From the NCBI RefSeq assembly GCF_016653315.1, contig NZ_NHSH01000048.1:63225-127224 (forward strand): 64,000 nt of DNA, in the 5' to 3' direction. Of the stretch, positions 1-64,000 are shown in pieces. Source of the stretch: Halochromatium roseum (lineage in GTDB: Bacteria; Pseudomonadota; Gammaproteobacteria; Chromatiales; Chromatiaceae). The notes beneath the pieces are model-generated. The model did not search any database and was not told where the DNA came from. It saw only the letters and a program-made list of their open reading frames with translations. The position numbers and the translations under genes are program-made. The stretch's first letter is position 1; every line of letters begins with the position of its first letter.

Positions 1-876
1 AAACTCTTGCTCGGTGTCGCCCCGCACCGCTGAGAGGAAGGCTTGCGGGAGGATCAGCGCGTCCTTGACGAGATCGGCCACGTCGAAGACGAGGCCACCG
101 CGGCGGGTCTTGCCGTGGAGCACGGCGAGGCCATGAGGAAGGCCGAGCACCCAGGTTGCGGTCGCTGCCAAGCCGTAAGCCAGGTAATTTCCGTGATCGA
201 GAAACTGGTTTGCGGCATCGGTCCCTTGGCCGCGCTTACCGCGGACGAAGTCGCCGTATTGGGTCGCTCGAGCGGCGAGCTTGTAGAGCTCCTTGGTCAG
301 CCGGGCTTCCTCCATCAGCAATGCGGTGTGGTCGGATGCGACCTGGATGTTCGAGCCAGAACGGCTGAGCAGTGCACTCAGAGCGCTCACATCAGGCTCA
401 AAGCCGGTTGATTGCAGATGGCGGGACGCGCTCCAGTGCGCTTGGATGTGTTGAAGTCGCTGCTGCTGGAACCGTTTGGCGGCCTCCAGCCGGAGGTCTT
501 CGTCGAACCAAAAACGCACCCATGCCTGCAGATACTCGGTCGATCGATATTCGCTCTGCGGGGAAAACCAAACGATGTCGGTATCGCGCTCGGTGGCCGT
601 AAACAACGGCGTCCCACCGCCACCGCAGAAACCCACCAAGACGCCGGCTTTAGCCAGTTCGCGCATGGCTGCCTGAGTGACCGACGTGCCGGTGCCAAGC
701 AGCACGCAGGTCGTGTTCGCAATGGGGATGTTCCAGTACAGCGAACGCCTGCCTTCGTCGGTAACGTACTCGACGCGGCCACCGTTGACCAAGACTCGGC
801 AATGCTCCAGATAGTAAAGATTAGCTCGCTTGGAGTGGAGGATGGTCTTGAGATCGCTTGCGTGAATGTCGTCCAT
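1..876 (-). CDS. cas1: CRISPR-associated endonuclease Cas1, type I-F (3' end cut by window edge)
   Basis: Cas1 is the metal-dependent integrase that, with Cas2 (fused to Cas3 in type I-F), inserts new spacers into a CRISPR array. Reverse-strand translation from the ATG at 874-876 stays open for 292 codons to base 1. It begins MDDIHASDLKTILHSKRANL and contains GFCGGGGTPLF and AVLHGKTRRGGLVFDVADL, closely matching the I-F (Ypest) Cas1 family as I know it. The residues matching the expected metal ligands are all present: E190, H254, D265 and D268. The family is about 325 residues long, so roughly 30 C-terminal residues lie outside. In I-F loci cas2-3, csy1-3, cas6f and the array normally follow cas1, so they would be expected left of the window. 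The gene upstream on the same strand is the helicase fusion at 997-3852, 120 bp away. Confidence 0.95.
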   Translation of the reverse strand, partial: MDDIHASDLKTILHSKRANLYYLEHCRVLVNGGRVEYVTDEGRRSLYWNIPIANTTCVLLGTGTSVTQAAMRELAKAGVLVGFCGGGGTPLFTATERDTDIVWFSPQSEYRSTEYLQAWVRFWFDEDLRLEAAKRFQQQRLQHIQAHWSASRHLQSTGFEPDVSALSALLSRSGSNIQVASDHTALLMEEARLTKELYKLAARATQYGDFVRGKRGQGTDAANQFLDHGNYLAYGLAATATWVLGLPHGLAVLHGKTRRGGLVFDVADLVKDALILPQAFLSAVRGDTEQEF

Positions 877-954
877 TCGTTTTACTCACGATTAAGGTCG
901 TCCTCGGTCGGTGCTGATGTGGGGCAAGCGATTGACCTGCAACTGGATATGCAC

Positions 955-968
955 CTCTACCAGTAGAG
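955..968. promoter_or_regulatory. Short perfect inverted repeat between the helicase gene and cas1
   Basis: The two 6-base arms CTCTAC and GTAGAG are separated by 2 bases, inside the 120 bp gap between the helicase fusion stop and the cas1 start. It could be an operator or a small hairpin. No convincing sigma-70 promoter or I-F CRISPR repeat is seen in the gap. The functional reading is a guess. Confidence 0.25.
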
Positions 969-996
969 ACGAACAGAGGCAGCGACCAGCCGTCGA

Positions 997-3852
997 TTAA
1001 AACAACGACTTCAAATCCGCCCCCTCATTGAGCTGCTGTAACATCCCACGCAGCTTTTCGATCGCCTTGTCACTGTACGCGTTGGGGTCCCAGACCTGTC
1101 CGCCCCAGTGGTAGACATCCTGTAACTGCGCGGCCAGCCGCTGCGGTTGTAACAGCTCGTAGATGCGCAGCCATTGGTCTTCGATGCGCAGCGCGAGTTG
1201 TGGGTTAAACAGATAATGCCCCTGCTTCCAGCGCTGGAACAGCTTGCGGTTGTAGGGCGCGTCGCGGTTGAGCTCGTTCTTGGACAGGATCGAGGAGATA
1301 TAAGGGCGCTTCTTGCGCCGCTCGGGTACGATGGATTCCGGAAAATGCTCGAGCACGGCGGCGAAATCGGGCGCTGAGAGCAGGTGGCGGCGATGCGCCC
1401 AGCGCTCGCCGAGCCCTTGATAGAACAGCACCATGGCAATGCTGAGCATCAGATATTCCATCAGCCGTTGATCGAGCTTGATCAGGCGGCCGTCGACCTG
1501 GATGTCGATGCTCGGGGGCGCCAGGCGCTCGAACACCGCCGGCAGCTTGGTGCGCGCGAAGCGTTCATCGGCGCAGGCGCGGTCGAGGGCGATCTGAAAG
1601 GCGTTCAGGCCATTGCCGTCGACCAGACTGGTGTCGGCGTCGCGGTCGAGCAGCGCCTCGATCAGCTCGGCATTGCCGGTGCGGCTGGCGATCATCAACG
1701 GCGTCTGGCCGAAGACGTTGCGGAAGTCGACGCCGTATTGGTCGACCTCGCGCAGCACGCCGGTGGCATGCTTGAGGCCGTAGTTGAAGAAGTGTTTCTT
1801 CTCCAGCATCGACAGCGCCTTGTCCGGCTGCTTGGCGGCCTTGAGGCCCTGCTGGATCAGCCGGTTCATCAGGCGTTGGTCGCGGTAGACCAGCGCATAC
1901 TCCATCAGCGCGATGCCGGCCTTCTTCTCGCCTTGGTCGAGCGCCTTCTGCTCCAGTTCGGTGAGCGCGTCACCACGCAGCACGGTCCAGGGCACCTGGC
2001 GTTGCTTGAGGATCTGCTCGCGGATGTCGGCGGCCTGCTCGTCCTTGCCCTGCAGCTCGAGGCGATGGGCCTCTTTGCGCCATTCCTCCAGGCTCGAGGT
2101 CTGCTCTTCGACATCGTCGACGCCTTCGTGGACCTCCGTCAGCCCCAGCAGGGCGAGCAGGTGCTGTTTGGGTCGCGGCTCGATCAGATACAGGTTCTTG
2201 ACCGCGCGGGTCACCGCCACGTACAGCGCGTTGATGTAGAACTTATAGATCTCCAGCGATTTGTCGGTCTTGTCGCGGCTGCGGGCATAGCGCAGCTCGC
2301 CCTGCAGATCGGCCTCGCTGAGCTGACCGGCGATGTCGCGAAAGCGCTTTTCCTCGCTGGAGAGGAAGCCGTAGAGCAGCACATTCTCGTATTCCAGGCC
2401 CTTGGCCTCGTGGATCGAGAACACCAAGGGGGTGCGAAAATGCTTGCGCACCTCGGCCTTTTGCTCCGGGTGCAGCACCAGGATGGCGAAGCGCGCCGAG
2501 GCGGCGGTGCGCCGGTCGAGGTCGCGCTTGATCTGCTCGCTATCCTGCAACAGCCCGACACGGCCGCGCGCCGGGCCGCGGCTGCGCACCAGATAGTTGC
2601 TCTCCTTGTCGACCGAGCCGAAGCGGGCGTGCTTGATGTGCAACAAGCGGTTGGCGATCTCGGTGACCTGGGGCGAGTTGCGGAAGTTGGCGTTGAGGAT
2701 GCGGATCAGCTCGGTGCCAGTCGCCGTTTTGGACGCATCGGCCTGCTCGCGCCAGAACAGCGTCTTGACCTTGGACCAGGAGAAGAAGTTGGGGTGGACG
2801 ATCTGGTTCGAGTCGCCGCAGAGCAGGAAGCCGCTGCTGTCGCGCAGCGCGCGCAGGATCAGCAGCAGCTGCACATTGGTCAGGTCCTGCACCTCGTCGA
2901 CGACGACGAAGTCATAGCGCGGCCGTACCCGCTCGAGCCAGGCGTGGCTGACCAGATTGGTGTCGAACCAGCCCTCCTCATCGAGGAAGCGCCGATACTT
3001 CTCGAACAGATCATAGACGCCGGCGCGGGTCTCGGGCGGGTAGATCGACTGCTTCACGCCGAGGCCGAGATAGGCCTCGCGGCTGAGGTAGGCGGACTCG
3101 GGGTCGGTGCCGGTGATGGCGCCTTGAAACTCCTCGAACAGCTGGTGGCTGTCTTTCAGATCCTTGGGCAAGCGCTGGCGCCCGGCCCAGCCGGCGAAGA
3201 TGCGCGGCGTGATCTCCTTGCCCTCCGGCACCTGGATGCTCTCCAGATACTCGCGAAACGAGAGGAAGTCGACCTGCTGATCGTCGTTGGACCAACCGTT
3301 GGCGTAGTACAGCTCGCGGGCGTTTTGGACGAGGAAGGCCGAGCGCGTCACATAGAGGATGTCGCCGCTGGCATCCTTCATCTTCTCCAGCGTCAGCGCG
3401 GTCTTGCCGCTGCCGGCGGAGCCGATGATCACCAGCGGCGGTGGCTGCTGGTAGACCTGCTCTTGGTCGTCGTCGAAGGACAGCACCTTATCGAGCAGAT
3501 GGAAGCGCGGCAGGCTCGGATTCAGGTACGGCAGCTCGGGCGCCTCATCGGCGGCGTCCGCGGTGACGGCGGGGATGCGCTCCTCATCGATCTGCACGCC
3601 ACGGGCGAGAAAGCGCGATTTGTCGTAGGCGTGCTGCGGGATGTATTCCAACAGCAGCGCACAGCGCTCGCCCTCATGGCGATAGAGGGCGAACAGCAGG
3701 CGATTGCTGCGATCGAGCCGCGCGCGATAGAGGTTGTCGCCGATCTTCTTGACGTCGGCGGAGCGGAAGTCGTCGGCGCTGAGGTAGGCGACGAGCTTGT
3801 CGTAGCCGGGGATGGCGCTGGTGTTCAGGCCACGGTAGGTGAGAATCTTCAT
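997..3852 (-). CDS. RelE/ParE-like domain - superfamily 1 (UvrD-like) helicase - ankyrin-like fusion protein
   Basis: This 951-residue protein is predicted to be an ATP-dependent DNA helicase or translocase. Residues about 1-85 resemble a RelE/ParE-type toxin fold (YRARLDRSNRLLFALYRHEG, then a hydrophobic strand and HAYDKSRF). The SF1 core follows: Walker A GSAGSGKT at 144-151, Walker B DEVQD at 319-323, GDSNQ at 346-350, NFR at 389-391, a HEAKGLEYENVLLYG motif V, and a YVAVTRAVKNLYLIE motif VI around residue 550. A helical region and one or two ankyrin-like units (FGQTPLMIASRTGNAELIEALL, roughly 715-770) follow, then a C-terminal region I do not recognise. It starts at ATG 3852. It lies directly upstream of I-F cas1 on the same strand, so a defence role is possible but is inference. 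A repair or nucleic-acid-processing role is the alternative. The domain order is seen; the RelE and ankyrin labels are by eye. Confidence 0.8.
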   Translation of the reverse strand: MKILTYRGLNTSAIPGYDKLVAYLSADDFRSADVKKIGDNLYRARLDRSNRLLFALYRHEGERCALLLEYIPQHAYDKSRFLARGVQIDEERIPAVTADAADEAPELPYLNPSLPRFHLLDKVLSFDDDQEQVYQQPPPLVIIGSAGSGKTALTLEKMKDASGDILYVTRSAFLVQNARELYYANGWSNDDQQVDFLSFREYLESIQVPEGKEITPRIFAGWAGRQRLPKDLKDSHQLFEEFQGAITGTDPESAYLSREAYLGLGVKQSIYPPETRAGVYDLFEKYRRFLDEEGWFDTNLVSHAWLERVRPRYDFVVVDEVQDLTNVQLLLILRALRDSSGFLLCGDSNQIVHPNFFSWSKVKTLFWREQADASKTATGTELIRILNANFRNSPQVTEIANRLLHIKHARFGSVDKESNYLVRSRGPARGRVGLLQDSEQIKRDLDRRTAASARFAILVLHPEQKAEVRKHFRTPLVFSIHEAKGLEYENVLLYGFLSSEEKRFRDIAGQLSEADLQGELRYARSRDKTDKSLEIYKFYINALYVAVTRAVKNLYLIEPRPKQHLLALLGLTEVHEGVDDVEEQTSSLEEWRKEAHRLELQGKDEQAADIREQILKQRQVPWTVLRGDALTELEQKALDQGEKKAGIALMEYALVYRDQRLMNRLIQQGLKAAKQPDKALSMLEKKHFFNYGLKHATGVLREVDQYGVDFRNVFGQTPLMIASRTGNAELIEALLDRDADTSLVDGNGLNAFQIALDRACADERFARTKLPAVFERLAPPSIDIQVDGRLIKLDQRLMEYLMLSIAMVLFYQGLGERWAHRRHLLSAPDFAAVLEHFPESIVPERRKKRPYISSILSKNELNRDAPYNRKLFQRWKQGHYLFNPQLALRIEDQWLRIYELLQPQRLAAQLQDVYHWGGQVWDPNAYSDKAIEKLRGMLQQLNEGADLKSLF

Positions 3853-3931
3853 GGGCGTCCCAGGTGTCGGTGAGCGAGCCGGTCTCTTGCCGCACGCATC
3901 CTACCGCAAGATCCGGCCGACGCCCCGGTCT

Positions 3932-3997
3932 GGACACCGATCCGGCTGGCGCCCAATTCAGCAACCAGCCAGGGGGGCGCGCTCCCGATCGGTGTCC
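3932..3997. repeat. Nested inverted repeat upstream of the helicase fusion
   Basis: An exact 11-base arm (GGACACCGATC, 3932-3942) pairs with GATCGGTGTCC (3987-3997). An inner pair GGCTGG (3944-3949) / CCAGCC (3966-3971) nests inside. It sits 80-145 bp upstream of the helicase start and just downstream of tldD. It could be a transcript structure (no U-tract on either side), an operator, or a decayed element end. Confidence 0.45.
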
Positions 3998-4022
3998 ATC
4001 CCGCGCCTACGGCATCAAGGCT

Positions 4023-5480
4023 TCAGTCGCCACCGGCCCCACCAGTGCCGCCCACGGTCAGCGCATCGACCCGCAGCGTCGGCTGGCCAACCCCAACCGG
4101 CACGCTCTGGCCATCCTTGCCGCAAGTGCCAACACCTTCATCGAGCTTGAGGTCGTTGCCGACCATGCTGACGCGGGTCAGTACATCGGGGCCATTGCCA
4201 ATCAGGGTTGCGCCTTTGACCGGGCGACCGATCTTGCCGTTCTCGATCAGGTAGGCCTCGCTGGCGGAGAAGGTGAACTTGCCGGAGGTGATATCGACCT
4301 GGCCGCCGCCGAAGTTGGCCGCGTAGAGTCCCTTCTCGACCGAGGCGATGATCTCGCCGGGATCATGGTTGCCGGCCAGCATGTAGGTGTTGGTCATGCG
4401 CGGCATCGGCAGATGGGCGTAGGATTCTCGGCGGCCGTTGCCGGTCGGCGCCATGCCCATCAGGCGGGCGTTGAGCCGGTCTTGCATGTAGCCGACTAGC
4501 ACGCCGTCTTCGATCAGCGTGGTGCAGTGGGTCGGTGTGCCTTCGTCGTCGATGTTCAGCGAGCCGCGTCGACCGGGCAGGGTGCCGTCGTCGACGACGG
4601 TGACGCCCTTGGCGGCGACACGTTGATTGAGGCGGCCGCTGAACGCCGAGGTGCCCTTGCGGTTGAAGTCGCCCTCGAGCCCATGGCCGACCGCCTCATG
4701 CAGTAGCACGCCGGGCCAACCGGCGCCGAGTACCACGGTCATGGTGCCGGCGGGGGCAGGGCCGGCCTCCAGGTTGATCAACGCTTGGCGCACCGCCTCG
4801 CGGGCGAAGCCGAGCGCGCGATCCTCGGCCAGCATCCAGCCCAGATCCAGGCGCGCGCCACCGCCGCTATGGGCCTGCTCGCGGCGGCCGTTTTCTTCGA
4901 CTACGGCGACCACGTTGAGGCGGATCAGTGGGCGGACATCGGCGCTCAGCCGGCCATCATCGGAGATGACGAGGATGGTGTCTTGCACGGCGACTAGGCT
5001 GGTCATGACCTCCTTTACGCGCGAGTCGATGCGGCGCGCCTCGGCGTCGACCCGATGCAGCAGCTCGAGCTTGGCCGCATCATCGAGACTCTCGATCGGG
5101 TTCATCGGCTCGTACAGCCGTTGCCTTGCCGGCATGCCGCTGCCGATGCTAACCGGCGCTGCACCACCGCCCCGGGCGATGGCGCGTGCGGCATCGGCGG
5201 CCTTGGTCAGGGCTGCGATCTCGAGTTCGTCGGAGTAGGCGAAGCCGGTCTTCTCGCCGCTGATGGCGCGCAGACCGGCGCCTTGCTCGATGTTGAAGCT
5301 GCCGTCTTTGACGATGCCGTCCTCGAGCATCCAGGATTGTAGCCGGCTGCTTTGAAAGTAGACGTCGGCGGCGTCGATCGCGGGGCTGCGGAGCGCGCCG
5401 ATCAGGCGATCGAGGTCGCTGTCGCCAAGGCCGAAGGGCGCGAGGATGCTCTGGCGGGCGATGTCGATGGAGTCGGTCAT
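4023..5480 (-). CDS. tldD: Metalloprotease TldD
   Basis: TldD is the zinc-protease half of the TldD/TldE (PmbA) pair, which matures microcin-type peptides and degrades CcdA in E. coli. No tldE/pmbA is in the window. From the ATG at 5480 ([10 protein letters not shown]) the protein is 485 residues, close to E. coli TldD (about 481). The frame remains open upstream to 5834, but that part lacks family character. The HExxxH zinc motif ([10 protein letters not shown]261-E262-H266) and the conserved late Cys (GTCGKDGQ, C453) are visible. It follows the nitrilase gene on the same strand with a gap of about 100 bp, a common arrangement downstream of yhdP in gammaproteobacteria. Confidence 0.95.
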
Positions 5481-5584
5481 AAGATTGCGTTGTTCGGTCT
5501 CTGGAGACGGTGGGCATTGGCCCGATATTGAAGGGAGTTGGGAGGTCAGCGTCGCTTTTTCCAGTGGCGGGCGCTGATTCCAAA

Positions 5585-6412
5585 TCAGCGGCACTTGAGC
5601 CGCCGATGGTCGAGTACAGGGAAGGTGCGGCGGATCGAGGCCTGACGGTCGCGGTCGAGCGCGCAGCAGATTTGCCCGACGCCGCGCTCGATCTGTGCCA
5701 GCACATTGCCCCAGGGATCGACGATCATGCTGTGACCATGGGTCTCGCGGCCGCTGAGGTGGAAGCCGCCCTGTGCGGCTGCGACCACATAGGCCAGGTT
5801 CTCGATCGCGCGCGCGCGGATCAAGGTCTCCCAATGCGCCTTGCCGGTCAGCGCGGTGAAGGCGGCGGGAATCGCGAGGATCTCGAGGCCGCTATCGAGC
5901 ATCCGGCGGGCGGCCTCCGGGAAGCGCAGATCGTAGCAGACCAGCACGCCGAGGCGGCCAAAGGGCGTGTCGACCACGGGGCTTTGATCACCAGATTCGA
6001 TCGTCGCCGACTCCTGGTAACGCTCATTGGCGTCGGGCAGTACGACGTCAAACAGGTGCATCTTGTCGCAGCGTGCCACCCGATCGCCATGGGCGTTATA
6101 GATCAAGGTCGCTGAGCGCACTCGCGCAGGATTATTGGCGCGCAATGGGATGGTGCCGCCGACGATCCAGACGCCATAGCGGAGCGCGGTCTTGGCCAAG
6201 AAGTCCTGCAGCTGGCCGCTGCCATCGGACTCGACCAACGAGAGCATGTCGCGATCCTGCTTGCCCATGAAGGCAAAATTCTCCGGTAGCACCACTAAGC
6301 CCGCGCCGGCCTCGGCGGCACGGCCGATGAGGCGTTCGGCTTCGATGAGATTAGCGGTTGTGTTTGGGCCGGAGGCCATCTGCACGGCCGCGAGCTTGGA
6401 GATATCGGTCAT
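5585..6412 (-). CDS. Carbon-nitrogen hydrolase (nitrilase superfamily, Nit1/YbeM-like amidase)
   Basis: This 275-residue cytosolic enzyme has the nitrilase catalytic triad: Glu44 ([10 protein letters not shown]), Lys117 (CDKMHLFDV) and Cys159 ([10 protein letters not shown]). The closest family by motif is Nit1, the deaminated-glutathione amidase (omega-amidase-like) that removes a metabolite-damage product. The exact substrate cannot be read from sequence. It starts at ATG 6412 ([12 protein letters not shown]). It lies between yhdP and tldD on the same strand, a conserved context in gammaproteobacteria. An unusual N- or C-terminal domain was not seen. Confidence 0.9.
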
Positions 6413-6526
6413 GGGTATTCGATATGGTCAATTTTCCGTAACCATAGCACCACCGACCGAGTGGCTGCGATTCGCTTGTGGTACATATCTTGAATTGGCC
6501 GCAGTCTGCCGCGGCTTCTGCTGATG

Positions 6527-6558
6527 GGTTGCTCAGAACCTTGGTTGCTCAGAACCCC
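6527..6558. repeat. 16-bp tandem duplication across the yhdP stop codon
   Basis: GGTTGCTCAGAACC occurs at 6527-6540 and 6543-6556, with a 16 bp period. The second copy covers the end of yhdP (stop at 6549-6551). It is one of many short tandem duplications in this window. Confidence 0.8.
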
Positions 6559-9500
6559 TCAAGGAATGGGTTCGATGCGTCTTCGGCGCCTGCGGGCGCT
6601 GGGGCTTTGGGTTTCGCTTGAGTGCCGGTGCTCGAGCCGGGGGCGGCGTCGGTCACCGCTGAGCCCCCGGCGGGTGCGTCATCGACAAACAGATTACCGA
6701 CCGACGGCGAGCCAACGGTATCGACTCGCTTGATGACCGGGTCACGCCAGGGCCCGGTGACCTGGTAGGCATAGCGTCCGAGCCGCTCGACAGCCCCTTC
6801 GGTGACCTTGTCTGCCAGATAGACGGCGGCGCCGACCACGGGGCCACCTGCCACTGCGCTGGCGAGGGCAAGACCCACGCCGATCTTGGGCGTGACCTCG
6901 ACCTGCTGGTCGAGCAGGCCGTCGACGAGGTTGGTACGGCCGGTGATGCGGATGTCGGCGGGAGGCGCCAGGATGTTGAGGTCGCGGATCGTCGCCTCGC
7001 CGCTGCCGATCGCGATCTCGCCGGTCATGCTGTCGAAGCTGAGGCCGTCTTCGAAGACATCACTGAAGTCGAGACTGAGCCTGCGGCTGAGTGCGCCGGT
7101 GTTGAGGATGCCGAGCATGCGGCCGACACCGGGCTCCATCGCGAGCATGCGACCGGAGCCGATCTCGATCTTCATCGAGCCGCGCGCCCGCGCCAAGGAT
7201 AGGTCGCTCGGACCACCTGGCCAGCTAAGCGCAAGCTGCAGCGTGCCGGGCGCACCGCTCAACGCGCTGTAGAAGCCGCTCTCACGCAAGAGTTCGCCGA
7301 CGGCGCTGCTCTTGGCGCTGACCTGGAGCGATGACTCGATATAGTCGGTGGCGTCGATCAGCCAGTCGCCGCTGCCGGTGGCGTCGACATGGGGGCCCGC
7401 CAGGGTCAGGGTTTCAAAGCGCACGCCGTTCGCAACCGCTTGGCTGCGGATGCGCAGTTGGCCAAGCAGATCCTCGCCATAGCGCAGTTGCTCGATCCTG
7501 AGGTCCAACGGGCCGAATTTCCGTGGATCGGCTCGCGCAAGGGGTTTGGGCTCGGGCGTTGCTCTGTCGTGCGCGGCGAGGATCGGCTCCATGTCGAGTC
7601 GATCAAGGCGGATTCGGCGCGGCTGCTCCGGATCGGCCGTCGTTGCTGGTAGTCTGATCTGACCGTCACCGGTCTGTTGGGCGCTGAAGCGAATATCCCA
7701 GCCGCCGGTCGGCTCAGGGGTGAGGACGGCCTCGACATCGTTCAGCTGTAAGTCACCGAGGTTGAGATCGGCGACCCGCAGCTGGACCGGCAATAGGCGA
7801 AATCCAGGCTCTGCGCCGTTACTTTGGTCGCCACCCCGCAGCGCCTTGAGATCCGCCTGGCCGAACCAGGTTATCCAGGGTTCGAGCGCTAAGCGTTCGA
7901 GCGCACCGCTAATCTGGATCGCGTTTTCTGGCGGCAAGGCCGTTGGCTGGCGGTTCAGATCGATCACCAACCGTGGCAGCTCGATCGCGCCATTGGGCTG
8001 TCGATCGATCTCGAGCAAGCCGCCAATAGCACCGTACTCGAGGTTGACGCTGAGCGGCCATTGGTTCTGGAATCGCCCGCTCAACTGGAGGTTGCGCGGC
8101 TCGCGGGCCGGCTTGCCAACCGGTGCGGGCAGGGCCAGGCCGAGGCCGCGCAGGTCTGAGCTAAAGGCAAAACGGATCGGCGGCTTTTGTGCCGCGGCGT
8201 CGCGGTTGTTGAGTGTCAGGCCGAGGTGCCAATCGAGCGTGCCGCTCACGAGCGACCAGAGCGGGCTTGGCAGCATATCGGAGAGCCGATCGACGCCGGT
8301 TCGGCCGCGAAGGCTGATTAGGGTGCGGCCATCGTCGGTGCCGCTGTCGAGCGTCTTGACGTCGACGTCGAGGGCCTGCCTGCCGAGCTGCGTTTGGATG
8401 CCGTCGGCCTCGATGCCGGTCTCGTCGAAGCGCAGGCGGCCAGTGATCTGGTCGAACTTGAGTTCGGTGCCGTTGATGCTGAGCGTTCGGTCTTGGCTTG
8501 GGTTGTCGCTGCCCGAGGCGACGGTCTCAAGGCTGAGGTCAGTGCTCCGATTCGCGTTCTGGTCGGCGCCTTCCTCGGCGCTAATTTCCTCGGCGCTGAT
8601 TTCCTCGGCGCTGATCTGCGAAGGTGGTTCCCAGAGCAATTCGCCGGCGTAGCGAAAGGGCAGGGCTTGGTTCAGCGGTACGCCGAGCTGTAGACGGATA
8701 CCGCCGTCGCCGCTGACCGCGACCGTCGAGGCGAGGCCGCCGAGCTGCTGTGCCAAAGGCGAGGTTGCTAGCAGATGCATCCCATCGGCAAGGGGGCCTT
8801 CGCCCTGGGCGTCGATCTCCAGATAGGTCGGTTGCCACAGGTTGGGCAGGCTGACGTGCCCGGCGTCGACCTGGCTGTTGAGGATCTCGGCGCTAGGGAC
8901 ATCGATCTCGAGGCTGCGGTTCTCGAACCGCAGGGTTGCCGCAATCTGCTGGAGCGGCGGCCAGCTGAGCGCCTGCGTCTGCTCGGCGTTGCTGAGGCCT
9001 GTTGTCGGCGGCTCTGCGGCCTGCGCAGCAACGCCGTAGTCGAGCACACCGTCGACAGCGCGTAGCTCGAGGATGAAGCGCCCTTCTTGGTCATCGAATG
9101 GAAAGCGTTCGAGGGGGCCGCGTAGCAGTAGATCCCCAGATTCCAGACGGCCAGCAACCACGGCCTGGAGCAGCCAATCCTCTAGGCGGTCATCCATGAT
9201 TCCGACTGGCAGCCAGCGTGGGAGTGCCGAAATGCGGCCATTGCGTAGATGTGTGTGCAGGTCGATGAAGGGATTGACGCCAGAGGGGTGGAGACAAAGA
9301 CTGAGGCGGCTGAGGGTTTCCAGATCCTGGGTCTCGGCGCTGAGTGCTTCGGTCCAGAGGTGGATCGAGCCGGCCGGCATCAGGCGCCAAGCGAAGCGGC
9401 CCTTGAAGCGGGTGAAACGATGCGGCTTGGCGAACAAGGGTTGCAGGTCGATGCCGACGTTGCTGTCATCGACGCTGGCGTAGCCACCGCGTGGGCCGAG

Positions 9501-11279
9501 ATCGATGCTGAGATCGAGCCCGGAGAGTGACGGGAGGGCGGCGCCAGTCGATGTGGCAGGCGATGCGCGCTGTGCCTTGGTGTCGATCGTCAAGTTCTCG
9601 ATCTCGGCACTGAGACGCCAGTCGCTGATCGTGAGCGCTGTCCAGTCCAGCTCAGTCTGGTGTGCAGAGCCACTGCTGTGCTCGAGATCCTCAGGCTCGG
9701 TGTTGCTCGTTCTGGTTTGCTGCTGGAGCTGTTCGATAGCGGCGGTGGGGTTGCCAGCGAGTTCTGGCAAGGCGGGTTCTGGCAAGGCGTCCGTTGGCGC
9801 GGTGAGCGTCATGCGAAGCGCGAGATTCCGGGTCAGCCCATGGAGCCCGCCCTGACCGAGCGCGACGATCGGTTCGGGGAGATCAGGCACGATCAAGCTG
9901 AGCGCCTCGGCAATTGGCCCAATCTCGAGCGTGCCAATGGTGGCAAAGAGGTCGGCGGCGGGCACAGAGGCATGCTCGGTCCCGGAGGCCTGGTTGTCTC
10001 CGGGGTCATGGTCGAGCGCTGCGGTATGGTCGGGCGCGGATGCATGATGAGGCGCGGATGTACGATCGCTGGATGAGCCGGGCGCAGTCGCTCGGGGTGG
10101 GGCCGAGACCCGCAGGTAGCGGACCTGTGCCTTGGTCGGCGCTGATCGGGTTTCCCCAGGCAGCTCGAGATCGCCGAGGTCGAGCTGCCAACCGCGTGCC
10201 TGTCGCTGCCAGCGTGCCAGGCCCGCGAGGTCGCCGAGGTTGATCTGATGAGGTTGCCGCTGGTTCCTGAGATGGAGCCCTTGGATTTCGACGCGTGCCA
10301 GGGATTGCGTGAGCCGACCCTGCTCGAGCTGATTCCAGCTCTGGATTCGGAAGCGGCTCGAGTCTGGCGCGAGCTGATTCGGCAAGAGCCCGCGCGCGAT
10401 CAGTCCGAGATGGGTCCCGTCGGTTCGCGCGTAGAGGCGACCGGACCAACGCTCGGGATGCTGTGGTGGGCCGTCGAGCTGGCCCAAGATTTCAAGTGTG
10501 CTAGCCCGATTCGTCTCCGTTGGCGCCTCTTCAGCCGCAATGTTTTCGTTAGCCGCAATGTTTTCGTTTTCGGTCGTATCGGGGCTAGGGTCCTGGGGGC
10601 CGGGCGCATGGCGTCCTTGCGCATGGCGTCTTGTCGCATCGATCGTGGCTGGGTCGAGCGCAACCGCACGCAGGCGAAGGTCGTGGCGTTGACCGTGATT
10701 GGCGAGTTCGGCAAGCTCGATGCGGACGTGGTAGCTGAGATCCCCTGCACTCAAATCGCGCCAGCTCAGATGGCTGTCGAGCAACCGGAAGCGCCCCTCG
10801 CGGAGGAAAAAGTCCAGTGCCTGGGTATCGTTTCCCTGCATCGAATCCAAGCCGAGCAGCCGAATGTGGCCGTCTGCGTCGCGCCGCACCTGCAGCTCGG
10901 CGCCGACCAGGCTCATTGCTTCGATCCGCGGCCGCAGCGCATTCAGTGTGGCCAGCAGGTCGAGATCGATGCGCAGGATACGTGCCGAGAGCAGCGGCTG
11001 GCGCGGCGCTGAGGCAGCCGCAGGTGCCAAAAGCCGGGCATCGGCAAAGCTGAGTGTCGGCGTTAGCCCGCGTAGCTGGATCGATAGGCTGCCGACCTCA
11101 ACCTCGACGCCCAAGGTATCGCTGAGGCGTGCAATCAGTGTTTCGCGCAGTCCATCTGCCTGTGGCAACAGCAGCCGCACGCTGACGGATAAGACCGCGA
11201 GCGCGATGATCGCGGCCGCGAGAACGGCAGCTGTGCCGCTAACTAAGCGCCTTGAGCGCCGATGCAAGGTTTGCGTCAT
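6549..11279 (-). CDS. yhdP: YhdP family AsmA-like envelope protein
   Basis: YhdP proteins are very large inner-membrane-anchored periplasmic proteins of the AsmA-like/repeating beta-groove class, implicated in phospholipid transport to the outer membrane. From the ATG at 11279 (MTQTLHRRSRR) the product is 1576 residues. A TTG at 11363 would add 28 residues. One N-terminal membrane segment (about residues 15-40) is followed by a long periplasmic beta-rich region and an AsmA-like C-terminal part (SMKIEIGSGRMLAMEPGVGRMLGIL). It is longer than the E. coli protein (about 1266). Part of the excess is low-complexity sequence: about 220-260 (NENIAANENIAAEE), about 390-440 (rich in A, P, S, D and H) and about 890-905 (EEISAEEISAEEISAEE). 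It belongs to a run rlmH-maf-rng-yhdP. Confidence 0.92.
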   Translation of the reverse strand: MTQTLHRRSRRLVSGTAAVLAAAIIALAVLSVSVRLLLPQADGLRETLIARLSDTLGVEVEVGSLSIQLRGLTPTLSFADARLLAPAAASAPRQPLLSARILRIDLDLLATLNALRPRIEAMSLVGAELQVRRDADGHIRLLGLDSMQGNDTQALDFFLREGRFRLLDSHLSWRDLSAGDLSYHVRIELAELANHGQRHDLRLRAVALDPATIDATRRHAQGRHAPGPQDPSPDTTENENIAANENIAAEEAPTETNRASTLEILGQLDGPPQHPERWSGRLYARTDGTHLGLIARGLLPNQLAPDSSRFRIQSWNQLEQGRLTQSLARVEIQGLHLRNQRQPHQINLGDLAGLARWQRQARGWQLDLGDLELPGETRSAPTKAQVRYLRVSAPPRATAPGSSSDRTSAPHHASAPDHTAALDHDPGDNQASGTEHASVPAADLFATIGTLEIGPIAEALSLIVPDLPEPIVALGQGGLHGLTRNLALRMTLTAPTDALPEPALPELAGNPTAAIEQLQQQTRTSNTEPEDLEHSSGSAHQTELDWTALTISDWRLSAEIENLTIDTKAQRASPATSTGAALPSLSGLDLSIDLGPRGGYASVDDSNVGIDLQPLFAKPHRFTRFKGRFAWRLMPAGSIHLWTEALSAETQDLETLSRLSLCLHPSGVNPFIDLHTHLRNGRISALPRWLPVGIMDDRLEDWLLQAVVAGRLESGDLLLRGPLERFPFDDQEGRFILELRAVDGVLDYGVAAQAAEPPTTGLSNAEQTQALSWPPLQQIAATLRFENRSLEIDVPSAEILNSQVDAGHVSLPNLWQPTYLEIDAQGEGPLADGMHLLATSPLAQQLGGLASTVAVSGDGGIRLQLGVPLNQALPFRYAGELLWEPPSQISAEEISAEEISAEEGADQNANRSTDLSLETVASGSDNPSQDRTLSINGTELKFDQITGRLRFDETGIEADGIQTQLGRQALDVDVKTLDSGTDDGRTLISLRGRTGVDRLSDMLPSPLWSLVSGTLDWHLGLTLNNRDAAAQKPPIRFAFSSDLRGLGLALPAPVGKPAREPRNLQLSGRFQNQWPLSVNLEYGAIGGLLEIDRQPNGAIELPRLVIDLNRQPTALPPENAIQISGALERLALEPWITWFGQADLKALRGGDQSNGAEPGFRLLPVQLRVADLNLGDLQLNDVEAVLTPEPTGGWDIRFSAQQTGDGQIRLPATTADPEQPRRIRLDRLDMEPILAAHDRATPEPKPLARADPRKFGPLDLRIEQLRYGEDLLGQLRIRSQAVANGVRFETLTLAGPHVDATGSGDWLIDATDYIESSLQVSAKSSAVGELLRESGFYSALSGAPGTLQLALSWPGGPSDLSLARARGSMKIEIGSGRMLAMEPGVGRMLGILNTGALSRRLSLDFSDVFEDGLSFDSMTGEIAIGSGEATIRDLNILAPPADIRITGRTNLVDGLLDQQVEVTPKIGVGLALASAVAGGPVVGAAVYLADKVTEGAVERLGRYAYQVTGPWRDPVIKRVDTVGSPSVGNLFVDDAPAGGSAVTDAAPGSSTGTQAKPKAPAPAGAEDASNPFLEGF
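8571..8615. repeat. Three tandem 15-bp units inside yhdP
   Basis: The unit TTCCTCGGCGCTGAT occurs three times in a row (first copy with one mismatch). On the coding strand it gives the repeated peptide ISAEE. The unit length keeps the reading frame. Confidence 0.9.
10533..10568. repeat. Two tandem 18-bp units inside yhdP
   Basis: AGCCGCAATGTTTTCGTT is exactly duplicated, giving the peptide ENIAANENIAA in YhdP. The frame is kept. Confidence 0.9.
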
Positions 11280-11482
11280 CTCGCTGTTGTCGAGGTTTCG
11301 GGCCCTGGCGGCCGCTGCACCTGTGCCTGCCCCCGCCGCTTTGGCTGCCTGTTGTGGTCCCAAACGCCCGTGGCGCGGCCCCCGCCTGGAACAGGCATGG
11401 CCTGAGATTCAGGCATCCGTCTCCGGGGGCAGGCCGCGCTGGCGAGCAGTTTGTGTGATGCAACGCGCCATCCGTATGGCGA

Positions 11483-12937
11483 TCAGATCAAGACCACATC
11501 GTATTGCTCTTGAGTATAGAGCGATTCGGCCTGTAGCTTGATCGGCTTGCCGATGAACTCCTCGAGCTCGGCGAGATGCCCTGATTCTTCGTCCAGCAGT
11601 CGATCGATCACCTCTTGTGAGGCCAGCACCAACAGTTGCTCGACCTCGAACTGGCGCGACTCACGCAGGATCTCGCGGAAGATCTCATAGCAGGTGGTCT
11701 CGGCGGTCTTCAGTGATCCACGCCCATTGCAGCAGGGGCAGGGCTCACAGAGGATATGCTCGAGTGATTCATGGGTGCGCTTGCGTGTCATCTCGACCAG
11801 CCCGAGCGCCGAGACCTCGGTGATGTGGGTCTTGGCGTGATCGCGCGCGAGGCACTTCTCGAGCGCGCGCAGCACCTGGCGCTTGTGCTCCTCGTCGGTC
11901 ATATCGATGAAATCGATGATGATGATGCCGCCGAGATTGCGTAATCGAAGCTGGCGGCAGATCGCTTGCGCTGCTTCCAGATTGGTCTTGAAGATGGTCT
12001 CCTCGAGATTGCGATGGCCGACGAAGGCGCCCGTGTTGACGTCGATGGTGGTCATCGCCTCGGTCTGGTCGATGACCAGATGGCCGCCGGACTTGAGCTG
12101 GACCTTGCGCTGCAGGGCCTTCTGGATCTCATCCTCGACCCCGTAGAGGTCGAACAGCGGCCGCTCGCCGCCATAGTATTCGATACGATCGACGATCTCG
12201 GGGATGTACTTCACCGCGAACGGGCGCGCCTTGTCGACGGTGGCGCGCGAGTCGATCCGCACCCGCTCAACCTCAGGTGTCACCAGGTCGCGCAGTGCGC
12301 GCAACGCCAATGGCAGATCGTCGTGAATTAGGCCGGTCTCGCTGGTGTTGCCCGCGCGCTCGCGGATGCCGTTCCAAAGCTTGGCGAGAAAGGCCATGTC
12401 GCGGCAGAGGTTCTCGTCACTCACCGTTTCCGCTGCGGTGCGGGCGATATAGCCGCCGACACCTTCGTGCTCATCGACGTAGGCTTGCAGCACCTCGCGT
12501 AGGCGCTTGCGCTCGTCGTCGTCTTCGATCTTTTGTGAGACGCCGGTGTTGCCGAGTCGCGGCATGAAGACCAGGTAACGCGAGGCAATGGAGATGTTGG
12601 TGGTAAGCCGTGCACCCTTGCTGCCGAGCGGGTCTTTGACCACCTGCACCAGAATCGGGTCGCCTTCCTTCACGAGGCTGTTGATGTTATCGCTGCGCGC
12701 CTCGCCTTCCGGGCTCATGATGTCGGAGGCGTGCAAGAACGCCGCGCGATCGAGGCCAATCTCGACAAAAGCCGCTTGCATCCCGGGCAACACCCGGCAG
12801 ATACGCCCGCGATAGATATTGCCGACTAGCCCGCAGCGCTCGGCGCGCTCGATGATGATCTCCTGCACGACGCCGTTCTCGACGACGGCGACGCGCGTCT
12901 CCGGTGGCGTGATATTGATGAGGATCTCTTCGCTCAT
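11483..12937 (-). CDS. rng: Ribonuclease G
   Basis: RNase G is the endoribonuclease of the RNase E/G family that processes the 5' end of 16S rRNA and some mRNAs. From the ATG at 12937 (MSEEILINITPPETR) it is 484 residues, near the E. coli length (489). The frame is open further upstream to 13135, but that sequence is not family-like and would overlap the end of maf. An S1 domain lies near residues 35-120. The expected magnesium ligands are present at D299 (TTIDVNTG) and D342 (IIIDFIDM), and the zinc-link cysteine cluster CEPCPCCNGRG at about 397-407. maf ends 55 bp upstream and yhdP starts about 200 bp downstream on the same strand. Confidence 0.97.
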   Translation of the reverse strand: MSEEILINITPPETRVAVVENGVVQEIIIERAERCGLVGNIYRGRICRVLPGMQAAFVEIGLDRAAFLHASDIMSPEGEARSDNINSLVKEGDPILVQVVKDPLGSKGARLTTNISIASRYLVFMPRLGNTGVSQKIEDDDERKRLREVLQAYVDEHEGVGGYIARTAAETVSDENLCRDMAFLAKLWNGIRERAGNTSETGLIHDDLPLALRALRDLVTPEVERVRIDSRATVDKARPFAVKYIPEIVDRIEYYGGERPLFDLYGVEDEIQKALQRKVQLKSGGHLVIDQTEAMTTIDVNTGAFVGHRNLEETIFKTNLEAAQAICRQLRLRNLGGIIIIDFIDMTDEEHKRQVLRALEKCLARDHAKTHITEVSALGLVEMTRKRTHESLEHILCEPCPCCNGRGSLKTAETTCYEIFREILRESRQFEVEQLLVLASQEVIDRLLDEESGHLAELEEFIGKPIKLQAESLYTQEQYDVVLI

Positions 12938-12992
12938 CGTCGGGCCGCAAGCAGTGCGGCGGTGTGGCTCAGTGGCATGGGTCTTGACCTCG

Positions 12993-13691
12993 TTATGATT
13001 TGATGAGCGACGCGAGCGGGTCGATGCCATGCTCGCGTAGTAGCTGCGCGGTTTCGAACAGTGGCAGACCGACGACGTTGCTGTAGCTACCGCGTACCGC
13101 CTCGATGAAGATCGCTCCCAAGCCTTGGACCGCATAGGCGCCAGCCTTATCCGCGGGCTCGCCGCTCGCCCAATAGGCGCGTGCCTCCGCAGACCTGATT
13201 GGACGCATCTGGACCTCGGTCTCGACTAAGACCTGTCGCTGTAAGGGTGGGTTGTGCGTCGGTGGATCGCCGGTTATGGCTGGCGCCAGCAAGGTCACGG
13301 CTGTGAGTACCCGGTGCCGACGCCCGGAGAGCAAGGCTAGCATCCGCAGCGCCGCATCGGCATCTACCGGCTTGCCCAGGATCTGCGGGCCGATGACGAC
13401 CACGGTGTCAGCGGCGAGCAGGGGTTTGCTGGCGCGCCCGTTCAATGTGGCCCAACCGGCATGCGCCTTGGCCTGTGCGATGCGGACTACGAAGCGCTCT
13501 GGCGCCTCGTGCTCTGCGGGTGTTTCGTCGATCTCGGCGATGACGACTTCTGACCTTAAGCCCAGCTGCCCCAGTAGCTCGAGCCGGCGTGGGGAGCGCG
13601 AGGCCAGATAGAGGTCGGTAGCACGGGGAGCCGGCGTCGACACCTTAGGATCAGTCGCTGGGTCATCAGGGCTGTGGTTGTGATCGGTCAT
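12993..13691 (-). CDS. maf: Maf/YhdE-type nucleoside triphosphate pyrophosphatase
   Basis: Maf proteins hydrolyse dTTP/UTP or modified pyrimidine nucleotides as house-cleaning pyrophosphatases. The 232-residue product has the family signatures LASRSPRRLELL and LAADTVVVIG, followed by the GVGLPL-like end (NVVGLPLFET). The first about 25 residues (MTDHNHSPDDPATDPKVST) and a loop near residue 150 (PAITGDPPTHNPPLQ) are extra compared with typical members. The start ATG at 13691 overlaps the end of rlmH by 4 bp, which implies translational coupling. Confidence 0.93.
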   Translation of the reverse strand: MTDHNHSPDDPATDPKVSTPAPRATDLYLASRSPRRLELLGQLGLRSEVVIAEIDETPAEHEAPERFVVRIAQAKAHAGWATLNGRASKPLLAADTVVVIGPQILGKPVDADAALRMLALLSGRRHRVLTAVTLLAPAITGDPPTHNPPLQRQVLVETEVQMRPIRSAEARAYWASGEPADKAGAYAVQGLGAIFIEAVRGSYSNVVGLPLFETAQLLREHGIDPLASLIKS

Positions 13692-14212
13692 GCTGATCCG
13701 CGGTGGTAAGGATGGCCCTGCGTCAGGGTCCAGGCTCGGTAGAGTTGTTCCGCGAGGATGACACGCACGAGTGGATGGGGAAAGGTCAAGGGTGAAAGCG
13801 ACCAGCGCTGCTCGGCCCGCGCCAAGCAGTCGCGCGAGAGGCCGTCGGGTCCGCCGACCAAGAACGCCAGGTCCCGACCATCCGCCATCCAGGCCTCAAG
13901 CTCGCGCGCGAGCGCCTCGGTGCTCCAAGTGCGCCCGCGCACGTCTAGCGCAACCGCCAGCGCGGTGCTCGGGGTCGCTTTCAGGAGTCGCTCGCCTTCA
14001 TCCGCCAGCAACCGGTCGCGCTCTGCCGGTGACAGCTGTGCGCGCTGACCCGACTTGCTGCGACCGCGGCCTAAGCCCTTGCCCCGCGCCGCGGGCTCGA
14101 TCTCGACCAGCGACAGGGCGCAGCTCGGCGGTAGACGCTTCGCATACTCGGCAAAGCCTTCGTTGACCCAGGTTGGCATGCGTCGGCCGACGCAAAGGAG
14201 TTGGATACGCAT
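13688..14212 (-). CDS. rlmH: 23S rRNA (pseudouridine-1915-N3)-methyltransferase RlmH
   Basis: RlmH is a SPOUT-class methyltransferase that methylates pseudouridine 1915 in helix 69 of 23S rRNA. The 174 residues include MRIQLLCVGRRMPTWV at the N-terminus, FLVGGPDGLS (SAM-binding knot), and the C-terminal LVRVILAEQLYRAWTLTQGHPYHR signature. A basic insertion near residue 45-55 (GKGLGRGRSKSGQRAQ) is a normal feature of the family. rsfS, the usual upstream neighbour, is absent; mltD is divergent instead. Confidence 0.97.
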   Translation of the reverse strand: MRIQLLCVGRRMPTWVNEGFAEYAKRLPPSCALSLVEIEPAARGKGLGRGRSKSGQRAQLSPAERDRLLADEGERLLKATPSTALAVALDVRGRTWSTEALARELEAWMADGRDLAFLVGGPDGLSRDCLARAEQRWSLSPLTFPHPLVRVILAEQLYRAWTLTQGHPYHRGSA

Positions 14213-14362
14213 CGGGTTGCGGTAAACGGCTGCTCATCAGCATCGGTGGAGTGTCAGTGGAGTATCGCAGCGAATGCCGATCAGCTCTTGCGAAATCGTC
14301 TCAGGTAGGCGAGGATTCTCGCTGTTTTCATTCACAATACCTGAGGAGGTCGCGGTTGCGCC

Positions 14363-16045
14363 ATGAGCAAGCCACTAGGGACCCGCATCGAATCGCCGAT
14401 TGATCAACTTGCCCTGGGTGCCAGCGGCAGCATGCCAGGTGGCTTGGCCGGTGGCATTCCCCGTCGTCTGATGGAAGAGGTGCGGTTGCGCTCTCAGGGT
14501 GTGATAGAGGCTAGAACCCGCAGCCTGTTGTGGGCGTTTGCCTTGCTGGCGCTGGTTGCTCTCAGCGGCTGCGGGGGTGGCTCCAATCTACGCGGCGACT
14601 CCGTCTCCAAGATCGAATACGACAACAGTGGCCCGTTCCCGGTCCCCGAAGAGATCCAGCCCAATGTCGACTTCTGGCGCCATGTCTACGGCATCTGGAG
14701 TCGCGGCCAGGTCGCCTTCCATGACAATGAGCACATGGGGGTGATCTATGAGGTTGGCGAGTTGCCCGGCGCGGTACAGGAAGGCTACACCAATGAACAG
14801 CGCGCCTGGGTCAAGGCGCGCGAGGCGATGTATCGGGATCAGCTGCGCTCCCTCGAGCGTAAGGTGCGCGAGCGCGCACCGCTCTCCTCTACTGACAAGG
14901 CGCTGCTGGCAAAGATCGAGCAGGGTGCAGGCAAAGGGGCGGTCTATGGGGCCTCTGATCGGCTTCGCAGCCAGCGTGGGGTGCGCGAGCGCTTCAAGCG
15001 CGGATTGGAGATCAGCGGCCGCTACGATCCCCATTTTCGCCAGATCATGACTGCGAAGGGCGTGCCTGAGGATCTGGCCTACCTGCCCCACGTCGAGTCT
15101 TCATTCCAGACCCATGCACGCTCGAGCGTTGGCGCCGCCGGCATCTGGCAATTCATGCCGGCGACTGGGCGTGAATACGGCATGCGGGTAGATCGGACCA
15201 TTGACGAGCGGCTCGATCCCATCACCTGTGCTGACAGCGCGGCCAGCTATCTATCGGCGGCCCATCGCAAGCTTGGTAGCTGGCCGTTGGCGATCACTTC
15301 TTACAACCACGGCAAGGGCGGCATGGCGAACGCCAAGGCCCAATATGGCGACGACATCGGCAAGATCGTCAAGCACTACAAGGGGCGTGCCTTCGGCTTT
15401 GCCTCGCGTAACTTCTATGCCTCGTTCGCCGCTGCCCGCGAGGTGGCCGATCATCCGCAGCGCTACTTCCCGGAAGGGGTGAACTACGAGCAGCCCTGGT
15501 CCTATGAGCGCTTGGTGCTCCGTAGCCCGATGCCGGCGCATCACGTTGCGAATCACTACGGCGTCTCGACCGCCAGCCTGGCGCGCGCGAATCTGCACTG
15601 GCGTGATCCGGCTGTCGATGGTCGCGCACAGCTGCCGGCCGGGAGCACAGTCTGGCTACCCGCTGGCAGTACGCGCCGTGTTGCCGCCCATCCCCCGGCC
15701 TACCGAGATCGCATAAGCGTGCCGTCCACCGCGACCCTCGTGGTTCGCAACGACAGCGGCTCTGGGGCGCAGGCAGCAAAGACCGGCTCGGTGAGGCTGG
15801 CGAGTAGCAGTACCGCCAAGTCGACAAGCGCAAAGGCCCCGGCCGCTAAGCCGGCGAGCGCACAATCATCGGCAACGACTAAAGCGACGCCAAAGGCGAA
15901 GTATCACATCGTCAAACCGCAAGAGACCCTCTATCGCGTCGCGGTCAACAACGGTATCTCAGTCGACAAGCTGCGTCAGCTCAATCAGCTTGACCCGAAT
16001 GACAACACCATCCGGGTTGGTCAGAAGCTTAAGGTGAGCGGCTAG
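14363..16045 (+). CDS. mltD: Membrane-bound lytic murein transglycosylase D-type lipoprotein
   Basis: It is predicted to cleave peptidoglycan glycan strands with formation of 1,6-anhydromuramic acid, anchored to the outer membrane. The 560 residues show a lipoprotein signal with lipobox LSGC (Cys70 from this start), an SLT domain with catalytic Glu245 (PHVESSFQ), then GAAGIWQFMPATGREYG and ITSYNHG, a Ser/Ala/Lys-rich linker (about 455-505), and one C-terminal LysM domain (YHIVKPQETLYRVAVNNGIS). An AGGAGG-like sequence lies about 14 bp before ATG 14363. An internal ATG at 14471 would place the lipobox Cys at residue 34, more typical of a signal peptide, and may be the true start. It is divergent from rlmH. 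Confidence 0.92.
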   Translation: MSKPLGTRIESPIDQLALGASGSMPGGLAGGIPRRLMEEVRLRSQGVIEARTRSLLWAFALLALVALSGCGGGSNLRGDSVSKIEYDNSGPFPVPEEIQPNVDFWRHVYGIWSRGQVAFHDNEHMGVIYEVGELPGAVQEGYTNEQRAWVKAREAMYRDQLRSLERKVRERAPLSSTDKALLAKIEQGAGKGAVYGASDRLRSQRGVRERFKRGLEISGRYDPHFRQIMTAKGVPEDLAYLPHVESSFQTHARSSVGAAGIWQFMPATGREYGMRVDRTIDERLDPITCADSAASYLSAAHRKLGSWPLAITSYNHGKGGMANAKAQYGDDIGKIVKHYKGRAFGFASRNFYASFAAAREVADHPQRYFPEGVNYEQPWSYERLVLRSPMPAHHVANHYGVSTASLARANLHWRDPAVDGRAQLPAGSTVWLPAGSTRRVAAHPPAYRDRISVPSTATLVVRNDSGSGAQAAKTGSVRLASSSTAKSTSAKAPAAKPASAQSSATTKATPKAKYHIVKPQETLYRVAVNNGISVDKLRQLNQLDPNDNTIRVGQKLKVSG

Positions 16046-16113
16046 AGCGTCTCGAAGAGGCCCGAACATGAACCCTCTCGCAGGACCGCTCTGGCGCGGT
16101 GCCGTCAGGGGGA

Positions 16114-18474
16114 TTATGGAAGAAGTTGATGGGATAGTTGCTCATCGCGGGATTGGCTGGTCGCGGCGGTTTCTATGTCTGGAGATCGCGGTCTGGAGAT
16201 CGCGGTCTGGAGATCGCGCGACGGCCGGAATCGGTTAACCTGCCGGCACAGTATCCGATGCTCGGTCTCTGTTGGAGGCGCTTGGTAGCGCAGCCTAAGA
16301 TAGCTGTCGACGATGGCGTCGACCGTCGGCTCTAAGTCGGGCCGCGCCTTGAGGATGCGTGCGCGATAATGCAGCGGGGCTTCGTGGTGTTGCGGCCCAA
16401 GGCCGATGCGGCTGAGCCGTTGGCCAAAGCGTTGCCAGCAGCGTTGGATCGGATCGCGTGACCTTGGCCGGCGTGCGAGCGCGAATGCCCAGCCAAGCAT
16501 CACCGCTGATCCGGCGACCGTCATCAGCAGCGCTAACCCGTACTCGCGGAGCTGTCCGAGGCCGAGTTGGTCCAGCAGCCGGAATTGGTCGCGGCTCGAA
16601 TAGCCGAGCACCCAGTTCTTCCAGCTGGAGTCGAAGGCGTCGGCCAGGAAGCGGGCACCGCGGACCAGTCGGCCCAGGGCGCTGGTCTCTTCGACCCGGA
16701 AGCGCGCCGGGGCTGAGCGGCCCAGGGTATCAAAGCGCAGCTCGCGCTCGACGCGCGCGGGGTCGATCGCCGCGGTGGGGTCGACGCGGGTCCAGCCGCG
16801 CCCGTCGAGCCAGACCTCGGCCCAGGCGTGGGCGTCGGATTGGCGGATCAGATAATCGCCGCTGAGCGGGTTGTATTCACCGCCGAGATAGCCGAGCACG
16901 ATGCGCGACGGGATGCCGGCAACACGCATCAGCAGCACGAAGCTCGAGGCATAGTGCTCGCAGAACCCGGCTTGGGTCTCGAACAGGAAGGCATCGGTTG
17001 GGTTGGCACCCAGCGCTGGCGGTAGCAGGGTGTAGCGAAACGGCGGTTGGCTGAAGAAGGTCAGCGCGTGCTGCACGATTTGCGTTGCTGTGTTCGAGCT
17101 TGCCTGCCAGTCGGCGACGAGCGTCTGCATGCGTTCAGAGATGTTCGGCGGCAGCTGCAGCGCGGCTTGCTCATGGGCTGGCGAGAGTTGGCGCATCCGC
17201 TCATCGATCACCGAGCTGGCGCGGTACAGCCGGAGATCGGTCACCGGCTCATCGGCGATGAGCTGGAAATCGGCGGTGAGCCGCGAGCGTTGCGGTAGCT
17301 CCGTGGGCAGCTCGAGTGCGAACAGCCAGCGCTGATCGGTCGGCTCGAGTACGACGGTATAGCTGATGGGCTCGCTGAGAAGTTCACGGATTGGCGCGCC
17401 ATCAATGGGCTGACTGTTGTTTGCTCGCTTCGATGCCGATGCCGATGCCGATGCCGATGCCGATGCCGATGCCGATGCCGATGCCGATGCCGATGCCGAT
17501 GCCGATGGTGTACGCGTGGGCGATGGGGTGTCGGCTGCTGAGGTCGGCGCTGGCGCGGGTGATTTGGAGACCGCTGGCGTTGGCGCTGGCATTGATGCCT
17601 GGGGGGCTGTCGACGCTTGCGCTGGCGCTGGCGTGGGCGCGGCGGAGGATGCATCGAGTGGTAGCCAGCGCTGACCATTGGTGCGCCAGAGCACGGGGCC
17701 GCGCCAATAGAGGTCGTTGATCGTCAGACCTTGGGGCAGCGGCGGCTCCTGGTCGAAGCGCACTCGAAAGGCATCCTCGCCAGAGAGGATCAGCTCGCTG
17801 ATCGAGCCGGGCTCGAGCCAGTCCTTGAGTCCGCTGACCGCGCGTTCATTGCCAAGTCGCAGATCCCAGAGCGGGGCATCGAGGCGTGGAAACAGCACGA
17901 ACAAGACCAAGGCCAGTGGCGCGGCCTGGACGGTCAGCATCAGCGCCATCCGGCCAGCAGCGCGCCAGTCCGCCAGGCGCTGATCGGAGCGTCCGGCAAC
18001 GCTGAGGTCGGCGAGCAGGGCGACCGCGCCGATCAGCATCAGCAGCATCCAGGCCGTGAGCCAGGGTGAATCGCCGAACAGAAACTGGATCACCAACAAG
18101 AAGCCGAAGGCGGTGACCAGCACCCGCAGATCGCGGCGGCTGCGGCTCTCCAACCGCTTCAGCGCGATCATGGTCAGGAGCAGGGCGCTGCCGGCGTGTT
18201 GGCCGACCAGCGAGCGGTAGCTCTCGAAGACGATCAAGCCGCCGAGCAGGGTGAGCGCGAACAGACTCCAGCGATTCGGCTGTAGACGCGGCCAGCGAAT
18301 CGCCGCGCCGCTGATCAGCAGGAGACCGAGGATGAAGAGGCTGACCTGCGCGCGCAGTTCGAGCAACAAGGGAGCGGCACCGAGCCCGAGCAGCAGGGTC
18401 GCGGCGGCGAGCTGCCAGCGATCTGAGGGGCGATCGCGGTAGCGGTCTTGATGTCGCTTGGGTTGCTGATTCAT
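16114..18474 (-). CDS. tgpA: TgpA-like transglutaminase with N-terminal DUF3488 membrane domain
   Basis: This 786-residue protein has about six N-terminal membrane segments (residues about 20-200), a periplasmic transglutaminase-like domain and one further membrane segment near 660. The catalytic triad Cys-His-Asp is visible in AGFCEHYASSFVLLMRVAGI, SDAHAWAEVW and DPTAAID. TgpA-type proteins are inner-membrane transglutaminases, essential in some Pseudomonas. The linker before the domain is low complexity, including a run of alternating Ser-Ala (about residues 322-347) from a hexanucleotide repeat. The start overlaps the stop of the DUF58 gene by 4 bp, which shows a moxR-DUF58-tgpA operon. 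Confidence 0.92.
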   Translation of the reverse strand: MNQQPKRHQDRYRDRPSDRWQLAAATLLLGLGAAPLLLELRAQVSLFILGLLLISGAAIRWPRLQPNRWSLFALTLLGGLIVFESYRSLVGQHAGSALLLTMIALKRLESRSRRDLRVLVTAFGFLLVIQFLFGDSPWLTAWMLLMLIGAVALLADLSVAGRSDQRLADWRAAGRMALMLTVQAAPLALVLFVLFPRLDAPLWDLRLGNERAVSGLKDWLEPGSISELILSGEDAFRVRFDQEPPLPQGLTINDLYWRGPVLWRTNGQRWLPLDASSAAPTPAPAQASTAPQASMPAPTPAVSKSPAPAPTSAADTPSPTRTPSASASASASASASASASASASASASKRANNSQPIDGAPIRELLSEPISYTVVLEPTDQRWLFALELPTELPQRSRLTADFQLIADEPVTDLRLYRASSVIDERMRQLSPAHEQAALQLPPNISERMQTLVADWQASSNTATQIVQHALTFFSQPPFRYTLLPPALGANPTDAFLFETQAGFCEHYASSFVLLMRVAGIPSRIVLGYLGGEYNPLSGDYLIRQSDAHAWAEVWLDGRGWTRVDPTAAIDPARVERELRFDTLGRSAPARFRVEETSALGRLVRGARFLADAFDSSWKNWVLGYSSRDQFRLLDQLGLGQLREYGLALLMTVAGSAVMLGWAFALARRPRSRDPIQRCWQRFGQRLSRIGLGPQHHEAPLHYRARILKARPDLEPTVDAIVDSYLRLRYQAPPTETEHRILCRQVNRFRPSRDLQTAISRPRSPDIETAATSQSRDEQLSHQLLP
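16178..16219. repeat. Three tandem 14-bp units at the 3' end of the tgpA-like gene
   Basis: TCTGGAGATCGCGG occurs three times in a row (last copy differs in the final base). 14 is not a multiple of three, so each unit is read in a different frame. It codes for part of the extreme C-terminus, where length change would alter the tail but not the core. Confidence 0.9.
17431..17507. repeat. Hexanucleotide microsatellite (12 full copies of CGATGC) in the tgpA-like gene
   Basis: Twelve exact copies of CGATGC plus a partial copy. On the coding strand it reads GCATCG and gives (Ser-Ala)n. Copy-number change would lengthen or shorten the linker without a frameshift. Confidence 0.97.
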
Positions 18475-19562
18475 GTCGAGCCTCGCAACGTGCCAGCAAA
18501 CGGGCTCTGGCTGGTGATATCAGGCGCGCTCTGGCTGGGATCAGAACCCGCACCAAATCTGCTGATATCAGCGACATCGGCCGGACAGCGGGCGAGCGCC
18601 TCCAGGCAGCGCCGCTGATGCGGCTCGCCCCGCCCGCTGGGGATCAACAGCGGGCCAAGCCTGAGCCCATAACGCAGACCGCGCGCATCGGCATCGAGCA
18701 CCTGGCGCGTCAGCAGTGACAGCCGCTGTTCCAGGTCGCCAGGGTGTTGGCGCAGGTCGAGCTGCACCTGGGCGGATTGATCAGCGCCAAACTGCTTGGT
18801 CACCAGGCCGCGCTCGCGGGCCAGCACCTTCCAGTCGATCTGTCGTGGCGAGTCACCGTCGCGATAGGCGCGCGCGCCGATGTAATCATCGGCGCCTTGG
18901 TCTGGCGCGTCGCGAGCGGCTTCCAGCGCGTTGGCCCGCTGCGCTGCCGTGATCGCCAGTCCCGGTGGCGGTGCCTGCGGCGCCGGGCGCGGATAGACCA
19001 GCACCTTGGCCGGGGTGCGCACCAGCGCCCAGGCGCGGAACAGGCCGAGGGGATAGCGGGTCTCGATCAGCAGTTCCTCGAGTCGCATCAGCCCGCGCTG
19101 ATCAGCGCTGACGGACAGGTCGATCTCGACATGGCGACCGGCGGCGACCTCGGCGCATTCGCCACCGCGCAGACACAGCTCGCCATGGCGCCGACCAGAT
19201 TGATTCCAGAACTCGACCCGAAACCGCGCCGACTGACCGCGGAAGGTCGGCGCGGCATCGGCGCAGCGCACCGAGAGTCCGAGCAGGTTGTACCAGCAGT
19301 AGTGCATGCTCAGCAGCGCGATCCCGGCCATCAGAAAGGTCAGCAACAGCCCGAGGTTGTTCTGATAGTTGAGCGAGCCGAGCAGGGTGGCGAACAACAT
19401 GGCGCCAAAGGTGACGCCGGTGCGGGTCGGCAGGATATAGATCCGCCGTGCGCCGATGCGCGTCACGCCCTGTTGATCGTGGGGGTTGCGGCGCATCAGT
19501 CCGTCGAGCCAGCGCTGGCGTGATGGTGTCACCGTTGACGCTTCAAGGGATGGGGACGGCAT
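18471..19562 (-). CDS. DUF58 domain protein
   Basis: This 363-residue protein from the ATG at 19562 (MPSPSLEASTVTPSRQ) overlaps the end of the moxR gene by 20 bp. The frame is open further upstream within moxR but has no family character there. Two N-terminal membrane segments (GVTFGAMLFATLLGSLNYQNNLGLLLTFLMAGIALL) precede a soluble part with the DUF58 signature GADDYIGARAYRDGDSPRQIDWKVLAR, conserved in proteins that pair with MoxR ATPases. The function of the family is not firmly known; roles in envelope stress or assembly have been proposed. It is the middle gene of the moxR-DUF58-tgpA operon. Confidence 0.92.
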   Translation of the reverse strand: MPSPSLEASTVTPSRQRWLDGLMRRNPHDQQGVTRIGARRIYILPTRTGVTFGAMLFATLLGSLNYQNNLGLLLTFLMAGIALLSMHYCWYNLLGLSVRCADAAPTFRGQSARFRVEFWNQSGRRHGELCLRGGECAEVAAGRHVEIDLSVSADQRGLMRLEELLIETRYPLGLFRAWALVRTPAKVLVYPRPAPQAPPPGLAITAAQRANALEAARDAPDQGADDYIGARAYRDGDSPRQIDWKVLARERGLVTKQFGADQSAQVQLDLRQHPGDLEQRLSLLTRQVLDADARGLRYGLRLGPLLIPSGRGEPHQRRCLEALARCPADVADISRFGAGSDPSQSAPDITSQSPFAGTLRGST

Positions 19563-20532
19563 CGAGGATCTGCGCCGCAACGGCTGGATCAGTGCGCAGG
19601 CCCTGTTCGGTCTCTTGCGCCAACCGGTGCGGGACCACTGCCGGGAGTACCTGCTGGATGTCGTCCGGCGCGACATAGTCACGACCCTCGACCATCGCCC
19701 AGGCCCGGGCGGCGCGCAGCAGACCGAGACCGGCGCGCGGCGAGAGCCCATGCCGAAAACGGGTGCTGGAACGGGTGTACTGGAGGATGTGCAGGCAGTA
19801 GTCGATGATCGGCGGCGCGGCATGGATGCCATCCAGGCGTGCCTGCGACTGCGTCAGCGTCTCGGCGTCGATCAGCGGCTGCAGCCCGGCGACCATGGCG
19901 CGTCGATCCTCGCCGGCGAGCAGGATGCGCTCTTGCGCCTGGTCCGGATAGCCGAGCGCGATGCGCATCAGGAAGCGGTCGAGCTGCGACTCCGGCAGCG
20001 CAAAGGTGCCGATCTGGTGCGCTGGGTTCTGGGTGGCGATGACGAAGAAGGGCCGCGGCAGCGCCCGGGTCTCGCCATCGGCGGTCACCTGACGTTCCTC
20101 CATCGCCTCGAGCAGCGCGCTCTGCGCCTTGGGCGTGGCGCGATTGATCTCATCGGCCAGCACCAGCTGCGCGAACACCGGCCCGGGATGAAAGCGAAAC
20201 TGCTCCGCGGCACGGTCATAGACCGAGACCCCGAGCACGTCGGCCGGCAGCATGTCGCTGGTGAATTGGATGCGCGCATACTGTAGTCCCAGCAGGCGCG
20301 CGAGCAGATGCGCGAGCGTGGTCTTGCCAACCCCTGGCAGATCCTCGATCAGCAGATGGCCGCCGGCGAGCAGGCAGACGAAGGCCAGTTTGATCTCATG
20401 GGTCTTGCCGAGGATCACCGAGCCGGCGGTCTCGATCAGTGCGGCGAAGGGGCTCGTGCGGGAGCTGCGATCCTTGCCTGTGGCGGGTTTGATGGGCGGG
20501 GGCTGGGTCGCGCGATTGTCTGCAATGGTCAT
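19543..20532 (-). CDS. MoxR-family AAA+ ATPase
   Basis: This 329-residue cytosolic AAA+ ATPase has Walker A LPGVGKTT (about 65-72), Walker B LVLADEINRA, and the MoxR pattern RFHPGPVFAQLVLADEINRATPKAQ. The sensor region QNPAHQIGTFALPESQLDRF is also present. MoxR proteins act as chaperone-like ATPases, here most likely on the product of the overlapping DUF58 gene. It is the first gene of a three-gene operon and is divergent from the Uma2-family gene at 20753. Confidence 0.94.
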   Translation of the reverse strand: MTIADNRATQPPPIKPATGKDRSSRTSPFAALIETAGSVILGKTHEIKLAFVCLLAGGHLLIEDLPGVGKTTLAHLLARLLGLQYARIQFTSDMLPADVLGVSVYDRAAEQFRFHPGPVFAQLVLADEINRATPKAQSALLEAMEERQVTADGETRALPRPFFVIATQNPAHQIGTFALPESQLDRFLMRIALGYPDQAQERILLAGEDRRAMVAGLQPLIDAETLTQSQARLDGIHAAPPIIDYCLHILQYTRSSTRFRHGLSPRAGLGLLRAARAWAMVEGRDYVAPDDIQQVLPAVVPHRLAQETEQGLRTDPAVAAQILDAVPIP

Positions 20533-20752
20533 AACGGGTTCCTGCGGTCATCGGCCCCTAGTCTAGCCTCTGATGGTGCTGCGAGAGGAAACGGTAAGTC
20601 CGGCTGTCCCGGTTGCCAGCGCGAAAAGCGGCCATCTAAGCCGGGAGGGGGTGACGCTCGTATTCGCCCTCGCTCTCAATCGCCTTCCTCAATGGCCTTT
20701 GGTATTGTCAGTTCACTGGATTGCTCAAGCGCGCCGAGGAGGGTCCGCGATC

Positions 20753-21610
20753 ATGCCACCACCTGCCATCGCCCTGACCGATGCGCCCGCGATCGGTCTC
20801 GATCCCAATCCGCCAGCGGGCACGCGGGTCAGCGAGGCCGATTACTGGGCCTACTACTACGAGCACGAGAACGGTTACGAATGGAACGACGGTATCCTGG
20901 AGGTCAGGCCGGTGTCCGATACCTTGACCATGCGGGTTTACCACTGGCTGCTGCAGTTGCTGCAGTTCTATCTGCAGACTCACAACAATGCCCAGCTGAC
21001 CACGCTGGAGATGGGTTTTCGCTTGCGCCTCGCCGACAAGGTCGCCATCCGCAAACCGGATCTCGGGATCGTGCTCGACAGCAACCCGATCCCACTCGCC
21101 GATCTCGATCGCTCCTACAAGGGCACCTTCGATCTCTGCGTCGAGGCCCTCTCCGATAGTACCCCGGCCGAGATCGCCCGCGACACCGAGCAGAAGCGGC
21201 GCGAATACGAGGCCGCCGGGGTGCGCGAATACTATATCTTGCACCATGAGCCGCACTGGCAGCGGTTCTATCGGCGCAACGCCTTTGGGCGTTATCAACC
21301 GATCCTGACCGACGAGGGCGTGGTGCAGTCCGAGGTGGTGCCGGGCCTGCGCTTTCGGCTTGAGGATCTGCGGCGTCAGCCGGGTCCAGCGGCGATGCTC
21401 GAGGATGCGGTCTATGCGCCCTTTGTGTTGCCTCAGTGGCAGCGGGAGCGGCAAGTGTTGGAGGCCGAGCGCCAGGCGCGCATATCCGCTGAGCAGGCGC
21501 GTCAGCAGGCTGAACAGGCGCGCCAGCAGGCCGAGCAGCTCGCGCAGCGGGAGCGTGCGGAGAAAGAGATCCTTCTCGCGGAGCTGGCTCGTCTGCGCGG
21601 TGGCTCCTGA
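20753..21610 (+). CDS. Uma2-family (DUF820) PD-(D/E)XK endonuclease-like protein
   Basis: 285 residues from ATG 20753 (MPPPAIALTDAPAIG), with a GAGGAGGG ribosome binding site 10 bp upstream. The longer frame from 20573 lacks family character. The core shows YEWNDGILEV, RKPDLGIVL and DLCVEALSDSTPAEIARDTEQKRREYEAAGVREYYIL, the usual pattern of the Uma2 restriction-endonuclease-like fold. The C-terminal about 60 residues form a Q/E/A-rich coiled coil (EQARQQAEQARQQAEQ). Such genes are abundant in cyanobacteria and Chromatiaceae and of unknown role. It is followed by dispersed repeats and an Rpn-family nuclease gene. Confidence 0.88.
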   Translation: MPPPAIALTDAPAIGLDPNPPAGTRVSEADYWAYYYEHENGYEWNDGILEVRPVSDTLTMRVYHWLLQLLQFYLQTHNNAQLTTLEMGFRLRLADKVAIRKPDLGIVLDSNPIPLADLDRSYKGTFDLCVEALSDSTPAEIARDTEQKRREYEAAGVREYYILHHEPHWQRFYRRNAFGRYQPILTDEGVVQSEVVPGLRFRLEDLRRQPGPAAMLEDAVYAPFVLPQWQRERQVLEAERQARISAEQARQQAEQARQQAEQLAQRERAEKEILLAELARLRGGS

Positions 21611-21664
21611 CGCCAATTTAGCGCAAAGCTCGCGACCCTGCCTCGCCGCTCGCCTAAGGTTCGT

Positions 21665-21709
21665 GACTCGGCGCCACCCGGACAATGAATCAAGCGAGAG
21701 TCAGGTTAA
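21665..21709 (+). repeat. Dispersed intergenic repeat, copy A1 (partial)
   Basis: Resembles the 50-60 bp family found also at 21707-21762, 49161-49230, 59391-59447, 60022-60082 and 62486-62540. Shared blocks are GGCGCCACCCGGACAATGAAT and a GAGAGTCAGGTTAA end. Confidence 0.6.
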
Positions 21710-21762
21710 CGCACAGGGTGCCGCGCCGCCCTGGCAGATGAATCGCGCGAGATTCACGTTAA
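21707..21762 (+). repeat. Dispersed intergenic repeat, copy A2 (best example)
   Basis: Runs from TAACGC through GGTGCCGCGCC and GGCAGATGAATCGCGCGAG to ATTCACGTTAA. It has an internal inverted repeat GAATC/GATTC and TTAA/TAAC-like ends. It lies between the Uma2 and Rpn genes. Confidence 0.8.
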
Positions 21763-21807
21763 TTGCTTCGGTCAACCGAGACGATCATTACTCAACCTCG
21801 TGAGTCC

Positions 21808-22692
21808 ATGCCCATGCCCCGCCGCCTGATCAGCTTCGACTGGGCCTTGAAGCGTCTGCTGCGCAGCAAGGCCCATTTCGGCATTCTCGAGGGCTTCCTC
21901 AGCGAGCTGCTGCAGGACGACATCCAGATCCTGGAGATCCTTGATAGCGAAAGCGGCCGCGATACCCCGCTCGAGAAGCTCAACCGGGTCGATCTGCGCG
22001 CACGCAACCAACGTGGCGAGATCATCCTGATCGAGGTCCAGTACGAACGCCAGTTCGATTATCTGCAGCGCATCCTCCATAGCAGCGCCCGCACGGTCGT
22101 CGACAACCTGCCCAAAGGCGCGCCTTACGAGGACATCGTCAAGGTCATCTCGGTCAGCATCCTCTATTTCGACTTCGGTCAAGGCGAGGACTACGTCTAC
22201 CACGGCGCCACTCGGTTTATTGGTCTGCATCGGCACGACGAGCTGCAGCTCAGCGACAAACAACGTGAGCTGTACCAATGCGATCAAGCCCACCAGCTGT
22301 TCCCCGAGTACTATCTGATCAAGGTCAACCAGTTCGATGGCATCGCCCGCGACCCGCTCGACCAATGGATCTACTTTCTCAAGAACGAAGAGATCCAAAG
22401 CGACTTCACCGCCCGCGGGCTGCAGCAGGCCAAGGATGAGTTGGATGTGCTCAAGCTCCCCGAACCCGAGCGCCGCGCCTATGAGCGCTATCAGGACGAC
22501 CTGCATCAGCAGGCGAGCATGGTGCAGTCGTCTTATGGTGTCGGGCGCATGCAGGGCCTTAAGGAGGGGCGTCGGATGGAGCGTGAGCGCATTGCCCAAA
22601 GCCTGCTCGATGTCATCGCCGATGACCTGATCCTGGCCGAGAAAACCGGCTTGAGCTTGGACGACATCCAGCGTCTTCGCGGTACTGGCTAG
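21808..22692 (+). CDS. Rpn family recombination-promoting nuclease / PD-(D/E)XK transposase-like protein
   Basis: 294 residues from ATG 21808 (MPMPRRLISFDWALKRLL); the next ATG is at 21814 and the frame is open to 21763. The N-terminal pattern FDWALKRLLRSKAHFGILEGFLSELL and the catalytic-type block VDLRARNQRGEIILIEVQYERQFDYLQRI place it in the Rpn/PD-(D/E)XK nuclease family. In E. coli these act as DNases that promote recombination, and some were once annotated as transposases. The C-terminal region is helical (GVGRMQGLKEGRRMERERIAQ). Its neighbour is another PD-(D/E)XK protein and the gap holds dispersed repeats, so this is an accessory segment between conserved blocks. Confidence 0.88.
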   Translation: MPMPRRLISFDWALKRLLRSKAHFGILEGFLSELLQDDIQILEILDSESGRDTPLEKLNRVDLRARNQRGEIILIEVQYERQFDYLQRILHSSARTVVDNLPKGAPYEDIVKVISVSILYFDFGQGEDYVYHGATRFIGLHRHDELQLSDKQRELYQCDQAHQLFPEYYLIKVNQFDGIARDPLDQWIYFLKNEEIQSDFTARGLQQAKDELDVLKLPEPERRAYERYQDDLHQQASMVQSSYGVGRMQGLKEGRRMERERIAQSLLDVIADDLILAEKTGLSLDDIQRLRGTG

Positions 22693-22842
22693 CGCATGGC
22701 GCTGCAGATCCTGTTGCCGAAGCAGCTCGCGGCTATCAACGCGCGATCTGCCTCCTGGGTCACGTCCAGCTCGCGAATCCCGCGTCTGATCGCGCATCGA
22801 TTCGGATTATCATAAGCGCTCACTTGCGAAGAGAACTGGGGC

Positions 22843-24861
22843 ATGTTGGCAGAACAGGCATATGACGTCATCGTCGTCGGCGGCGGTCACGCTGGTACCG
22901 AGGCGGCGCTTGCCGCGGCCCGCGTTGGCGCGCGCACGCTGCTGCTGACCCATAACATCGAGACCATCGGTCAAATGAGCTGTAACCCAGCCATTGGCGG
23001 CATCGGCAAGGGCCATCTGGTGCGTGAGATCGATGCGCTCGGCGGCTTGATGGCGCGCGCGACCGATCGCGCCGGCATCCAGTTTCGGGTGCTGAATCAG
23101 CGCAAGGGGCCAGCGGTGCGGGCGACCCGGGCGCAGGCCGATCGGATGCTGTATCGGGCGGCGGTGCGCGCGGCGGTCGAGACCGCGCCGAATCTGGATC
23201 TGTTTCAGCAGGCGGTCGATGATCTGCTGCTCGAGTCCGACGGCCAGGCGGAGCGCGTGGTCGGCGTGCGGACCCAGATGGGGCTGGAGTTTCGGGCGCG
23301 CGCGGTGGTGTTGACGGTCGGTACCTTCCTCGGCGGTAAGATCCATATCGGGCTCAGCAACTATCAGGGCGGGCGTGCCGGTGATCCACCATCCAATGCG
23401 CTCGCCGAGCGTTTGCGCGCCTTGCCATTCAGGGTTGAGCGGTTGAAGACCGGCACCCCGCCACGGATCGCCGCGCGCAGCATCGATTATACTCGTCTCG
23501 AGGCGCAGCCCGGCGATACCCCCGTGCCGGTGTTCTCCTATCTCGGCAGCGCCGCTGAGCATCCGCGCCAGGTCAGTTGCCATATCGCCCGTACCACCGA
23601 GCGCACCCATGAGATCATCCGTGGCGGCCTGTCGCGCTCGCCGATGTATTCGGGCGTGATTGAGAGCATTGGCCCGCGTTACTGTCCGTCGATCGAGGAC
23701 AAGATCGTGCGCTTCGCCGACAAGACCTCGCATCAGATCTTCGTCGAGCCGGAGGGGCTGGAGAGCGGCGAGATCTATCCGAACGGTATCTCGACCAGCC
23801 TGCCGTTCGATGTGCAGCACGCGCTGGTGCGCTCGATCCCGGGCTTCGAGCAGGCGCATCTGACCCGACCCGGCTATGCGATCGAGTACGACTTCTTCGA
23901 TCCGCGCGACCTTGCGCCGTCGCTCGAGACCCATTGCGTGCCAGGCCTGTTCTTTGCCGGCCAGATCAACGGCACCACTGGTTATGAGGAGGCCGCGGCG
24001 CAGGGGCTGCTGGCGGGCGTGAATGCCGCTCGGCAGGTGCAGGGGCTGGAGCCCTGGTCGCCGCGTCGCGATGAGGCCTATCTGGGCGTGCTGGTCGATG
24101 ATTTGATCACGCGCGGCACCAACGAGCCCTATCGGATGTTCACTAGCCGCGCCGAGTATCGGCTGATGTTGCGCGAGGACAACGCGGATCTTCGCTTGAC
24201 CGAGACTGGCCGACGGCTGGGGCTGGTGGATGACGCGCGCTGGCAGCGTTTCGAGGCCAAGCGCGAGGCGATTGAGCGGGAGCAGCAGCGGTTGCGTGCC
24301 TGCTGGGTGCGGCCGGGGACGGCGTTGGCGGCAGAGGTCGAGCAACGTACCGGCGAGTCGATCAAGCGAGAGGTTCGCGCGCTGGAGTTGCTGGCCCGGC
24401 CAGCGGTCGGTTATCGCGATCTGGTGGTCTGCGAGGGTATCGGTGATCCGCTCGGTGTGTCTGCTCGCGCATCGTCATCGCTGCCTGACCATGTTCAGGC
24501 TGACGCAAAGATGAACAAGCAGGATGCTGGTCGGGATGGCGCTGCGTTCAGGATTGATGATGGCGCCGGTGAAACCGATAGCGAGGATGCAGCAGCGATT
24601 GCCGAGCAGGTCGAGATCCAAGCGGCCTACGGCGGCTATCTTGCGCGACAGCTGGATGAGGTGGAGCGCCAGCGTGGTCAGGAAGCGCGTACACTACCGG
24701 GCGATTTCGACTATGAGAAGGTGCGCGGCTTGTCGTCTGAGGTGTCGGAGAAACTGCGGCGGGTGCGGCCGACAACGCTGGGCCAGGCGGCGCGGATTCC
24801 GGGGGTGACTCCGGCGGCGGTGTCGCTCTTGCTGATCCATTTGAAGCGACTGAGCGCCTAA
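22843..24861 (+). CDS. mnmG: tRNA uridine 5-carboxymethylaminomethyl modification enzyme MnmG
   Basis: MnmG (GidA), with MnmE, modifies the wobble uridine U34 of certain tRNAs, using FAD and methylene-tetrahydrofolate. It has the FAD-binding motif [21 protein letters not shown] at residues 9-29, [25 protein letters not shown], and the C-terminal [17 protein letters not shown] and YEKVRGLS blocks. At 672 residues it exceeds the usual about 630. The excess is a hydrophilic segment at about 538-585 (rich in S, D, A and G) that lies where family members are continuous. It starts the mnmG-rsmG-parA-parB-atp block. Confidence 0.97.
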
Positions 24862-24862
24862 G

Positions 24863-25594
24863 GTGTCGCCGCGATCAGGTCTTGATGCGGTTGATCCGAC
24901 TGAGCTTCGAGCGCGGTTGGATGCGGGGCTAGCGCAGATGTCGCCGGAGATCGCTGAGCGGCTCGACGAGGCTGCGCGTGATCTGCTGATCCGCTATCTG
25001 CGCCTTCTGGCGCGCTGGAACCAGGCCTACAACCTGACTGCGATTCGTGATCCGCGCGAGCAGGTGGCGCGGCATCTGCTGGATAGTCTGGCGGTGCTGC
25101 CTTGGGTGACACGCGGGCCGGTGCTGGACTTGGGGACTGGCGCCGGGCTTCCCGGTATTCCCCTGGCCATTGCGCGCCCGGAGCTGACCTTCATCCTGCT
25201 GGATAGTAATGGCAAAAAGACACGCTTCGTGCGTCAGGCGGTGTTAGCTCTCGGCCTAGAGCATGTCGATGTGATCCAGATTCGACTCGAGGCGTACCGG
25301 CCGGAGCGCAAATTCGCTACTATTGTCGCCCGCGCTTTAGCGTCGCTGCCGAGCCTCTGCGCGAGCGCCCAGCGTTTATCGGCTGCTGACGGGTGCCTAC
25401 TGGCGTTAAAAGGCCGTTTGGCTGAGGACGAGTTGGCGTCGCTGATCGCAAGCCGCAGCAGCGCCGAGTCTGACGCATCGTTAGCGGCTGAGACGCGGCG
25501 CGGCGGGCCCCGTCTCCACCCTCTCGTTGTTCCTGGTGTCGACGGCGAGCGTTTCCTGATTGAAGTTCCCCTCGACGGCAGTATCCATGGCTAG
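24863..25594 (+). CDS. rsmG: 16S rRNA (guanine-527-N7)-methyltransferase RsmG
   Basis: RsmG (GidB) methylates G527 of 16S rRNA with SAM. The 243 residues from the GTG at 24863, one base after the mnmG stop codon, contain the SAM motif VLDLGTGAGLPGIPLAI, RWNQAYNLTAIRDP and FATIVARALASL. A serine/alanine-rich loop near 195-210 (SRSSAESDASLAAETRRGG) is longer than usual. Its last 8 bases overlap the start of parA. Confidence 0.95.
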   Translation: MSPRSGLDAVDPTELRARLDAGLAQMSPEIAERLDEAARDLLIRYLRLLARWNQAYNLTAIRDPREQVARHLLDSLAVLPWVTRGPVLDLGTGAGLPGIPLAIARPELTFILLDSNGKKTRFVRQAVLALGLEHVDVIQIRLEAYRPERKFATIVARALASLPSLCASAQRLSAADGCLLALKGRLAEDELASLIASRSSAESDASLAAETRRGGPRLHPLVVPGVDGERFLIEVPLDGSIHG

Positions 25595-26381
25595 TATCCG
25601 AACCATCGCCATCGCCAATCAAAAAGGCGGTGTTGGCAAGACAACGACGGCGGTCAATCTCGCGGCCTCGCTGGCCGCGATGGGTCGACGCGTGCTGTTG
25701 GTCGACCTCGATCCCCAGGGCAATGCGACCATGGGTGTCGGCGTCGACAAGAACGGGCTCGAACGCACCGGCTGTGATCTCCTGATGGGCGAGGCCGGCT
25801 TCGCTGATTGTGTGGTGCGGATCGAGGCCCCAGCGCCAGGTTTCGATCTGTTGCCCTCGAACGGCGATATGACCGCCGCTGAGGTTGGGCTGATGCAGTC
25901 TGATCAGCGAGAGCGGGCCTTGGCGGAGGCGCTGGCCAGTGTCGCCGATGCCTATGAGGTCGTGCTGGTTGATTGTCCGCCCTCGTTGAACATGCTGACG
26001 GTGAATGCGTTGGTCGCCGCTGATGGGGTTCTGATCCCAATTCAGTGTGAGTACTATGCGCTGGAGGGTTTGTCAGCGCTGCTCGATACGGTCGAGCAGA
26101 TCCGCGGCAGCCGCAACGCCGGGCTGCGTATCGAGGGCATCCTCCGGACCATGCATGATCCGCGTAACAATCTGGCCAATCAGGTCTCGACCCAGCTCGT
26201 GACGCATTTCACTGCTGAGGTTTATCGCACCATCATCCCGCGTAATGTACGGTTGGCCGAGGCGCCTAGCCATGGACTGCCAGCACTGCTCTATGATCAG
26301 AGTTCGCGCGGCGCTGTTGCCTATCAAGCCTTGGCGAGCGAGGTGTTGCGGCGGCGCGAGCGCACGCCGAGTGCGGCCTAG
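25587..26381 (+). CDS. parA: Chromosome partitioning ATPase ParA (Soj)
   Basis: ParA is the DNA-binding ATPase that moves ParB-bound origins. From ATG 25587 (MASIRTIAIANQKGG) it is 264 residues. The deviant Walker A KGGVGKTT (13-20), VDLDPQGNAT and VDCPPSLNMLTVNAL identify the family. The start lies within the last codons of rsmG. Confidence 0.97.
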   Translation: MASIRTIAIANQKGGVGKTTTAVNLAASLAAMGRRVLLVDLDPQGNATMGVGVDKNGLERTGCDLLMGEAGFADCVVRIEAPAPGFDLLPSNGDMTAAEVGLMQSDQRERALAEALASVADAYEVVLVDCPPSLNMLTVNALVAADGVLIPIQCEYYALEGLSALLDTVEQIRGSRNAGLRIEGILRTMHDPRNNLANQVSTQLVTHFTAEVYRTIIPRNVRLAEAPSHGLPALLYDQSSRGAVAYQALASEVLRRRERTPSAA

Positions 26382-26403
26382 CGGCTTGCCGTGCCATCGT
26401 CTT

Positions 26404-26487
26404 GCTCATCGTCTCGCTCATCGTCTCGCTCATCGTCTCGCTCATCGTCTCGCTCATCGTCTCGCTCATCGTCTCGCTCATCGTCTC
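26404..26487. repeat. Seven tandem 12-bp units between parA and parB
   Basis: GCTCATCGTCTC is repeated seven times exactly. It fills most of the parA-parB gap. It is open on the plus strand in the parB frame (a GTG at 26391 would give an (S-S-S-R)n extension of ParB), but ParB homology begins only at 26511. Confidence 0.95.
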
Positions 26488-26510
26488 GCTATCTCGGAGC
26501 CCCAGTGCCG

Positions 26511-27434
26511 ATGACAGTTGCTAAGAAGAAAGGATTGGGCCGCGGGCTCGATGCATTGCTCGGCGGTGCGCGCGAGGCCGCCTTGCCGGAATCCGGCGCG
26601 GAGCTAACGCCGGTCAGGGCTGAGGCGCTCATCGCCCCGACCGTCGGCGAGGCGGTCCGCGAGCTGCCGCTGGACCAGATCCAGCGTGGGCGCTATCAGC
26701 CGCGCCGCGATTTTGATGAGGAGCGTTTGCGCGAGCTCGCCGACTCAATCGCGGCCCAGGGTGTGATTCAGCCAATCCTGGTGCGACCAGTCGAGCCCGG
26801 GCGCTACGAGATCGTTGCTGGCGAACGCCGTTGGCGTGCGAGCCAGCAAGCGGGGCTCGAGCGTATCCCGGTGGTGGTGCGTGATGTCACCGAACAGGCC
26901 GCGCTGGCCATCGCGCTGATCGAGAACATTCAGCGCGATGATCTGCATCCGCTCGAGGAGGCCGGTGCGCTCCGGCGTCTACTGGACGAGTTCGGCCTCA
27001 GCCATCTGCAGGTGGCTGAGGCAGTCGGCAAGTCTCGCAGTACGGTGACGAATCTGCTGCGACTGCTTGAGCTCGAGGACGAGGTCAAGACGCTCTTGGA
27101 CGACAAGCGCCTCGAGATGGGGCATGCGCGAGCGCTGCTTGGCTTACACGGAGAGCAGCAAATTAAGGCTGCGCGCCTGGTGGTCATGCAGGGTCTCTCG
27201 GTGCGCGACACCGAGCGCTTGATTCGCCGCCAACAAACCGATGCCGATGATCCGCCCACGGAGGCGCATGCCAAGTCGGCGCCCGACCCCAACATTCGCC
27301 AACTGCAAGACGATCTTGCCGAACGGCTTGGCGCCCGAGTGGCGATCAAGCACGGCAGCAAGGGCACGGGTCGACTGGTGATCAACTACAACAGCCTCGA
27401 CGAGCTTGACGGCATCCTGGCACATATCCGCTAG
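26511..27434 (+). CDS. parB: Chromosome partitioning protein ParB (Spo0J)
   Basis: ParB is a CTPase-class clamp that binds parS sites and works with ParA in origin segregation. 307 residues from ATG 26511 (MTVAKKKGLGRGLDALLGG), the canonical ParB N-terminus. The nucleotide-binding motifs VAGERRWRASQQAGL and ALIENIQRDDLHPLEEA and the helix-turn-helix SHLQVAEAVGKSRSTVTNLLRL are clear. An in-frame GTG at 26391 would add a 40-residue Ser/Arg repeat tail coded by the 12-bp repeat; this seems unlikely but cannot be excluded. No ribosome binding site is strong for either start. Confidence 0.96.
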   Translation: MTVAKKKGLGRGLDALLGGAREAALPESGAELTPVRAEALIAPTVGEAVRELPLDQIQRGRYQPRRDFDEERLRELADSIAAQGVIQPILVRPVEPGRYEIVAGERRWRASQQAGLERIPVVVRDVTEQAALAIALIENIQRDDLHPLEEAGALRRLLDEFGLSHLQVAEAVGKSRSTVTNLLRLLELEDEVKTLLDDKRLEMGHARALLGLHGEQQIKAARLVVMQGLSVRDTERLIRRQQTDADDPPTEAHAKSAPDPNIRQLQDDLAERLGARVAIKHGSKGTGRLVINYNSLDELDGILAHIR

Positions 27435-27621
27435 CCCAAGAGCCATAAGCAATCTCGATGGACCCTATCAATATAAAACAGTTTATGGCTGTGTTCGAGT
27501 GCACTCTGATTCTTCGTTGATTATTGTTTTTAAAGTAATTTTATTATTTCTGCGTGGCTGTCTCGCACCTGTGGGCGGTGCTGTTTTGGCCTCATGAGGG
27601 CCTCTCAGTGGCCTATAGGCG
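27435..27621. other. AT-rich non-coding stretch between parB and the atp promoter
   Basis: No gene is seen. 27470-27550 is markedly AT-rich for this genome, with TATCAATATAAAAC and TTATTGTTTTTAAAG. It may be an upstream promoter or nucleoid-protein binding region for the atp operon. No DnaA-box cluster is visible. Confidence 0.5.
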
Positions 27622-27651
27622 TTGACCCGAATATTCAGCAGAACTTATACT
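27622..27651 (+). promoter_or_regulatory. Predicted sigma-70 promoter of the atp operon
   Basis: -35 TTGACC (27622-27627) and -10 TATACT (27646-27651), spaced 18 bp. The predicted transcript would start near 27658, immediately before the AGGAGGG ribosome binding site of atpI (27663-27669). Confidence 0.65.
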
Positions 27652-27676
27652 TCTCGGGCTTTAGGAGGGCGGCCAC

Positions 27677-28078
27677 ATTTCAACCCACGCCGACAGTCTG
27701 AGTACTCCAGACCGCGTACAGCTCAAGCGGCTGCTCGTTTGGCAGGGTCTTGTGGCAGTGATGGTCGTATCAGCCGCCTTCCCGTTCGGTCTGGATGCAG
27801 TGCGCTCAGCAGCCGTTGGCGCTGGTGCCTGTCTCCTCGCGAATTGGTACTTCGCATACCGCGTCTTTCAGCGCTATCAAGCGCAAGAGCCGGGACGTCT
27901 GCTCGCTCGCATCTATGGCGCCGAGTTCGCGAAGATTGCAATTGCCCTAGCCGTTTTCGGCCTGGCGTTCGCGCTGCTGGACGACCTAAGACCGCTGGCG
28001 CTGTTTGGCGCTTACTTGTCGGTTCAAATGGTGCCAGCGGTGCTCGCGCAGCGCCCGGATGCACGCTCGAATAGCTAA
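27677..28078 (+). CDS. atpI: ATP synthase protein I (AtpI), probable ATT start
   Basis: AtpI is a small membrane protein thought to help assemble the c-ring of the F1Fo ATP synthase. The frame is open from a stop at 27662-27664 to 28078, but has no ATG or GTG before 27752. That GTG falls inside the first membrane segment. Homology to AtpI begins earlier (DRVQLKRLLVWQGLVAVMVV). An ATT at 27677 lies 7 bases after a strong AGGAGGG, giving 133 residues (family about 125-130) and four membrane segments. An ATT start is rare but known (infC). A CTG at 27698 is the other option. First gene of the atp operon. Confidence 0.75.
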   Translation: MSTHADSLSTPDRVQLKRLLVWQGLVAVMVVSAAFPFGLDAVRSAAVGAGACLLANWYFAYRVFQRYQAQEPGRLLARIYGAEFAKIAIALAVFGLAFALLDDLRPLALFGAYLSVQMVPAVLAQRPDARSNS

Positions 28079-29250
<1,172 letters not shown>

Positions 29251-29311
29251 TCTCGTCTCGTCCCGGACGGACAGCAACGCTCACCGCGCGTCCCCCAACG
29301 AGGCAATTAGG

Positions 29312-29782
29312 ATGAACATCAATCTGACCCTCATCAGCCAGATGATCGCATTTGCGATTTTCGTGGCGTTTTGTATGAAATACGTCTGGCCGCCGATCAT
29401 GAAGGCGCTGGACGAGCGGGCGACCAAGATCGCCGAAGGCTTAGCGGCCGCCGAGCGTGGCCAGCAAGAGCAAGAGATCGGCCGGCAGAAGGCGCTGGAA
29501 GAGATGAAGGCGGCGAAAGCCAAGGCGGCCGATATCGTTGCTCAGGCCCAGAAGCGTTACAACGAGGTCATGGATGAGGCCAAGCGTGATGCACAGGGTG
29601 AGGCCGACCGCATCAAGACGGCGGCCCATGCCGAGATCGAGCAGGAAACCAATCGGGCGCGCGAGGAATTGCGCGAACGCATGGCCGCGCTGGCCGTGGC
29701 CGCTGCCGAGAAGGTCTTGGAAAAAGAGATCGATGCCAATGCGCACAAGGCATTGATCAACTCCTTCGCAAAACAGCTTTAG
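29312..29782 (+). CDS. atpF: F1Fo ATP synthase subunit b
   Basis: Subunit b is the peripheral stator stalk. The 156 residues have one N-terminal membrane segment ([22 protein letters not shown]) then a long charged coiled coil, the standard b-subunit design. Only one b gene is present (no b' gene), so the stalk would be a b homodimer. Confidence 0.97.
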
Positions 29783-29791
29783 GACACGCCG

Positions 29792-30331
29792 ATGGCCGGA
29801 GACAGCACAACCATCGCGCGACCCTACGCCGAGGCCGCCTTCGAGGTGGCCCGCGCCAGCAAGCAACTCGATGCTTGGTCCGTCGCCCTGGCCAAGCTTG
29901 CCGAGATTGTTGCTGATCCGCAGGTCGCCTCGCAGATCGGGAATCCGAATCTCAGTGATCGCGACCTAGTGGATCTGATCTTTGCGGTCGCCGGTGAGGG
30001 GTTGCGTGTCGAGGTCCAGAATCTGGTCCGTCTGCTCGCCGAGAATGAGCGTCTGACGGTCTTGCCCGATCTCGCTCGCCTCTTCGAGGCCCGCAAAACC
30101 GCGATCCAGGGTGTTCGACACATCCAGATCCGCAGCGCTTATGCACTGTCGGCTGCAGAGCAGAAGACCCTTCAGTCGTCGCTGAAGAGCCACTTCGGCG
30201 CCGAGGTCGAGCTGACGGTCGAGGAAGACTCGAGCCTCATCGGCGGTCTCGAAGTCCGCGCTGACGACGTCGTCATCGACGGCTCGGTGCGCGGCAGGCT
30301 GCAGCAGCTGGCTAACGAATTGCAATTCTGA
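29792..30331 (+). CDS. atpH: F1Fo ATP synthase subunit delta
   Basis: Subunit delta joins the b stalk to the top of the alpha3beta3 head. The 179 residues show the typical N-terminal [12 protein letters not shown] and C-terminal [28 protein letters not shown] blocks. Spacing to atpF is 9 bp. Confidence 0.98.
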
Positions 30332-30344
30332 ACGGGACACCGCC

Positions 30345-31886
<1,542 letters not shown>

Positions 31887-32001
31887 TGTGCCGGCCCGGG
31901 CAGCTGTCCGGGCAGCGCGACAGATCAGTTGGCTCAACCGAGATAGAGGTCTGGCGTGAGCGCGTCCATCCGGGCGCGCCCGCTCACACACGGAGCACGC
32001 A

Positions 32002-32871
32002 ATGGCAGGCGCCAAAGAGATCCGCACCAAGATTTCGAGCATCAAGAGTACCCAGAAGATCACGGGTGCGATGGAGATGGTCGCGACCTCAAAGATGCGT
32101 AAGGCGCAAGAGCGTATGCATGCTTCGCGTCCCTATGCAGAGAAGATGCTACAGGTGATTCGCCATCTGGCGAAGGCATCACCAGAGTATCGACACAGCT
32201 TCATGGCCGAGCAGCGCGAGATCAAGCGCGTCGGCTACATCGTCGTCTCCTCGGATCGGGGCCTCTGCGGCGGCTTGAACAGCAACCTGTTCCGGCGCCT
32301 GGTGGCCAACATCAAAGAGCAGAAGACGCAAGGCATCGAGCCGGTGTTTTGCACCATCGGCGGTAAGGCCCTGGGCTTCTTCCGCCGCTTTGGTGGCAAG
32401 GTCGAGGCGCAGGTCACACAGCTCGGCGACAAGCCGCACATCGAAGACCTGATCGGCACCGTCAAGGTCATGCTGAATGCCTTCGAGAACGGCGAGGTCG
32501 ATGCGGTTTACGTCGTCTACAACGAATTCGTCAATACCATGACCCAGCAGCCGACGATTCGGCAGTTGGTGCCCTTGCAGGCTGGCGATGAAGAGCGCCC
32601 GTCGGGGCCGATCTGGGACTATATCTACGAGCCAGACGCGAAGCTGGTTCTCGACAATCTGCTGACCCGCTATATCGAGTCCCTGGTCTATCAGGCCGTG
32701 GTCGAAAACGGTGCCTGCGAGCAGGCCGCGCGTCGTGTAGCGATGAAGGCGGCCTCCGATAATGCTGGCGATCTGATTGACGAGCTCCAGCTGGTCTATA
32801 ACAAAGCGCGCCAAGCGGCGATCACGCAAGAGCTGTCAGAGATCGTCAGCGGCGCGGCCGCCGTTGGCTAA
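32002..32871 (+). CDS. atpG: F1Fo ATP synthase subunit gamma
   Basis: The central rotor shaft. The 289 residues show the N-terminal [35 protein letters not shown], and the C-terminal [36 protein letters not shown] gap of about 115 bp separates it from atpA. Confidence 0.99.
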
Positions 32872-32940
32872 CGACTGATCTTGCTCGCGAGTTGTCAGGG
32901 CAAGCGCTTCTGATCGCGACGGCAACCGACTTCAAGCTAA

Positions 32941-34362
<1,422 letters not shown>

Positions 34363-34391
34363 TCGCGCAGCGATCGCGGAGGGCCTGAATC

Positions 34392-34814
34392 ATGGCAATG
34401 ACTGTACATGTCGATATCGTCAGCGCGGAGGGCGCGATCCACTCCGGCCTCGCGGCGATGCTCTACGCACCGGGTGAGATGGGCGAGCTGGGTATCGCGG
34501 CGCGTCATGCGCCGCTGATCACTCGGCTCAAGCCCGGTGATGTGCGGGTCGAGGACGAGCACGGCAAGCAAGAGCACTTTTACGTCTCCGGCGGCATGCT
34601 CGAGGTCCAGCCCGACATCATCACCGTGCTCGCGGACACCGCGATCCGTGCCGAGAATATCGATGAGGCCAAGGCCCTCGAGGCCAAGCGCCGCGCCGAG
34701 GATGCCCTGGCCGGCCAGACCGCGGAGTTTGAATACGCGAAGGCACAGGCTGAGCTCGCCGAGGCCATCGCTCAGCTGCGCGCGATCGAGAAGCTGCGCA
34801 AGATGAGAGGCTGA
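34392..34814 (+). CDS. atpC: F1Fo ATP synthase subunit epsilon
   Basis: Rotor subunit and intrinsic inhibitor. The 140 residues have the beta-sandwich N-terminal domain ([22 protein letters not shown]) and a C-terminal helical hairpin rich in Ala, Glu and Lys. Last gene of the operon, with a terminator just after it. Confidence 0.98.
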
Positions 34815-34850
34815 TCGCAACGGCGATCACGCCGAGTTTGATCTGCGATC

Positions 34851-34883
34851 AACACCCCCGCCTCTAAAGCGGGGGTGTTTTGC
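34851..34883 (+). terminator. Rho-independent terminator of the atp operon
   Basis: Perfect 10-bp stem ACACCCCCGC (34852-34861) / GCGGGGGTGT (34869-34878), loop CTCTAAA, followed by a T-run. It lies 37 bp after atpC. Confidence 0.92.
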
Positions 34884-34995
34884 TTTATGGGGCTCGAGGC
34901 GGTGAGCGCGTGGTGCGATGCAGTTGGGTTATCATCAGTGCTCGCGCCGCGCGCTATCACTGTTAGGCCGCAGACTGTTTGAAGGGGAAGCGTCG

Positions 34996-36363
34996 ATGAA
35001 GCTCGGTGTTGTCATTCTTGCCGCCGGTAAGGGGACGCGGATGCGATCCACCCTGCCGAAGGTCCTCCATCCACTCGCCGGGCGCCCGTTATTGGGTCAT
35101 GTGCTCGATGCGGCGGTGGCCTTGGGTGCGGCGCAGGTCTGTGTCGTTTATGGCCACGGCGGCGCGCAAGTGCCGGCCGCGTTCCCGCAGTCGCAGGCGG
35201 TTTGGGTTGAACAAGCCGAACGCTTGGGCACCGGTCATGCGGTCCTCCAGGCGATGCCGGCGATGGCGGCGATGGATCGGGTGTTGGTGCTCTATGGCGA
35301 TGTGCCGCTGATCGAGCCCGAGACCCTGAATCGGCTCGTCGATGACACGGCTGAAACCCGCCTTGGCTTGCTGACCATGGAGCTGACTGATCCGACCGGC
35401 TATGGCCGGATCGTGCGTGATAAGAGCAATCGCGTGTTGCGGATCGTCGAGCAGAAGGATGCCAGCACCGCTGAGCGCGCCATCACCGAGGTGAACACTG
35501 GCATCATCGTCGCTGAGCGTGCCAGCCTGGCTGATTGGCTCGGCCGGGTCGGTAACGATAACGTGCAGCGCGAATACTACCTCACCGACGTCATCGGTCT
35601 GGCGGTTGGCGATGGCGTCGCTGTTGCGACCTGTGCGCCGGAGAGTCCGGAGGAGGTCGCTGGTGTCAACGACCGTGCTCAGCTTGCGTTGCTCGAGCGC
35701 CACTACCAACGCCGATTCGCCGAAAAGCTGATGCTTGACGGTGCCTCTTTGGCAGATCCAGCACGCATTGACGTGCGCGGCTCGCTGATTTGCGACCAAG
35801 ATGTCTTTCTCGACGTCAATCTCGTTTGCGAAGGGCGGGTCCGCATTGGCGCACACTGCCGCATCGGGCCGAACTGCTTGTTGCGGGACTGTACCCTCGG
35901 TTCCGGCGTTGAGGTCTTTGCCAATTCGGTGATTGACGGTGCCACAGTGGCTGCTGGCGCCCGCATTGGTCCCTATACCCGCTTGCGGCCGGAGGCTGAG
36001 ATTGGCGAAGATTGCCATATCGGTAACTTCGTCGAGGTCAAAAAGTCTCATATTGCCGCCGGAAGCAAGGTCAATCACCTGAGCTACATTGGTGATGCTG
36101 AGATTGGCGCAGGGGTCAACGTCGGCGCCGGCACCATCACCTGCAATTATGATGGCGCCAACAAGCATCTCACTCAGATTGGTGATGGCGCCTTCATTGG
36201 CTCGAACACGGCACTGGTGGCCCCAGTGACGGTTGGCACGGGCGCAACCATTGGCGCTGGCTCGGTGATCAGCCGCGACGCCCCGGCGGAAACGCTGACC
36301 CTCACCCGCGCTCGACAGGTGACGATAGAGGGATGGCAGCGTCCGCTGAAGTCGTCGAGTTAG
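34996..36363 (+). CDS. glmU: Bifunctional N-acetylglucosamine-1-phosphate uridyltransferase / glucosamine-1-phosphate acetyltransferase
   Basis: GlmU makes UDP-GlcNAc for peptidoglycan and LPS. From ATG 34996 (MKLGVVILAAGKGTRM), with GAAGGGGAAG upstream, it is 455 residues (E. coli 456). The nucleotidyltransferase motif LAAGKGTRMRS is at 8-18, and a left-handed beta-helix with hexapeptide repeats (about 250-440) carries the acetyltransferase. An upstream in-frame ATG at 34918 is not family-like. Confidence 0.98.
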   Translation: MKLGVVILAAGKGTRMRSTLPKVLHPLAGRPLLGHVLDAAVALGAAQVCVVYGHGGAQVPAAFPQSQAVWVEQAERLGTGHAVLQAMPAMAAMDRVLVLYGDVPLIEPETLNRLVDDTAETRLGLLTMELTDPTGYGRIVRDKSNRVLRIVEQKDASTAERAITEVNTGIIVAERASLADWLGRVGNDNVQREYYLTDVIGLAVGDGVAVATCAPESPEEVAGVNDRAQLALLERHYQRRFAEKLMLDGASLADPARIDVRGSLICDQDVFLDVNLVCEGRVRIGAHCRIGPNCLLRDCTLGSGVEVFANSVIDGATVAAGARIGPYTRLRPEAEIGEDCHIGNFVEVKKSHIAAGSKVNHLSYIGDAEIGAGVNVGAGTITCNYDGANKHLTQIGDGAFIGSNTALVAPVTVGTGATIGAGSVISRDAPAETLTLTRARQVTIEGWQRPLKSSS

Positions 36364-36493
36364 GTGCGAACCCTTTTCATCCAGTCTCACAGCCGCTTTC
36401 CTCGGTCATAGCGAGCAGCATCGGCTGAACAGATCCGCGGCCTGGAGCGCTTCGGGGCCGGCGGTCAAGGTGAACGGCTAGAGGAGCTTCTCT

Positions 36494-38383
36494 ATGTGTG
36501 GCATCGTTGGCGCCATTGCGCATCGCCCGGTCTCGCCGATCCTACTCGAAGGTCTGCGGCGCCTCGAGTATCGGGGCTATGACTCGGCAGGGCTTGCCGT
36601 TATCCAACCGGATGGACCGATTGGTCGCCTGCGCACCCTAGGTAAGGTCTCGACGCTCAGTGCCGCGCTAGAGGAGCAGCCACTTGCCGGAACCCTCGGC
36701 ATCGCCCACACGCGCTGGGCGACGCACGGCGAGCCCTCGACGCAGAATGCACATCCGCACATGGCGCGTGAGCGCTGCGCCCTGGTGCACAACGGCATCA
36801 TCGAGAACCATGAGGTATTGCGCCGCGAACAAACCGCGGCCGGACATCGTTTTACCTCGCAGACCGACACCGAAGTGGTGGTTCATGCGATCTACGACCA
36901 GCTCGAGGCCGGCCAGGATCTGACCGAGGCAGTCCGAGAGACCATCGCGCGTCTAGATGGGGCCTACGCCCTCGGGGTCATCGATACCCACTACCCCGAT
37001 CGGCTCGTGGCCGCCCGCCAAGGCAGTCCGCTCGTGATCGGCGTCGGCTTCCAAGAATACTTCATCGCCTCCGATGTTTTTGCGCTGCTCCCGGTCACCA
37101 ACCGCTTCATCTTTCTCGAAGAAGGCGATATTGCTGAGCTGCGCCGCGACCGCCTCAGTATCTGGAACGCCCAGGGCGAGCAGGTCGAGCGGCCGCTGCG
37201 TGAGTCGTCGGTGGCGGCGGACTCGGCCGAGCGCGGTCAGTATCGGCATTTCATGCAGAAGGAGATCTTCGAACAGCCGCGGGCCATTGCCGACACCCTT
37301 GAGGGCCGACTCAGTAGTGAAGGCGTACTGCCGGAAGCCTTCGGGGTCGACGCCGAACAGATCTTTACTGAGGCTCGGGCAGTCACCATCGTTGCCTGCG
37401 GAACCAGCTACCACGCCGGACTGGTGGCGCGCTACTGGATCGAATCGCTCGTCGGTCTGCCCTGCAATGTCGAGGTTGCCAGCGAGTACCGGTATCGCAA
37501 ACACGTGGTGCCGCCGGGCTCGCTGTTCGTGACGATCTCACAATCGGGAGAGACCGCCGATACCCTGGCCGCGCTGCGCATCGCCAAGCAGAGTGGTTAC
37601 GCGACCACGCTGGCGATTTGCAACGTGCCGGAAAGCAGCCTGGTACGCGAGTCTGATCTGGTGCTGTTGACCCGCGCTGGACCCGAGATCGGCGTCGCCT
37701 CAACCAAGGCGTTCAGCACCCAGCTGGTGGCACTGCTGCTGTTGACCCTGACACTGGCGCGTCTGCATCCGGCTGCACAAGATGATCAGGCCGATCAGCC
37801 CTCACCAGGGGATGACGCCATGCGGCCTGATGAACAGGCGCGTACTGCCCAACAGACCGAGCTGTTACGCTCGCTACCCGCGCAGTTGGAACGCGTGCTC
37901 GCGCTGGATGACCAGGTGGCTGCCCTCGCTGAACAATTCGTCGAGAAGCACCATTGCTTGTTTCTTGGTCGCGGCGAAGCCTATCCCATCGCCATGGAAG
38001 GGGCGCTCAAGCTCAAGGAGATCTCCTACATCCATGCCGAGGCCTATCCGGCCGGTGAGCTCAAGCATGGCCCACTGGCGCTGATCGACGAGGACATGCC
38101 TGTCGTCGTGGTTGCGCCGAACAACGCCCTGCTCGAGAAGCTGAAATCCAACCTCGAAGAGGTCCGCGCCCGTGGCGGCCAGCTCTTTGTCTTTGCCGAT
38201 GACCAGGTCGCGTTCGAGCAAGGCCCCGGTGTCACCATTATCCGGGTGCCCGAGACCGACGACCTGATTGATCCGCTGATCTTCACCATCCCGCTGCAGC
38301 TACTGGCCTACCATGTCGCCGTGCTCAAGGGCACCGACGTCGATCAGCCGCGGAATCTGGCGAAATCGGTGACGGTGGAGTAA
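36494..38383 (+). CDS. glmS: Glutamine-fructose-6-phosphate aminotransferase (isomerizing)
   Basis: GlmS makes glucosamine-6-phosphate from fructose-6-phosphate and glutamine. The N-terminal nucleophile is Cys2 (MCGIVGAIAHRP), followed by the glutaminase domain and two SIS domains (TISQSGETADTLAAL, AGPEIGVASTKAFSTQ). The C-terminus DVDQPRNLAKSVTVE is canonical. At 629 residues it exceeds the usual 609 because of a hydrophilic insert at about 424-455 (QDDQADQPSPGDDAMRPDEQ) between the SIS domains. A TAGAGGAG sequence precedes the start. It follows glmU by 130 bp. Confidence 0.98.
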   Translation: MCGIVGAIAHRPVSPILLEGLRRLEYRGYDSAGLAVIQPDGPIGRLRTLGKVSTLSAALEEQPLAGTLGIAHTRWATHGEPSTQNAHPHMARERCALVHNGIIENHEVLRREQTAAGHRFTSQTDTEVVVHAIYDQLEAGQDLTEAVRETIARLDGAYALGVIDTHYPDRLVAARQGSPLVIGVGFQEYFIASDVFALLPVTNRFIFLEEGDIAELRRDRLSIWNAQGEQVERPLRESSVAADSAERGQYRHFMQKEIFEQPRAIADTLEGRLSSEGVLPEAFGVDAEQIFTEARAVTIVACGTSYHAGLVARYWIESLVGLPCNVEVASEYRYRKHVVPPGSLFVTISQSGETADTLAALRIAKQSGYATTLAICNVPESSLVRESDLVLLTRAGPEIGVASTKAFSTQLVALLLLTLTLARLHPAAQDDQADQPSPGDDAMRPDEQARTAQQTELLRSLPAQLERVLALDDQVAALAEQFVEKHHCLFLGRGEAYPIAMEGALKLKEISYIHAEAYPAGELKHGPLALIDEDMPVVVVAPNNALLEKLKSNLEEVRARGGQLFVFADDQVAFEQGPGVTIIRVPETDDLIDPLIFTIPLQLLAYHVAVLKGTDVDQPRNLAKSVTVE

Positions 38384-38492
38384 CGGGCTTTCCGCGCTGG
38401 TCAACGCCTTAGGTTGCGTGTTCGCCAACGCGGTGTCGCCGGGCGCGAGTCCGTGGAACTGCGAGGGCGTTAGCAGCGGCGGCTCGGTGGCC

Positions 38493-38516
38493 GAAGCCGC
38501 TCGTTGAAGCGGCTTC
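38493..38516. terminator. Hairpin between convergent glmS and hemE
   Basis: Stem GAAGCCGCT (38493-38501) / AGCGGCTTC (38508-38516), with a 6-base loop. No T-run follows on either strand, so termination is only suggested by its place between two converging genes. Confidence 0.4.
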
Positions 38517-38561
38517 ACGGCAGCCGCTGTCAGCGGGCGGGCACGACGCGTCTCAGAGGAT

Positions 38562-39626
38562 CTAAGCGTGATACGGCCGGCTCTGCTCGTGCACCGCCTT
38601 GACCATCGCCGCCGCATGCTCAGGATTGATGTCCGGATGGATGCCGTGACCGAGGTTGAAGACATGCCCGGTGCCGCGCCCGTAGCTGGCGAGCACGCGA
38701 CCGACCTCGCGCTCGATGCGCTCCGGTGAGGCGTAGAGGGTGCAGGGATCGAGGTTGCCCTGCAGGGCGACCTTGTCGCGCACCAACTTGCGCGCATCGG
38801 CCAGATCCATGGTCCAGTCGACGCCGAGCGCATCGCAGCCGGTCTCGGCCATGCGGTCGAGCCATTGGCCGGCACCCTTGGCGAACAGCACCACCGGCAC
38901 GCGGCGGCCATCGGCCTCGCGGGTCAGCCCTTCGACGATGCGCTCCATGTAGCGCAGTGAGAATTCGCGGAAGTCTGATGGCGTGAGTACGCCGCCCCAG
39001 GTGTCGAAGACCATCACCGCTTGAGCACCACGGGCGATCTGGGCGTTCAGATAGCTGGTGACCGATTCGGCGACCTTGCCGAGCAGCTTGTGCATCAGGT
39101 TGGGTTGATCGAACATCAGCGCCTTGCTGTGGGCGAAGTTCTTCGCGCTGGCGCCTTCGATCATGTAGGTGGCCAGGGTCCAGGGTGCGCCGGAGAAGCC
39201 GATCAGCGGCACCCGGCCGTCGAGTTCCTTGCGGATCAGCGCCACCGCGTCCATCACGTAGCGTAGCTCGTCTTCAGGGTCGGGGACGGCGATGGCCTCG
39301 ATGTCGGCAGCGGTGCGAACCGGGCGGGCGAACTGTGGGCCTTCTCCCTCGGCGAACGAGAGGCCTAAGCCCATGGCGTCTGGGATCGTGAGAATGTCCG
39401 AGAAGAGGATCGCGGCATCGAGGGGGAAACGCTCGAGTGGCTGGATGGTGACCTCGCAGGCCAGCTCTGGTGCTCGGCACAGATCCATGAAGCTGCCGGC
39501 CTTGGCGCGTGTCTCGCGGTATTCGGGCAGATAGCGGCCGGCCTGGCGCATCATCCAAACGGGGGTGTAGTCGACGGGCTCGCGCATCAGCGCGCGCAGG
39601 AAGGTATCGTTCTTGAGCTCGGTCAC
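38562..39626 (-). CDS. hemE: Uroporphyrinogen decarboxylase
   Basis: HemE decarboxylates uroporphyrinogen III to coproporphyrinogen III in haem and bacteriochlorophyll synthesis. The 354 residues from the GTG at 39626 show [16 protein letters not shown] (substrate-binding Arg), [16 protein letters not shown] and LQGNLDP. Divergent from uvrD. Confidence 0.98.
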
Positions 39627-39801
39627 AGGCAGGTTCCGGCAGCGGTGGTGAGTGGGTGTTGTTGTGCCGGCAGGATACTACGCTGGTTCGGATGCTGTCA
39701 GGGGTGGATGTGGCCGCTGAGCCAAGCGGCTCGCTCACGGATTGAGTAGCGGAACGGCGATTGGCTGCGAAAACCATGGGGGCTGCGGTTACAATCGTGC
39801 G

Positions 39802-42030
39802 ATGGAAGACATCTCGCATATTCTCGATCCCCTGAACCCGGCCCAACGTGAGGCTGTGACTGCTGAGACCGGCAATCGCCTGGTGCTGGCCGGTGCTGGC
39901 TCGGGTAAGACCCGGGTGCTGGTGCATCGCATTGCTTGGCTGCTGCAGGTTCAAGACGTGCGGCCCTGGCGCATCCTGGCCGTCACCTTCACTAATAAGG
40001 CCGCGCGCGAGATGAAGGGCCGCATTGAGGAGATGCTCGGTGAGCCGATCGGCGGCATGTGGGTCGGTACCTTCCACGGGTTGGCGCACCGGTTTCTGCG
40101 CGCGCATTGGCAGGATGCCGGGCTGCCGCAGCAGTTCCAGATCCTGGATTCCGACGACCAGTTCCGGCTGATCAAGCGTATCTTGAAAGCGCTGGAGCTG
40201 GATGAGTCGCGTTGGCCGCCGCGTCAGGCGCAGGGTTTCATCAATAGCCAGAAGGATGAGGGCCGGCGACCGCAGCATATCGATGCGGTCGGTGATTTCT
40301 TCCTCGAGCAGCAGCTGCGGATCTATCGGGCCTACCAGGAGGCCTGCGAGAAGGCCGGCAGCCTAGACTTTGCCGAGCTGCTGCTGCGTGCGCATGAGCT
40401 GCTGCGCGACCGACCCGACATCCTGCATCATTATCGTGAGCGCTTCGCGCACATCCTGGTCGATGAGTTTCAAGACACCAATGCCATCCAGTATGCCTGG
40501 CTGCGGTTGCTCGCCGGCGATCGGGACAATCTGTTCCTGGTCGGCGATGATGATCAGTCGATCTACGGCTGGCGCGGGGCGCGGGTCGAGAATATCCAGA
40601 GCTTCCAGCGCGACTATCCGAACACCGAGATCGTCCGCCTGGAGCAGAACTACCGCTCCACCAGCACTATCCTCGGCGCCGCCAATGCGCTGATCGCGAA
40701 CAACCCGAGCCGACTGGGTAAGAACCTCTGGACCGAGGACAGCGCCGGTGAGCCGATCCGCCGCTATGCCGCCTTCAATGAGATCGATGAGGCGCGGTTC
40801 GTGGTCGAGCGCATCCGCCGTGCGAGTCAAGATGAAGGGATGACGCGCAGCGACTGCGCCATCCTCTATCGCACCACGGCACAGTCGCGGCTGTTCGAAG
40901 AGGCGCTGATCCAAGCCGGGCTTCCGTATCGCGTCTATGGCGGTCAGCGCTTCTTCGAGCGCGCCGAGATCAAGGACGCCTTGGCCTATCTGCGCCTGGT
41001 TGCGAACTCGAGCGATGAGACGGCGTTTGAGCGCATCGTCAACCTACCGCCACGCGCGATCGGCCCGCGCACCCTGGATCTGCTGCGCACCCAGGCACGG
41101 GCCGATGGCAGCACGCTCTGGGAGGCTGCACGGGTTGCGGTGAGCCAGCCGCTGCTGCCCGCGCGAGCGACCGGCGCGCTACGCGGCTTTCTCGAGCTGA
41201 TCGAAGGGCTTGCGGCGCGCGCTGAGGCCGATCAAGAGTTGCCGGACCTGGTGGCCGAGGTGTTGGAGGCCAGTGGGTTGCCGGCGCATTTCGAGAAGAA
41301 CAAAGACGGTCGCGGGATCGAGCGGTTGGAGAACCTGGAGCAGTTGGTCGAGGCAACGCGGCGTTTTGCTGCCGAAGTCCCGAACGACGAGGGCGATATC
41401 CTTGGCAGCTTCCTCGCCCATGCGGCGCTCGAGGCCGGCGATGCCCAGGCCGATGGCTTCGAAGATAGCGTACAGCTGATGACGTTGCACAGTGCCAAGG
41501 GACTGGAGTTTCCATTGGTGTTTATCACCGGAGTCGAGGAGGGGCTGTTCCCCCACAGCATGTCGGCGACTGATCCGGATCGACTCGAGGAAGAGCGCCG
41601 GCTCTGCTATGTCGGTATGACGCGCGCCAAGCGGCTGCTCTATCTGACCCATGCTGAGAGTCGCCGCTTGCATGGGCGCGAGGATTACGCGGCGCCGTCG
41701 CGCTTTCTGCGCGAGGTGCCGGCGGAGCTGATCGAGGAGGTGCGCGGCGGTGGCGTCTCGCGATCGCAGGGGGGGCGAGCTGCATCGGGCTTTGGCGCGA
41801 TGGGCTTCAGGGCTGCGCGTGCTGGGGCCGGGTCTAAAGTTGGTGCTGCCGCTGCCGATGCCAGTGGCGGATTTCAGCTCGGACAGCGCGTGCGGCATCC
41901 GAAGTTTGGCCCTGGCGTGGTCTTGAACGCCGAAGGTCACGGCAGCGGCGCCCGTATCCAGGTCAATTTCGAGTCGGCGGGTGCAAAGTGGCTGGTGCTT
42001 GAGTACGCACGGCTTGAGTCGGCAGACTGA
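39802..42030 (+). CDS. uvrD: DNA helicase II UvrD
   Basis: SF1A 3'-5' helicase for nucleotide excision and mismatch repair. 742 residues from ATG 39802 (MEDISHILDPLNPAQREAV); an upstream in-frame ATG at 39742 is less likely. Walker A GAGSGKT (31-37), VDEFQDTN, VGDDDQSIYGWRGA, EQNYRST, LHSAKGLEF and CYVGMTRAKRLLYLTHA are all present. The C-terminal GVRHPKFG-like block (FQLGQRVRHPKFGPGVVLNAEG) is the usual RNA-polymerase-binding tail. Confidence 0.97.
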   Translation: MEDISHILDPLNPAQREAVTAETGNRLVLAGAGSGKTRVLVHRIAWLLQVQDVRPWRILAVTFTNKAAREMKGRIEEMLGEPIGGMWVGTFHGLAHRFLRAHWQDAGLPQQFQILDSDDQFRLIKRILKALELDESRWPPRQAQGFINSQKDEGRRPQHIDAVGDFFLEQQLRIYRAYQEACEKAGSLDFAELLLRAHELLRDRPDILHHYRERFAHILVDEFQDTNAIQYAWLRLLAGDRDNLFLVGDDDQSIYGWRGARVENIQSFQRDYPNTEIVRLEQNYRSTSTILGAANALIANNPSRLGKNLWTEDSAGEPIRRYAAFNEIDEARFVVERIRRASQDEGMTRSDCAILYRTTAQSRLFEEALIQAGLPYRVYGGQRFFERAEIKDALAYLRLVANSSDETAFERIVNLPPRAIGPRTLDLLRTQARADGSTLWEAARVAVSQPLLPARATGALRGFLELIEGLAARAEADQELPDLVAEVLEASGLPAHFEKNKDGRGIERLENLEQLVEATRRFAAEVPNDEGDILGSFLAHAALEAGDAQADGFEDSVQLMTLHSAKGLEFPLVFITGVEEGLFPHSMSATDPDRLEEERRLCYVGMTRAKRLLYLTHAESRRLHGREDYAAPSRFLREVPAELIEEVRGGGVSRSQGGRAASGFGAMGFRAARAGAGSKVGAAAADASGGFQLGQRVRHPKFGPGVVLNAEGHGSGARIQVNFESAGAKWLVLEYARLESAD

Positions 42031-42233
42031 TTTTGCAGGGGGCTGTGTATGCGCTCTATTAAACGTATTATTGATCGAATCTGCTCGGTGCTATCGCCTG
42101 CTACAGAGCGGAGCGGCTCGTGTTGGATAGGCGATTGGCTGCCGCGAGACTCGGCGATGATGAATGAGGCTTACTCAGATCATGGTGAGTGAACAGCGGA
42201 CTCACGAAATGGCCGCTTATTGAGGAGTTCAGA

Positions 42234-43316
42234 ATGCAACGCAGAACCTTCCTGACGAGTGCGGGTGCCGCCACGGTCGCCTTGGGCGCTGGCGTGAGAC
42301 CTGCCACGGCCAAGGCCGAGCACAGATGGAAGATGGTCACTACCTGGCCGAAGAATTTCCCCGGCATGGGCACCGGCGCCAACAAGCTCGCGGAGCTGAT
42401 TGGTCAGATGAGCGGTGGCCGCATCGAGGTCAAGGTCTATGGTGCCGGCGAGCTGGTGCCGGCGTTTGAGATCTTCGATGCGGTCTCGCGTGGTACCGCT
42501 GAGATGGGGCATGGCGCGGCCTACTATTGGAAGGGCAAGAGCGAGGCGGCACAGTTCTTTGCCAGCGTACCCTTCGGGCTGACGGCACAGGAGATGAACG
42601 GTTGGCTCTACTACGGCGGTGGTATGGAGCTGTGGCAAGAGCTCTATGCCGGCTTTAACCTGGTGCCAGCCGCGGCGGCCAACACGGGCGTGCAGATGGG
42701 CGGTTGGTTCAATAAGGAGATCAACTCGGTGGATGATCTCAAAGGCCTGAAGATGCGCATCCCTGGGCTGGGCGGCGAGGTACTGAGGCGCGCTGGCGGC
42801 ACGCCGGTCAGTCTACCTGGCGGCGAGATCTTCACCTCGCTACAGTCCGGTAACATCGACGCGACCGAATGGGTTGGCCCCTATAACGACCTGGCCTTCG
42901 GCCTCCATAAGGCGGCCAAGTATTATTACTACCCAGGTTGGCAGGAGCCGGGCACGACACTGGAGGCGTTTATCAACAAGGAGGTCTTCGATGATTTGCC
43001 GGATGATCTGCAGGCCATCGTGCTGAATGCCTGTAAGGTTGCCAATCAGGATGTGCTAGCTGAATACACGGCACGCAATCCAACGGCGCTGCAGACGCTG
43101 CTGAGCGAGCACGGTGTCGAGCTGCGCAAGCTCCCGGACGATGTGCTATTGGAGCTGCGCAAACTCTCGAATGAGGTGGTCGCCGAGATTGCCGAGAAGG
43201 ATGCGTTCTCGCGTAAGACCTATGCGTCTTATCAGAAATTTCTCAGCAGTGCGAAAGAGTGGAGCGCGGTTTCGGAGCTGGCCTACCTAGAGGCGCGCGA
43301 TCAGCTGACAGGGTAA
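42234..43316 (+). CDS. TRAP transporter substrate-binding protein (TakP-like)
   Basis: A periplasmic DctP-family binding protein. 360 residues from ATG 42234 (MQRRTFLTSAGAATVALG), with TGAGGAG upstream. It has a twin-arginine type signal (residues about 1-26), then HRWKMVTTWPKNFPGMG, GLKMRIPGLGGEVLRRAGG and SLQSGNIDATEWVGPYND, the pattern of binding proteins for 2-oxo acids such as TakP. No DctQ or DctM membrane subunit lies next to it, so it is an orphan in this window and must use a transporter coded elsewhere. hemW follows 38 bp downstream. Confidence 0.92.
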   Translation: MQRRTFLTSAGAATVALGAGVRPATAKAEHRWKMVTTWPKNFPGMGTGANKLAELIGQMSGGRIEVKVYGAGELVPAFEIFDAVSRGTAEMGHGAAYYWKGKSEAAQFFASVPFGLTAQEMNGWLYYGGGMELWQELYAGFNLVPAAAANTGVQMGGWFNKEINSVDDLKGLKMRIPGLGGEVLRRAGGTPVSLPGGEIFTSLQSGNIDATEWVGPYNDLAFGLHKAAKYYYYPGWQEPGTTLEAFINKEVFDDLPDDLQAIVLNACKVANQDVLAEYTARNPTALQTLLSEHGVELRKLPDDVLLELRKLSNEVVAEIAEKDAFSRKTYASYQKFLSSAKEWSAVSELAYLEARDQLTG

Positions 43317-43354
43317 CGCTCTAGTGCGACGAGGTTGACCCAGCAGTCTGTCTG

Positions 43355-44632
43355 ATGAGCCGGGACTCAGGACGTGCGTTTGATGCGCCACCGCCACTGG
43401 CACTCTATGTGCATATGCCCTGGTGTGTGCGCAAATGCCCTTATTGCGACTTCAATTCGCATGCAGTTCAGGGCGAGATGCCTGAGGCCGCTTATATCGA
43501 TGCCTTGTTGAGCGACCTTGATGCTGAATGCCGACGGCTCGCGGCTGGACCAACAAGGCCGCTCAACTCGATCTTCATTGGTGGCGGCACGCCGAGTCTG
43601 TTCTCGGGGACGGCGATTCGCCGGCTGCTGGATGGCGTGAGGGAGCGGTTCGTGCTCGCTCCTGATGCCGAGATCACGCTGGAGGCGAACCCGGGCACGG
43701 TCGATGAGGCGCACTTTGCCGGTTATGCCGAGGCGGGTGTTAACCGGCTGTCGATCGGGGTGCAGTCGCTTGCGGCCGATGCGCTTGAGCGGCTCGGGCG
43801 CATCCATACGCCGGATGCCGCGCTGCGCGCAGTTGCAGCGGCGCGCGCGGCCAGGATCACCAACATTAACCTGGACCTGATGTTCGCACTGCCAGGCCAA
43901 GACTTGGCCGCTGCGCGCGATGATCTGGAGCAGTTAATCGCGCTCGAGCCCACCCACCTCTCTTATTACGAGTTGACCCTAGAGCCGAACACGGCGTTCT
44001 ATCAACAGCCGCCAACCCTGCCTGATCCGGATCTGGCGGATGCGATCCAGCAGCAGGGGTTCGAGCTGCTGGCGGCGGCGGGGTTCGAGCGTTATGAGAT
44101 ATCAGCCTTTGCGCAGCCAGGCTATCGCTGTCGCCACAATCTCAACTATTGGCGCTTCGGCGATTATCTTGGGATTGGCGCTGGGGCGCATGGAAAGTGG
44201 AGCGCCGCGTGCTTTAGGGCAGTCGAGCGTCGGACAAAGCAGCGTCAGCCGGATGCCTATCTCAAGGCCTGTCAGAATGCCTATTTAAGCGACGATTCGA
44301 GGGACGATTCGAGCGCCAATGAGCCGACCAGCCAGAATCTCGATCTGGGAGCCAAAGCTCCGACGCGCTCGGTGCGAATCCTTTCGGAGCAGGATCTGCT
44401 CGAGGAGTTTGCGTTGAATGCCTTTCGGCTGGTCGATGGCTTCACCGCTGCGGACTTCGAGCACAGCACTGGGTTGAGTGCCAGCCATCTCAAAACGGGC
44501 TTGCGCGCCGCGCAAGCGCTTGGACTGGTGTCTTGGGTCGAGGCCGGAGGCCCTAGTGCGATTCATCCAACCGCGCGCGGTCTCGCGTTCTTGAACGACC
44601 TGATAGCCTGCTTCATGGCTCAGCGGCGCTGA
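43355..44632 (+). CDS. hemW: Radical SAM protein HemW (haem chaperone, formerly oxygen-independent coproporphyrinogen oxidase-like)
   Basis: HemW binds haem and is a radical SAM protein that inserts haem into respiratory enzymes. The Cys cluster CVRKCPYC (C24, C28, C31) binds the iron-sulfur centre, and FIGGGTPSLF, VQSLAADALERLGRIHT and YELTLEPNTAF follow. The 425 residues include an extra hydrophilic stretch at about 310-340 (SDDSRDDSSANEPTSQN) built partly from an 11-bp duplication near 44290. The fourth cysteine that HemN uses is not present. Confidence 0.94.
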   Translation: MSRDSGRAFDAPPPLALYVHMPWCVRKCPYCDFNSHAVQGEMPEAAYIDALLSDLDAECRRLAAGPTRPLNSIFIGGGTPSLFSGTAIRRLLDGVRERFVLAPDAEITLEANPGTVDEAHFAGYAEAGVNRLSIGVQSLAADALERLGRIHTPDAALRAVAAARAARITNINLDLMFALPGQDLAAARDDLEQLIALEPTHLSYYELTLEPNTAFYQQPPTLPDPDLADAIQQQGFELLAAAGFERYEISAFAQPGYRCRHNLNYWRFGDYLGIGAGAHGKWSAACFRAVERRTKQRQPDAYLKACQNAYLSDDSRDDSSANEPTSQNLDLGAKAPTRSVRILSEQDLLEEFALNAFRLVDGFTAADFEHSTGLSASHLKTGLRAAQALGLVSWVEAGGPSAIHPTARGLAFLNDLIACFMAQRR

Positions 44633-44689
44633 CGGTGATGTTCTTCACCGCCGTGTGTCTATTTGCCGTCTTCTAAGAAACTGTCCATC

Positions 44690-44751
44690 AACTTCTTCCT
44701 CGATTTGAGGGCCACTGTTGGGCGATGATCGGGAAGTCGATAGTGGACAGT
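44690..44751. repeat. Imperfect inverted-repeat element in the hemW-hsp20 gap
   Basis: Ends ACTGTCCA (44690-44697) and TGGACAGT (44744-44751) are exact inverse complements, and the inner sequence is partly complementary. It may be a small element remnant or just a hairpin. Confidence 0.35.
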
Positions 44752-44823
44752 CACTCAGGCAAGTGTTCAAGAGACTCGGGCAGGGCCGAAATCGAGAGGG
44801 TCTTGCTGGAAGCTGTGCGAATG

Positions 44824-44850
44824 AAAAAGGCCGGGCTAGGGCCCGGCCTT
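44824..44850 (-). terminator. Terminator of the hsp20 transcript
   Basis: Stem AAGGCCGGGC / GCCCGGCCTT (44827-44836 / 44841-44850), loop TAGG. Read on the minus strand it ends in TTTTTC. It lies 80 bp after the hsp20 stop codon. Confidence 0.85.
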
Positions 44851-44930
44851 GGTCTCAGTCACCACTTGAGTTGACCCTGAGGGCTGACCACAGGGGGCAG
44901 CCGTGACAGGTCAGGGCGGTTACCGCGCGC

Positions 44931-45410
44931 TCAGGCGGCAGCACGCACCTCTTGTTGGCTGCTGGTGCCTTCGATATAGCGTCCATTGTCGCCGCGGATC
45001 TCGATCTTGCGCGGCTTCATGGCCTCGGGCACCTCACGCACCAGGTCGATGTGCAAAAGCCCGTTCTCGAGCCTGGCGTCGACCACCTTCACATAGTCGG
45101 CGAGCTGGAAGCGACGCTCGAAGCTACGGGTCGCAATGCCTCGATAGAGGTAGCGCCGGGCATCCTCTGCGTCGTCCTGCTGGCGCGAGCCGGTGACCGT
45201 GAGTAGGTTCTCTTTGGTCTCTAGTCCAAGATCGCTCTCGGCGAAGCCGGCGACTGCCATGGTGATGCGGTACTTGTTCTCGTCCTCAACCTCGACATTG
45301 TAGGGCGGATAGCCACCAGCCTCGGTGCGGTAAGCATTCTCGAGCGAGGGCGCCATCCGGTCGAAGCCGATCATGGAGCGGAACAAAGGTGAGAAGTCGA
45401 TGGTTGTCAT
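44931..45410 (-). CDS. Small heat-shock protein, IbpA/Hsp20 family
   Basis: A holdase chaperone that binds unfolding proteins and forms oligomers. From ATG 45410 (MTTIDFSPLFRSMIGFDRM) it is 159 residues; the alternative ATG at 45416 is too close to the GGAGG ribosome binding site. It matches the IbpA/B start (FDLSPLYRSAIGFDR) and has the alpha-crystallin core GGYPPYNVEVEDENKYRI, MAVAGFAESDL, ARLENGLLHIDL, and an IxI-like C-terminal motif (KIEIRG). A promoter-like pair lies upstream. It ends in a strong terminator. Confidence 0.95.
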   Translation of the reverse strand: MTTIDFSPLFRSMIGFDRMAPSLENAYRTEAGGYPPYNVEVEDENKYRITMAVAGFAESDLGLETKENLLTVTGSRQQDDAEDARRYLYRGIATRSFERRFQLADYVKVVDARLENGLLHIDLVREVPEAMKPRKIEIRGDNGRYIEGTSSQQEVRAAA

Positions 45411-45506
45411 CTGCATATCCTCCGAATGAGCAATATGGGTTGGTTTGGCGTTCCAGTCGGAACCACCGGTTGTTTGCAAACGCCGTGTCGGCCGCCTGCG
45501 TTATGT

Positions 45507-45535
45507 AAAGTAGCGTGGCTTTAAGCACTTTGCAA
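45507..45535 (-). promoter_or_regulatory. Predicted promoter of hsp20
   Basis: -35 TTGCAA (45530-45535, minus strand) and -10 TACTTT (45507-45512), spaced 17 bp. The -35 also reads CTTGCAA, near the sigma-32 consensus CTTGAAA. It is about 100 bp from the start codon. Control by heat is expected of the family but not shown. Confidence 0.45.
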
Positions 45536-45625
45536 GCCAACATGGAGAATTTGTAATGTTTTCCGCTTCAACGCCACCCTTTGAACCCCTGGAACCCTTG
45601 GGACAAGCATCGCCTGAGATTCAGG

Positions 45626-46315
45626 TTAGCAGCCTTGGTCGGCAGCGTCGTCCAACGGTTGGCTGAGGATGTCGCGTGACTGCTTGGCACGCTCGATGCC
45701 GCCAAGGGAGAATAGCCACACCTGTTCGATGATTGCGTTGAGCCGCTCGGCGACTGCGGGTCGGTCTGGATGCAGCCGCGTGAGGATCGGCATCGCATGG
45801 TGGTAGTACAGGATCTGCCCGATCACGCTCGCGGCACAATCAATGGTGAGTGGATCGGTGGGCGCAGTTTCAAGGAGCGCGGCGACGATCTCGTAGAGCA
45901 TGTGGGCGTCCGGCTCGAAGTGTTCGATGACGATGCGGTCGAGTGCCTCGGTTGGGCGCACCATCTCGTTGAGGTAGAGTCGGCTGAGCTGCAGCTGGCG
46001 TTCGCTGTTGCCTTCGCAGCAGAAGATCTCCTCGAATAGGGTTCGAATGTGCACGCGCAAGCGCACTTCGGGGCTGGCATCGGGTGGCAAGAAGGCGGTA
46101 CGCCGCTCGTGCAGGGTCTCGAACAGATGGCCATAGATGGCCTCGTACAATTTGCTCTTGTCACCGAAATGGTAATGCACGGCGGCCACGTTCGCGTCTG
46201 CGCGGCGGCAGATCTCGCGAATGGTGGCGGCGCGATAACCATGCTCGGCAAAGACCTCAAGGGCCGCCTGCAGCAGGCGTTCACGAGTACTGATGTTGTG
46301 CCCCTGCTCCGGCAA
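45626..46315 (-). CDS. TetR-family regulator, CerR/DUF1956 type
   Basis: 229 residues from ATG 46315 (MPEQGHNISTRERLLQAALEVF). An N-terminal helix-turn-helix (ATIREICRRADANVAAVHYHFGDKSKLYEAIYGHLFETL) is typical of the TetR fold, and the C-terminal domain resembles CerR (YbiH), which controls membrane transport genes in E. coli. The ligand is unknown. It is divergent from the PBP1A gene; three tandem 16-bp repeats lie 20-67 bp upstream of its start and may bind the regulator itself. Confidence 0.9.
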   Translation of the reverse strand: MPEQGHNISTRERLLQAALEVFAEHGYRAATIREICRRADANVAAVHYHFGDKSKLYEAIYGHLFETLHERRTAFLPPDASPEVRLRVHIRTLFEEIFCCEGNSERQLQLSRLYLNEMVRPTEALDRIVIEHFEPDAHMLYEIVAALLETAPTDPLTIDCAASVIGQILYYHHAMPILTRLHPDRPAVAERLNAIIEQVWLFSLGGIERAKQSRDILSQPLDDAADQGC

Positions 46316-46334
46316 GATGTTGCTCCTGTACTGG

Positions 46335-46382
46335 CTGCTGACCCGCCAAGTTGCTGACCCGTTAAGTTGCTGACTTGCAATT
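46335..46382. repeat. Three tandem 16-bp repeats upstream of the TetR gene
   Basis: Units 46335-46350 (GCTGCTGACCCGCCAA), 46351-46366 (GTTGCTGACCCGTTAA) and 46367-46382 (GTTGCTGACTTGCAAT) share a GYTGCTGACYYG core. Candidate operator region between divergent genes. Confidence 0.75.
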
Positions 46383-46457
46383 GTAGATCAATGCTCTTGC
46401 TGGGGCTGTCGATAGCCTTAATTGCCGACTGAGGCTTCGTGTAGACTTTCTGCGCCC

Positions 46458-46514
46458 ATCACTTAAGGCCATATCACTTAAGGCCATATCACTTAGCCCA
46501 TACCACTTAGACCG
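46458..46514. repeat. Four tandem about 15-bp repeats upstream of the PBP1A gene
   Basis: ATCACTTAAGGCCAT twice exactly (46458-46472, 46473-46487), then ATCACTTAGCCCAT (46488-46501) and ACCACTTAGACC. It lies between the TetR and PBP1A genes. It may be regulatory. Confidence 0.8.
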
Positions 46515-46580
46515 CGATCGCTGTCGTTGGCTACCCAACCTCCGCGAGTCGATTGGCCTACTTTTAGGAGGTTGAGCCGG

Positions 46581-49163
46581 TTGGAGAATGATACGCGCGC
46601 GCAAGATCAGCGGGACTCGGAGAGTCCTGGTCAGGCCTCGGGCAAGGCTTCCAGTCAAGCAGAGCAGCCGCCGGGTTCAGCGCGACGATCGGCTTCGCGT
46701 TCAAGCCGGCCGTTTGCGGGCGTCCTGGGCTGGCTGGCTCGGCTGGTAGCAGCGGGCCTGGCGATTCCGTTCGACTTGGCGCTGATTGGTACCTTTGGCG
46801 CGGCTGTGGTGCTGAGCGCGATCGAGGCTGATCTGCCACAGGTTGACGCGCTGGCCGAGGTCGAGTTTGAGGAGCCGTTGCGCATCTTTACCGCTCATGG
46901 CGCGTTAATGGCTGAATTCGGCGTCCAACGTCGGCGCGCAGTGGCGTTTGAGGAGATTCCACCCCTGCTGATCAATGCCTTCGTTTCGGTTGAGGATAGC
47001 CGCTATTTCGAGCATTCCGGAATCGATATGATCGGTCTGGCGCGCGCCGCAGTCAGCGTTGCCAAGAGCGGTGAGGCAACTCAAGGCGGAAGCACCATCA
47101 CGATGCAGGTGGCGCGAAACTTTTTCCTCAGTCCCGATAAGACGATCAAGCGCAAGTTGACTGAGATCTTGCTGGCTTGGCGGCTTGAGGCCCGGCTCAG
47201 CAAGGAAGAAATCCTCAGCCTCTACCTGAACAAGATCTTTTTCGGCCATCGCTCCTATGGCGTGGCCGCCGCGGCCGAGTTCTATTATCAGAAGACGCTC
47301 GATGAGCTGACTGTGGCCGAGATGGCCATGCTTGCCGGGCTGCCAAAGGCACCCTCGGCGAACAATCCGCTCTCCAATCCCGAGCGCGCGCTCGAGCGGC
47401 GAAACTTTATCCTCGAGCGCATGCGTGGCTTTGGCTATATCGACGATACGGATTTCTTGCTCGCGAGCACCGCGCCTCTGAGCGCTCGGCGTTATGTCCC
47501 AACCATCGAGCTCCACGCTGATTACCTGGCCGAAATGGCGCGTCAGGAGATCGTCCAGCGCTATGGCGAGGAAGACGCCTATCGGCTTGGCCTGAGGGTC
47601 TACACCACGGTCGATGAGACGCTTCAGCTCGAGGCGGATGCCGCGCTGCGCAAAGGACTCATGGCCTACAATCAGCGTCATGGCTACCACGGCCCCGAGG
47701 CCACGGTGGAGGATATCGCCGCCAAAGACGTCGACGCCCTAGATGCGATCCTTGCAGCGCGTCCTCGCGTGCCTGGCTTGCCGGTCGGGGTCGTGATCAG
47801 TGCCACTGGCTCGAGCGCCGAGGTCTATTTGGGCGATGGCGAGGTGCGCACTCTGGGGCTGGCACAGGTCAAATGGGCGCGGCGCTTCAAGACCGAGAAT
47901 TGGCGTGGTGAGGCGCCGCGTCGGGTGACTGATGCGGTTGCGGTTGGTGATGTGATTCGGCTGCGGGAGGCCAAGGCTGGCGAGTGGGTCTTGGCTCAGG
48001 TCCCTAAGGTCAGCGGGGCGTTGGTTGCGCTCGCGCCCGAGGATGGCGCTATTCGTGCCCTCTCCGGCGGCTACGCCTTCGAATGGAGCAAATTCAACCG
48101 CGCCGTGGATGCGAAGCGGCAGCCGGGCTCGACCTTTAAGCCATTCGTCTTTGCAGCCGCCCTCGGCAAGGGCTACACACCGGCCAGCCTGGTCAAGGAT
48201 GAGCGCTTCGAGATGCCATCCGCCAACGGCATCTGGCGGCCGAAGAATGCCGATGGCAAGTTCATGGGTCCGATCCGTATCCGCGTGGCGCTGTCGAAGT
48301 CGCGTAACCTCGCGATCGTGGATCTCGTCAATCGCATGAGCGTCGATTACGCGCGCGAATACATCCAGAATTTCGGCTTTGCGCTCGACAGCATGCCACC
48401 GGATCTGTCGATGGCGCTGGGCTCGGGCTCGGCGGCGCCGATCGAACTGGCGCGCGGCTTCGCCGCCTTTGCCAATGGCGGCTATCGGGTGTTGCCCTAC
48501 CTGATCGACCGTATTGAGGATGCGCAGGGGAATCTGCTGTTCGACGAGCGGCCACCGCGCGCATGTATGGACTGCTGGATCGAGACCGATGAGGAGGAGG
48601 CAACAGTGTTGCCGATCGGTGCCTCCGATGACCCGCAGGCGCCGCGGGCGATCGATCCACGGATCGCCTTCAACATGGACTCGATGCTCAAGGATGTGAT
48701 TCAGAGCGGTACTGCGACGCGCGCGAAACGCTTGCAACGTGATGATATTGCCGGCAAGACCGGGACCACCAATGAGTCGAGGGATTCCTGGTTTGCCGGT
48801 TATCAGCCAAGGCTGGTGAGCGTGGTCTGGGTTGGACGTGACGACAATAAGCCCTTGGGCCGAGGTGAGTGGGGCGGAACGGCGGCGCTTGGTATCTGGA
48901 TGGACTTTATGGAACAGGCCCTCGCGGATATTCCGGTCGCGACGATCAAGCAGCCGGAAGGCATGGTGCCGGTTCGCATCAGTCTGCGCAGCGGCGAAAA
49001 GACGCGATCAAAGAGTGGCAGCCGGATCGAGTTCATTCGGGATGAATATCAACTCATGACCTTGGGGCCAGACCCGGTAAAATACGCGGCGCCGGTGGCG
49101 AGCAGGCCGCGCAAGACGGTTCCAAAGCGCACGGCACCACGGATGCTGGATGAGCTGTTTTAA
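46581..49163 (+). CDS. mrcA: Penicillin-binding protein 1A (class A, mrcA/ponA)
   Basis: A bifunctional peptidoglycan synthase. The most likely start is TTG 46581, 9 bp after a perfect AGGAGG (46566-46571), giving 860 residues. Earlier in-frame TTGs (46527, 46572) are possible. A short Ser/Gln-rich cytoplasmic tail and one membrane segment (about 45-80) precede a glycosyltransferase domain (FVSVEDSRYFEHSGIDMIGL, QGGSTITMQVARNFFLS) and a transpeptidase with SxxK (PGSTFKPF, near residue 514), SRN (near 571) and KTGTT (near 725). Confidence 0.96.
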   Translation: MENDTRAQDQRDSESPGQASGKASSQAEQPPGSARRSASRSSRPFAGVLGWLARLVAAGLAIPFDLALIGTFGAAVVLSAIEADLPQVDALAEVEFEEPLRIFTAHGALMAEFGVQRRRAVAFEEIPPLLINAFVSVEDSRYFEHSGIDMIGLARAAVSVAKSGEATQGGSTITMQVARNFFLSPDKTIKRKLTEILLAWRLEARLSKEEILSLYLNKIFFGHRSYGVAAAAEFYYQKTLDELTVAEMAMLAGLPKAPSANNPLSNPERALERRNFILERMRGFGYIDDTDFLLASTAPLSARRYVPTIELHADYLAEMARQEIVQRYGEEDAYRLGLRVYTTVDETLQLEADAALRKGLMAYNQRHGYHGPEATVEDIAAKDVDALDAILAARPRVPGLPVGVVISATGSSAEVYLGDGEVRTLGLAQVKWARRFKTENWRGEAPRRVTDAVAVGDVIRLREAKAGEWVLAQVPKVSGALVALAPEDGAIRALSGGYAFEWSKFNRAVDAKRQPGSTFKPFVFAAALGKGYTPASLVKDERFEMPSANGIWRPKNADGKFMGPIRIRVALSKSRNLAIVDLVNRMSVDYAREYIQNFGFALDSMPPDLSMALGSGSAAPIELARGFAAFANGGYRVLPYLIDRIEDAQGNLLFDERPPRACMDCWIETDEEEATVLPIGASDDPQAPRAIDPRIAFNMDSMLKDVIQSGTATRAKRLQRDDIAGKTGTTNESRDSWFAGYQPRLVSVVWVGRDDNKPLGRGEWGGTAALGIWMDFMEQALADIPVATIKQPEGMVPVRISLRSGEKTRSKSGSRIEFIRDEYQLMTLGPDPVKYAAPVASRPRKTVPKRTAPRMLDELF

Positions 49164-49230
49164 CCAGAATCTCGCGCGATTCTCTCGCGCGATTCATGTG
49201 CCGGGCTGGCGCCGGGGCCATGCGCGTTAG
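49161..49230 (-). repeat. Dispersed intergenic repeat, copy B
   Basis: Located between the convergent PBP1A and manA genes, in reverse orientation to copy A2. It includes an internal extra duplication GAATCTCGCGCGATTC followed by TCGCGCGATTCATGTG. Confidence 0.7.
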
Positions 49231-49257
49231 TGCGAGTGCCGGAAAGGTTCGACCTGA

Positions 49258-50625
49258 TTAAGGCGCCCGCGCCGTGAACAGCACTGCGTGTTGCTCGCTG
49301 TGCAGCTCGACGGAGCAGGCGGCCGGAATCACGAAGGCTGAGCCAGGCTTTAGCCTGAGCGGCGTCTGTCCTGGACTGTGCAAGCTCAGTTGTCCATCCA
49401 TCACCAGTCCGAGACGCAGCCTGGCGCCATCGACCGCGTCGCCGTCTTTGATGATGCTGGTCCCAGTGCAATGACCGATCTGGCGGTGCTCGCCGGCGCT
49501 GAGTCTGTGCCGTTCGAGCAGGAATTCGGCCGCTGGGGTGGGATAGGTCTCTGGCTGTGCAGGTCCAGCCGGCGGCTGCATTTGGTGCACCGCGCCGGGT
49601 GCCGGATTGACGCTGAGCGTGTTTAGCAAGGCCGGCACGTCAATGTGCTTCTGCGTCAGCCCTCCGCGCAGTACGTTGTTTGAATTGGCCATCAGCTCGA
49701 TCGCGGCGCCGCGCAGGTAGGCATGCAATTCGCCGGCGGGTAGGAAAAGGGCTGCGCCGGGATGCAATGCGATGAGGTTCAGCAACAGCAAGGAAAATAG
49801 ACCACGGTCGCGGTGGCCGTTGATGGAAAACAGCCGATCGGCCTCGAGCAGCCACGCGTGGCGATCCGTGGGGTCGAACGCGATGCCAGCCCGCTCGCGT
49901 TGCAGGCGCCTGATCAGCGGCGAGAGCAGGGCGTCAATCTGCGGCTGCTCAAGCTTCATGAGCCATTGGTACAGCTGAAACAGCCCGCTGACGCTCGGCT
50001 CGAACCCTGTTTTCAAGCTGGCGAGTTCGGGGGTGGCGGCCAGCTCCGCGCTCACCTCTGCAAGCGGTCGGAAGCCGCGCAGTGCATAGAAGTCGGTCAG
50101 CGCAACCAGCAGCTCCGGTTTATGGTTGCGATCACGGTAGCTGCGGCGCGGATCGGTCAGCTGAAGTCCGATGGCGTCTTCTCGCTGATAGCCGGCGATG
50201 GCCTGCTCGCGCGTGGGATGGGCCTGGATCGACAGGGGCTCGCGCGCTGCAATGATCTTGAGTAGGAACGGCAATTGGTGGTCGAAGCGGGCGGCCGACT
50301 CGGCGCCAAGCATGGTCGTTGGAGCGGCGCGGATGAGCTCGGCGAGTGATAACCGCCAGCCGTTGAGTTGAACCGTCGAGAGTAGGTCAGGATGGGCGCC
50401 GATCCAGAGTTCGGCGAAGGGCAGCCGGCGCGGGTTGTGAAGATCCATGAGCGCTGGGATGAAGTCGGGATCACCCCAACTGTAGTGTTGAACACCGCAG
50501 TGCAGGATCAGCGGCTGTGGCGCTGCCTCGAAGGCGCTGATGGCGGCCTGAAGCTCATCCGCCGCCGGTACAGAGGGGATAAAAGCGCGGCTTCCGACCG
50601 GGCTGTTCGATGGGGCGGGACGCAT
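49258..50625 (-). CDS. manA: Mannose-6-phosphate isomerase, class I
   Basis: A zinc enzyme converting mannose-6-phosphate and fructose-6-phosphate, feeding GDP-mannose-type sugars. The 455 residues have the metal-ligand regions LSIQAHPTREQA, RNHKPELLVALTDF and LFLPAGELHAYLRGAAIELMANSNNVLRGGLTQKHID, all typical of type I. It is longer than E. coli ManA (391). The N-terminus (MRPAPSNSPVGSRAFIP) and tail are slightly extended. Confidence 0.94.
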   Translation of the reverse strand: MRPAPSNSPVGSRAFIPSVPAADELQAAISAFEAAPQPLILHCGVQHYSWGDPDFIPALMDLHNPRRLPFAELWIGAHPDLLSTVQLNGWRLSLAELIRAAPTTMLGAESAARFDHQLPFLLKIIAAREPLSIQAHPTREQAIAGYQREDAIGLQLTDPRRSYRDRNHKPELLVALTDFYALRGFRPLAEVSAELAATPELASLKTGFEPSVSGLFQLYQWLMKLEQPQIDALLSPLIRRLQRERAGIAFDPTDRHAWLLEADRLFSINGHRDRGLFSLLLLNLIALHPGAALFLPAGELHAYLRGAAIELMANSNNVLRGGLTQKHIDVPALLNTLSVNPAPGAVHQMQPPAGPAQPETYPTPAAEFLLERHRLSAGEHRQIGHCTGTSIIKDGDAVDGARLRLGLVMDGQLSLHSPGQTPLRLKPGSAFVIPAACSVELHSEQHAVLFTARAP

Positions 50626-50951
50626 CGCAACGGCACTCCAAGCGGCAGGGCTTGCCCTTTAAGATTAGGGGCCGAAGATAGCGAGTTCCAGGATGCGGTT
50701 CCAGTGCCTGATCGCCATTGATATGGCTGGTCTGATGGGTCAGGTGCTTCGCCATCCGGGGGGTGAAGTGACTGTTTTGGTCGCCTACAGAAGCGCGTGT
50801 CGCCATCTCGGCGATGCAGCGCTCGCTTAACATTCAAGGGGATGGCTTGTTGCGGAGACGATGCTTTGTCGCAAGGTTAAGCGCTTTGGTTGATGGCGTG
50901 TGATGGCGTGTGATGGCATGTGATGGCATGTGATGGCGTGGCTCGGGGGAA
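50626..50951. other. Non-coding gap between manA and the exported amidohydrolase gene
   Basis: 326 bp. No gene supported. It contains a 10-bp tandem array (50891-50940). A promoter was not recognised. Confidence 0.6.
50891..50940. repeat. Five tandem 10-bp units before the amidohydrolase gene
   Basis: TGATGGCGTG or TGATGGCATG repeated five times without interruption, ending 11 bp before the start codon at 50952. The copy number can affect leader length or spacing to the promoter. Confidence 0.95.
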
Positions 50952-51827
50952 ATGCTGATGTTGAGATCAGGTGGTCTCTTGATGGGTGTTCGCTCTGTCG
51001 GATTCGCGCTCGTGTTGGCCGTGGGGTTAAACCTCTGGCCTTTGGCCTGGCCTGTGGCGGCAGCGCAGCCGTTGGTCGATGCCCATCTGCATTACAGTGG
51101 TGTTGATGCTGCTGAGCTGTCGCCAGAGCAGGTCATCGCGCTCTTCGATCGCAATCGTATCCAGGCTGCCGTGATCTCCGGGCAGCCGCAATGGGCTGTG
51201 GAGGCGTTGTATCGTGCGGCGCCAGATCGCATCCTGCCGTTCTTGAGCGTCTACCGCGGACCAGCCGACAAGGCCGGCTGGATGCATGACCCGGATCTGC
51301 CGAAACGGGTGGCTGAGGCCCTGCGCAGCGGCATCTACCGCGGTATTGGTGAGATCCACATCTTTGCTGAGGATCGTCAGAGTCCGGTGCTTGCGGCGCT
51401 GGTTGCGATCGCCGCAGAACAGGATCTGATACTCCAAGTCCATGGCGATGCGGCGGTGATCGAGGCGATTTTCGCCCAGGCACCGGAGGTGACGGTGCTC
51501 TGGGCACACCTGGGTACGGATCCGCGGCCTCAGGTATTAGCGCCGCTGTTGGCGCAGTATCCGCGCCTGTTCGTCGATACCTCGGTCCGCGATGAGCGTT
51601 TCGTCGATGACCAAGGTCGGCTCTGGGCGCAGTGGCGCAACTTCTTCATCGCCCATCAAGACCAGGTGCTGGTGGGCGTCGACACTTTTTGGACGCCGCG
51701 TTGGCGCCGATTCTCGGAGGTCACGGCTCGCATCCGGAGTTGGCTGGATCAGCTGCCACTGGAGGTTGCGGCTCGCTTGGCCTACGGCAACGCGGCCCGG
51801 CTATTCGGCCTTGATGGCTCGGAGTAG
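50952..51827 (+). CDS. Exported amidohydrolase (TIM-barrel, PF04909-like)
   Basis: 291 residues. An N-terminal signal peptide (about 38 residues, VLAVGLNLWPLAWPVAAAQP) precedes a metal-dependent TIM barrel with HxH (DAHLHYSG), GIGEIHIFAED, ILQVHGDAAV, VTVLWAHLGTD and a late Asp (LVGVDTFWTPRW). These are the expected metal ligands of amidohydrolase_2 proteins. Export to the periplasm is uncommon for this group. Substrate unknown. The start ATG 50952 follows CGGGGGAA. Confidence 0.85.
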   Translation: MLMLRSGGLLMGVRSVGFALVLAVGLNLWPLAWPVAAAQPLVDAHLHYSGVDAAELSPEQVIALFDRNRIQAAVISGQPQWAVEALYRAAPDRILPFLSVYRGPADKAGWMHDPDLPKRVAEALRSGIYRGIGEIHIFAEDRQSPVLAALVAIAAEQDLILQVHGDAAVIEAIFAQAPEVTVLWAHLGTDPRPQVLAPLLAQYPRLFVDTSVRDERFVDDQGRLWAQWRNFFIAHQDQVLVGVDTFWTPRWRRFSEVTARIRSWLDQLPLEVAARLAYGNAARLFGLDGSE

Positions 51828-52026
51828 AGTGTCCAGGAGACAGGTACTTCACGTTCGGGGGGGGCGACGCGCCATGACGATTAGAAGCGGTTCAAAACAA
51901 CCAGAACAGGTGGTTGGCTCGATTGGCTGAACCGCTGCGCTTGTAACGCCCCTATTTGCGCAGGTAACGGTTGCAGCGTTACTTAGGGCCTGATTGCAGT
52001 GCAGTGCAGAGGAGATTTTGCTGCTG

Positions 52027-52833
52027 ATGATGTCTCGCAATCCCGGGCTGGAATCCGACCAGTCTAACAACCGTCACGTCGGCAGTGACAAGCCGATGGC
52101 CTTTGGCCTCATCGTTATCGGCGATGAGATCTTGAATGGCAATCGGCAAGATCGGCATCTTGCCGCCTTCAAGGGCATGATCACAGCGCGGGGGCATCAG
52201 CTCGGCTGGTGCTGGATCTTGCCTGACGAGCCTAAGCTCTTGGTGCGGCAGCTCCGTGCCTCAATGGCCGAGGACAGCCCGGTGTTTTGCTGCGGTGGGA
52301 TTGGGGCAACCCCGGATGATCATACCCGCGCCTGTGTTGCGGCCGCCGCTGGGGTCGCGCTGGAGCGGCATGCAGAGGCGGCGAAGCTGATCGAGGGGCG
52401 CTTTGGTGCCGATGCCCATCCACAACGCATTCGGATGGCCGAACTTCCGGTGGGTGCCTCACTGATCCCCAATCCCGTCAACCAAGTGCCGGGGTTCGGA
52501 CTCAATCAGCATTGGTTCCTGCCCGGTTTCCCGCAGATGGCCTGGCCGATGGCGGAGTGGGTGCTGGATCAGTATTACGGTCGCGCCGAGCCACTGCATG
52601 AGGTCGCCGTAGAGGTCCGGGGCGCGCCTGAGAGTCGCTTGATCCCGTTGATGGAGGCACTGGGGTCGCAATTTCCGGCGCTGAAGCTGTTCAGCCTGCC
52701 GCACCTCGGTGAGACCGAGGCCGACCGCTACATTCTGCTCGGTTTTCGCGGCCGTGGCGACCTCGACGCGGCGATGACCGCATTGCGCGCTGGCCTCGAT
52801 GCCCAACAAGTTGAGTACCACCCGCGCGCCTGA
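52027..52833 (+). CDS. CinA N-terminal / molybdopterin-binding (MoCF) domain protein
   Basis: 268 residues from ATG 52027 (alternatives 52030 and 52096; GAGGAG lies about 11 bp upstream of 52027). The MoCF signature GLIVIGDEILNGNRQDRHLAAF and GGIGATPDDHTR are clear. It lacks the C-terminal deamidase domain of full CinA, so it is a stand-alone competence/damage-inducible-type pyrophosphatase-like protein of uncertain function. It converges on holC. Confidence 0.9.
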   Translation: MMSRNPGLESDQSNNRHVGSDKPMAFGLIVIGDEILNGNRQDRHLAAFKGMITARGHQLGWCWILPDEPKLLVRQLRASMAEDSPVFCCGGIGATPDDHTRACVAAAAGVALERHAEAAKLIEGRFGADAHPQRIRMAELPVGASLIPNPVNQVPGFGLNQHWFLPGFPQMAWPMAEWVLDQYYGRAEPLHEVAVEVRGAPESRLIPLMEALGSQFPALKLFSLPHLGETEADRYILLGFRGRGDLDAAMTALRAGLDAQQVEYHPRA

Positions 52834-52881
52834 CGTTGAGGGCTTGCGCGGCTTGCAGCGATGACGCTCAGGCGGCTTGGC

Positions 52882-53334
52882 TCAGTTGACGTTGTGATGT
52901 TCCAGCGGATAACCGCAGTCACGATAATAGAGATAGCGCTTGCGACCCGCTTGGCGGATCTCGGGCTCATGATCGAGCGGCTCGCAGAGGCGCTCGAAGC
53001 GGCTGAAGAAGGGTGGTGCCTCGGGGCTCGGGCTGAGGTTGATCAGCACCTGGTCTTCGGTCTTAGGCTGATCGTTGGTGCTGATCAGGATCGGGGTCAG
53101 CGCTGGGTCAGTCTCGCCGACCAGCCCATGTGGTAAGAAGCTGTCTTCGCGGAAGCTCCAGAGGAGGCGGTCGAGATGGCGTGCCTGCTTGGCTTCGGGG
53201 CAGTAGATGAGCACGCGTGGTGGTTTAGCTCCATCTAGAGCGCCCTTATAGATACGCTCGACCAGACGGCAGCAGAGCCCGAAGCGGTCGCCGCGGCTGC
53301 CGTCCTTGAGCACGTAGAAGTCAATCCTGGTCAT
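52882..53334 (-). CDS. holC: DNA polymerase III chi subunit
   Basis: Chi links the clamp loader to SSB. The 150 residues show MTRIDFYVLKDGSRGDRFGLCCRLVERIY and RVLIYCPEAKQARHLDRLLWSFREDSFLPHGL. It follows pepA on the same strand (51 bp gap), a conserved gammaproteobacterial arrangement. Confidence 0.94.
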   Translation of the reverse strand: MTRIDFYVLKDGSRGDRFGLCCRLVERIYKGALDGAKPPRVLIYCPEAKQARHLDRLLWSFREDSFLPHGLVGETDPALTPILISTNDQPKTEDQVLINLSPSPEAPPFFSRFERLCEPLDHEPEIRQAGRKRYLYYRDCGYPLEHHNVN

Positions 53335-53385
53335 CAGCGGCGACCCTGCTGCGCTTGGCTGTTGAACTGCCCTACCAATGGATGC

Positions 53386-54885
53386 TTAAGCCCCGCGACC
53401 GGCGCGATCGAGCAGGAATTGGCTGAGCAGCGGCACTGGCCGCCCGGTGGCGCCCTTCTCCTTGCCGGTCAGCCAGGCGGTGCCGGCGATGTCCAGATGC
53501 GCCCAGGTGTAGGCCTTGGTGTAGCGCGACAGGAAGCAGGCGGCGGTGATGGCGCCACCGTCACGGCCGCCGATGTTGGCCATGTCGGCGAAGTTGCTGT
53601 CGAGCTGTTGCTGATAATCGTCCCAGAGCGGCATGCGCCAGACGCGATCGGCGCTGGCCTCACCGGCTTGGGTGAGCGCCTCGGCGAGCGCGTCATCGTT
53701 CGAGAACAGACCGGAGGGATGCCGTCCGAGCCCGACGATGCAGGCGCCGGTCAGGGTCGCCATGTCGACCACCAGGGCCGGCTCGAAGCGCTCGACGTAG
53801 GTCAGGGCGTCACAGAGGATCAGTCGGCCCTCGGCGTCGGTGTTGAGGATCTCGATGGTCTGGCCAGAGAGGCTGGTGACGATGTCGCCGGGCTTGTTGG
53901 CGGCGCCGTCGGGCAGGTTTTCCGAGGCTGGTACCACGCCGATGACATTGATGGGCAGGTCGAGTGCGCAGAGTGCTCGCAGCGTGCCGATGACGCTGGC
54001 GCCGCCACACATGTCGTACTTCATCTCGTCCATCGCCTCGGAGGGCTTGATCGAGATGCCGCCGGCATCGAAGGTGAGCCCCTTTCCGACGAGGACGATC
54101 GGCTTGTCCTCGTCGCTGCCGCCGCGGTAGTGCATGACAATCAGCTTGGCTGGCTGTCGGCTGCCGTGGCTGACCGAGAGCAGGGCGCCCATGCCGATCT
54201 CGGCCATGGCGTCTTCATCTAACACCTCGACCTTGAGCTTGTCGGACTGCTCGCCGACGGCGACGGCCTGATCGGCCAAATAGCTGGGTGTGCAGATGTT
54301 GCCGGGCAGGTTACCGAGCTCGCGCGCCAGTGCGACGCCCTCGGCGATGGCCAGGCCGTGTGCGACACCCCGCTCGGCAAGCTCGCTTTGGCCGGCATCC
54401 TCGATCCAGCAGTCGAGCGTGGCGAGCGGTGCCGGCGCGTCGGTTGCGGGTTTCTTGGTCTGGGTATAGCGATAGGCGCTCTGAGCGGCGAGCAGCAATG
54501 TATGGCGTACGCATTGGTAGCTGTCCATGCCGTTCGGCTCGAGCGCAGTCAGGGTACAGAGCGCGCTGTCGAGCCGCGCGCTATCGAGCCGCGCCAGGGT
54601 GCCTTTGATCGCCTTTTCGTAGGCGCTGCGATCAAATTCTTCATGCTTGCCGCAGTTCACCAGCAGCAGGCGCTCGGCGCTGACGCCGTTGATGCCATAG
54701 AGCATGAGCGTGCTGCCGGTCTTGCCGTCGAGATCGCCCTTTTCGAGCACAGCGGTGAGTGCCCCGTTGCTGGCGCTATCGATGGTCTTCGCTGCTTCTG
54801 AGAGCTGGCGCTCGCTGAAGACGCCGAGGATCAGGCAAGGGGTCACGAGCTGGCTGAGGTCGCCATGGATGATCTTGGATTGCAT
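53386..54885 (-). CDS. pepA: Leucyl aminopeptidase PepA
   Basis: A hexameric zinc/manganese aminopeptidase that also acts as an accessory DNA-binding protein in plasmid resolution in E. coli. The 499 residues show GKGLTFDAGGISIKPS and NTDAEGRLIL, the M17 metal and active-site motifs. The 15-bp duplication giving ARLDSARLDSA near residue 100 is a local oddity. It starts at ATG 54885. Confidence 0.97.
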   Translation of the reverse strand: MQSKIIHGDLSQLVTPCLILGVFSERQLSEAAKTIDSASNGALTAVLEKGDLDGKTGSTLMLYGINGVSAERLLLVNCGKHEEFDRSAYEKAIKGTLARLDSARLDSALCTLTALEPNGMDSYQCVRHTLLLAAQSAYRYTQTKKPATDAPAPLATLDCWIEDAGQSELAERGVAHGLAIAEGVALARELGNLPGNICTPSYLADQAVAVGEQSDKLKVEVLDEDAMAEIGMGALLSVSHGSRQPAKLIVMHYRGGSDEDKPIVLVGKGLTFDAGGISIKPSEAMDEMKYDMCGGASVIGTLRALCALDLPINVIGVVPASENLPDGAANKPGDIVTSLSGQTIEILNTDAEGRLILCDALTYVERFEPALVVDMATLTGACIVGLGRHPSGLFSNDDALAEALTQAGEASADRVWRMPLWDDYQQQLDSNFADMANIGGRDGGAITAACFLSRYTKAYTWAHLDIAGTAWLTGKEKGATGRPVPLLSQFLLDRAGRGA

Positions 54886-55167
54886 CGGTGCTCCTGGAGC
54901 TGTTTGCCGAGGGCTTGCGTTACTATGCGCGTCGCAGTTGGCCTATCGTCGCCAGGGCGGCGGCTCGCTGTGAACGATGGCGAAGACGCGATCGGTGTAT
55001 CTGGTGCGCGCAGTCTACAGGAATCGCTGCAGCTGCCGCAGTGGCTGCGGTCGCAGGTGTCGCTGCCAGAGGGTCGCTGTCAGCCTTGGCGGCGACCCGT
55101 GAGCGCCGCTGATCGGCATCATTTGATCGAAACTCGGAACCAGGAAAGCCAGAAAGCCGGAAATCCG

Positions 55168-56229
55168 TTGCGCATCCTCGACCGATATCTTGCTGGCGCC
55201 GTGATCGGCGGCACGCTGTTGACCCTTGCGGTGCTGCTGCCCTTGCTAGCAGTCTTTGTGCTGACCGATGAGATGGGGCGGGTTGGCTCGGATGGCTATG
55301 AGCTGACCGACGCGCTCCTGTTCGTGACGCTGACGATGCCGCGTTATCTGTACCAGGTGTTCCCGATCGCGACGTTGATCGGCGCGCTGATCGGCTTGGG
55401 GCAGCTGGCCGCGCGCTCGGAATTGGTCGCGATGCGCGCGGCGGGGTTATCCATTGCGCGGATCGTGCGGGGGGCGATGCTCGGCGGTCTCCTGCTGGCG
55501 CTGCTCGCGACCAGTGTGGGTGAGCTGGTCGCGCCAGCCGCGGAACAGCGTGCATTGGCGGTGCGAGCAACCGCGACCAGCGGCGATGCGGTGAAGATCA
55601 GCGGTAGCGGCTTTTGGGCGCGGGATGGCAACGCCTTCATCAATGTGCGCCAGATCGAGCCCGGGGCCAAGCTGTCTGACATCGATATCTTCGTGATCGA
55701 GGATCATCGCCTGACCTCTGCGACGCATGCGCGCGAGGCGCGTTATCGTGACGGGCATTGGGTGTTATCCGATATCGAGCGCAGCCAAATCGGTCTCGAT
55801 CGAGTCGATGTCGAGCGGCTCGATCAGGCGCGTTGGGATTCCCTGCTCAATCCGCGCTTGCTCGAGGTGATCGTCGTCGAGCCACACGCACTCCCAATCT
55901 GGGGGCTGTATCGCTATCTGCGCTACATGCAGGAGACTGAGCAGGACGCTGGCGCGCATGAGGTGGTGTTTTGGTCGAAGGTGGTGCAGCCGTTGTTGAT
56001 CCTGGCGATGATCTTTGTCGCGATCCCGGTCTTGCTGGGCTCTGCACGCAGCACTGGAACGGGGATCAAGTTGTTCATCGGCATTGCACTCGGCATCCTG
56101 TTCTATCTGGTCAGTCGCACCTTCACCTACTTGGCGCTGCTGTATGGTCTGAACCCGGCCCTTGCGGCCTTTGTGCCGCTGGCATTATTGACGCTAGGGG
56201 CCGTCATTCTTTTGCGTCGGGTTGGCTGA
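55168..56229 (+). CDS. lptG: LPS export ABC transporter permease LptG
   Basis: LptG is one of two permeases of the LptB2FG complex that pulls lipopolysaccharide from the inner membrane. From TTG 55168 (RILDRYLAGAVIGG) the protein is 353 residues, near E. coli (360). The frame is open upstream to an ATG at 54865 that would overlap pepA, but those residues are not family-like. Motifs RSELVAMRAAGLS and GFWARDGNAFINVRQIEPGAKLSDIDIFVI match LptG rather than LptF. Six membrane segments are expected. The start is uncertain. lptF, normally just before it, is missing here. Confidence 0.87.
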   Translation: MRILDRYLAGAVIGGTLLTLAVLLPLLAVFVLTDEMGRVGSDGYELTDALLFVTLTMPRYLYQVFPIATLIGALIGLGQLAARSELVAMRAAGLSIARIVRGAMLGGLLLALLATSVGELVAPAAEQRALAVRATATSGDAVKISGSGFWARDGNAFINVRQIEPGAKLSDIDIFVIEDHRLTSATHAREARYRDGHWVLSDIERSQIGLDRVDVERLDQARWDSLLNPRLLEVIVVEPHALPIWGLYRYLRYMQETEQDAGAHEVVFWSKVVQPLLILAMIFVAIPVLLGSARSTGTGIKLFIGIALGILFYLVSRTFTYLALLYGLNPALAAFVPLALLTLGAVILLRRVG

Positions 56230-56454
56230 GAGCGGCTTGCTCGCGTGCTGCGACTAGAGGTCTGCGCAATCTGTCGTGCAAGCAAAGCGCGTATAGCGCA
56301 TATAGCGCGCAAAGACGCGAACGTGGATGCCGCGGGCTCGTAGGCGACACCGCCGTCGCTGAGCACTCGCTGAGCACTCGATGTGCGCGATCAACTGCGG
56401 CACAATGCGGTCGCTAAAGCCTTGCAACGCACCGAATCGGTTTGAGGTCATGCG

Positions 56455-57348
56455 ATGCGCTATCCGACCATCGAAGATCAAGTCGGCAACACCCCGCTGG
56501 TGCGGCTGCAGCGACTGCCAGGTGAGACCAGCAACCTCATCCTGGCCAAGCTTGAGGGCAACAATCCGGCCGGCTCGGTCAAGGACCGCGCCGCGCTGAG
56601 CATGATCCGTCATGCCGAGCAGCGTGGCCTGATCCAGCCCGGCGATACCCTGATCGAAGCGACCAGCGGCAACACCGGCATCGCGCTGGCGATGGCGGCG
56701 GCGATCAAGGGCTACCGGATGCTGCTGATCATGCCCGAACACATGAGCGTGGAGCGTCGTCAGGCGATGGCCGCCTTTGGGGCCGAGATCCGGCTCACGC
56801 CCAAGCAAGGCAGCATGGAGGCGGCGATCGATCTCGCGGCCGAACTCGAGGCGCAGGGCGTCGGTGTGCGTCTCGATCAGTTTTCGAATCAGGACAATCC
56901 GCTGGCCCATTACGAGGGCACCGGCCCCGAGATCTGGCGTGATACCGCAGGTACTGTGACGCACTTCGTCAGTGCCATGGGCACCACCGGCACCATCATG
57001 GGCACCAGCCAGTATCTGAAGGCGCAGAATTCGGCTGTGCAGATCGTCGGTGTGCAGCCCGAGGAGGGCTCAAGCATCCCTGGCATTCGGCGTTGGCCCC
57101 AAGCCTATCTGCCGAAGATCTATGACGCCTCGCGCGTCGACCGCATCATCGATGTCTCGCAGGCCGAGGCCGAGGAGACCATGCGCGCGCTGGCCGCCCG
57201 TGAGGGTATCTTCGCCGGTGTCTCCTCCGGCGGCTCGATTGCCGCGGCGCTCAGGCTTGCGAATGAGGTTCAGGATGCGGTCATCGTCGCCATCATCTGC
57301 GATCGCGGTGATCGGTATCTTTCCACGGGTGTTTATCCGAGCGGTTGA
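56455..57348 (+). CDS. cysM: Cysteine synthase B
   Basis: A PLP enzyme making cysteine (or S-sulfocysteine) from O-acetylserine. The 297 residues include the PLP lysine K43 (NNPAGSVKDRAA), ATSGNTGIALAMAAAIKGY and the Gly-rich phosphate loop GTTGTIMG. The CysM-type motif MPEHMSVERRQ is present. Its tail ends in GDRYLSTGVYPSG. Confidence 0.95.
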   Translation: MRYPTIEDQVGNTPLVRLQRLPGETSNLILAKLEGNNPAGSVKDRAALSMIRHAEQRGLIQPGDTLIEATSGNTGIALAMAAAIKGYRMLLIMPEHMSVERRQAMAAFGAEIRLTPKQGSMEAAIDLAAELEAQGVGVRLDQFSNQDNPLAHYEGTGPEIWRDTAGTVTHFVSAMGTTGTIMGTSQYLKAQNSAVQIVGVQPEEGSSIPGIRRWPQAYLPKIYDASRVDRIIDVSQAEAEETMRALAAREGIFAGVSSGGSIAAALRLANEVQDAVIVAIICDRGDRYLSTGVYPSG

Positions 57349-57450
57349 TCAGCGCTTTGGCATCGGCCTCAGCCCTTAAGGCCGTCAAGGGCAGGGCGCA
57401 ATGCTCAATTCATCTTGCTGTAGCAACCTTCAGCTGGCACATTGTCTGAC

Positions 57451-57834
57451 ATGACTTCAAGTGTTGCCCTCTACGAAGCCCTCACCAACGCCTCAGATGA
57501 GCGGTCGCGCGCGCGGCTGATTGCGGAGGCGTTCGAGCGGCTTGAAGAGCGCTATCCGCAGTTGCCGGATCTGGCGACCCAGGCGGATGTGCGTGAGAGC
57601 GAGTTAAGACTGCGGCACGAGATCGAGCAGCTGCGCGTGGATTTGGCGCGCGAGATCGAGCAGGTGCGTGCAGACCTGACGCGCGATATCGAGCAGGTAC
57701 GTGCAGACCTAACGCGCGATATCGAGAAACTGCGCACCGAGGTCGAGCGGGTCAAGTTTGAGCTGTTGAAGTGGCTGTTGCCGGTCATGGTAGGACAGGT
57801 GGTCGCGATCGCGGTACTGGTGAAGCTACTGTGA
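57451..57834 (+). CDS. Coiled-coil protein with C-terminal membrane anchor (DUF1640-like)
   Basis: 127 residues from ATG 57451 (TTG 57442 possible). A Glu/Arg-rich coiled coil with repeated 11-residue units (EIEQVRADLTR, DIEQVRADLTR, DIEKLRTEVER) is followed by one membrane segment (WLLPVMVGQVVAIAVLVKLL). The repeat shows as a near-exact 33-bp tandem duplication at 57655-57720. Similar to the DUF1640/CCDC90 class of membrane-anchored coiled coils; function unknown. It lies between cysM and rlmD. Confidence 0.8.
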   Translation: MTSSVALYEALTNASDERSRARLIAEAFERLEERYPQLPDLATQADVRESELRLRHEIEQLRVDLAREIEQVRADLTRDIEQVRADLTRDIEKLRTEVERVKFELLKWLLPVMVGQVVAIAVLVKLL

Positions 57835-57868
57835 GTCGCGTCGCTTCAAACCCGCTGCGTGGCACGCG

Positions 57869-59308
57869 ATGAGCAAGAAACGTAAACCCCTACCGAGTGA
57901 GCCCATCGAGGCTGAGATCGAGTCGCTCGCGCATGATGGGCGCGGGATCGCACGGGTCGAGGGCAAGACCGTCTTCGTGCACGGCGCCTTGGTCGGAGAA
58001 CGGGTCCGGTTTCGACTGACGCGACGGTTGCGGCGCCATGATGAGGCGGTGGTGACCGAGGTACTGGAGCCCTCGGTGCAGCGGGTCGAGCCGCGTTGTG
58101 CGCACTTTGGTGTCTGTGGCGGCTGTGCGCTGCAGCACATGGAGCCGGCGGCGCAGATCGAGAACAAGCAGGCGATCCTGGCCGATGTGCTGCAACGGAT
58201 CGGTGGGCTGGCGCCCGCGCGCTGGCTGCCACCGCTGGCGGCTCGCGATCTTGGTGCGCACTGGGGCTATCGGCGCAAGGCGCGGCTTGGGGTGCGTTGG
58301 GTACCGAAGAAGGGCCGCGTGCTGGTCGGCTTTCGCGAGCGCGGCTCGAGCTTCATCGCCGACGTGCAGCGCTGTGAGGTGCTGCATCCGGCCGTCGGTG
58401 AGCACCTTGAGGCGTTGGCGCGGCTGATCGAGGGTTTGAGTATCCGCGAGCGCCTGCCACAGATCGAGGTGGCGCAGGGCGACGGGCCGGTGGTGCTGGT
58501 GTTTCGTGTGCTCGACCCGCCCTCGGCGGCCGATTGCGATCGGCTGTTGAGCTTTGCTGCTCAGAGCGGGTTCCATGTCTATCTGCAGGAGGGAGGCGTC
58601 GAGACGGTTCGCCCGCTGCCGGGCCAGGAGATCGAACTCAGCTATCGCCTGCCGAATCAAGGACTGACGCTCGCCTTTGAGCCGAACGACTTTACTCAGG
58701 TGAACCTGGAGCTGAATCGGCAGATGATCGATCAGGCGTTGGCGCTGCTCGATCCACAGCCTAATGAACGTCTGCTTGATCTGTTTTGCGGGCTCGGCAA
58801 TTTCACGCTGCCGCTCGCTCGCCGGGCGCGTGAGCTGGTGGGTGTCGAGGGGGATGCGGGTCTGGTGGCGCGTGCGGAGGCCAATGCGGTGCGCAATGGG
58901 ATCGAGAATGTGCGCTTTTATACGGCGGACCTCTACGCTCAGGCTTCGCCGCGGACGGGTGCTAACTCGGAACCGCAAACGGCCCATCAAGCAGCTGCCC
59001 AAACCGGTGCACAGGCTGGACCGCACCCATCTCCATCGCTGCCTTTGACGGCAACCCCCTGGCTCGATGAGCCGTTCGATAAGGCACTCTTAGACCCACC
59101 GCGGAGCGGTGCACTTGAGGTACTCGACTGGCTAGCGAGTTCGGGCGTTCAGCGCATCCTCTATGTCTCCTGCTATCCAGCGACACTGGCGCGCGATGCC
59201 GCCAAGCTGGTTGGCGAGCTTGGCTTTCGCCTGGAGGCCGCTGGCGCGATGGACATGTTTCCGCACACCGCGCATCTGGAGGCGATGGCGTTGTTCGAAC
59301 GGCGCTAG
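57869..59308 (+). CDS. rlmD: 23S rRNA (uracil-1939-C5)-methyltransferase RlmD
   Basis: RlmD (RumA) methylates U1939 of 23S rRNA. The 479 residues have an N-terminal TRAM domain, iron-sulfur cysteines (C82, C88 and C91 in RCAHFGVCGGC, and a later Cys in VQRCEVLHP), the SAM motif LLDLFCGLGNFTLPLA, DPPRSGA and nucleophile region YVSCYPATLARD. An insert at about 359-398 rich in A, Q, T, P and S (TGANSEPQTAHQAAAQTG) makes the protein longer than E. coli (433). Confidence 0.96.
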   Translation: MSKKRKPLPSEPIEAEIESLAHDGRGIARVEGKTVFVHGALVGERVRFRLTRRLRRHDEAVVTEVLEPSVQRVEPRCAHFGVCGGCALQHMEPAAQIENKQAILADVLQRIGGLAPARWLPPLAARDLGAHWGYRRKARLGVRWVPKKGRVLVGFRERGSSFIADVQRCEVLHPAVGEHLEALARLIEGLSIRERLPQIEVAQGDGPVVLVFRVLDPPSAADCDRLLSFAAQSGFHVYLQEGGVETVRPLPGQEIELSYRLPNQGLTLAFEPNDFTQVNLELNRQMIDQALALLDPQPNERLLDLFCGLGNFTLPLARRARELVGVEGDAGLVARAEANAVRNGIENVRFYTADLYAQASPRTGANSEPQTAHQAAAQTGAQAGPHPSPSLPLTATPWLDEPFDKALLDPPRSGALEVLDWLASSGVQRILYVSCYPATLARDAAKLVGELGFRLEAAGAMDMFPHTAHLEAMALFERR

Positions 59309-59390
59309 CGATAGACTCGCGATTTGTCCTGGCGACAGCTGGTGTTGAAACTATCGCCTCATCTTCTAGGGTGGCGACGCCCTATATGCG

Positions 59391-59447
59391 TTAACGGGAA
59401 TCTCGCGCGATTCATCTGCCGGAGTGGCGCGGCACCATGAGAGTTAG
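59391..59447 (-). repeat. Dispersed intergenic repeat, copy C
   Basis: Reverse orientation to copy A2; near-complete match including GGTGCCGCGCCACTCCGGCA and GATGAATCGCGCGAGATTC. It lies between rlmD and the CYTH gene. Confidence 0.8.
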
Positions 59448-59501
59448 GGTCCTTCGTTAGGAGCCTTCATTGGGGGCCTACAGTAGACAGAGGCATGACG
59501 A

Positions 59502-59969
59502 ATGGCGATGGAGATCGAGCGCAAATTCCTGGTTTGCAACGACGATTGGCGCGAGCAGGTGCTGTCTGAGACGCATCTGATGCAGGGCTATCTGGCCTCG
59601 ACAGCGGCGTTGACGGTGCGGGTCCGACTCGACGGTGGACAGGGCCGACTGACGATCAAGGGTGCGACGCGAGGGATCAGTCGCAGCGAATACGAGTATC
59701 CGATCCCTGCTGAGGACGCTCAGGCCATGCTGAACGAGCTGGCCGAGACCGCAATCATCGATAAAGTTCGTCATCGCGTGCGCTGCGGCGAGCATGTCTG
59801 GGAGGTGGATTGGTTCGCCGGTGACAATGCGGGCCTCGTGTTGGCCGAGATCGAGCTGGCTGCCGAGAACGAGTCCTTCGAGCGGCCGGCTTGGCTCGGT
59901 GCTGAGGTCAGCGATGATCCGCGCTATTACAACGCCAACCTGGCGCGTCATCCGTTCAAGGACTGGTGA
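59502..59969 (+). CDS. CYTH domain protein (inorganic triphosphatase / adenylate-cyclase-like)
   Basis: 155 residues. The N-terminal ExExK motif (MAMEIERKFLV) and the tunnel-lining charged residues (VRVRLDGGQGRLTIKG, DKVRHRVRCG, EVDWF, LAEIEL) place it in the CYTH/triphosphate tunnel metalloenzyme family, which mostly hydrolyse triphosphate. A second ATG at 59508 is possible. Substrate uncertain. Confidence 0.93.
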   Translation: MAMEIERKFLVCNDDWREQVLSETHLMQGYLASTAALTVRVRLDGGQGRLTIKGATRGISRSEYEYPIPAEDAQAMLNELAETAIIDKVRHRVRCGEHVWEVDWFAGDNAGLVLAEIELAAENESFERPAWLGAEVSDDPRYYNANLARHPFKDW

Positions 59970-60021
59970 AGAGGCTGGTAAAGGGCCTGGCGAAGGGCCA
60001 GATGAAGGGGCTGAAGAGGGA

Positions 60022-60082
60022 GCTGACGCGTGCGGCGCCGCGCCATCCCGGCAGATGAATCGCGTGAGATTCAGCTTAACGA
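60022..60082 (+). repeat. Dispersed intergenic repeat, copy D
   Basis: Plus orientation; includes CGGCGCCGCGCCATCCCGGC and AGATGAATCGCGTGAGATTC, ending CAGCTTAACG. It is in the leader of the ABC binding-protein gene. Confidence 0.75.
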
Positions 60083-60182
60083 AGGGCTTGGCGGTGATCT
60101 TGAGGGGCGGCATGACCAGTCTCGTCGATCGCATGCAGCAGTCACCGCGGTCTTGAGCGTGATTCCGCTATCGCCTCGGTTG

Positions 60183-61694
60183 ATGCGCCCGGTCACGCTG
60201 CTGCGCTTGGTTGTCCTCTCGGCGCTGCTTTGCATCTTGCTTGTGCTATCTGGCTGTCCTCAGCCTGATGATGCCGATGCCATCGTGCTTGCCGTCTCCC
60301 AGGCCCCGGCGAATCTTGACCCGCGTCTGGCGACCGATGCCACCTCGGAGCGGGTCAATCGGCTGTTGTACGCGCGTCTGGTCGAGCTGGACGAGGCCGG
60401 GCGGCCAACGCCTGGTATCGCGCGCTGGGAGCAGCTGGCGCCGCTGCATTACCGCTTCGAGCTCCAGGCTGATCGCCTGCCTTTTAGCGATGGCCAGCCG
60501 CTTCGCAGCGCGGACGTCGCCGCGACCTACCGATCGATCCTGGACGAGGGGCTTGCGTCACCGCACCGGGCGCCACTGGCGTTGATTGAGCGCATTGAGG
60601 TGCTCGATGCGCGTCGACTCGACTTCCACCTGTCTGAGCCCGATCCGCTGTTTCCGGCCTACCTCAGCCTTGGCATCCTGCCGGCTGAGCAGATTGCGGC
60701 TGGGCACGCCTTTCAGCGCCAACCGATCGGCAGTGGCGCACTGCGCTTCGTGGCTTGGCCGAGCGCTGATCGGCTCCTGCTCGAGCGTCGCCGCGACGGG
60801 CAGTTGTTGATCTTGACCCGCGTCAAAGATCCCAACGTGCGCGTGATGAAGCTGCTGCGCGGCGAGGTCGATCTGCTGCAGAACGATCTGCCGCCGGAGC
60901 TGATCGGCCTCTTGCGCGAACACCCGGGGGTTCAGGTGCTGACGGCGCCCGGGATCAACTTCTCTTACCTGGGCTTCAACCTGGCCGATCCGGTGACGGG
61001 TGACCCGCGGGTGCGGCGGGCGATCGCGCACGCCATCGATCGTGAGGCGATCCTGCGCTGGCTGTTTCGAGATCAAGGGCGAACTGCTGAGGCCCTGCTG
61101 CCGCCGGAACACTGGGCTGGGGCGATTGGGCTGTCGGCCTACGCTCAAGATCACGCGCTGGCAAGGCGGTTGTTAGTCGAGGCGGGTTATGCCGATGGCG
61201 AGCGTCTGCGGCTCTCGTACAAGACATCGAGCGATCCGTTTCGCTTGCGACTGGCCAGCGTGCTGCAGGCGCAGCTAGCCGAGGTCGGTATCGATCTCAA
61301 GATCGAGAGCTACGATTGGGGCACCTTCTTTGGTGACATCAAGGCCGGGCGCTTTCAGCTGTTTGGTCTCACCTGGGTTGGGATTCGATTGCCCGACATC
61401 TTTCGCTACGCATTTCATAGCGCCTCGACGCCGCCGCGTGGGGCCAACCGCGGCCGCTACCTCAGCTCGGAGGCGGATCGGTTGATCGACGCCGCCCGCC
61501 GCGAGCCTGATTTGGGGCGCCAGGCCAGCCTCTATCAGGCGCTTCAGTCTTTGCTGCATCAGGACCTGCCGTATGTGCCGCTCTGGTACGAGGATCAGAT
61601 TGCGGTGCTGCGCGAAGGGCTAACGGGCTATCGGTTGGCGCCGGACGGGAACTATGACGGGTTGGCTGAGATTGAGCGGACTAGCCCGCGCTAG
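60183..61694 (+). CDS. ABC-transporter substrate-binding lipoprotein, family 5 (DppA/OppA-like)
   Basis: 503 residues from ATG 60183 (MRPVTLLRLVVLSALL), with a lipoprotein signal and lipobox LSGC (Cys25). The frame is open upstream to 60030, but that holds a copy of the dispersed repeat. The core shows AVSQAPANLDPRLATDATSERVNRLLYARL, FSDGQPLRSADVAATY, VRRAIAHAIDREAIL and PYVPLWYEDQIAVL. Peptide, oligosaccharide or nickel binding is possible. No permease or ATPase lies next to it, so it is an orphan in this window. Confidence 0.9.
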   Translation: MRPVTLLRLVVLSALLCILLVLSGCPQPDDADAIVLAVSQAPANLDPRLATDATSERVNRLLYARLVELDEAGRPTPGIARWEQLAPLHYRFELQADRLPFSDGQPLRSADVAATYRSILDEGLASPHRAPLALIERIEVLDARRLDFHLSEPDPLFPAYLSLGILPAEQIAAGHAFQRQPIGSGALRFVAWPSADRLLLERRRDGQLLILTRVKDPNVRVMKLLRGEVDLLQNDLPPELIGLLREHPGVQVLTAPGINFSYLGFNLADPVTGDPRVRRAIAHAIDREAILRWLFRDQGRTAEALLPPEHWAGAIGLSAYAQDHALARRLLVEAGYADGERLRLSYKTSSDPFRLRLASVLQAQLAEVGIDLKIESYDWGTFFGDIKAGRFQLFGLTWVGIRLPDIFRYAFHSASTPPRGANRGRYLSSEADRLIDAARREPDLGRQASLYQALQSLLHQDLPYVPLWYEDQIAVLREGLTGYRLAPDGNYDGLAEIERTSPR

Positions 61695-61942
61695 CTCCTG
61701 TGCCTGAGCGTGCGTGCCCCACTCGCTGGCGTGTCGCGCTAGCGCGTCTTGCGACCTCGGGCTTTCGCGCCTGTTGGCCGCAGCGATTGTGCATGGGCAC
61801 GTCTCAGGGTTCACAGATGAGTCCTTGCTGGCGGGTCTGGTCTGTCTGTTCGGATAGGCGGGGCGATGGCCTTGCTTGACAATAGCCCGTGGGGAACTAA
61901 ACTTCGTTTTTACATTGGGTTATAAGATGTTTATCGGGTAAA

Positions 61943-62488
61943 ATGTCAATAGAGATCGTGCCGTCCTGTTCCGCCAGCCCAGCCCGTTTGCTGTACAGGC
62001 CGCTGCTTTTAGGGGCCTTTCTGGGGTCAGCCTTGGTTCTGCTTGGCTGTGCCAGCGCGCCGTCCTCGCCGAATCGCAGCGTCCAGGTTGCCGGCGAGAC
62101 CTTCGATCTCAGCAGTCTCGAGCCAACACGAGCAAACGTCGTGAAGGCGGCGTTGGCGCAGATTGGCACGCCTTATGTCTACGGAGGGGCAACGCCGCAT
62201 CGGGCGCTCGATTGCAGTGGTTTGACCTTGGTGGCCCATCAGGCAGCTGGCATGAGCATTCCGCGCGTCTCGACTCAGCAACGGGCTGCGGCAACCCCGC
62301 TGCGCGGCCATCCCAAGCCGGGTGATCTGGTGTTCTTCAAGACTGGCCCGAGCCAGTACCACGTCGGGATCATGGTCGACGATCAGCGCTTTGTGCATGC
62401 ATCAACCTCAAAGCGCCACGTCCGGCTCGCGAATCTTGGCAACAACTACTGGCGGCAGCGGTACCTCGGGGCAGGTAGTTACCTCTAA
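61943..62488 (+). CDS. NlpC/P60-family lipoprotein (peptidoglycan endopeptidase)
   Basis: 181 residues with a lipoprotein signal and lipobox LLGC (Cys36) and an NlpC/P60 domain. The catalytic Cys91 (LDCSGL), His140 (QYHVGIMV) and a polar third residue (near FVHAS, 152) are visible. Similar to Spr/MepS-type murein DD-endopeptidases. Starts at ATG 61943. Confidence 0.93.
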   Translation: MSIEIVPSCSASPARLLYRPLLLGAFLGSALVLLGCASAPSSPNRSVQVAGETFDLSSLEPTRANVVKAALAQIGTPYVYGGATPHRALDCSGLTLVAHQAAGMSIPRVSTQQRAAATPLRGHPKPGDLVFFKTGPSQYHVGIMVDDQRFVHASTSKRHVRLANLGNNYWRQRYLGAGSYL

Positions 62489-62540
62489 CGCTCATGGCGC
62501 GGCGCTACCCTGGACAATGAATCGCGGAAAATTCACGGTG
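62486..62540 (+). repeat. Dispersed intergenic repeat, copy E
   Basis: Plus orientation, starting in the codons at the end of the NlpC/P60 gene: TAACGCTCATGGCGCGGCGC ... ACAATGAATCGCGG ... ATTCACGGTGAT. More diverged than A2. Confidence 0.7.
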
Positions 62541-62925
62541 ATGTAGATCGCGCGTCGCCGACCAACACGAAAAATCGCTTGTTTCAGCGTCACGTTGAGG
62601 GCGCGTTGCGAGTCCGGACTGAGAGGCGATTCATGAACATGAAGAAGCTGGTGAACAGGAGGCGGTTGCGATTGCTCCAGGGTCAGGACCCAGCCCTAGC
62701 GGGCGATCGGATTGGCGCCGGCTAGGAACACGCTCGAGGGTTGGTTGTCTACTAGACCGGATAAGGTGAGGCCTGAGCAGGTGAGGCCTGAGCCGTTGAC
62801 GATTAATTGGCCGCCGTTCTCGCCTTTTCCAGATCGTTCGTGCAAAATGTCCGGCGGTCCGGGCCTGCGTGGTGACACCGGGCCGTTCGAGCAATCTCAG
62901 TCCACGCTCTGTAGGAGACGTCAGA
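62541..62925. other. Non-coding gap before hip
   Basis: About 385 bp with no supported gene. It has a 15-bp exact tandem duplication at 62764-62793 (AGGTGAGGCCTGAGC). A promoter for hip is expected here but none was convincing. Confidence 0.55.
62764..62793. repeat. 15-bp exact tandem duplication upstream of hip
   Basis: AGGTGAGGCCTGAGC at 62764-62778 and 62779-62793. GAGGCCT within it is palindromic in part (AGGCCT). Confidence 0.9.
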
Positions 62926-63282
62926 ATGTCCGATAAGCCAATGAATAAGAGCCGTCGTGACGCCGTCAAGATGATGCTTGGTGGTCTCGCCTCGGTGCCG
63001 CTGGTCAACCTCGTCGGTATTGCAGCCGCACAGGCCCAGGATCTGCCGCACGTTGATCCAGCCACCGATCCGACTGCAAAGGCACTGCAGTATCATCATG
63101 AGGCGACTGAGGCCAACCGCGCTGCCGCGAAACGTCCCGGTCTGCCCCCAGAAGAGCAGTTCTGCAAGAACTGCCAGTTCGTATTGGCTGACTCCGGCGA
63201 ATGGCGCCCCTGTAGCCTCTTCCCCGGCAAGGCCGTGCATGAGACCGGCTGGTGTGCATCTTGGACCCTGAAGGCCGGCTAA
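62926..63282 (+). CDS. hip: High-potential iron-sulfur protein (HiPIP) precursor
   Basis: A periplasmic [4Fe-4S] electron carrier, in purple sulfur bacteria the donor to the photosynthetic reaction centre. From ATG 62926 with TAGGAGA upstream it is 118 residues. A twin-arginine signal (RR at 10-11, [15 protein letters not shown]) probably ends after AQA (37). The mature form is about 81 residues. The four cluster cysteines are C80, C83 (FCKNCQF), C96 and C110. WTLKAG is the family C-terminus. Strong marker of Chromatiaceae-like metabolism. Confidence 0.97.
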
Positions 63283-63655
63283 GGTCTGACTGTCCTGCCG
63301 CGGCCTCCGGGCCCGGCGCGGGGTGCCTCGCGCCCCGCATGAAGATGCTCACCTGCCAAGGCCGATTCGCACTCTCATCCGACCCCAGCCCATCGTTCGG
63401 CGATAGCCGCCTCCAGTCGACTCCGATCTCTGTAGCAGAGACCCGCCACTGCGATGAGGCTTGTCCTCTCTGTGTCCGACCAGATCCAATGACGGTTCTC
63501 GTGTTGAACCCGTCGCTGCATGATCCTAACCTCATCAGCATCGATGAGCCGGCCCAGCGTTTCAAGCGCTGCCGCGGTTCCGCCAAGTCTCTGTTGTGCG
63601 AGAGACCGTTGCCGATCGTCCTAATCCCTTCTTCCTATCCGTTTGGAACTGAGTC
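63283..63655. other. Non-coding gap after hip
   Basis: About 373 bp with no gene supported. A GC hairpin GCGGGG / CCCCGC (63318-63323 / 63333-63338, 9-base loop) lies 36 bp after hip and may be its terminator, although no T-run follows. Confidence 0.55.
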
Positions 63656-64000
63656 ATGAGCCTTGCGCTACTGCCAGTCACCCGCCAGCTGTTGATTCGC
63701 GCGCTGCTTTGGGCGCTGATCGGTGCGATTTATGCCCCTTTGTTGATCGTGCTCGAAGCGCTGTTTGCACCCTACCTGGGGGAGCTTGCCTTTGTTGCAG
63801 CGGCCGCCTGCGCCGGCGCGATCGGTGCTTCCTATTACAGCGCGCGGCAGGTGGCTTTGGTTGCCAGCCTGATCGGGGTCGTGACAACGTTGTTCTTACT
63901 GTTGCTGTTTTACGAGCAGGCAGCGTTCTGGCATGCCGCGCTGCTCTGTGGCGTCCTCGGCTTGGCGACCGGACTGCTGATCGAATTTCCGAGTCGCTGC
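63656..64000 (+). CDS. Multi-pass membrane protein, 3' end cut by window edge
   Basis: From ATG 63656 (MSLALLPVTRQLLIRALLW) the frame stays open for 115 codons to the window end. It has about four hydrophobic segments (roughly residues 10-37, 43-65, 67-90 and 94-112) joined by short charged loops, with an FYEQAAFWHAALLCG stretch. I do not recognise the family. There is no clear ribosome binding site (GGAACTGAGTC upstream). Being partial, the family could be clearer with the rest. Confidence 0.75.
   Translation, partial: MSLALLPVTRQLLIRALLWALIGAIYAPLLIVLEALFAPYLGELAFVAAAACAGAIGASYYSARQVALVASLIGVVTTLFLLLLFYEQAAFWHAALLCGVLGLATGLLIEFPSRC

What the first reader, a model, noticed from the sequence alone, without database searches (positions are those of the whole stretch)
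997..3852. RelE-like / SF1 helicase / ankyrin fusion directly upstream of a type I-F cas1
Seen: a 951-residue minus-strand protein with a RelE/ParE-like first ~85 residues, complete UvrD-class helicase motifs, an ankyrin-like segment and an unrecognised C-terminus, 120 bp upstream of I-F cas1 on the same strand. Known: RelE-type domains cut RNA or poison gyrase, and helicases joined to effector domains occur in several anti-phage systems. Inference: this may be a defence or adaptation-linked enzyme in the CRISPR locus, or a toxin-helicase system not yet described. The link to CRISPR could be chance.
Basis: partly seen in the sequence, partly recalled or inferred. Interest (0 to 1): 0.62.

Follow-up and report, generated by a model that had tools for sequence, protein, structure and literature searches.

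The report
Solitary RelE toxin–helicase fusion gene
A purple sulphur bacterium carries a single-gene fusion of a toxin-like RNA-cutting domain to a helicase motor; the gene moves around bacterial genomes on its own, so its position next to CRISPR genes is chance, and it looks like an unnamed, widespread antitoxin-free effector.

Summary
Window 997-3852(-) encodes a 951-residue protein: RelE-like domain (1-94), complete UvrD-type SF1 helicase (about 117-590), helical region, two ankyrin repeats (about 707-762) and a confident but unnamed C-terminal fold. It ends 120 bp before a genuine type I-F cas1.

The RelE call, invisible to Pfam in this protein, is confirmed by AlphaFold2 (pLDDT 91.6): all 50 best PDB alignments are YoeB/HigB/RelE/ParE/YafQ toxins or toxin-domain proteins such as the ribosome-dependent Cami1. 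K36, R43, R51, E69, H74 and Y76 are invariant in 72 relatives; K36, R51 and H74 also in fusobacterial, cyanobacterial and clostridial relatives of the same architecture.

The CRISPR link is chance: six of eight genomes of the genus carry the gene, only two of them with an intact I-F cas1. Across Chromatiaceae the gene sits in unrelated places (4 of 66 locus pairs share a neighbour, against 33 of 45 for tldD), with no conserved partner or antitoxin. Relatives: at least 571 loci, also Shigella plasmids; none found in phages.

Most likely: a self-contained, motor-gated RelE-type RNase of the accessory genome. CoCoNuT CnuH is the nearest precedent. Function is inferred; defence-island enrichment was not shown.

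The parts
997..3852 (-). RelE-like / SF1 helicase / ankyrin protein, 951 aa
   Evidence: ORF; relatives in at least 571 stretches of genome contigs
3571..3852 (-). residues 1-94, RelE/YoeB-fold domain; invariant K36 (3745-3747), R43 (3724-3726), R51 (3700-3702), E69 (3646-3648), H74 (3631-3633), Y76 (3625-3627)
   Evidence: AF2 model pLDDT 91.6; all 50 listed VIA-align matches are RelE-superfamily toxins or toxin-domain proteins, best Z 8.6; invariance
2083..3504 (-). residues 117-590, UvrD-type SF1 helicase core: motif I GSAGSGKT (144-151), II DEVQD (319-323), III GDSNQ (346-350), IV NFRN (389-392), V EAKGLE (482-487), VI YVAVTRA (544-550)
   Evidence: Pfam; motifs invariant in 22 relatives and in distant relatives
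1735..2082 (-). residues 591-706, all-helical TPR-like region starting with the conserved WR.EA..LELQGK motif
   Evidence: AF2 secondary structure, conservation
1567..1734 (-). residues 707-762, two ankyrin repeats
   Evidence: PF13857/PF00023; AF2 and Foldseek
1138..1566 (-). residues 763-905, confident C-terminal fold with conserved RRKK.YISSILSKNE...NRKLF.R...G.Y..NP block (845-884), helix plus beta-hairpin resembling a winged helix (inference)
   Evidence: AF2, conservation
1..876 (-). context, not part: type I-F cas1, cut by the window edge; first gene of a complete I-F operon (cas1, cas2-3, csy1-4, array with 87 exact repeats) beyond the window
4023..5477 (-). context, not part: tldD of a housekeeping block (tldD, nitrilase, yhdP, rng, maf, rlmH), 170 bp upstream
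   Evidence: names from own knowledge of the families; tldD found in 14 of 15 relatives

Best explanation
One gene encodes a self-contained effector: a RelE/YoeB-type ribonuclease domain tethered to an ATP-driven UvrD-type SF1 translocase, with TPR-like, ankyrin and winged-helix-like parts as a probable sensor/recruitment module. Shown here: fold of the N-terminus, conserved catalytic-type residues, intact motor motifs, no antitoxin gene, accessory and relocating gene. Inferred: with no antitoxin, the nuclease is held in check in cis by the rest of the protein; when the motor and C-terminal parts engage a triggering nucleic acid (invading replicon, phage RNA/DNA or a stalled complex), the RelE domain is released or delivered to the ribosomal A site, cuts mRNA and stops growth. 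The place next to type I-F cas1 is a chance insertion site, not a CRISPR function.
For: RelE fold: AF2 pLDDT 91.6, strand/helix order as in RelE; Foldseek top hits mostly YoeB/ParE, HigB and YafQ toxins; every one of the 50 listed VIA alignments is a RelE-superfamily toxin or toxin-domain protein, including the ribosome-bound CARF-RelE protein Cami1, Z 8.2. A distant relative with the same architecture matches Pfam YoeB_toxin weakly at the same place, E 0.023. Invariant K36/R43/R51/E69/H74/Y76 in 72 relatives; K36, R51, H74 kept across proteobacterial, fusobacterial, cyanobacterial and clostridial relatives. A short hhalign match places R51 on the conserved YoeB arginine (not significant by itself). 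Helicase motifs all intact. No conserved small ORF in 500-bp flanks and no conserved partner. Accessory and relocating: 15 of 58 genomes of the family have it; 4 of 66 locus pairs share a neighbour against 33 of 45 for tldD; on plasmids of several phyla; Thiorhodovibrio and Nitrosomonas nest within Methylococcales.
Against: No sequence-significant match of this protein to any RelE/ParE family. Foldseek E-values are weak (best 5e-3) and VIA Z just above 8. No clear defence-gene enrichment: neighbour scans were inconclusive. None in phages or viral contigs. The gene tree mostly follows orders, so it is not a fast-travelling gene. Nuclease activity and gating were not testable.
Confidence: 0.45

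Rival explanations
1. Translation or RNA surveillance enzyme: the RelE-like domain enters the A site of stalled ribosomes or binds mRNA, cuts it, and the motor clears the mRNA or associated complex; a stress-quality-control factor, not a defence toxin.
For: RelE-type domains work at the A site (PMC11980606); the nearest precedent, CnuH, joins SmpB-like and RelE-like domains to a helicase of the UPF1 RNA-surveillance clade (PMC11090510); gene tree partly vertical.
Against: Patchy presence and no fixed site; UvrD-type motors are best known on DNA (own knowledge); plasmid carriage.
Confidence: 0.22
2. The RelE-like domain has lost catalysis and is an RNA/ribosome- or protein-binding adaptor of a helicase.
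For: No sequence-level kinship with active toxins; domain found in a large multidomain protein without antitoxin.
Against: Catalytic-type K, R and H are the most conserved positions of the domain across phyla; a pure adaptor would have less need of them.
Confidence: 0.18
3. Replicon-conflict or plasmid-maintenance protein acting on DNA (anti-plasmid helicase or ParE-like gyrase inhibitor).
For: Carried by plasmids of several genera, near partition genes on two; UvrD-type motor.
Against: The K/R/H set is that of the RNase branch (own knowledge of the families); most copies found in species genomes are on large chromosomal contigs or unassigned contigs.
Confidence: 0.1
4. Accessory factor of the adjacent type I-F CRISPR-Cas system.
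For: 120 bp upstream of cas1 on the same strand, in two sister genomes.
Against: Of six genus genomes with the gene, only two have an intact I-F cas1; no other fetched relative locus has it; L033 has the same tldD neighbour but other genes downstream.
Confidence: 0.03

Closest known systems
CoCoNuT CnuH (type II and III-A; PMC11090510)
   Same: SF1 helicase with a RelE/colicin-like domain ahead of the motor, recognised only by structure
   Different: CnuH is UPF1-like, has an N-terminal SmpB-like OB fold and a coiled-coil insertion, and works with CnuB/CnuC/CnuE; this protein is UvrD-like, begins with the RelE domain, has ankyrin and winged-helix-like parts, and stands alone
RelE/YoeB/HigB toxins
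   Same: fold; conserved Arg at the RLVY-type strand; C-terminal His as in YoeB (residue roles from own knowledge)
   Different: no antitoxin partner, one domain of a 951-residue protein, no significant sequence similarity
Cami1 (CARF-RelE; PDB 8phj)
   Same: RelE-fold effector fused to a regulatory module in one chain (VIA Z 8.2)
   Different: Cami1 is gated by cyclic tetra-adenylate through CARF (entry title and own knowledge); here the fused part is an ATP-driven motor
Gabija GajB and UvrD/Rep/PcrA helicases
   Same: UvrD-class motor (PADLOC GajB E 1.3e-11, partial; Pfam UvrD)
   Different: no GajA partner; extra RelE, ankyrin and C-terminal parts; motif spacing suggests no full 2B subdomain (inference)
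Multidomain BECR-fold toxins (survey PMC11980606)
   Same: RelE-superfamily domain within a larger protein
   Different: a search of that paper's text finds no helicase or ankyrin; it states that many multidomain proteins without an identifiable antitoxin were left out

Membership tests
RelE/ParE (BECR) toxin superfamily | RelE fold | tested here: met
   AF2 pLDDT 91.6; the 50 VIA rows are all RelE-superfamily toxins or toxin-domain proteins, YoeB/ParE first in Foldseek
RelE/ParE (BECR) toxin superfamily | sequence match to a curated family | tested here: inconclusive
   none for this protein; YoeB_toxin E 0.023, below cut-off, in distant relative P0003
RelE/ParE (BECR) toxin superfamily | conserved catalytic-type basic residues and His/Tyr | tested here: met
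   K36, R43, R51, E69, H74, Y76 invariant in 72; K36, R51, H74 across phyla. Exact correspondence to toxin catalytic residues not proven
Type II toxin-antitoxin module | adjacent antitoxin gene | tested here: not met
   no conserved small ORF in 500-bp flanks, no conserved neighbour
RelE-type mRNA interferase | ribosome-dependent mRNA cleavage | not testable with these tools
   needs bench assay
UvrD-like SF1 helicase | motifs I-VI | tested here: met
   Pfam PF00580/PF13361; motifs invariant
UvrD-like SF1 helicase | unwinding or translocation activity | not testable with these tools
   needs bench assay
CoCoNuT CnuH | UPF1-like helicase clade | tested here: not met
   best Pfam matches are UvrD families; no AAA_11/AAA_12 match at E up to 1
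CoCoNuT CnuH | SmpB-like OB fold before the RelE-like domain | tested here: not met
   RelE fold begins at residue 1
CoCoNuT CnuH | operon with CnuB/CnuC and CnuE | tested here: not met
   no neighbour family is conserved
Type I-F CRISPR accessory gene | recurrent linkage to I-F cas genes | tested here: not met
   intact I-F cas1 in 2 of 6 genus genomes with the gene; in no other fetched relative locus
Gabija | GajA nuclease partner | tested here: not met
   no conserved neighbour

The most novel reading that the evidence does not exclude
A cross-phylum class of single-gene, antitoxin-free immune or stress effectors in which a UvrD-type motor directly gates a ribosome-dependent RelE nuclease, converting nucleic-acid translocation into translation shut-off, with swappable C-terminal sensor parts (ankyrin/winged-helix, TPR).
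Probability: 0.3. Interest if true: 0.72.

Novelty: new variant of a known kind. Interest (0 to 1): 0.5.

Why it matters
RelE toxins are normally restrained by a separate antitoxin. A widespread single-chain version tied to a helicase would show another way to hold and release such a toxin, and would give a function to a gene found in purple sulphur bacteria, methanotrophs, nitrifiers and many Shigella large plasmids, where it is annotated only as a UvrD, AAA, ankyrin or hypothetical protein.

Tried and rejected
CRISPR association: rejected. Antitoxin search in flanks: nothing conserved. Conserved operon partner: none overall; an SNF2/SWIM helicase gene lies directly downstream on the same strand in one clade (L057, L058, L060) and in L112 only. 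Defence-island test: 107 nearest genes hit 146 PADLOC models, 100 after removing seven large genes including the SNF2 ones hit 92, 105 genes five to nine positions away hit 10; the excess is inflated because single kinases and helicases match dozens of models, and proteins with any hit could not be counted, so inconclusive. Profile comparison with YoeB: not significant. PDB profile search of the N-terminus: only BurrH repeats, an artefact. C-terminal fold search: only generic ankyrin matches, the winged-helix-like part untested. Phages and viral contigs: none (the viral scan used only two short patterns). Eukaryotic TRANK1 came to mind as an SF1/ankyrin analogue; literature searches gave nothing useful and it was not tested. 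Searches for papers naming this architecture found none.

Full report
What is there. Window 997-3852 on the minus strand is one open frame of 951 codons starting with ATG. Pfam finds a UvrD-type SF1 helicase and ankyrin repeats. Upstream, 170 bp away, is tldD in a housekeeping block; downstream, after 120 bp, is a type I-F cas1, cut by the window edge. In the full contig cas1 starts a complete I-F operon (Cas1f, Cas2-3, Csy1-4, all far above NCBIfam cut-offs) followed by an array with 87 exact 28-nt repeats.

The N-terminal domain. No Pfam model or credible PDB sequence matches residues 1-94, even with 74 relatives (the two weak PDB hits are repeat artefacts). AlphaFold2 with 72 rows gives pLDDT 91.6 and the order strand, helix, four strands, short helix. 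Foldseek ranks YoeB/ParE, HigB and YafQ toxins among its first hits. In the VIA second look all 50 listed entries are RelE-superfamily toxins or proteins with such a domain, best Z 8.6 over 73 residues at 2.4 A (7v6w, S. aureus YoeB); Cami1, a ribosome-bound CARF-RelE protein, scores 8.2. The values are middling, but the list is uniform. Independent support: a cyanobacterial relative of the same layout (P0003) matches Pfam YoeB_toxin at residues 21-72, E 0.023.

Residues. K36, R43, R51, E69, H74 and Y76 are invariant among 72 relatives. When proteins from Cetobacterium, Euhalothece and Paraclostridium, all of which begin with a similar segment, are added, K36, R51 and H74 remain invariant together with the helicase motifs. 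A short profile match sets R51 on the arginine of the YoeB RLVY strand, consistent but not significant. From own knowledge of RelE, YoeB and HigB, basic residues, that arginine and a C-terminal His or Tyr form the catalytic set, and ParE gyrase inhibitors lack it. So RNase activity is likelier than gyrase inhibition, by inference.

The rest of the protein. SF1 motifs I-VI are invariant. Residues 590-951 fold with pLDDT 93.5: helices, two ankyrin repeats, then helices and beta-hairpins with a conserved block at about 845-894. The last 45 residues are not conserved. The winged-helix reading is inference; fold searches saw only the ankyrins.

Distribution. At least 571 stretches in one-per-species genomes encode a relative, the best 80 nearly all matching from residue 1. 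Within the family 15 of 58 genomes carry the full gene; in an even sample of the phylum 10 of 398. Plasmids: 139 records, mostly Shigella and E. coli large plasmids at about 48% identity over residues 1-899, plus Methylosinus, Piscirickettsia, Polymorphobacter and others. No phage record or viral contig.

CRISPR linkage. Of eight genomes of the genus, six have the gene and two an intact I-F cas1, with a fragment in a third. Among fetched relative loci the cas1 appears only in the window species and its 97% sister. L033, with the same tldD neighbour, has other genes downstream. Linkage is therefore one local event.

Mobility. Gene neighbours were compared within Chromatiaceae, with tldD in the same genomes as control: 33 of 45 tldD pairs share a neighbour, 4 of 66 for this gene; leaving out the genomes where the two genes adjoin, 19 of 21 against 2 of 36. 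The gene tree mostly follows orders but puts Thiorhodovibrio and Nitrosomonas inside Methylococcales. So it is an accessory gene that changes place, and sometimes host, without a fixed partner or antitoxin.

Mechanism. A RelE-type nuclease without antitoxin in a conserved single chain suggests control in cis. The attached ATPase and C-terminal parts are the natural gate. Whether the trigger is invading nucleic acid or a stalled ribosome cannot be told. Defence association was tested and is inconclusive.

Known relatives. CoCoNuT CnuH already joins a RelE-like domain to an SF1 helicase (PMC11090510), which lowers the novelty; it differs in helicase clade, extra OB fold and obligatory partners. 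The 2025 survey of multidomain RelE/ParE toxins does not mention helicases and states that antitoxin-less multidomain proteins were left out (PMC11980606). No paper naming this architecture was found, within an open-access library only.

Noticed in passing
L114:12225-14855 and L113:33-1583 (contig G000:C48, about 45-50 kb, outside the window): A Cas3 (PRK09694-like) and a weak, below-cut-off Cse1/CasA lie just before the I-F array, apparently without the other type I-E genes: a possible remnant or partial operon.
   Followed up: partly
L113:2190-7386: Large type I-F array with 87 exact repeats; one spacer seems to occur twice (the frame LAEAALEHPQH appears near 4200 and near 6000).
   Followed up: no
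L057:12714-16773, L058:12783-16596, L060:3516-7270, L112:12579-16421: SNF2 helicase gene with a SWIM-type partner (fused in L112) directly downstream of the RelE-helicase gene on the same strand.
   Followed up: partly
L094:12214-12770 and L095:15032-15618: A YefM/YoeB-like gene pair a few genes from the RelE-helicase gene in two Nitrosomonas genomes.
   Followed up: no
plasmid hits H1-H106: A 48%-identical relative is present on many Shigella large plasmids and some E. coli plasmids, annotated as UvrD, ankyrin or hypothetical; a few copies match in several pieces and may be broken.
   Followed up: no
L146 (G292:C21:4926-7742): A relative with one in-frame TAG.
   Followed up: no
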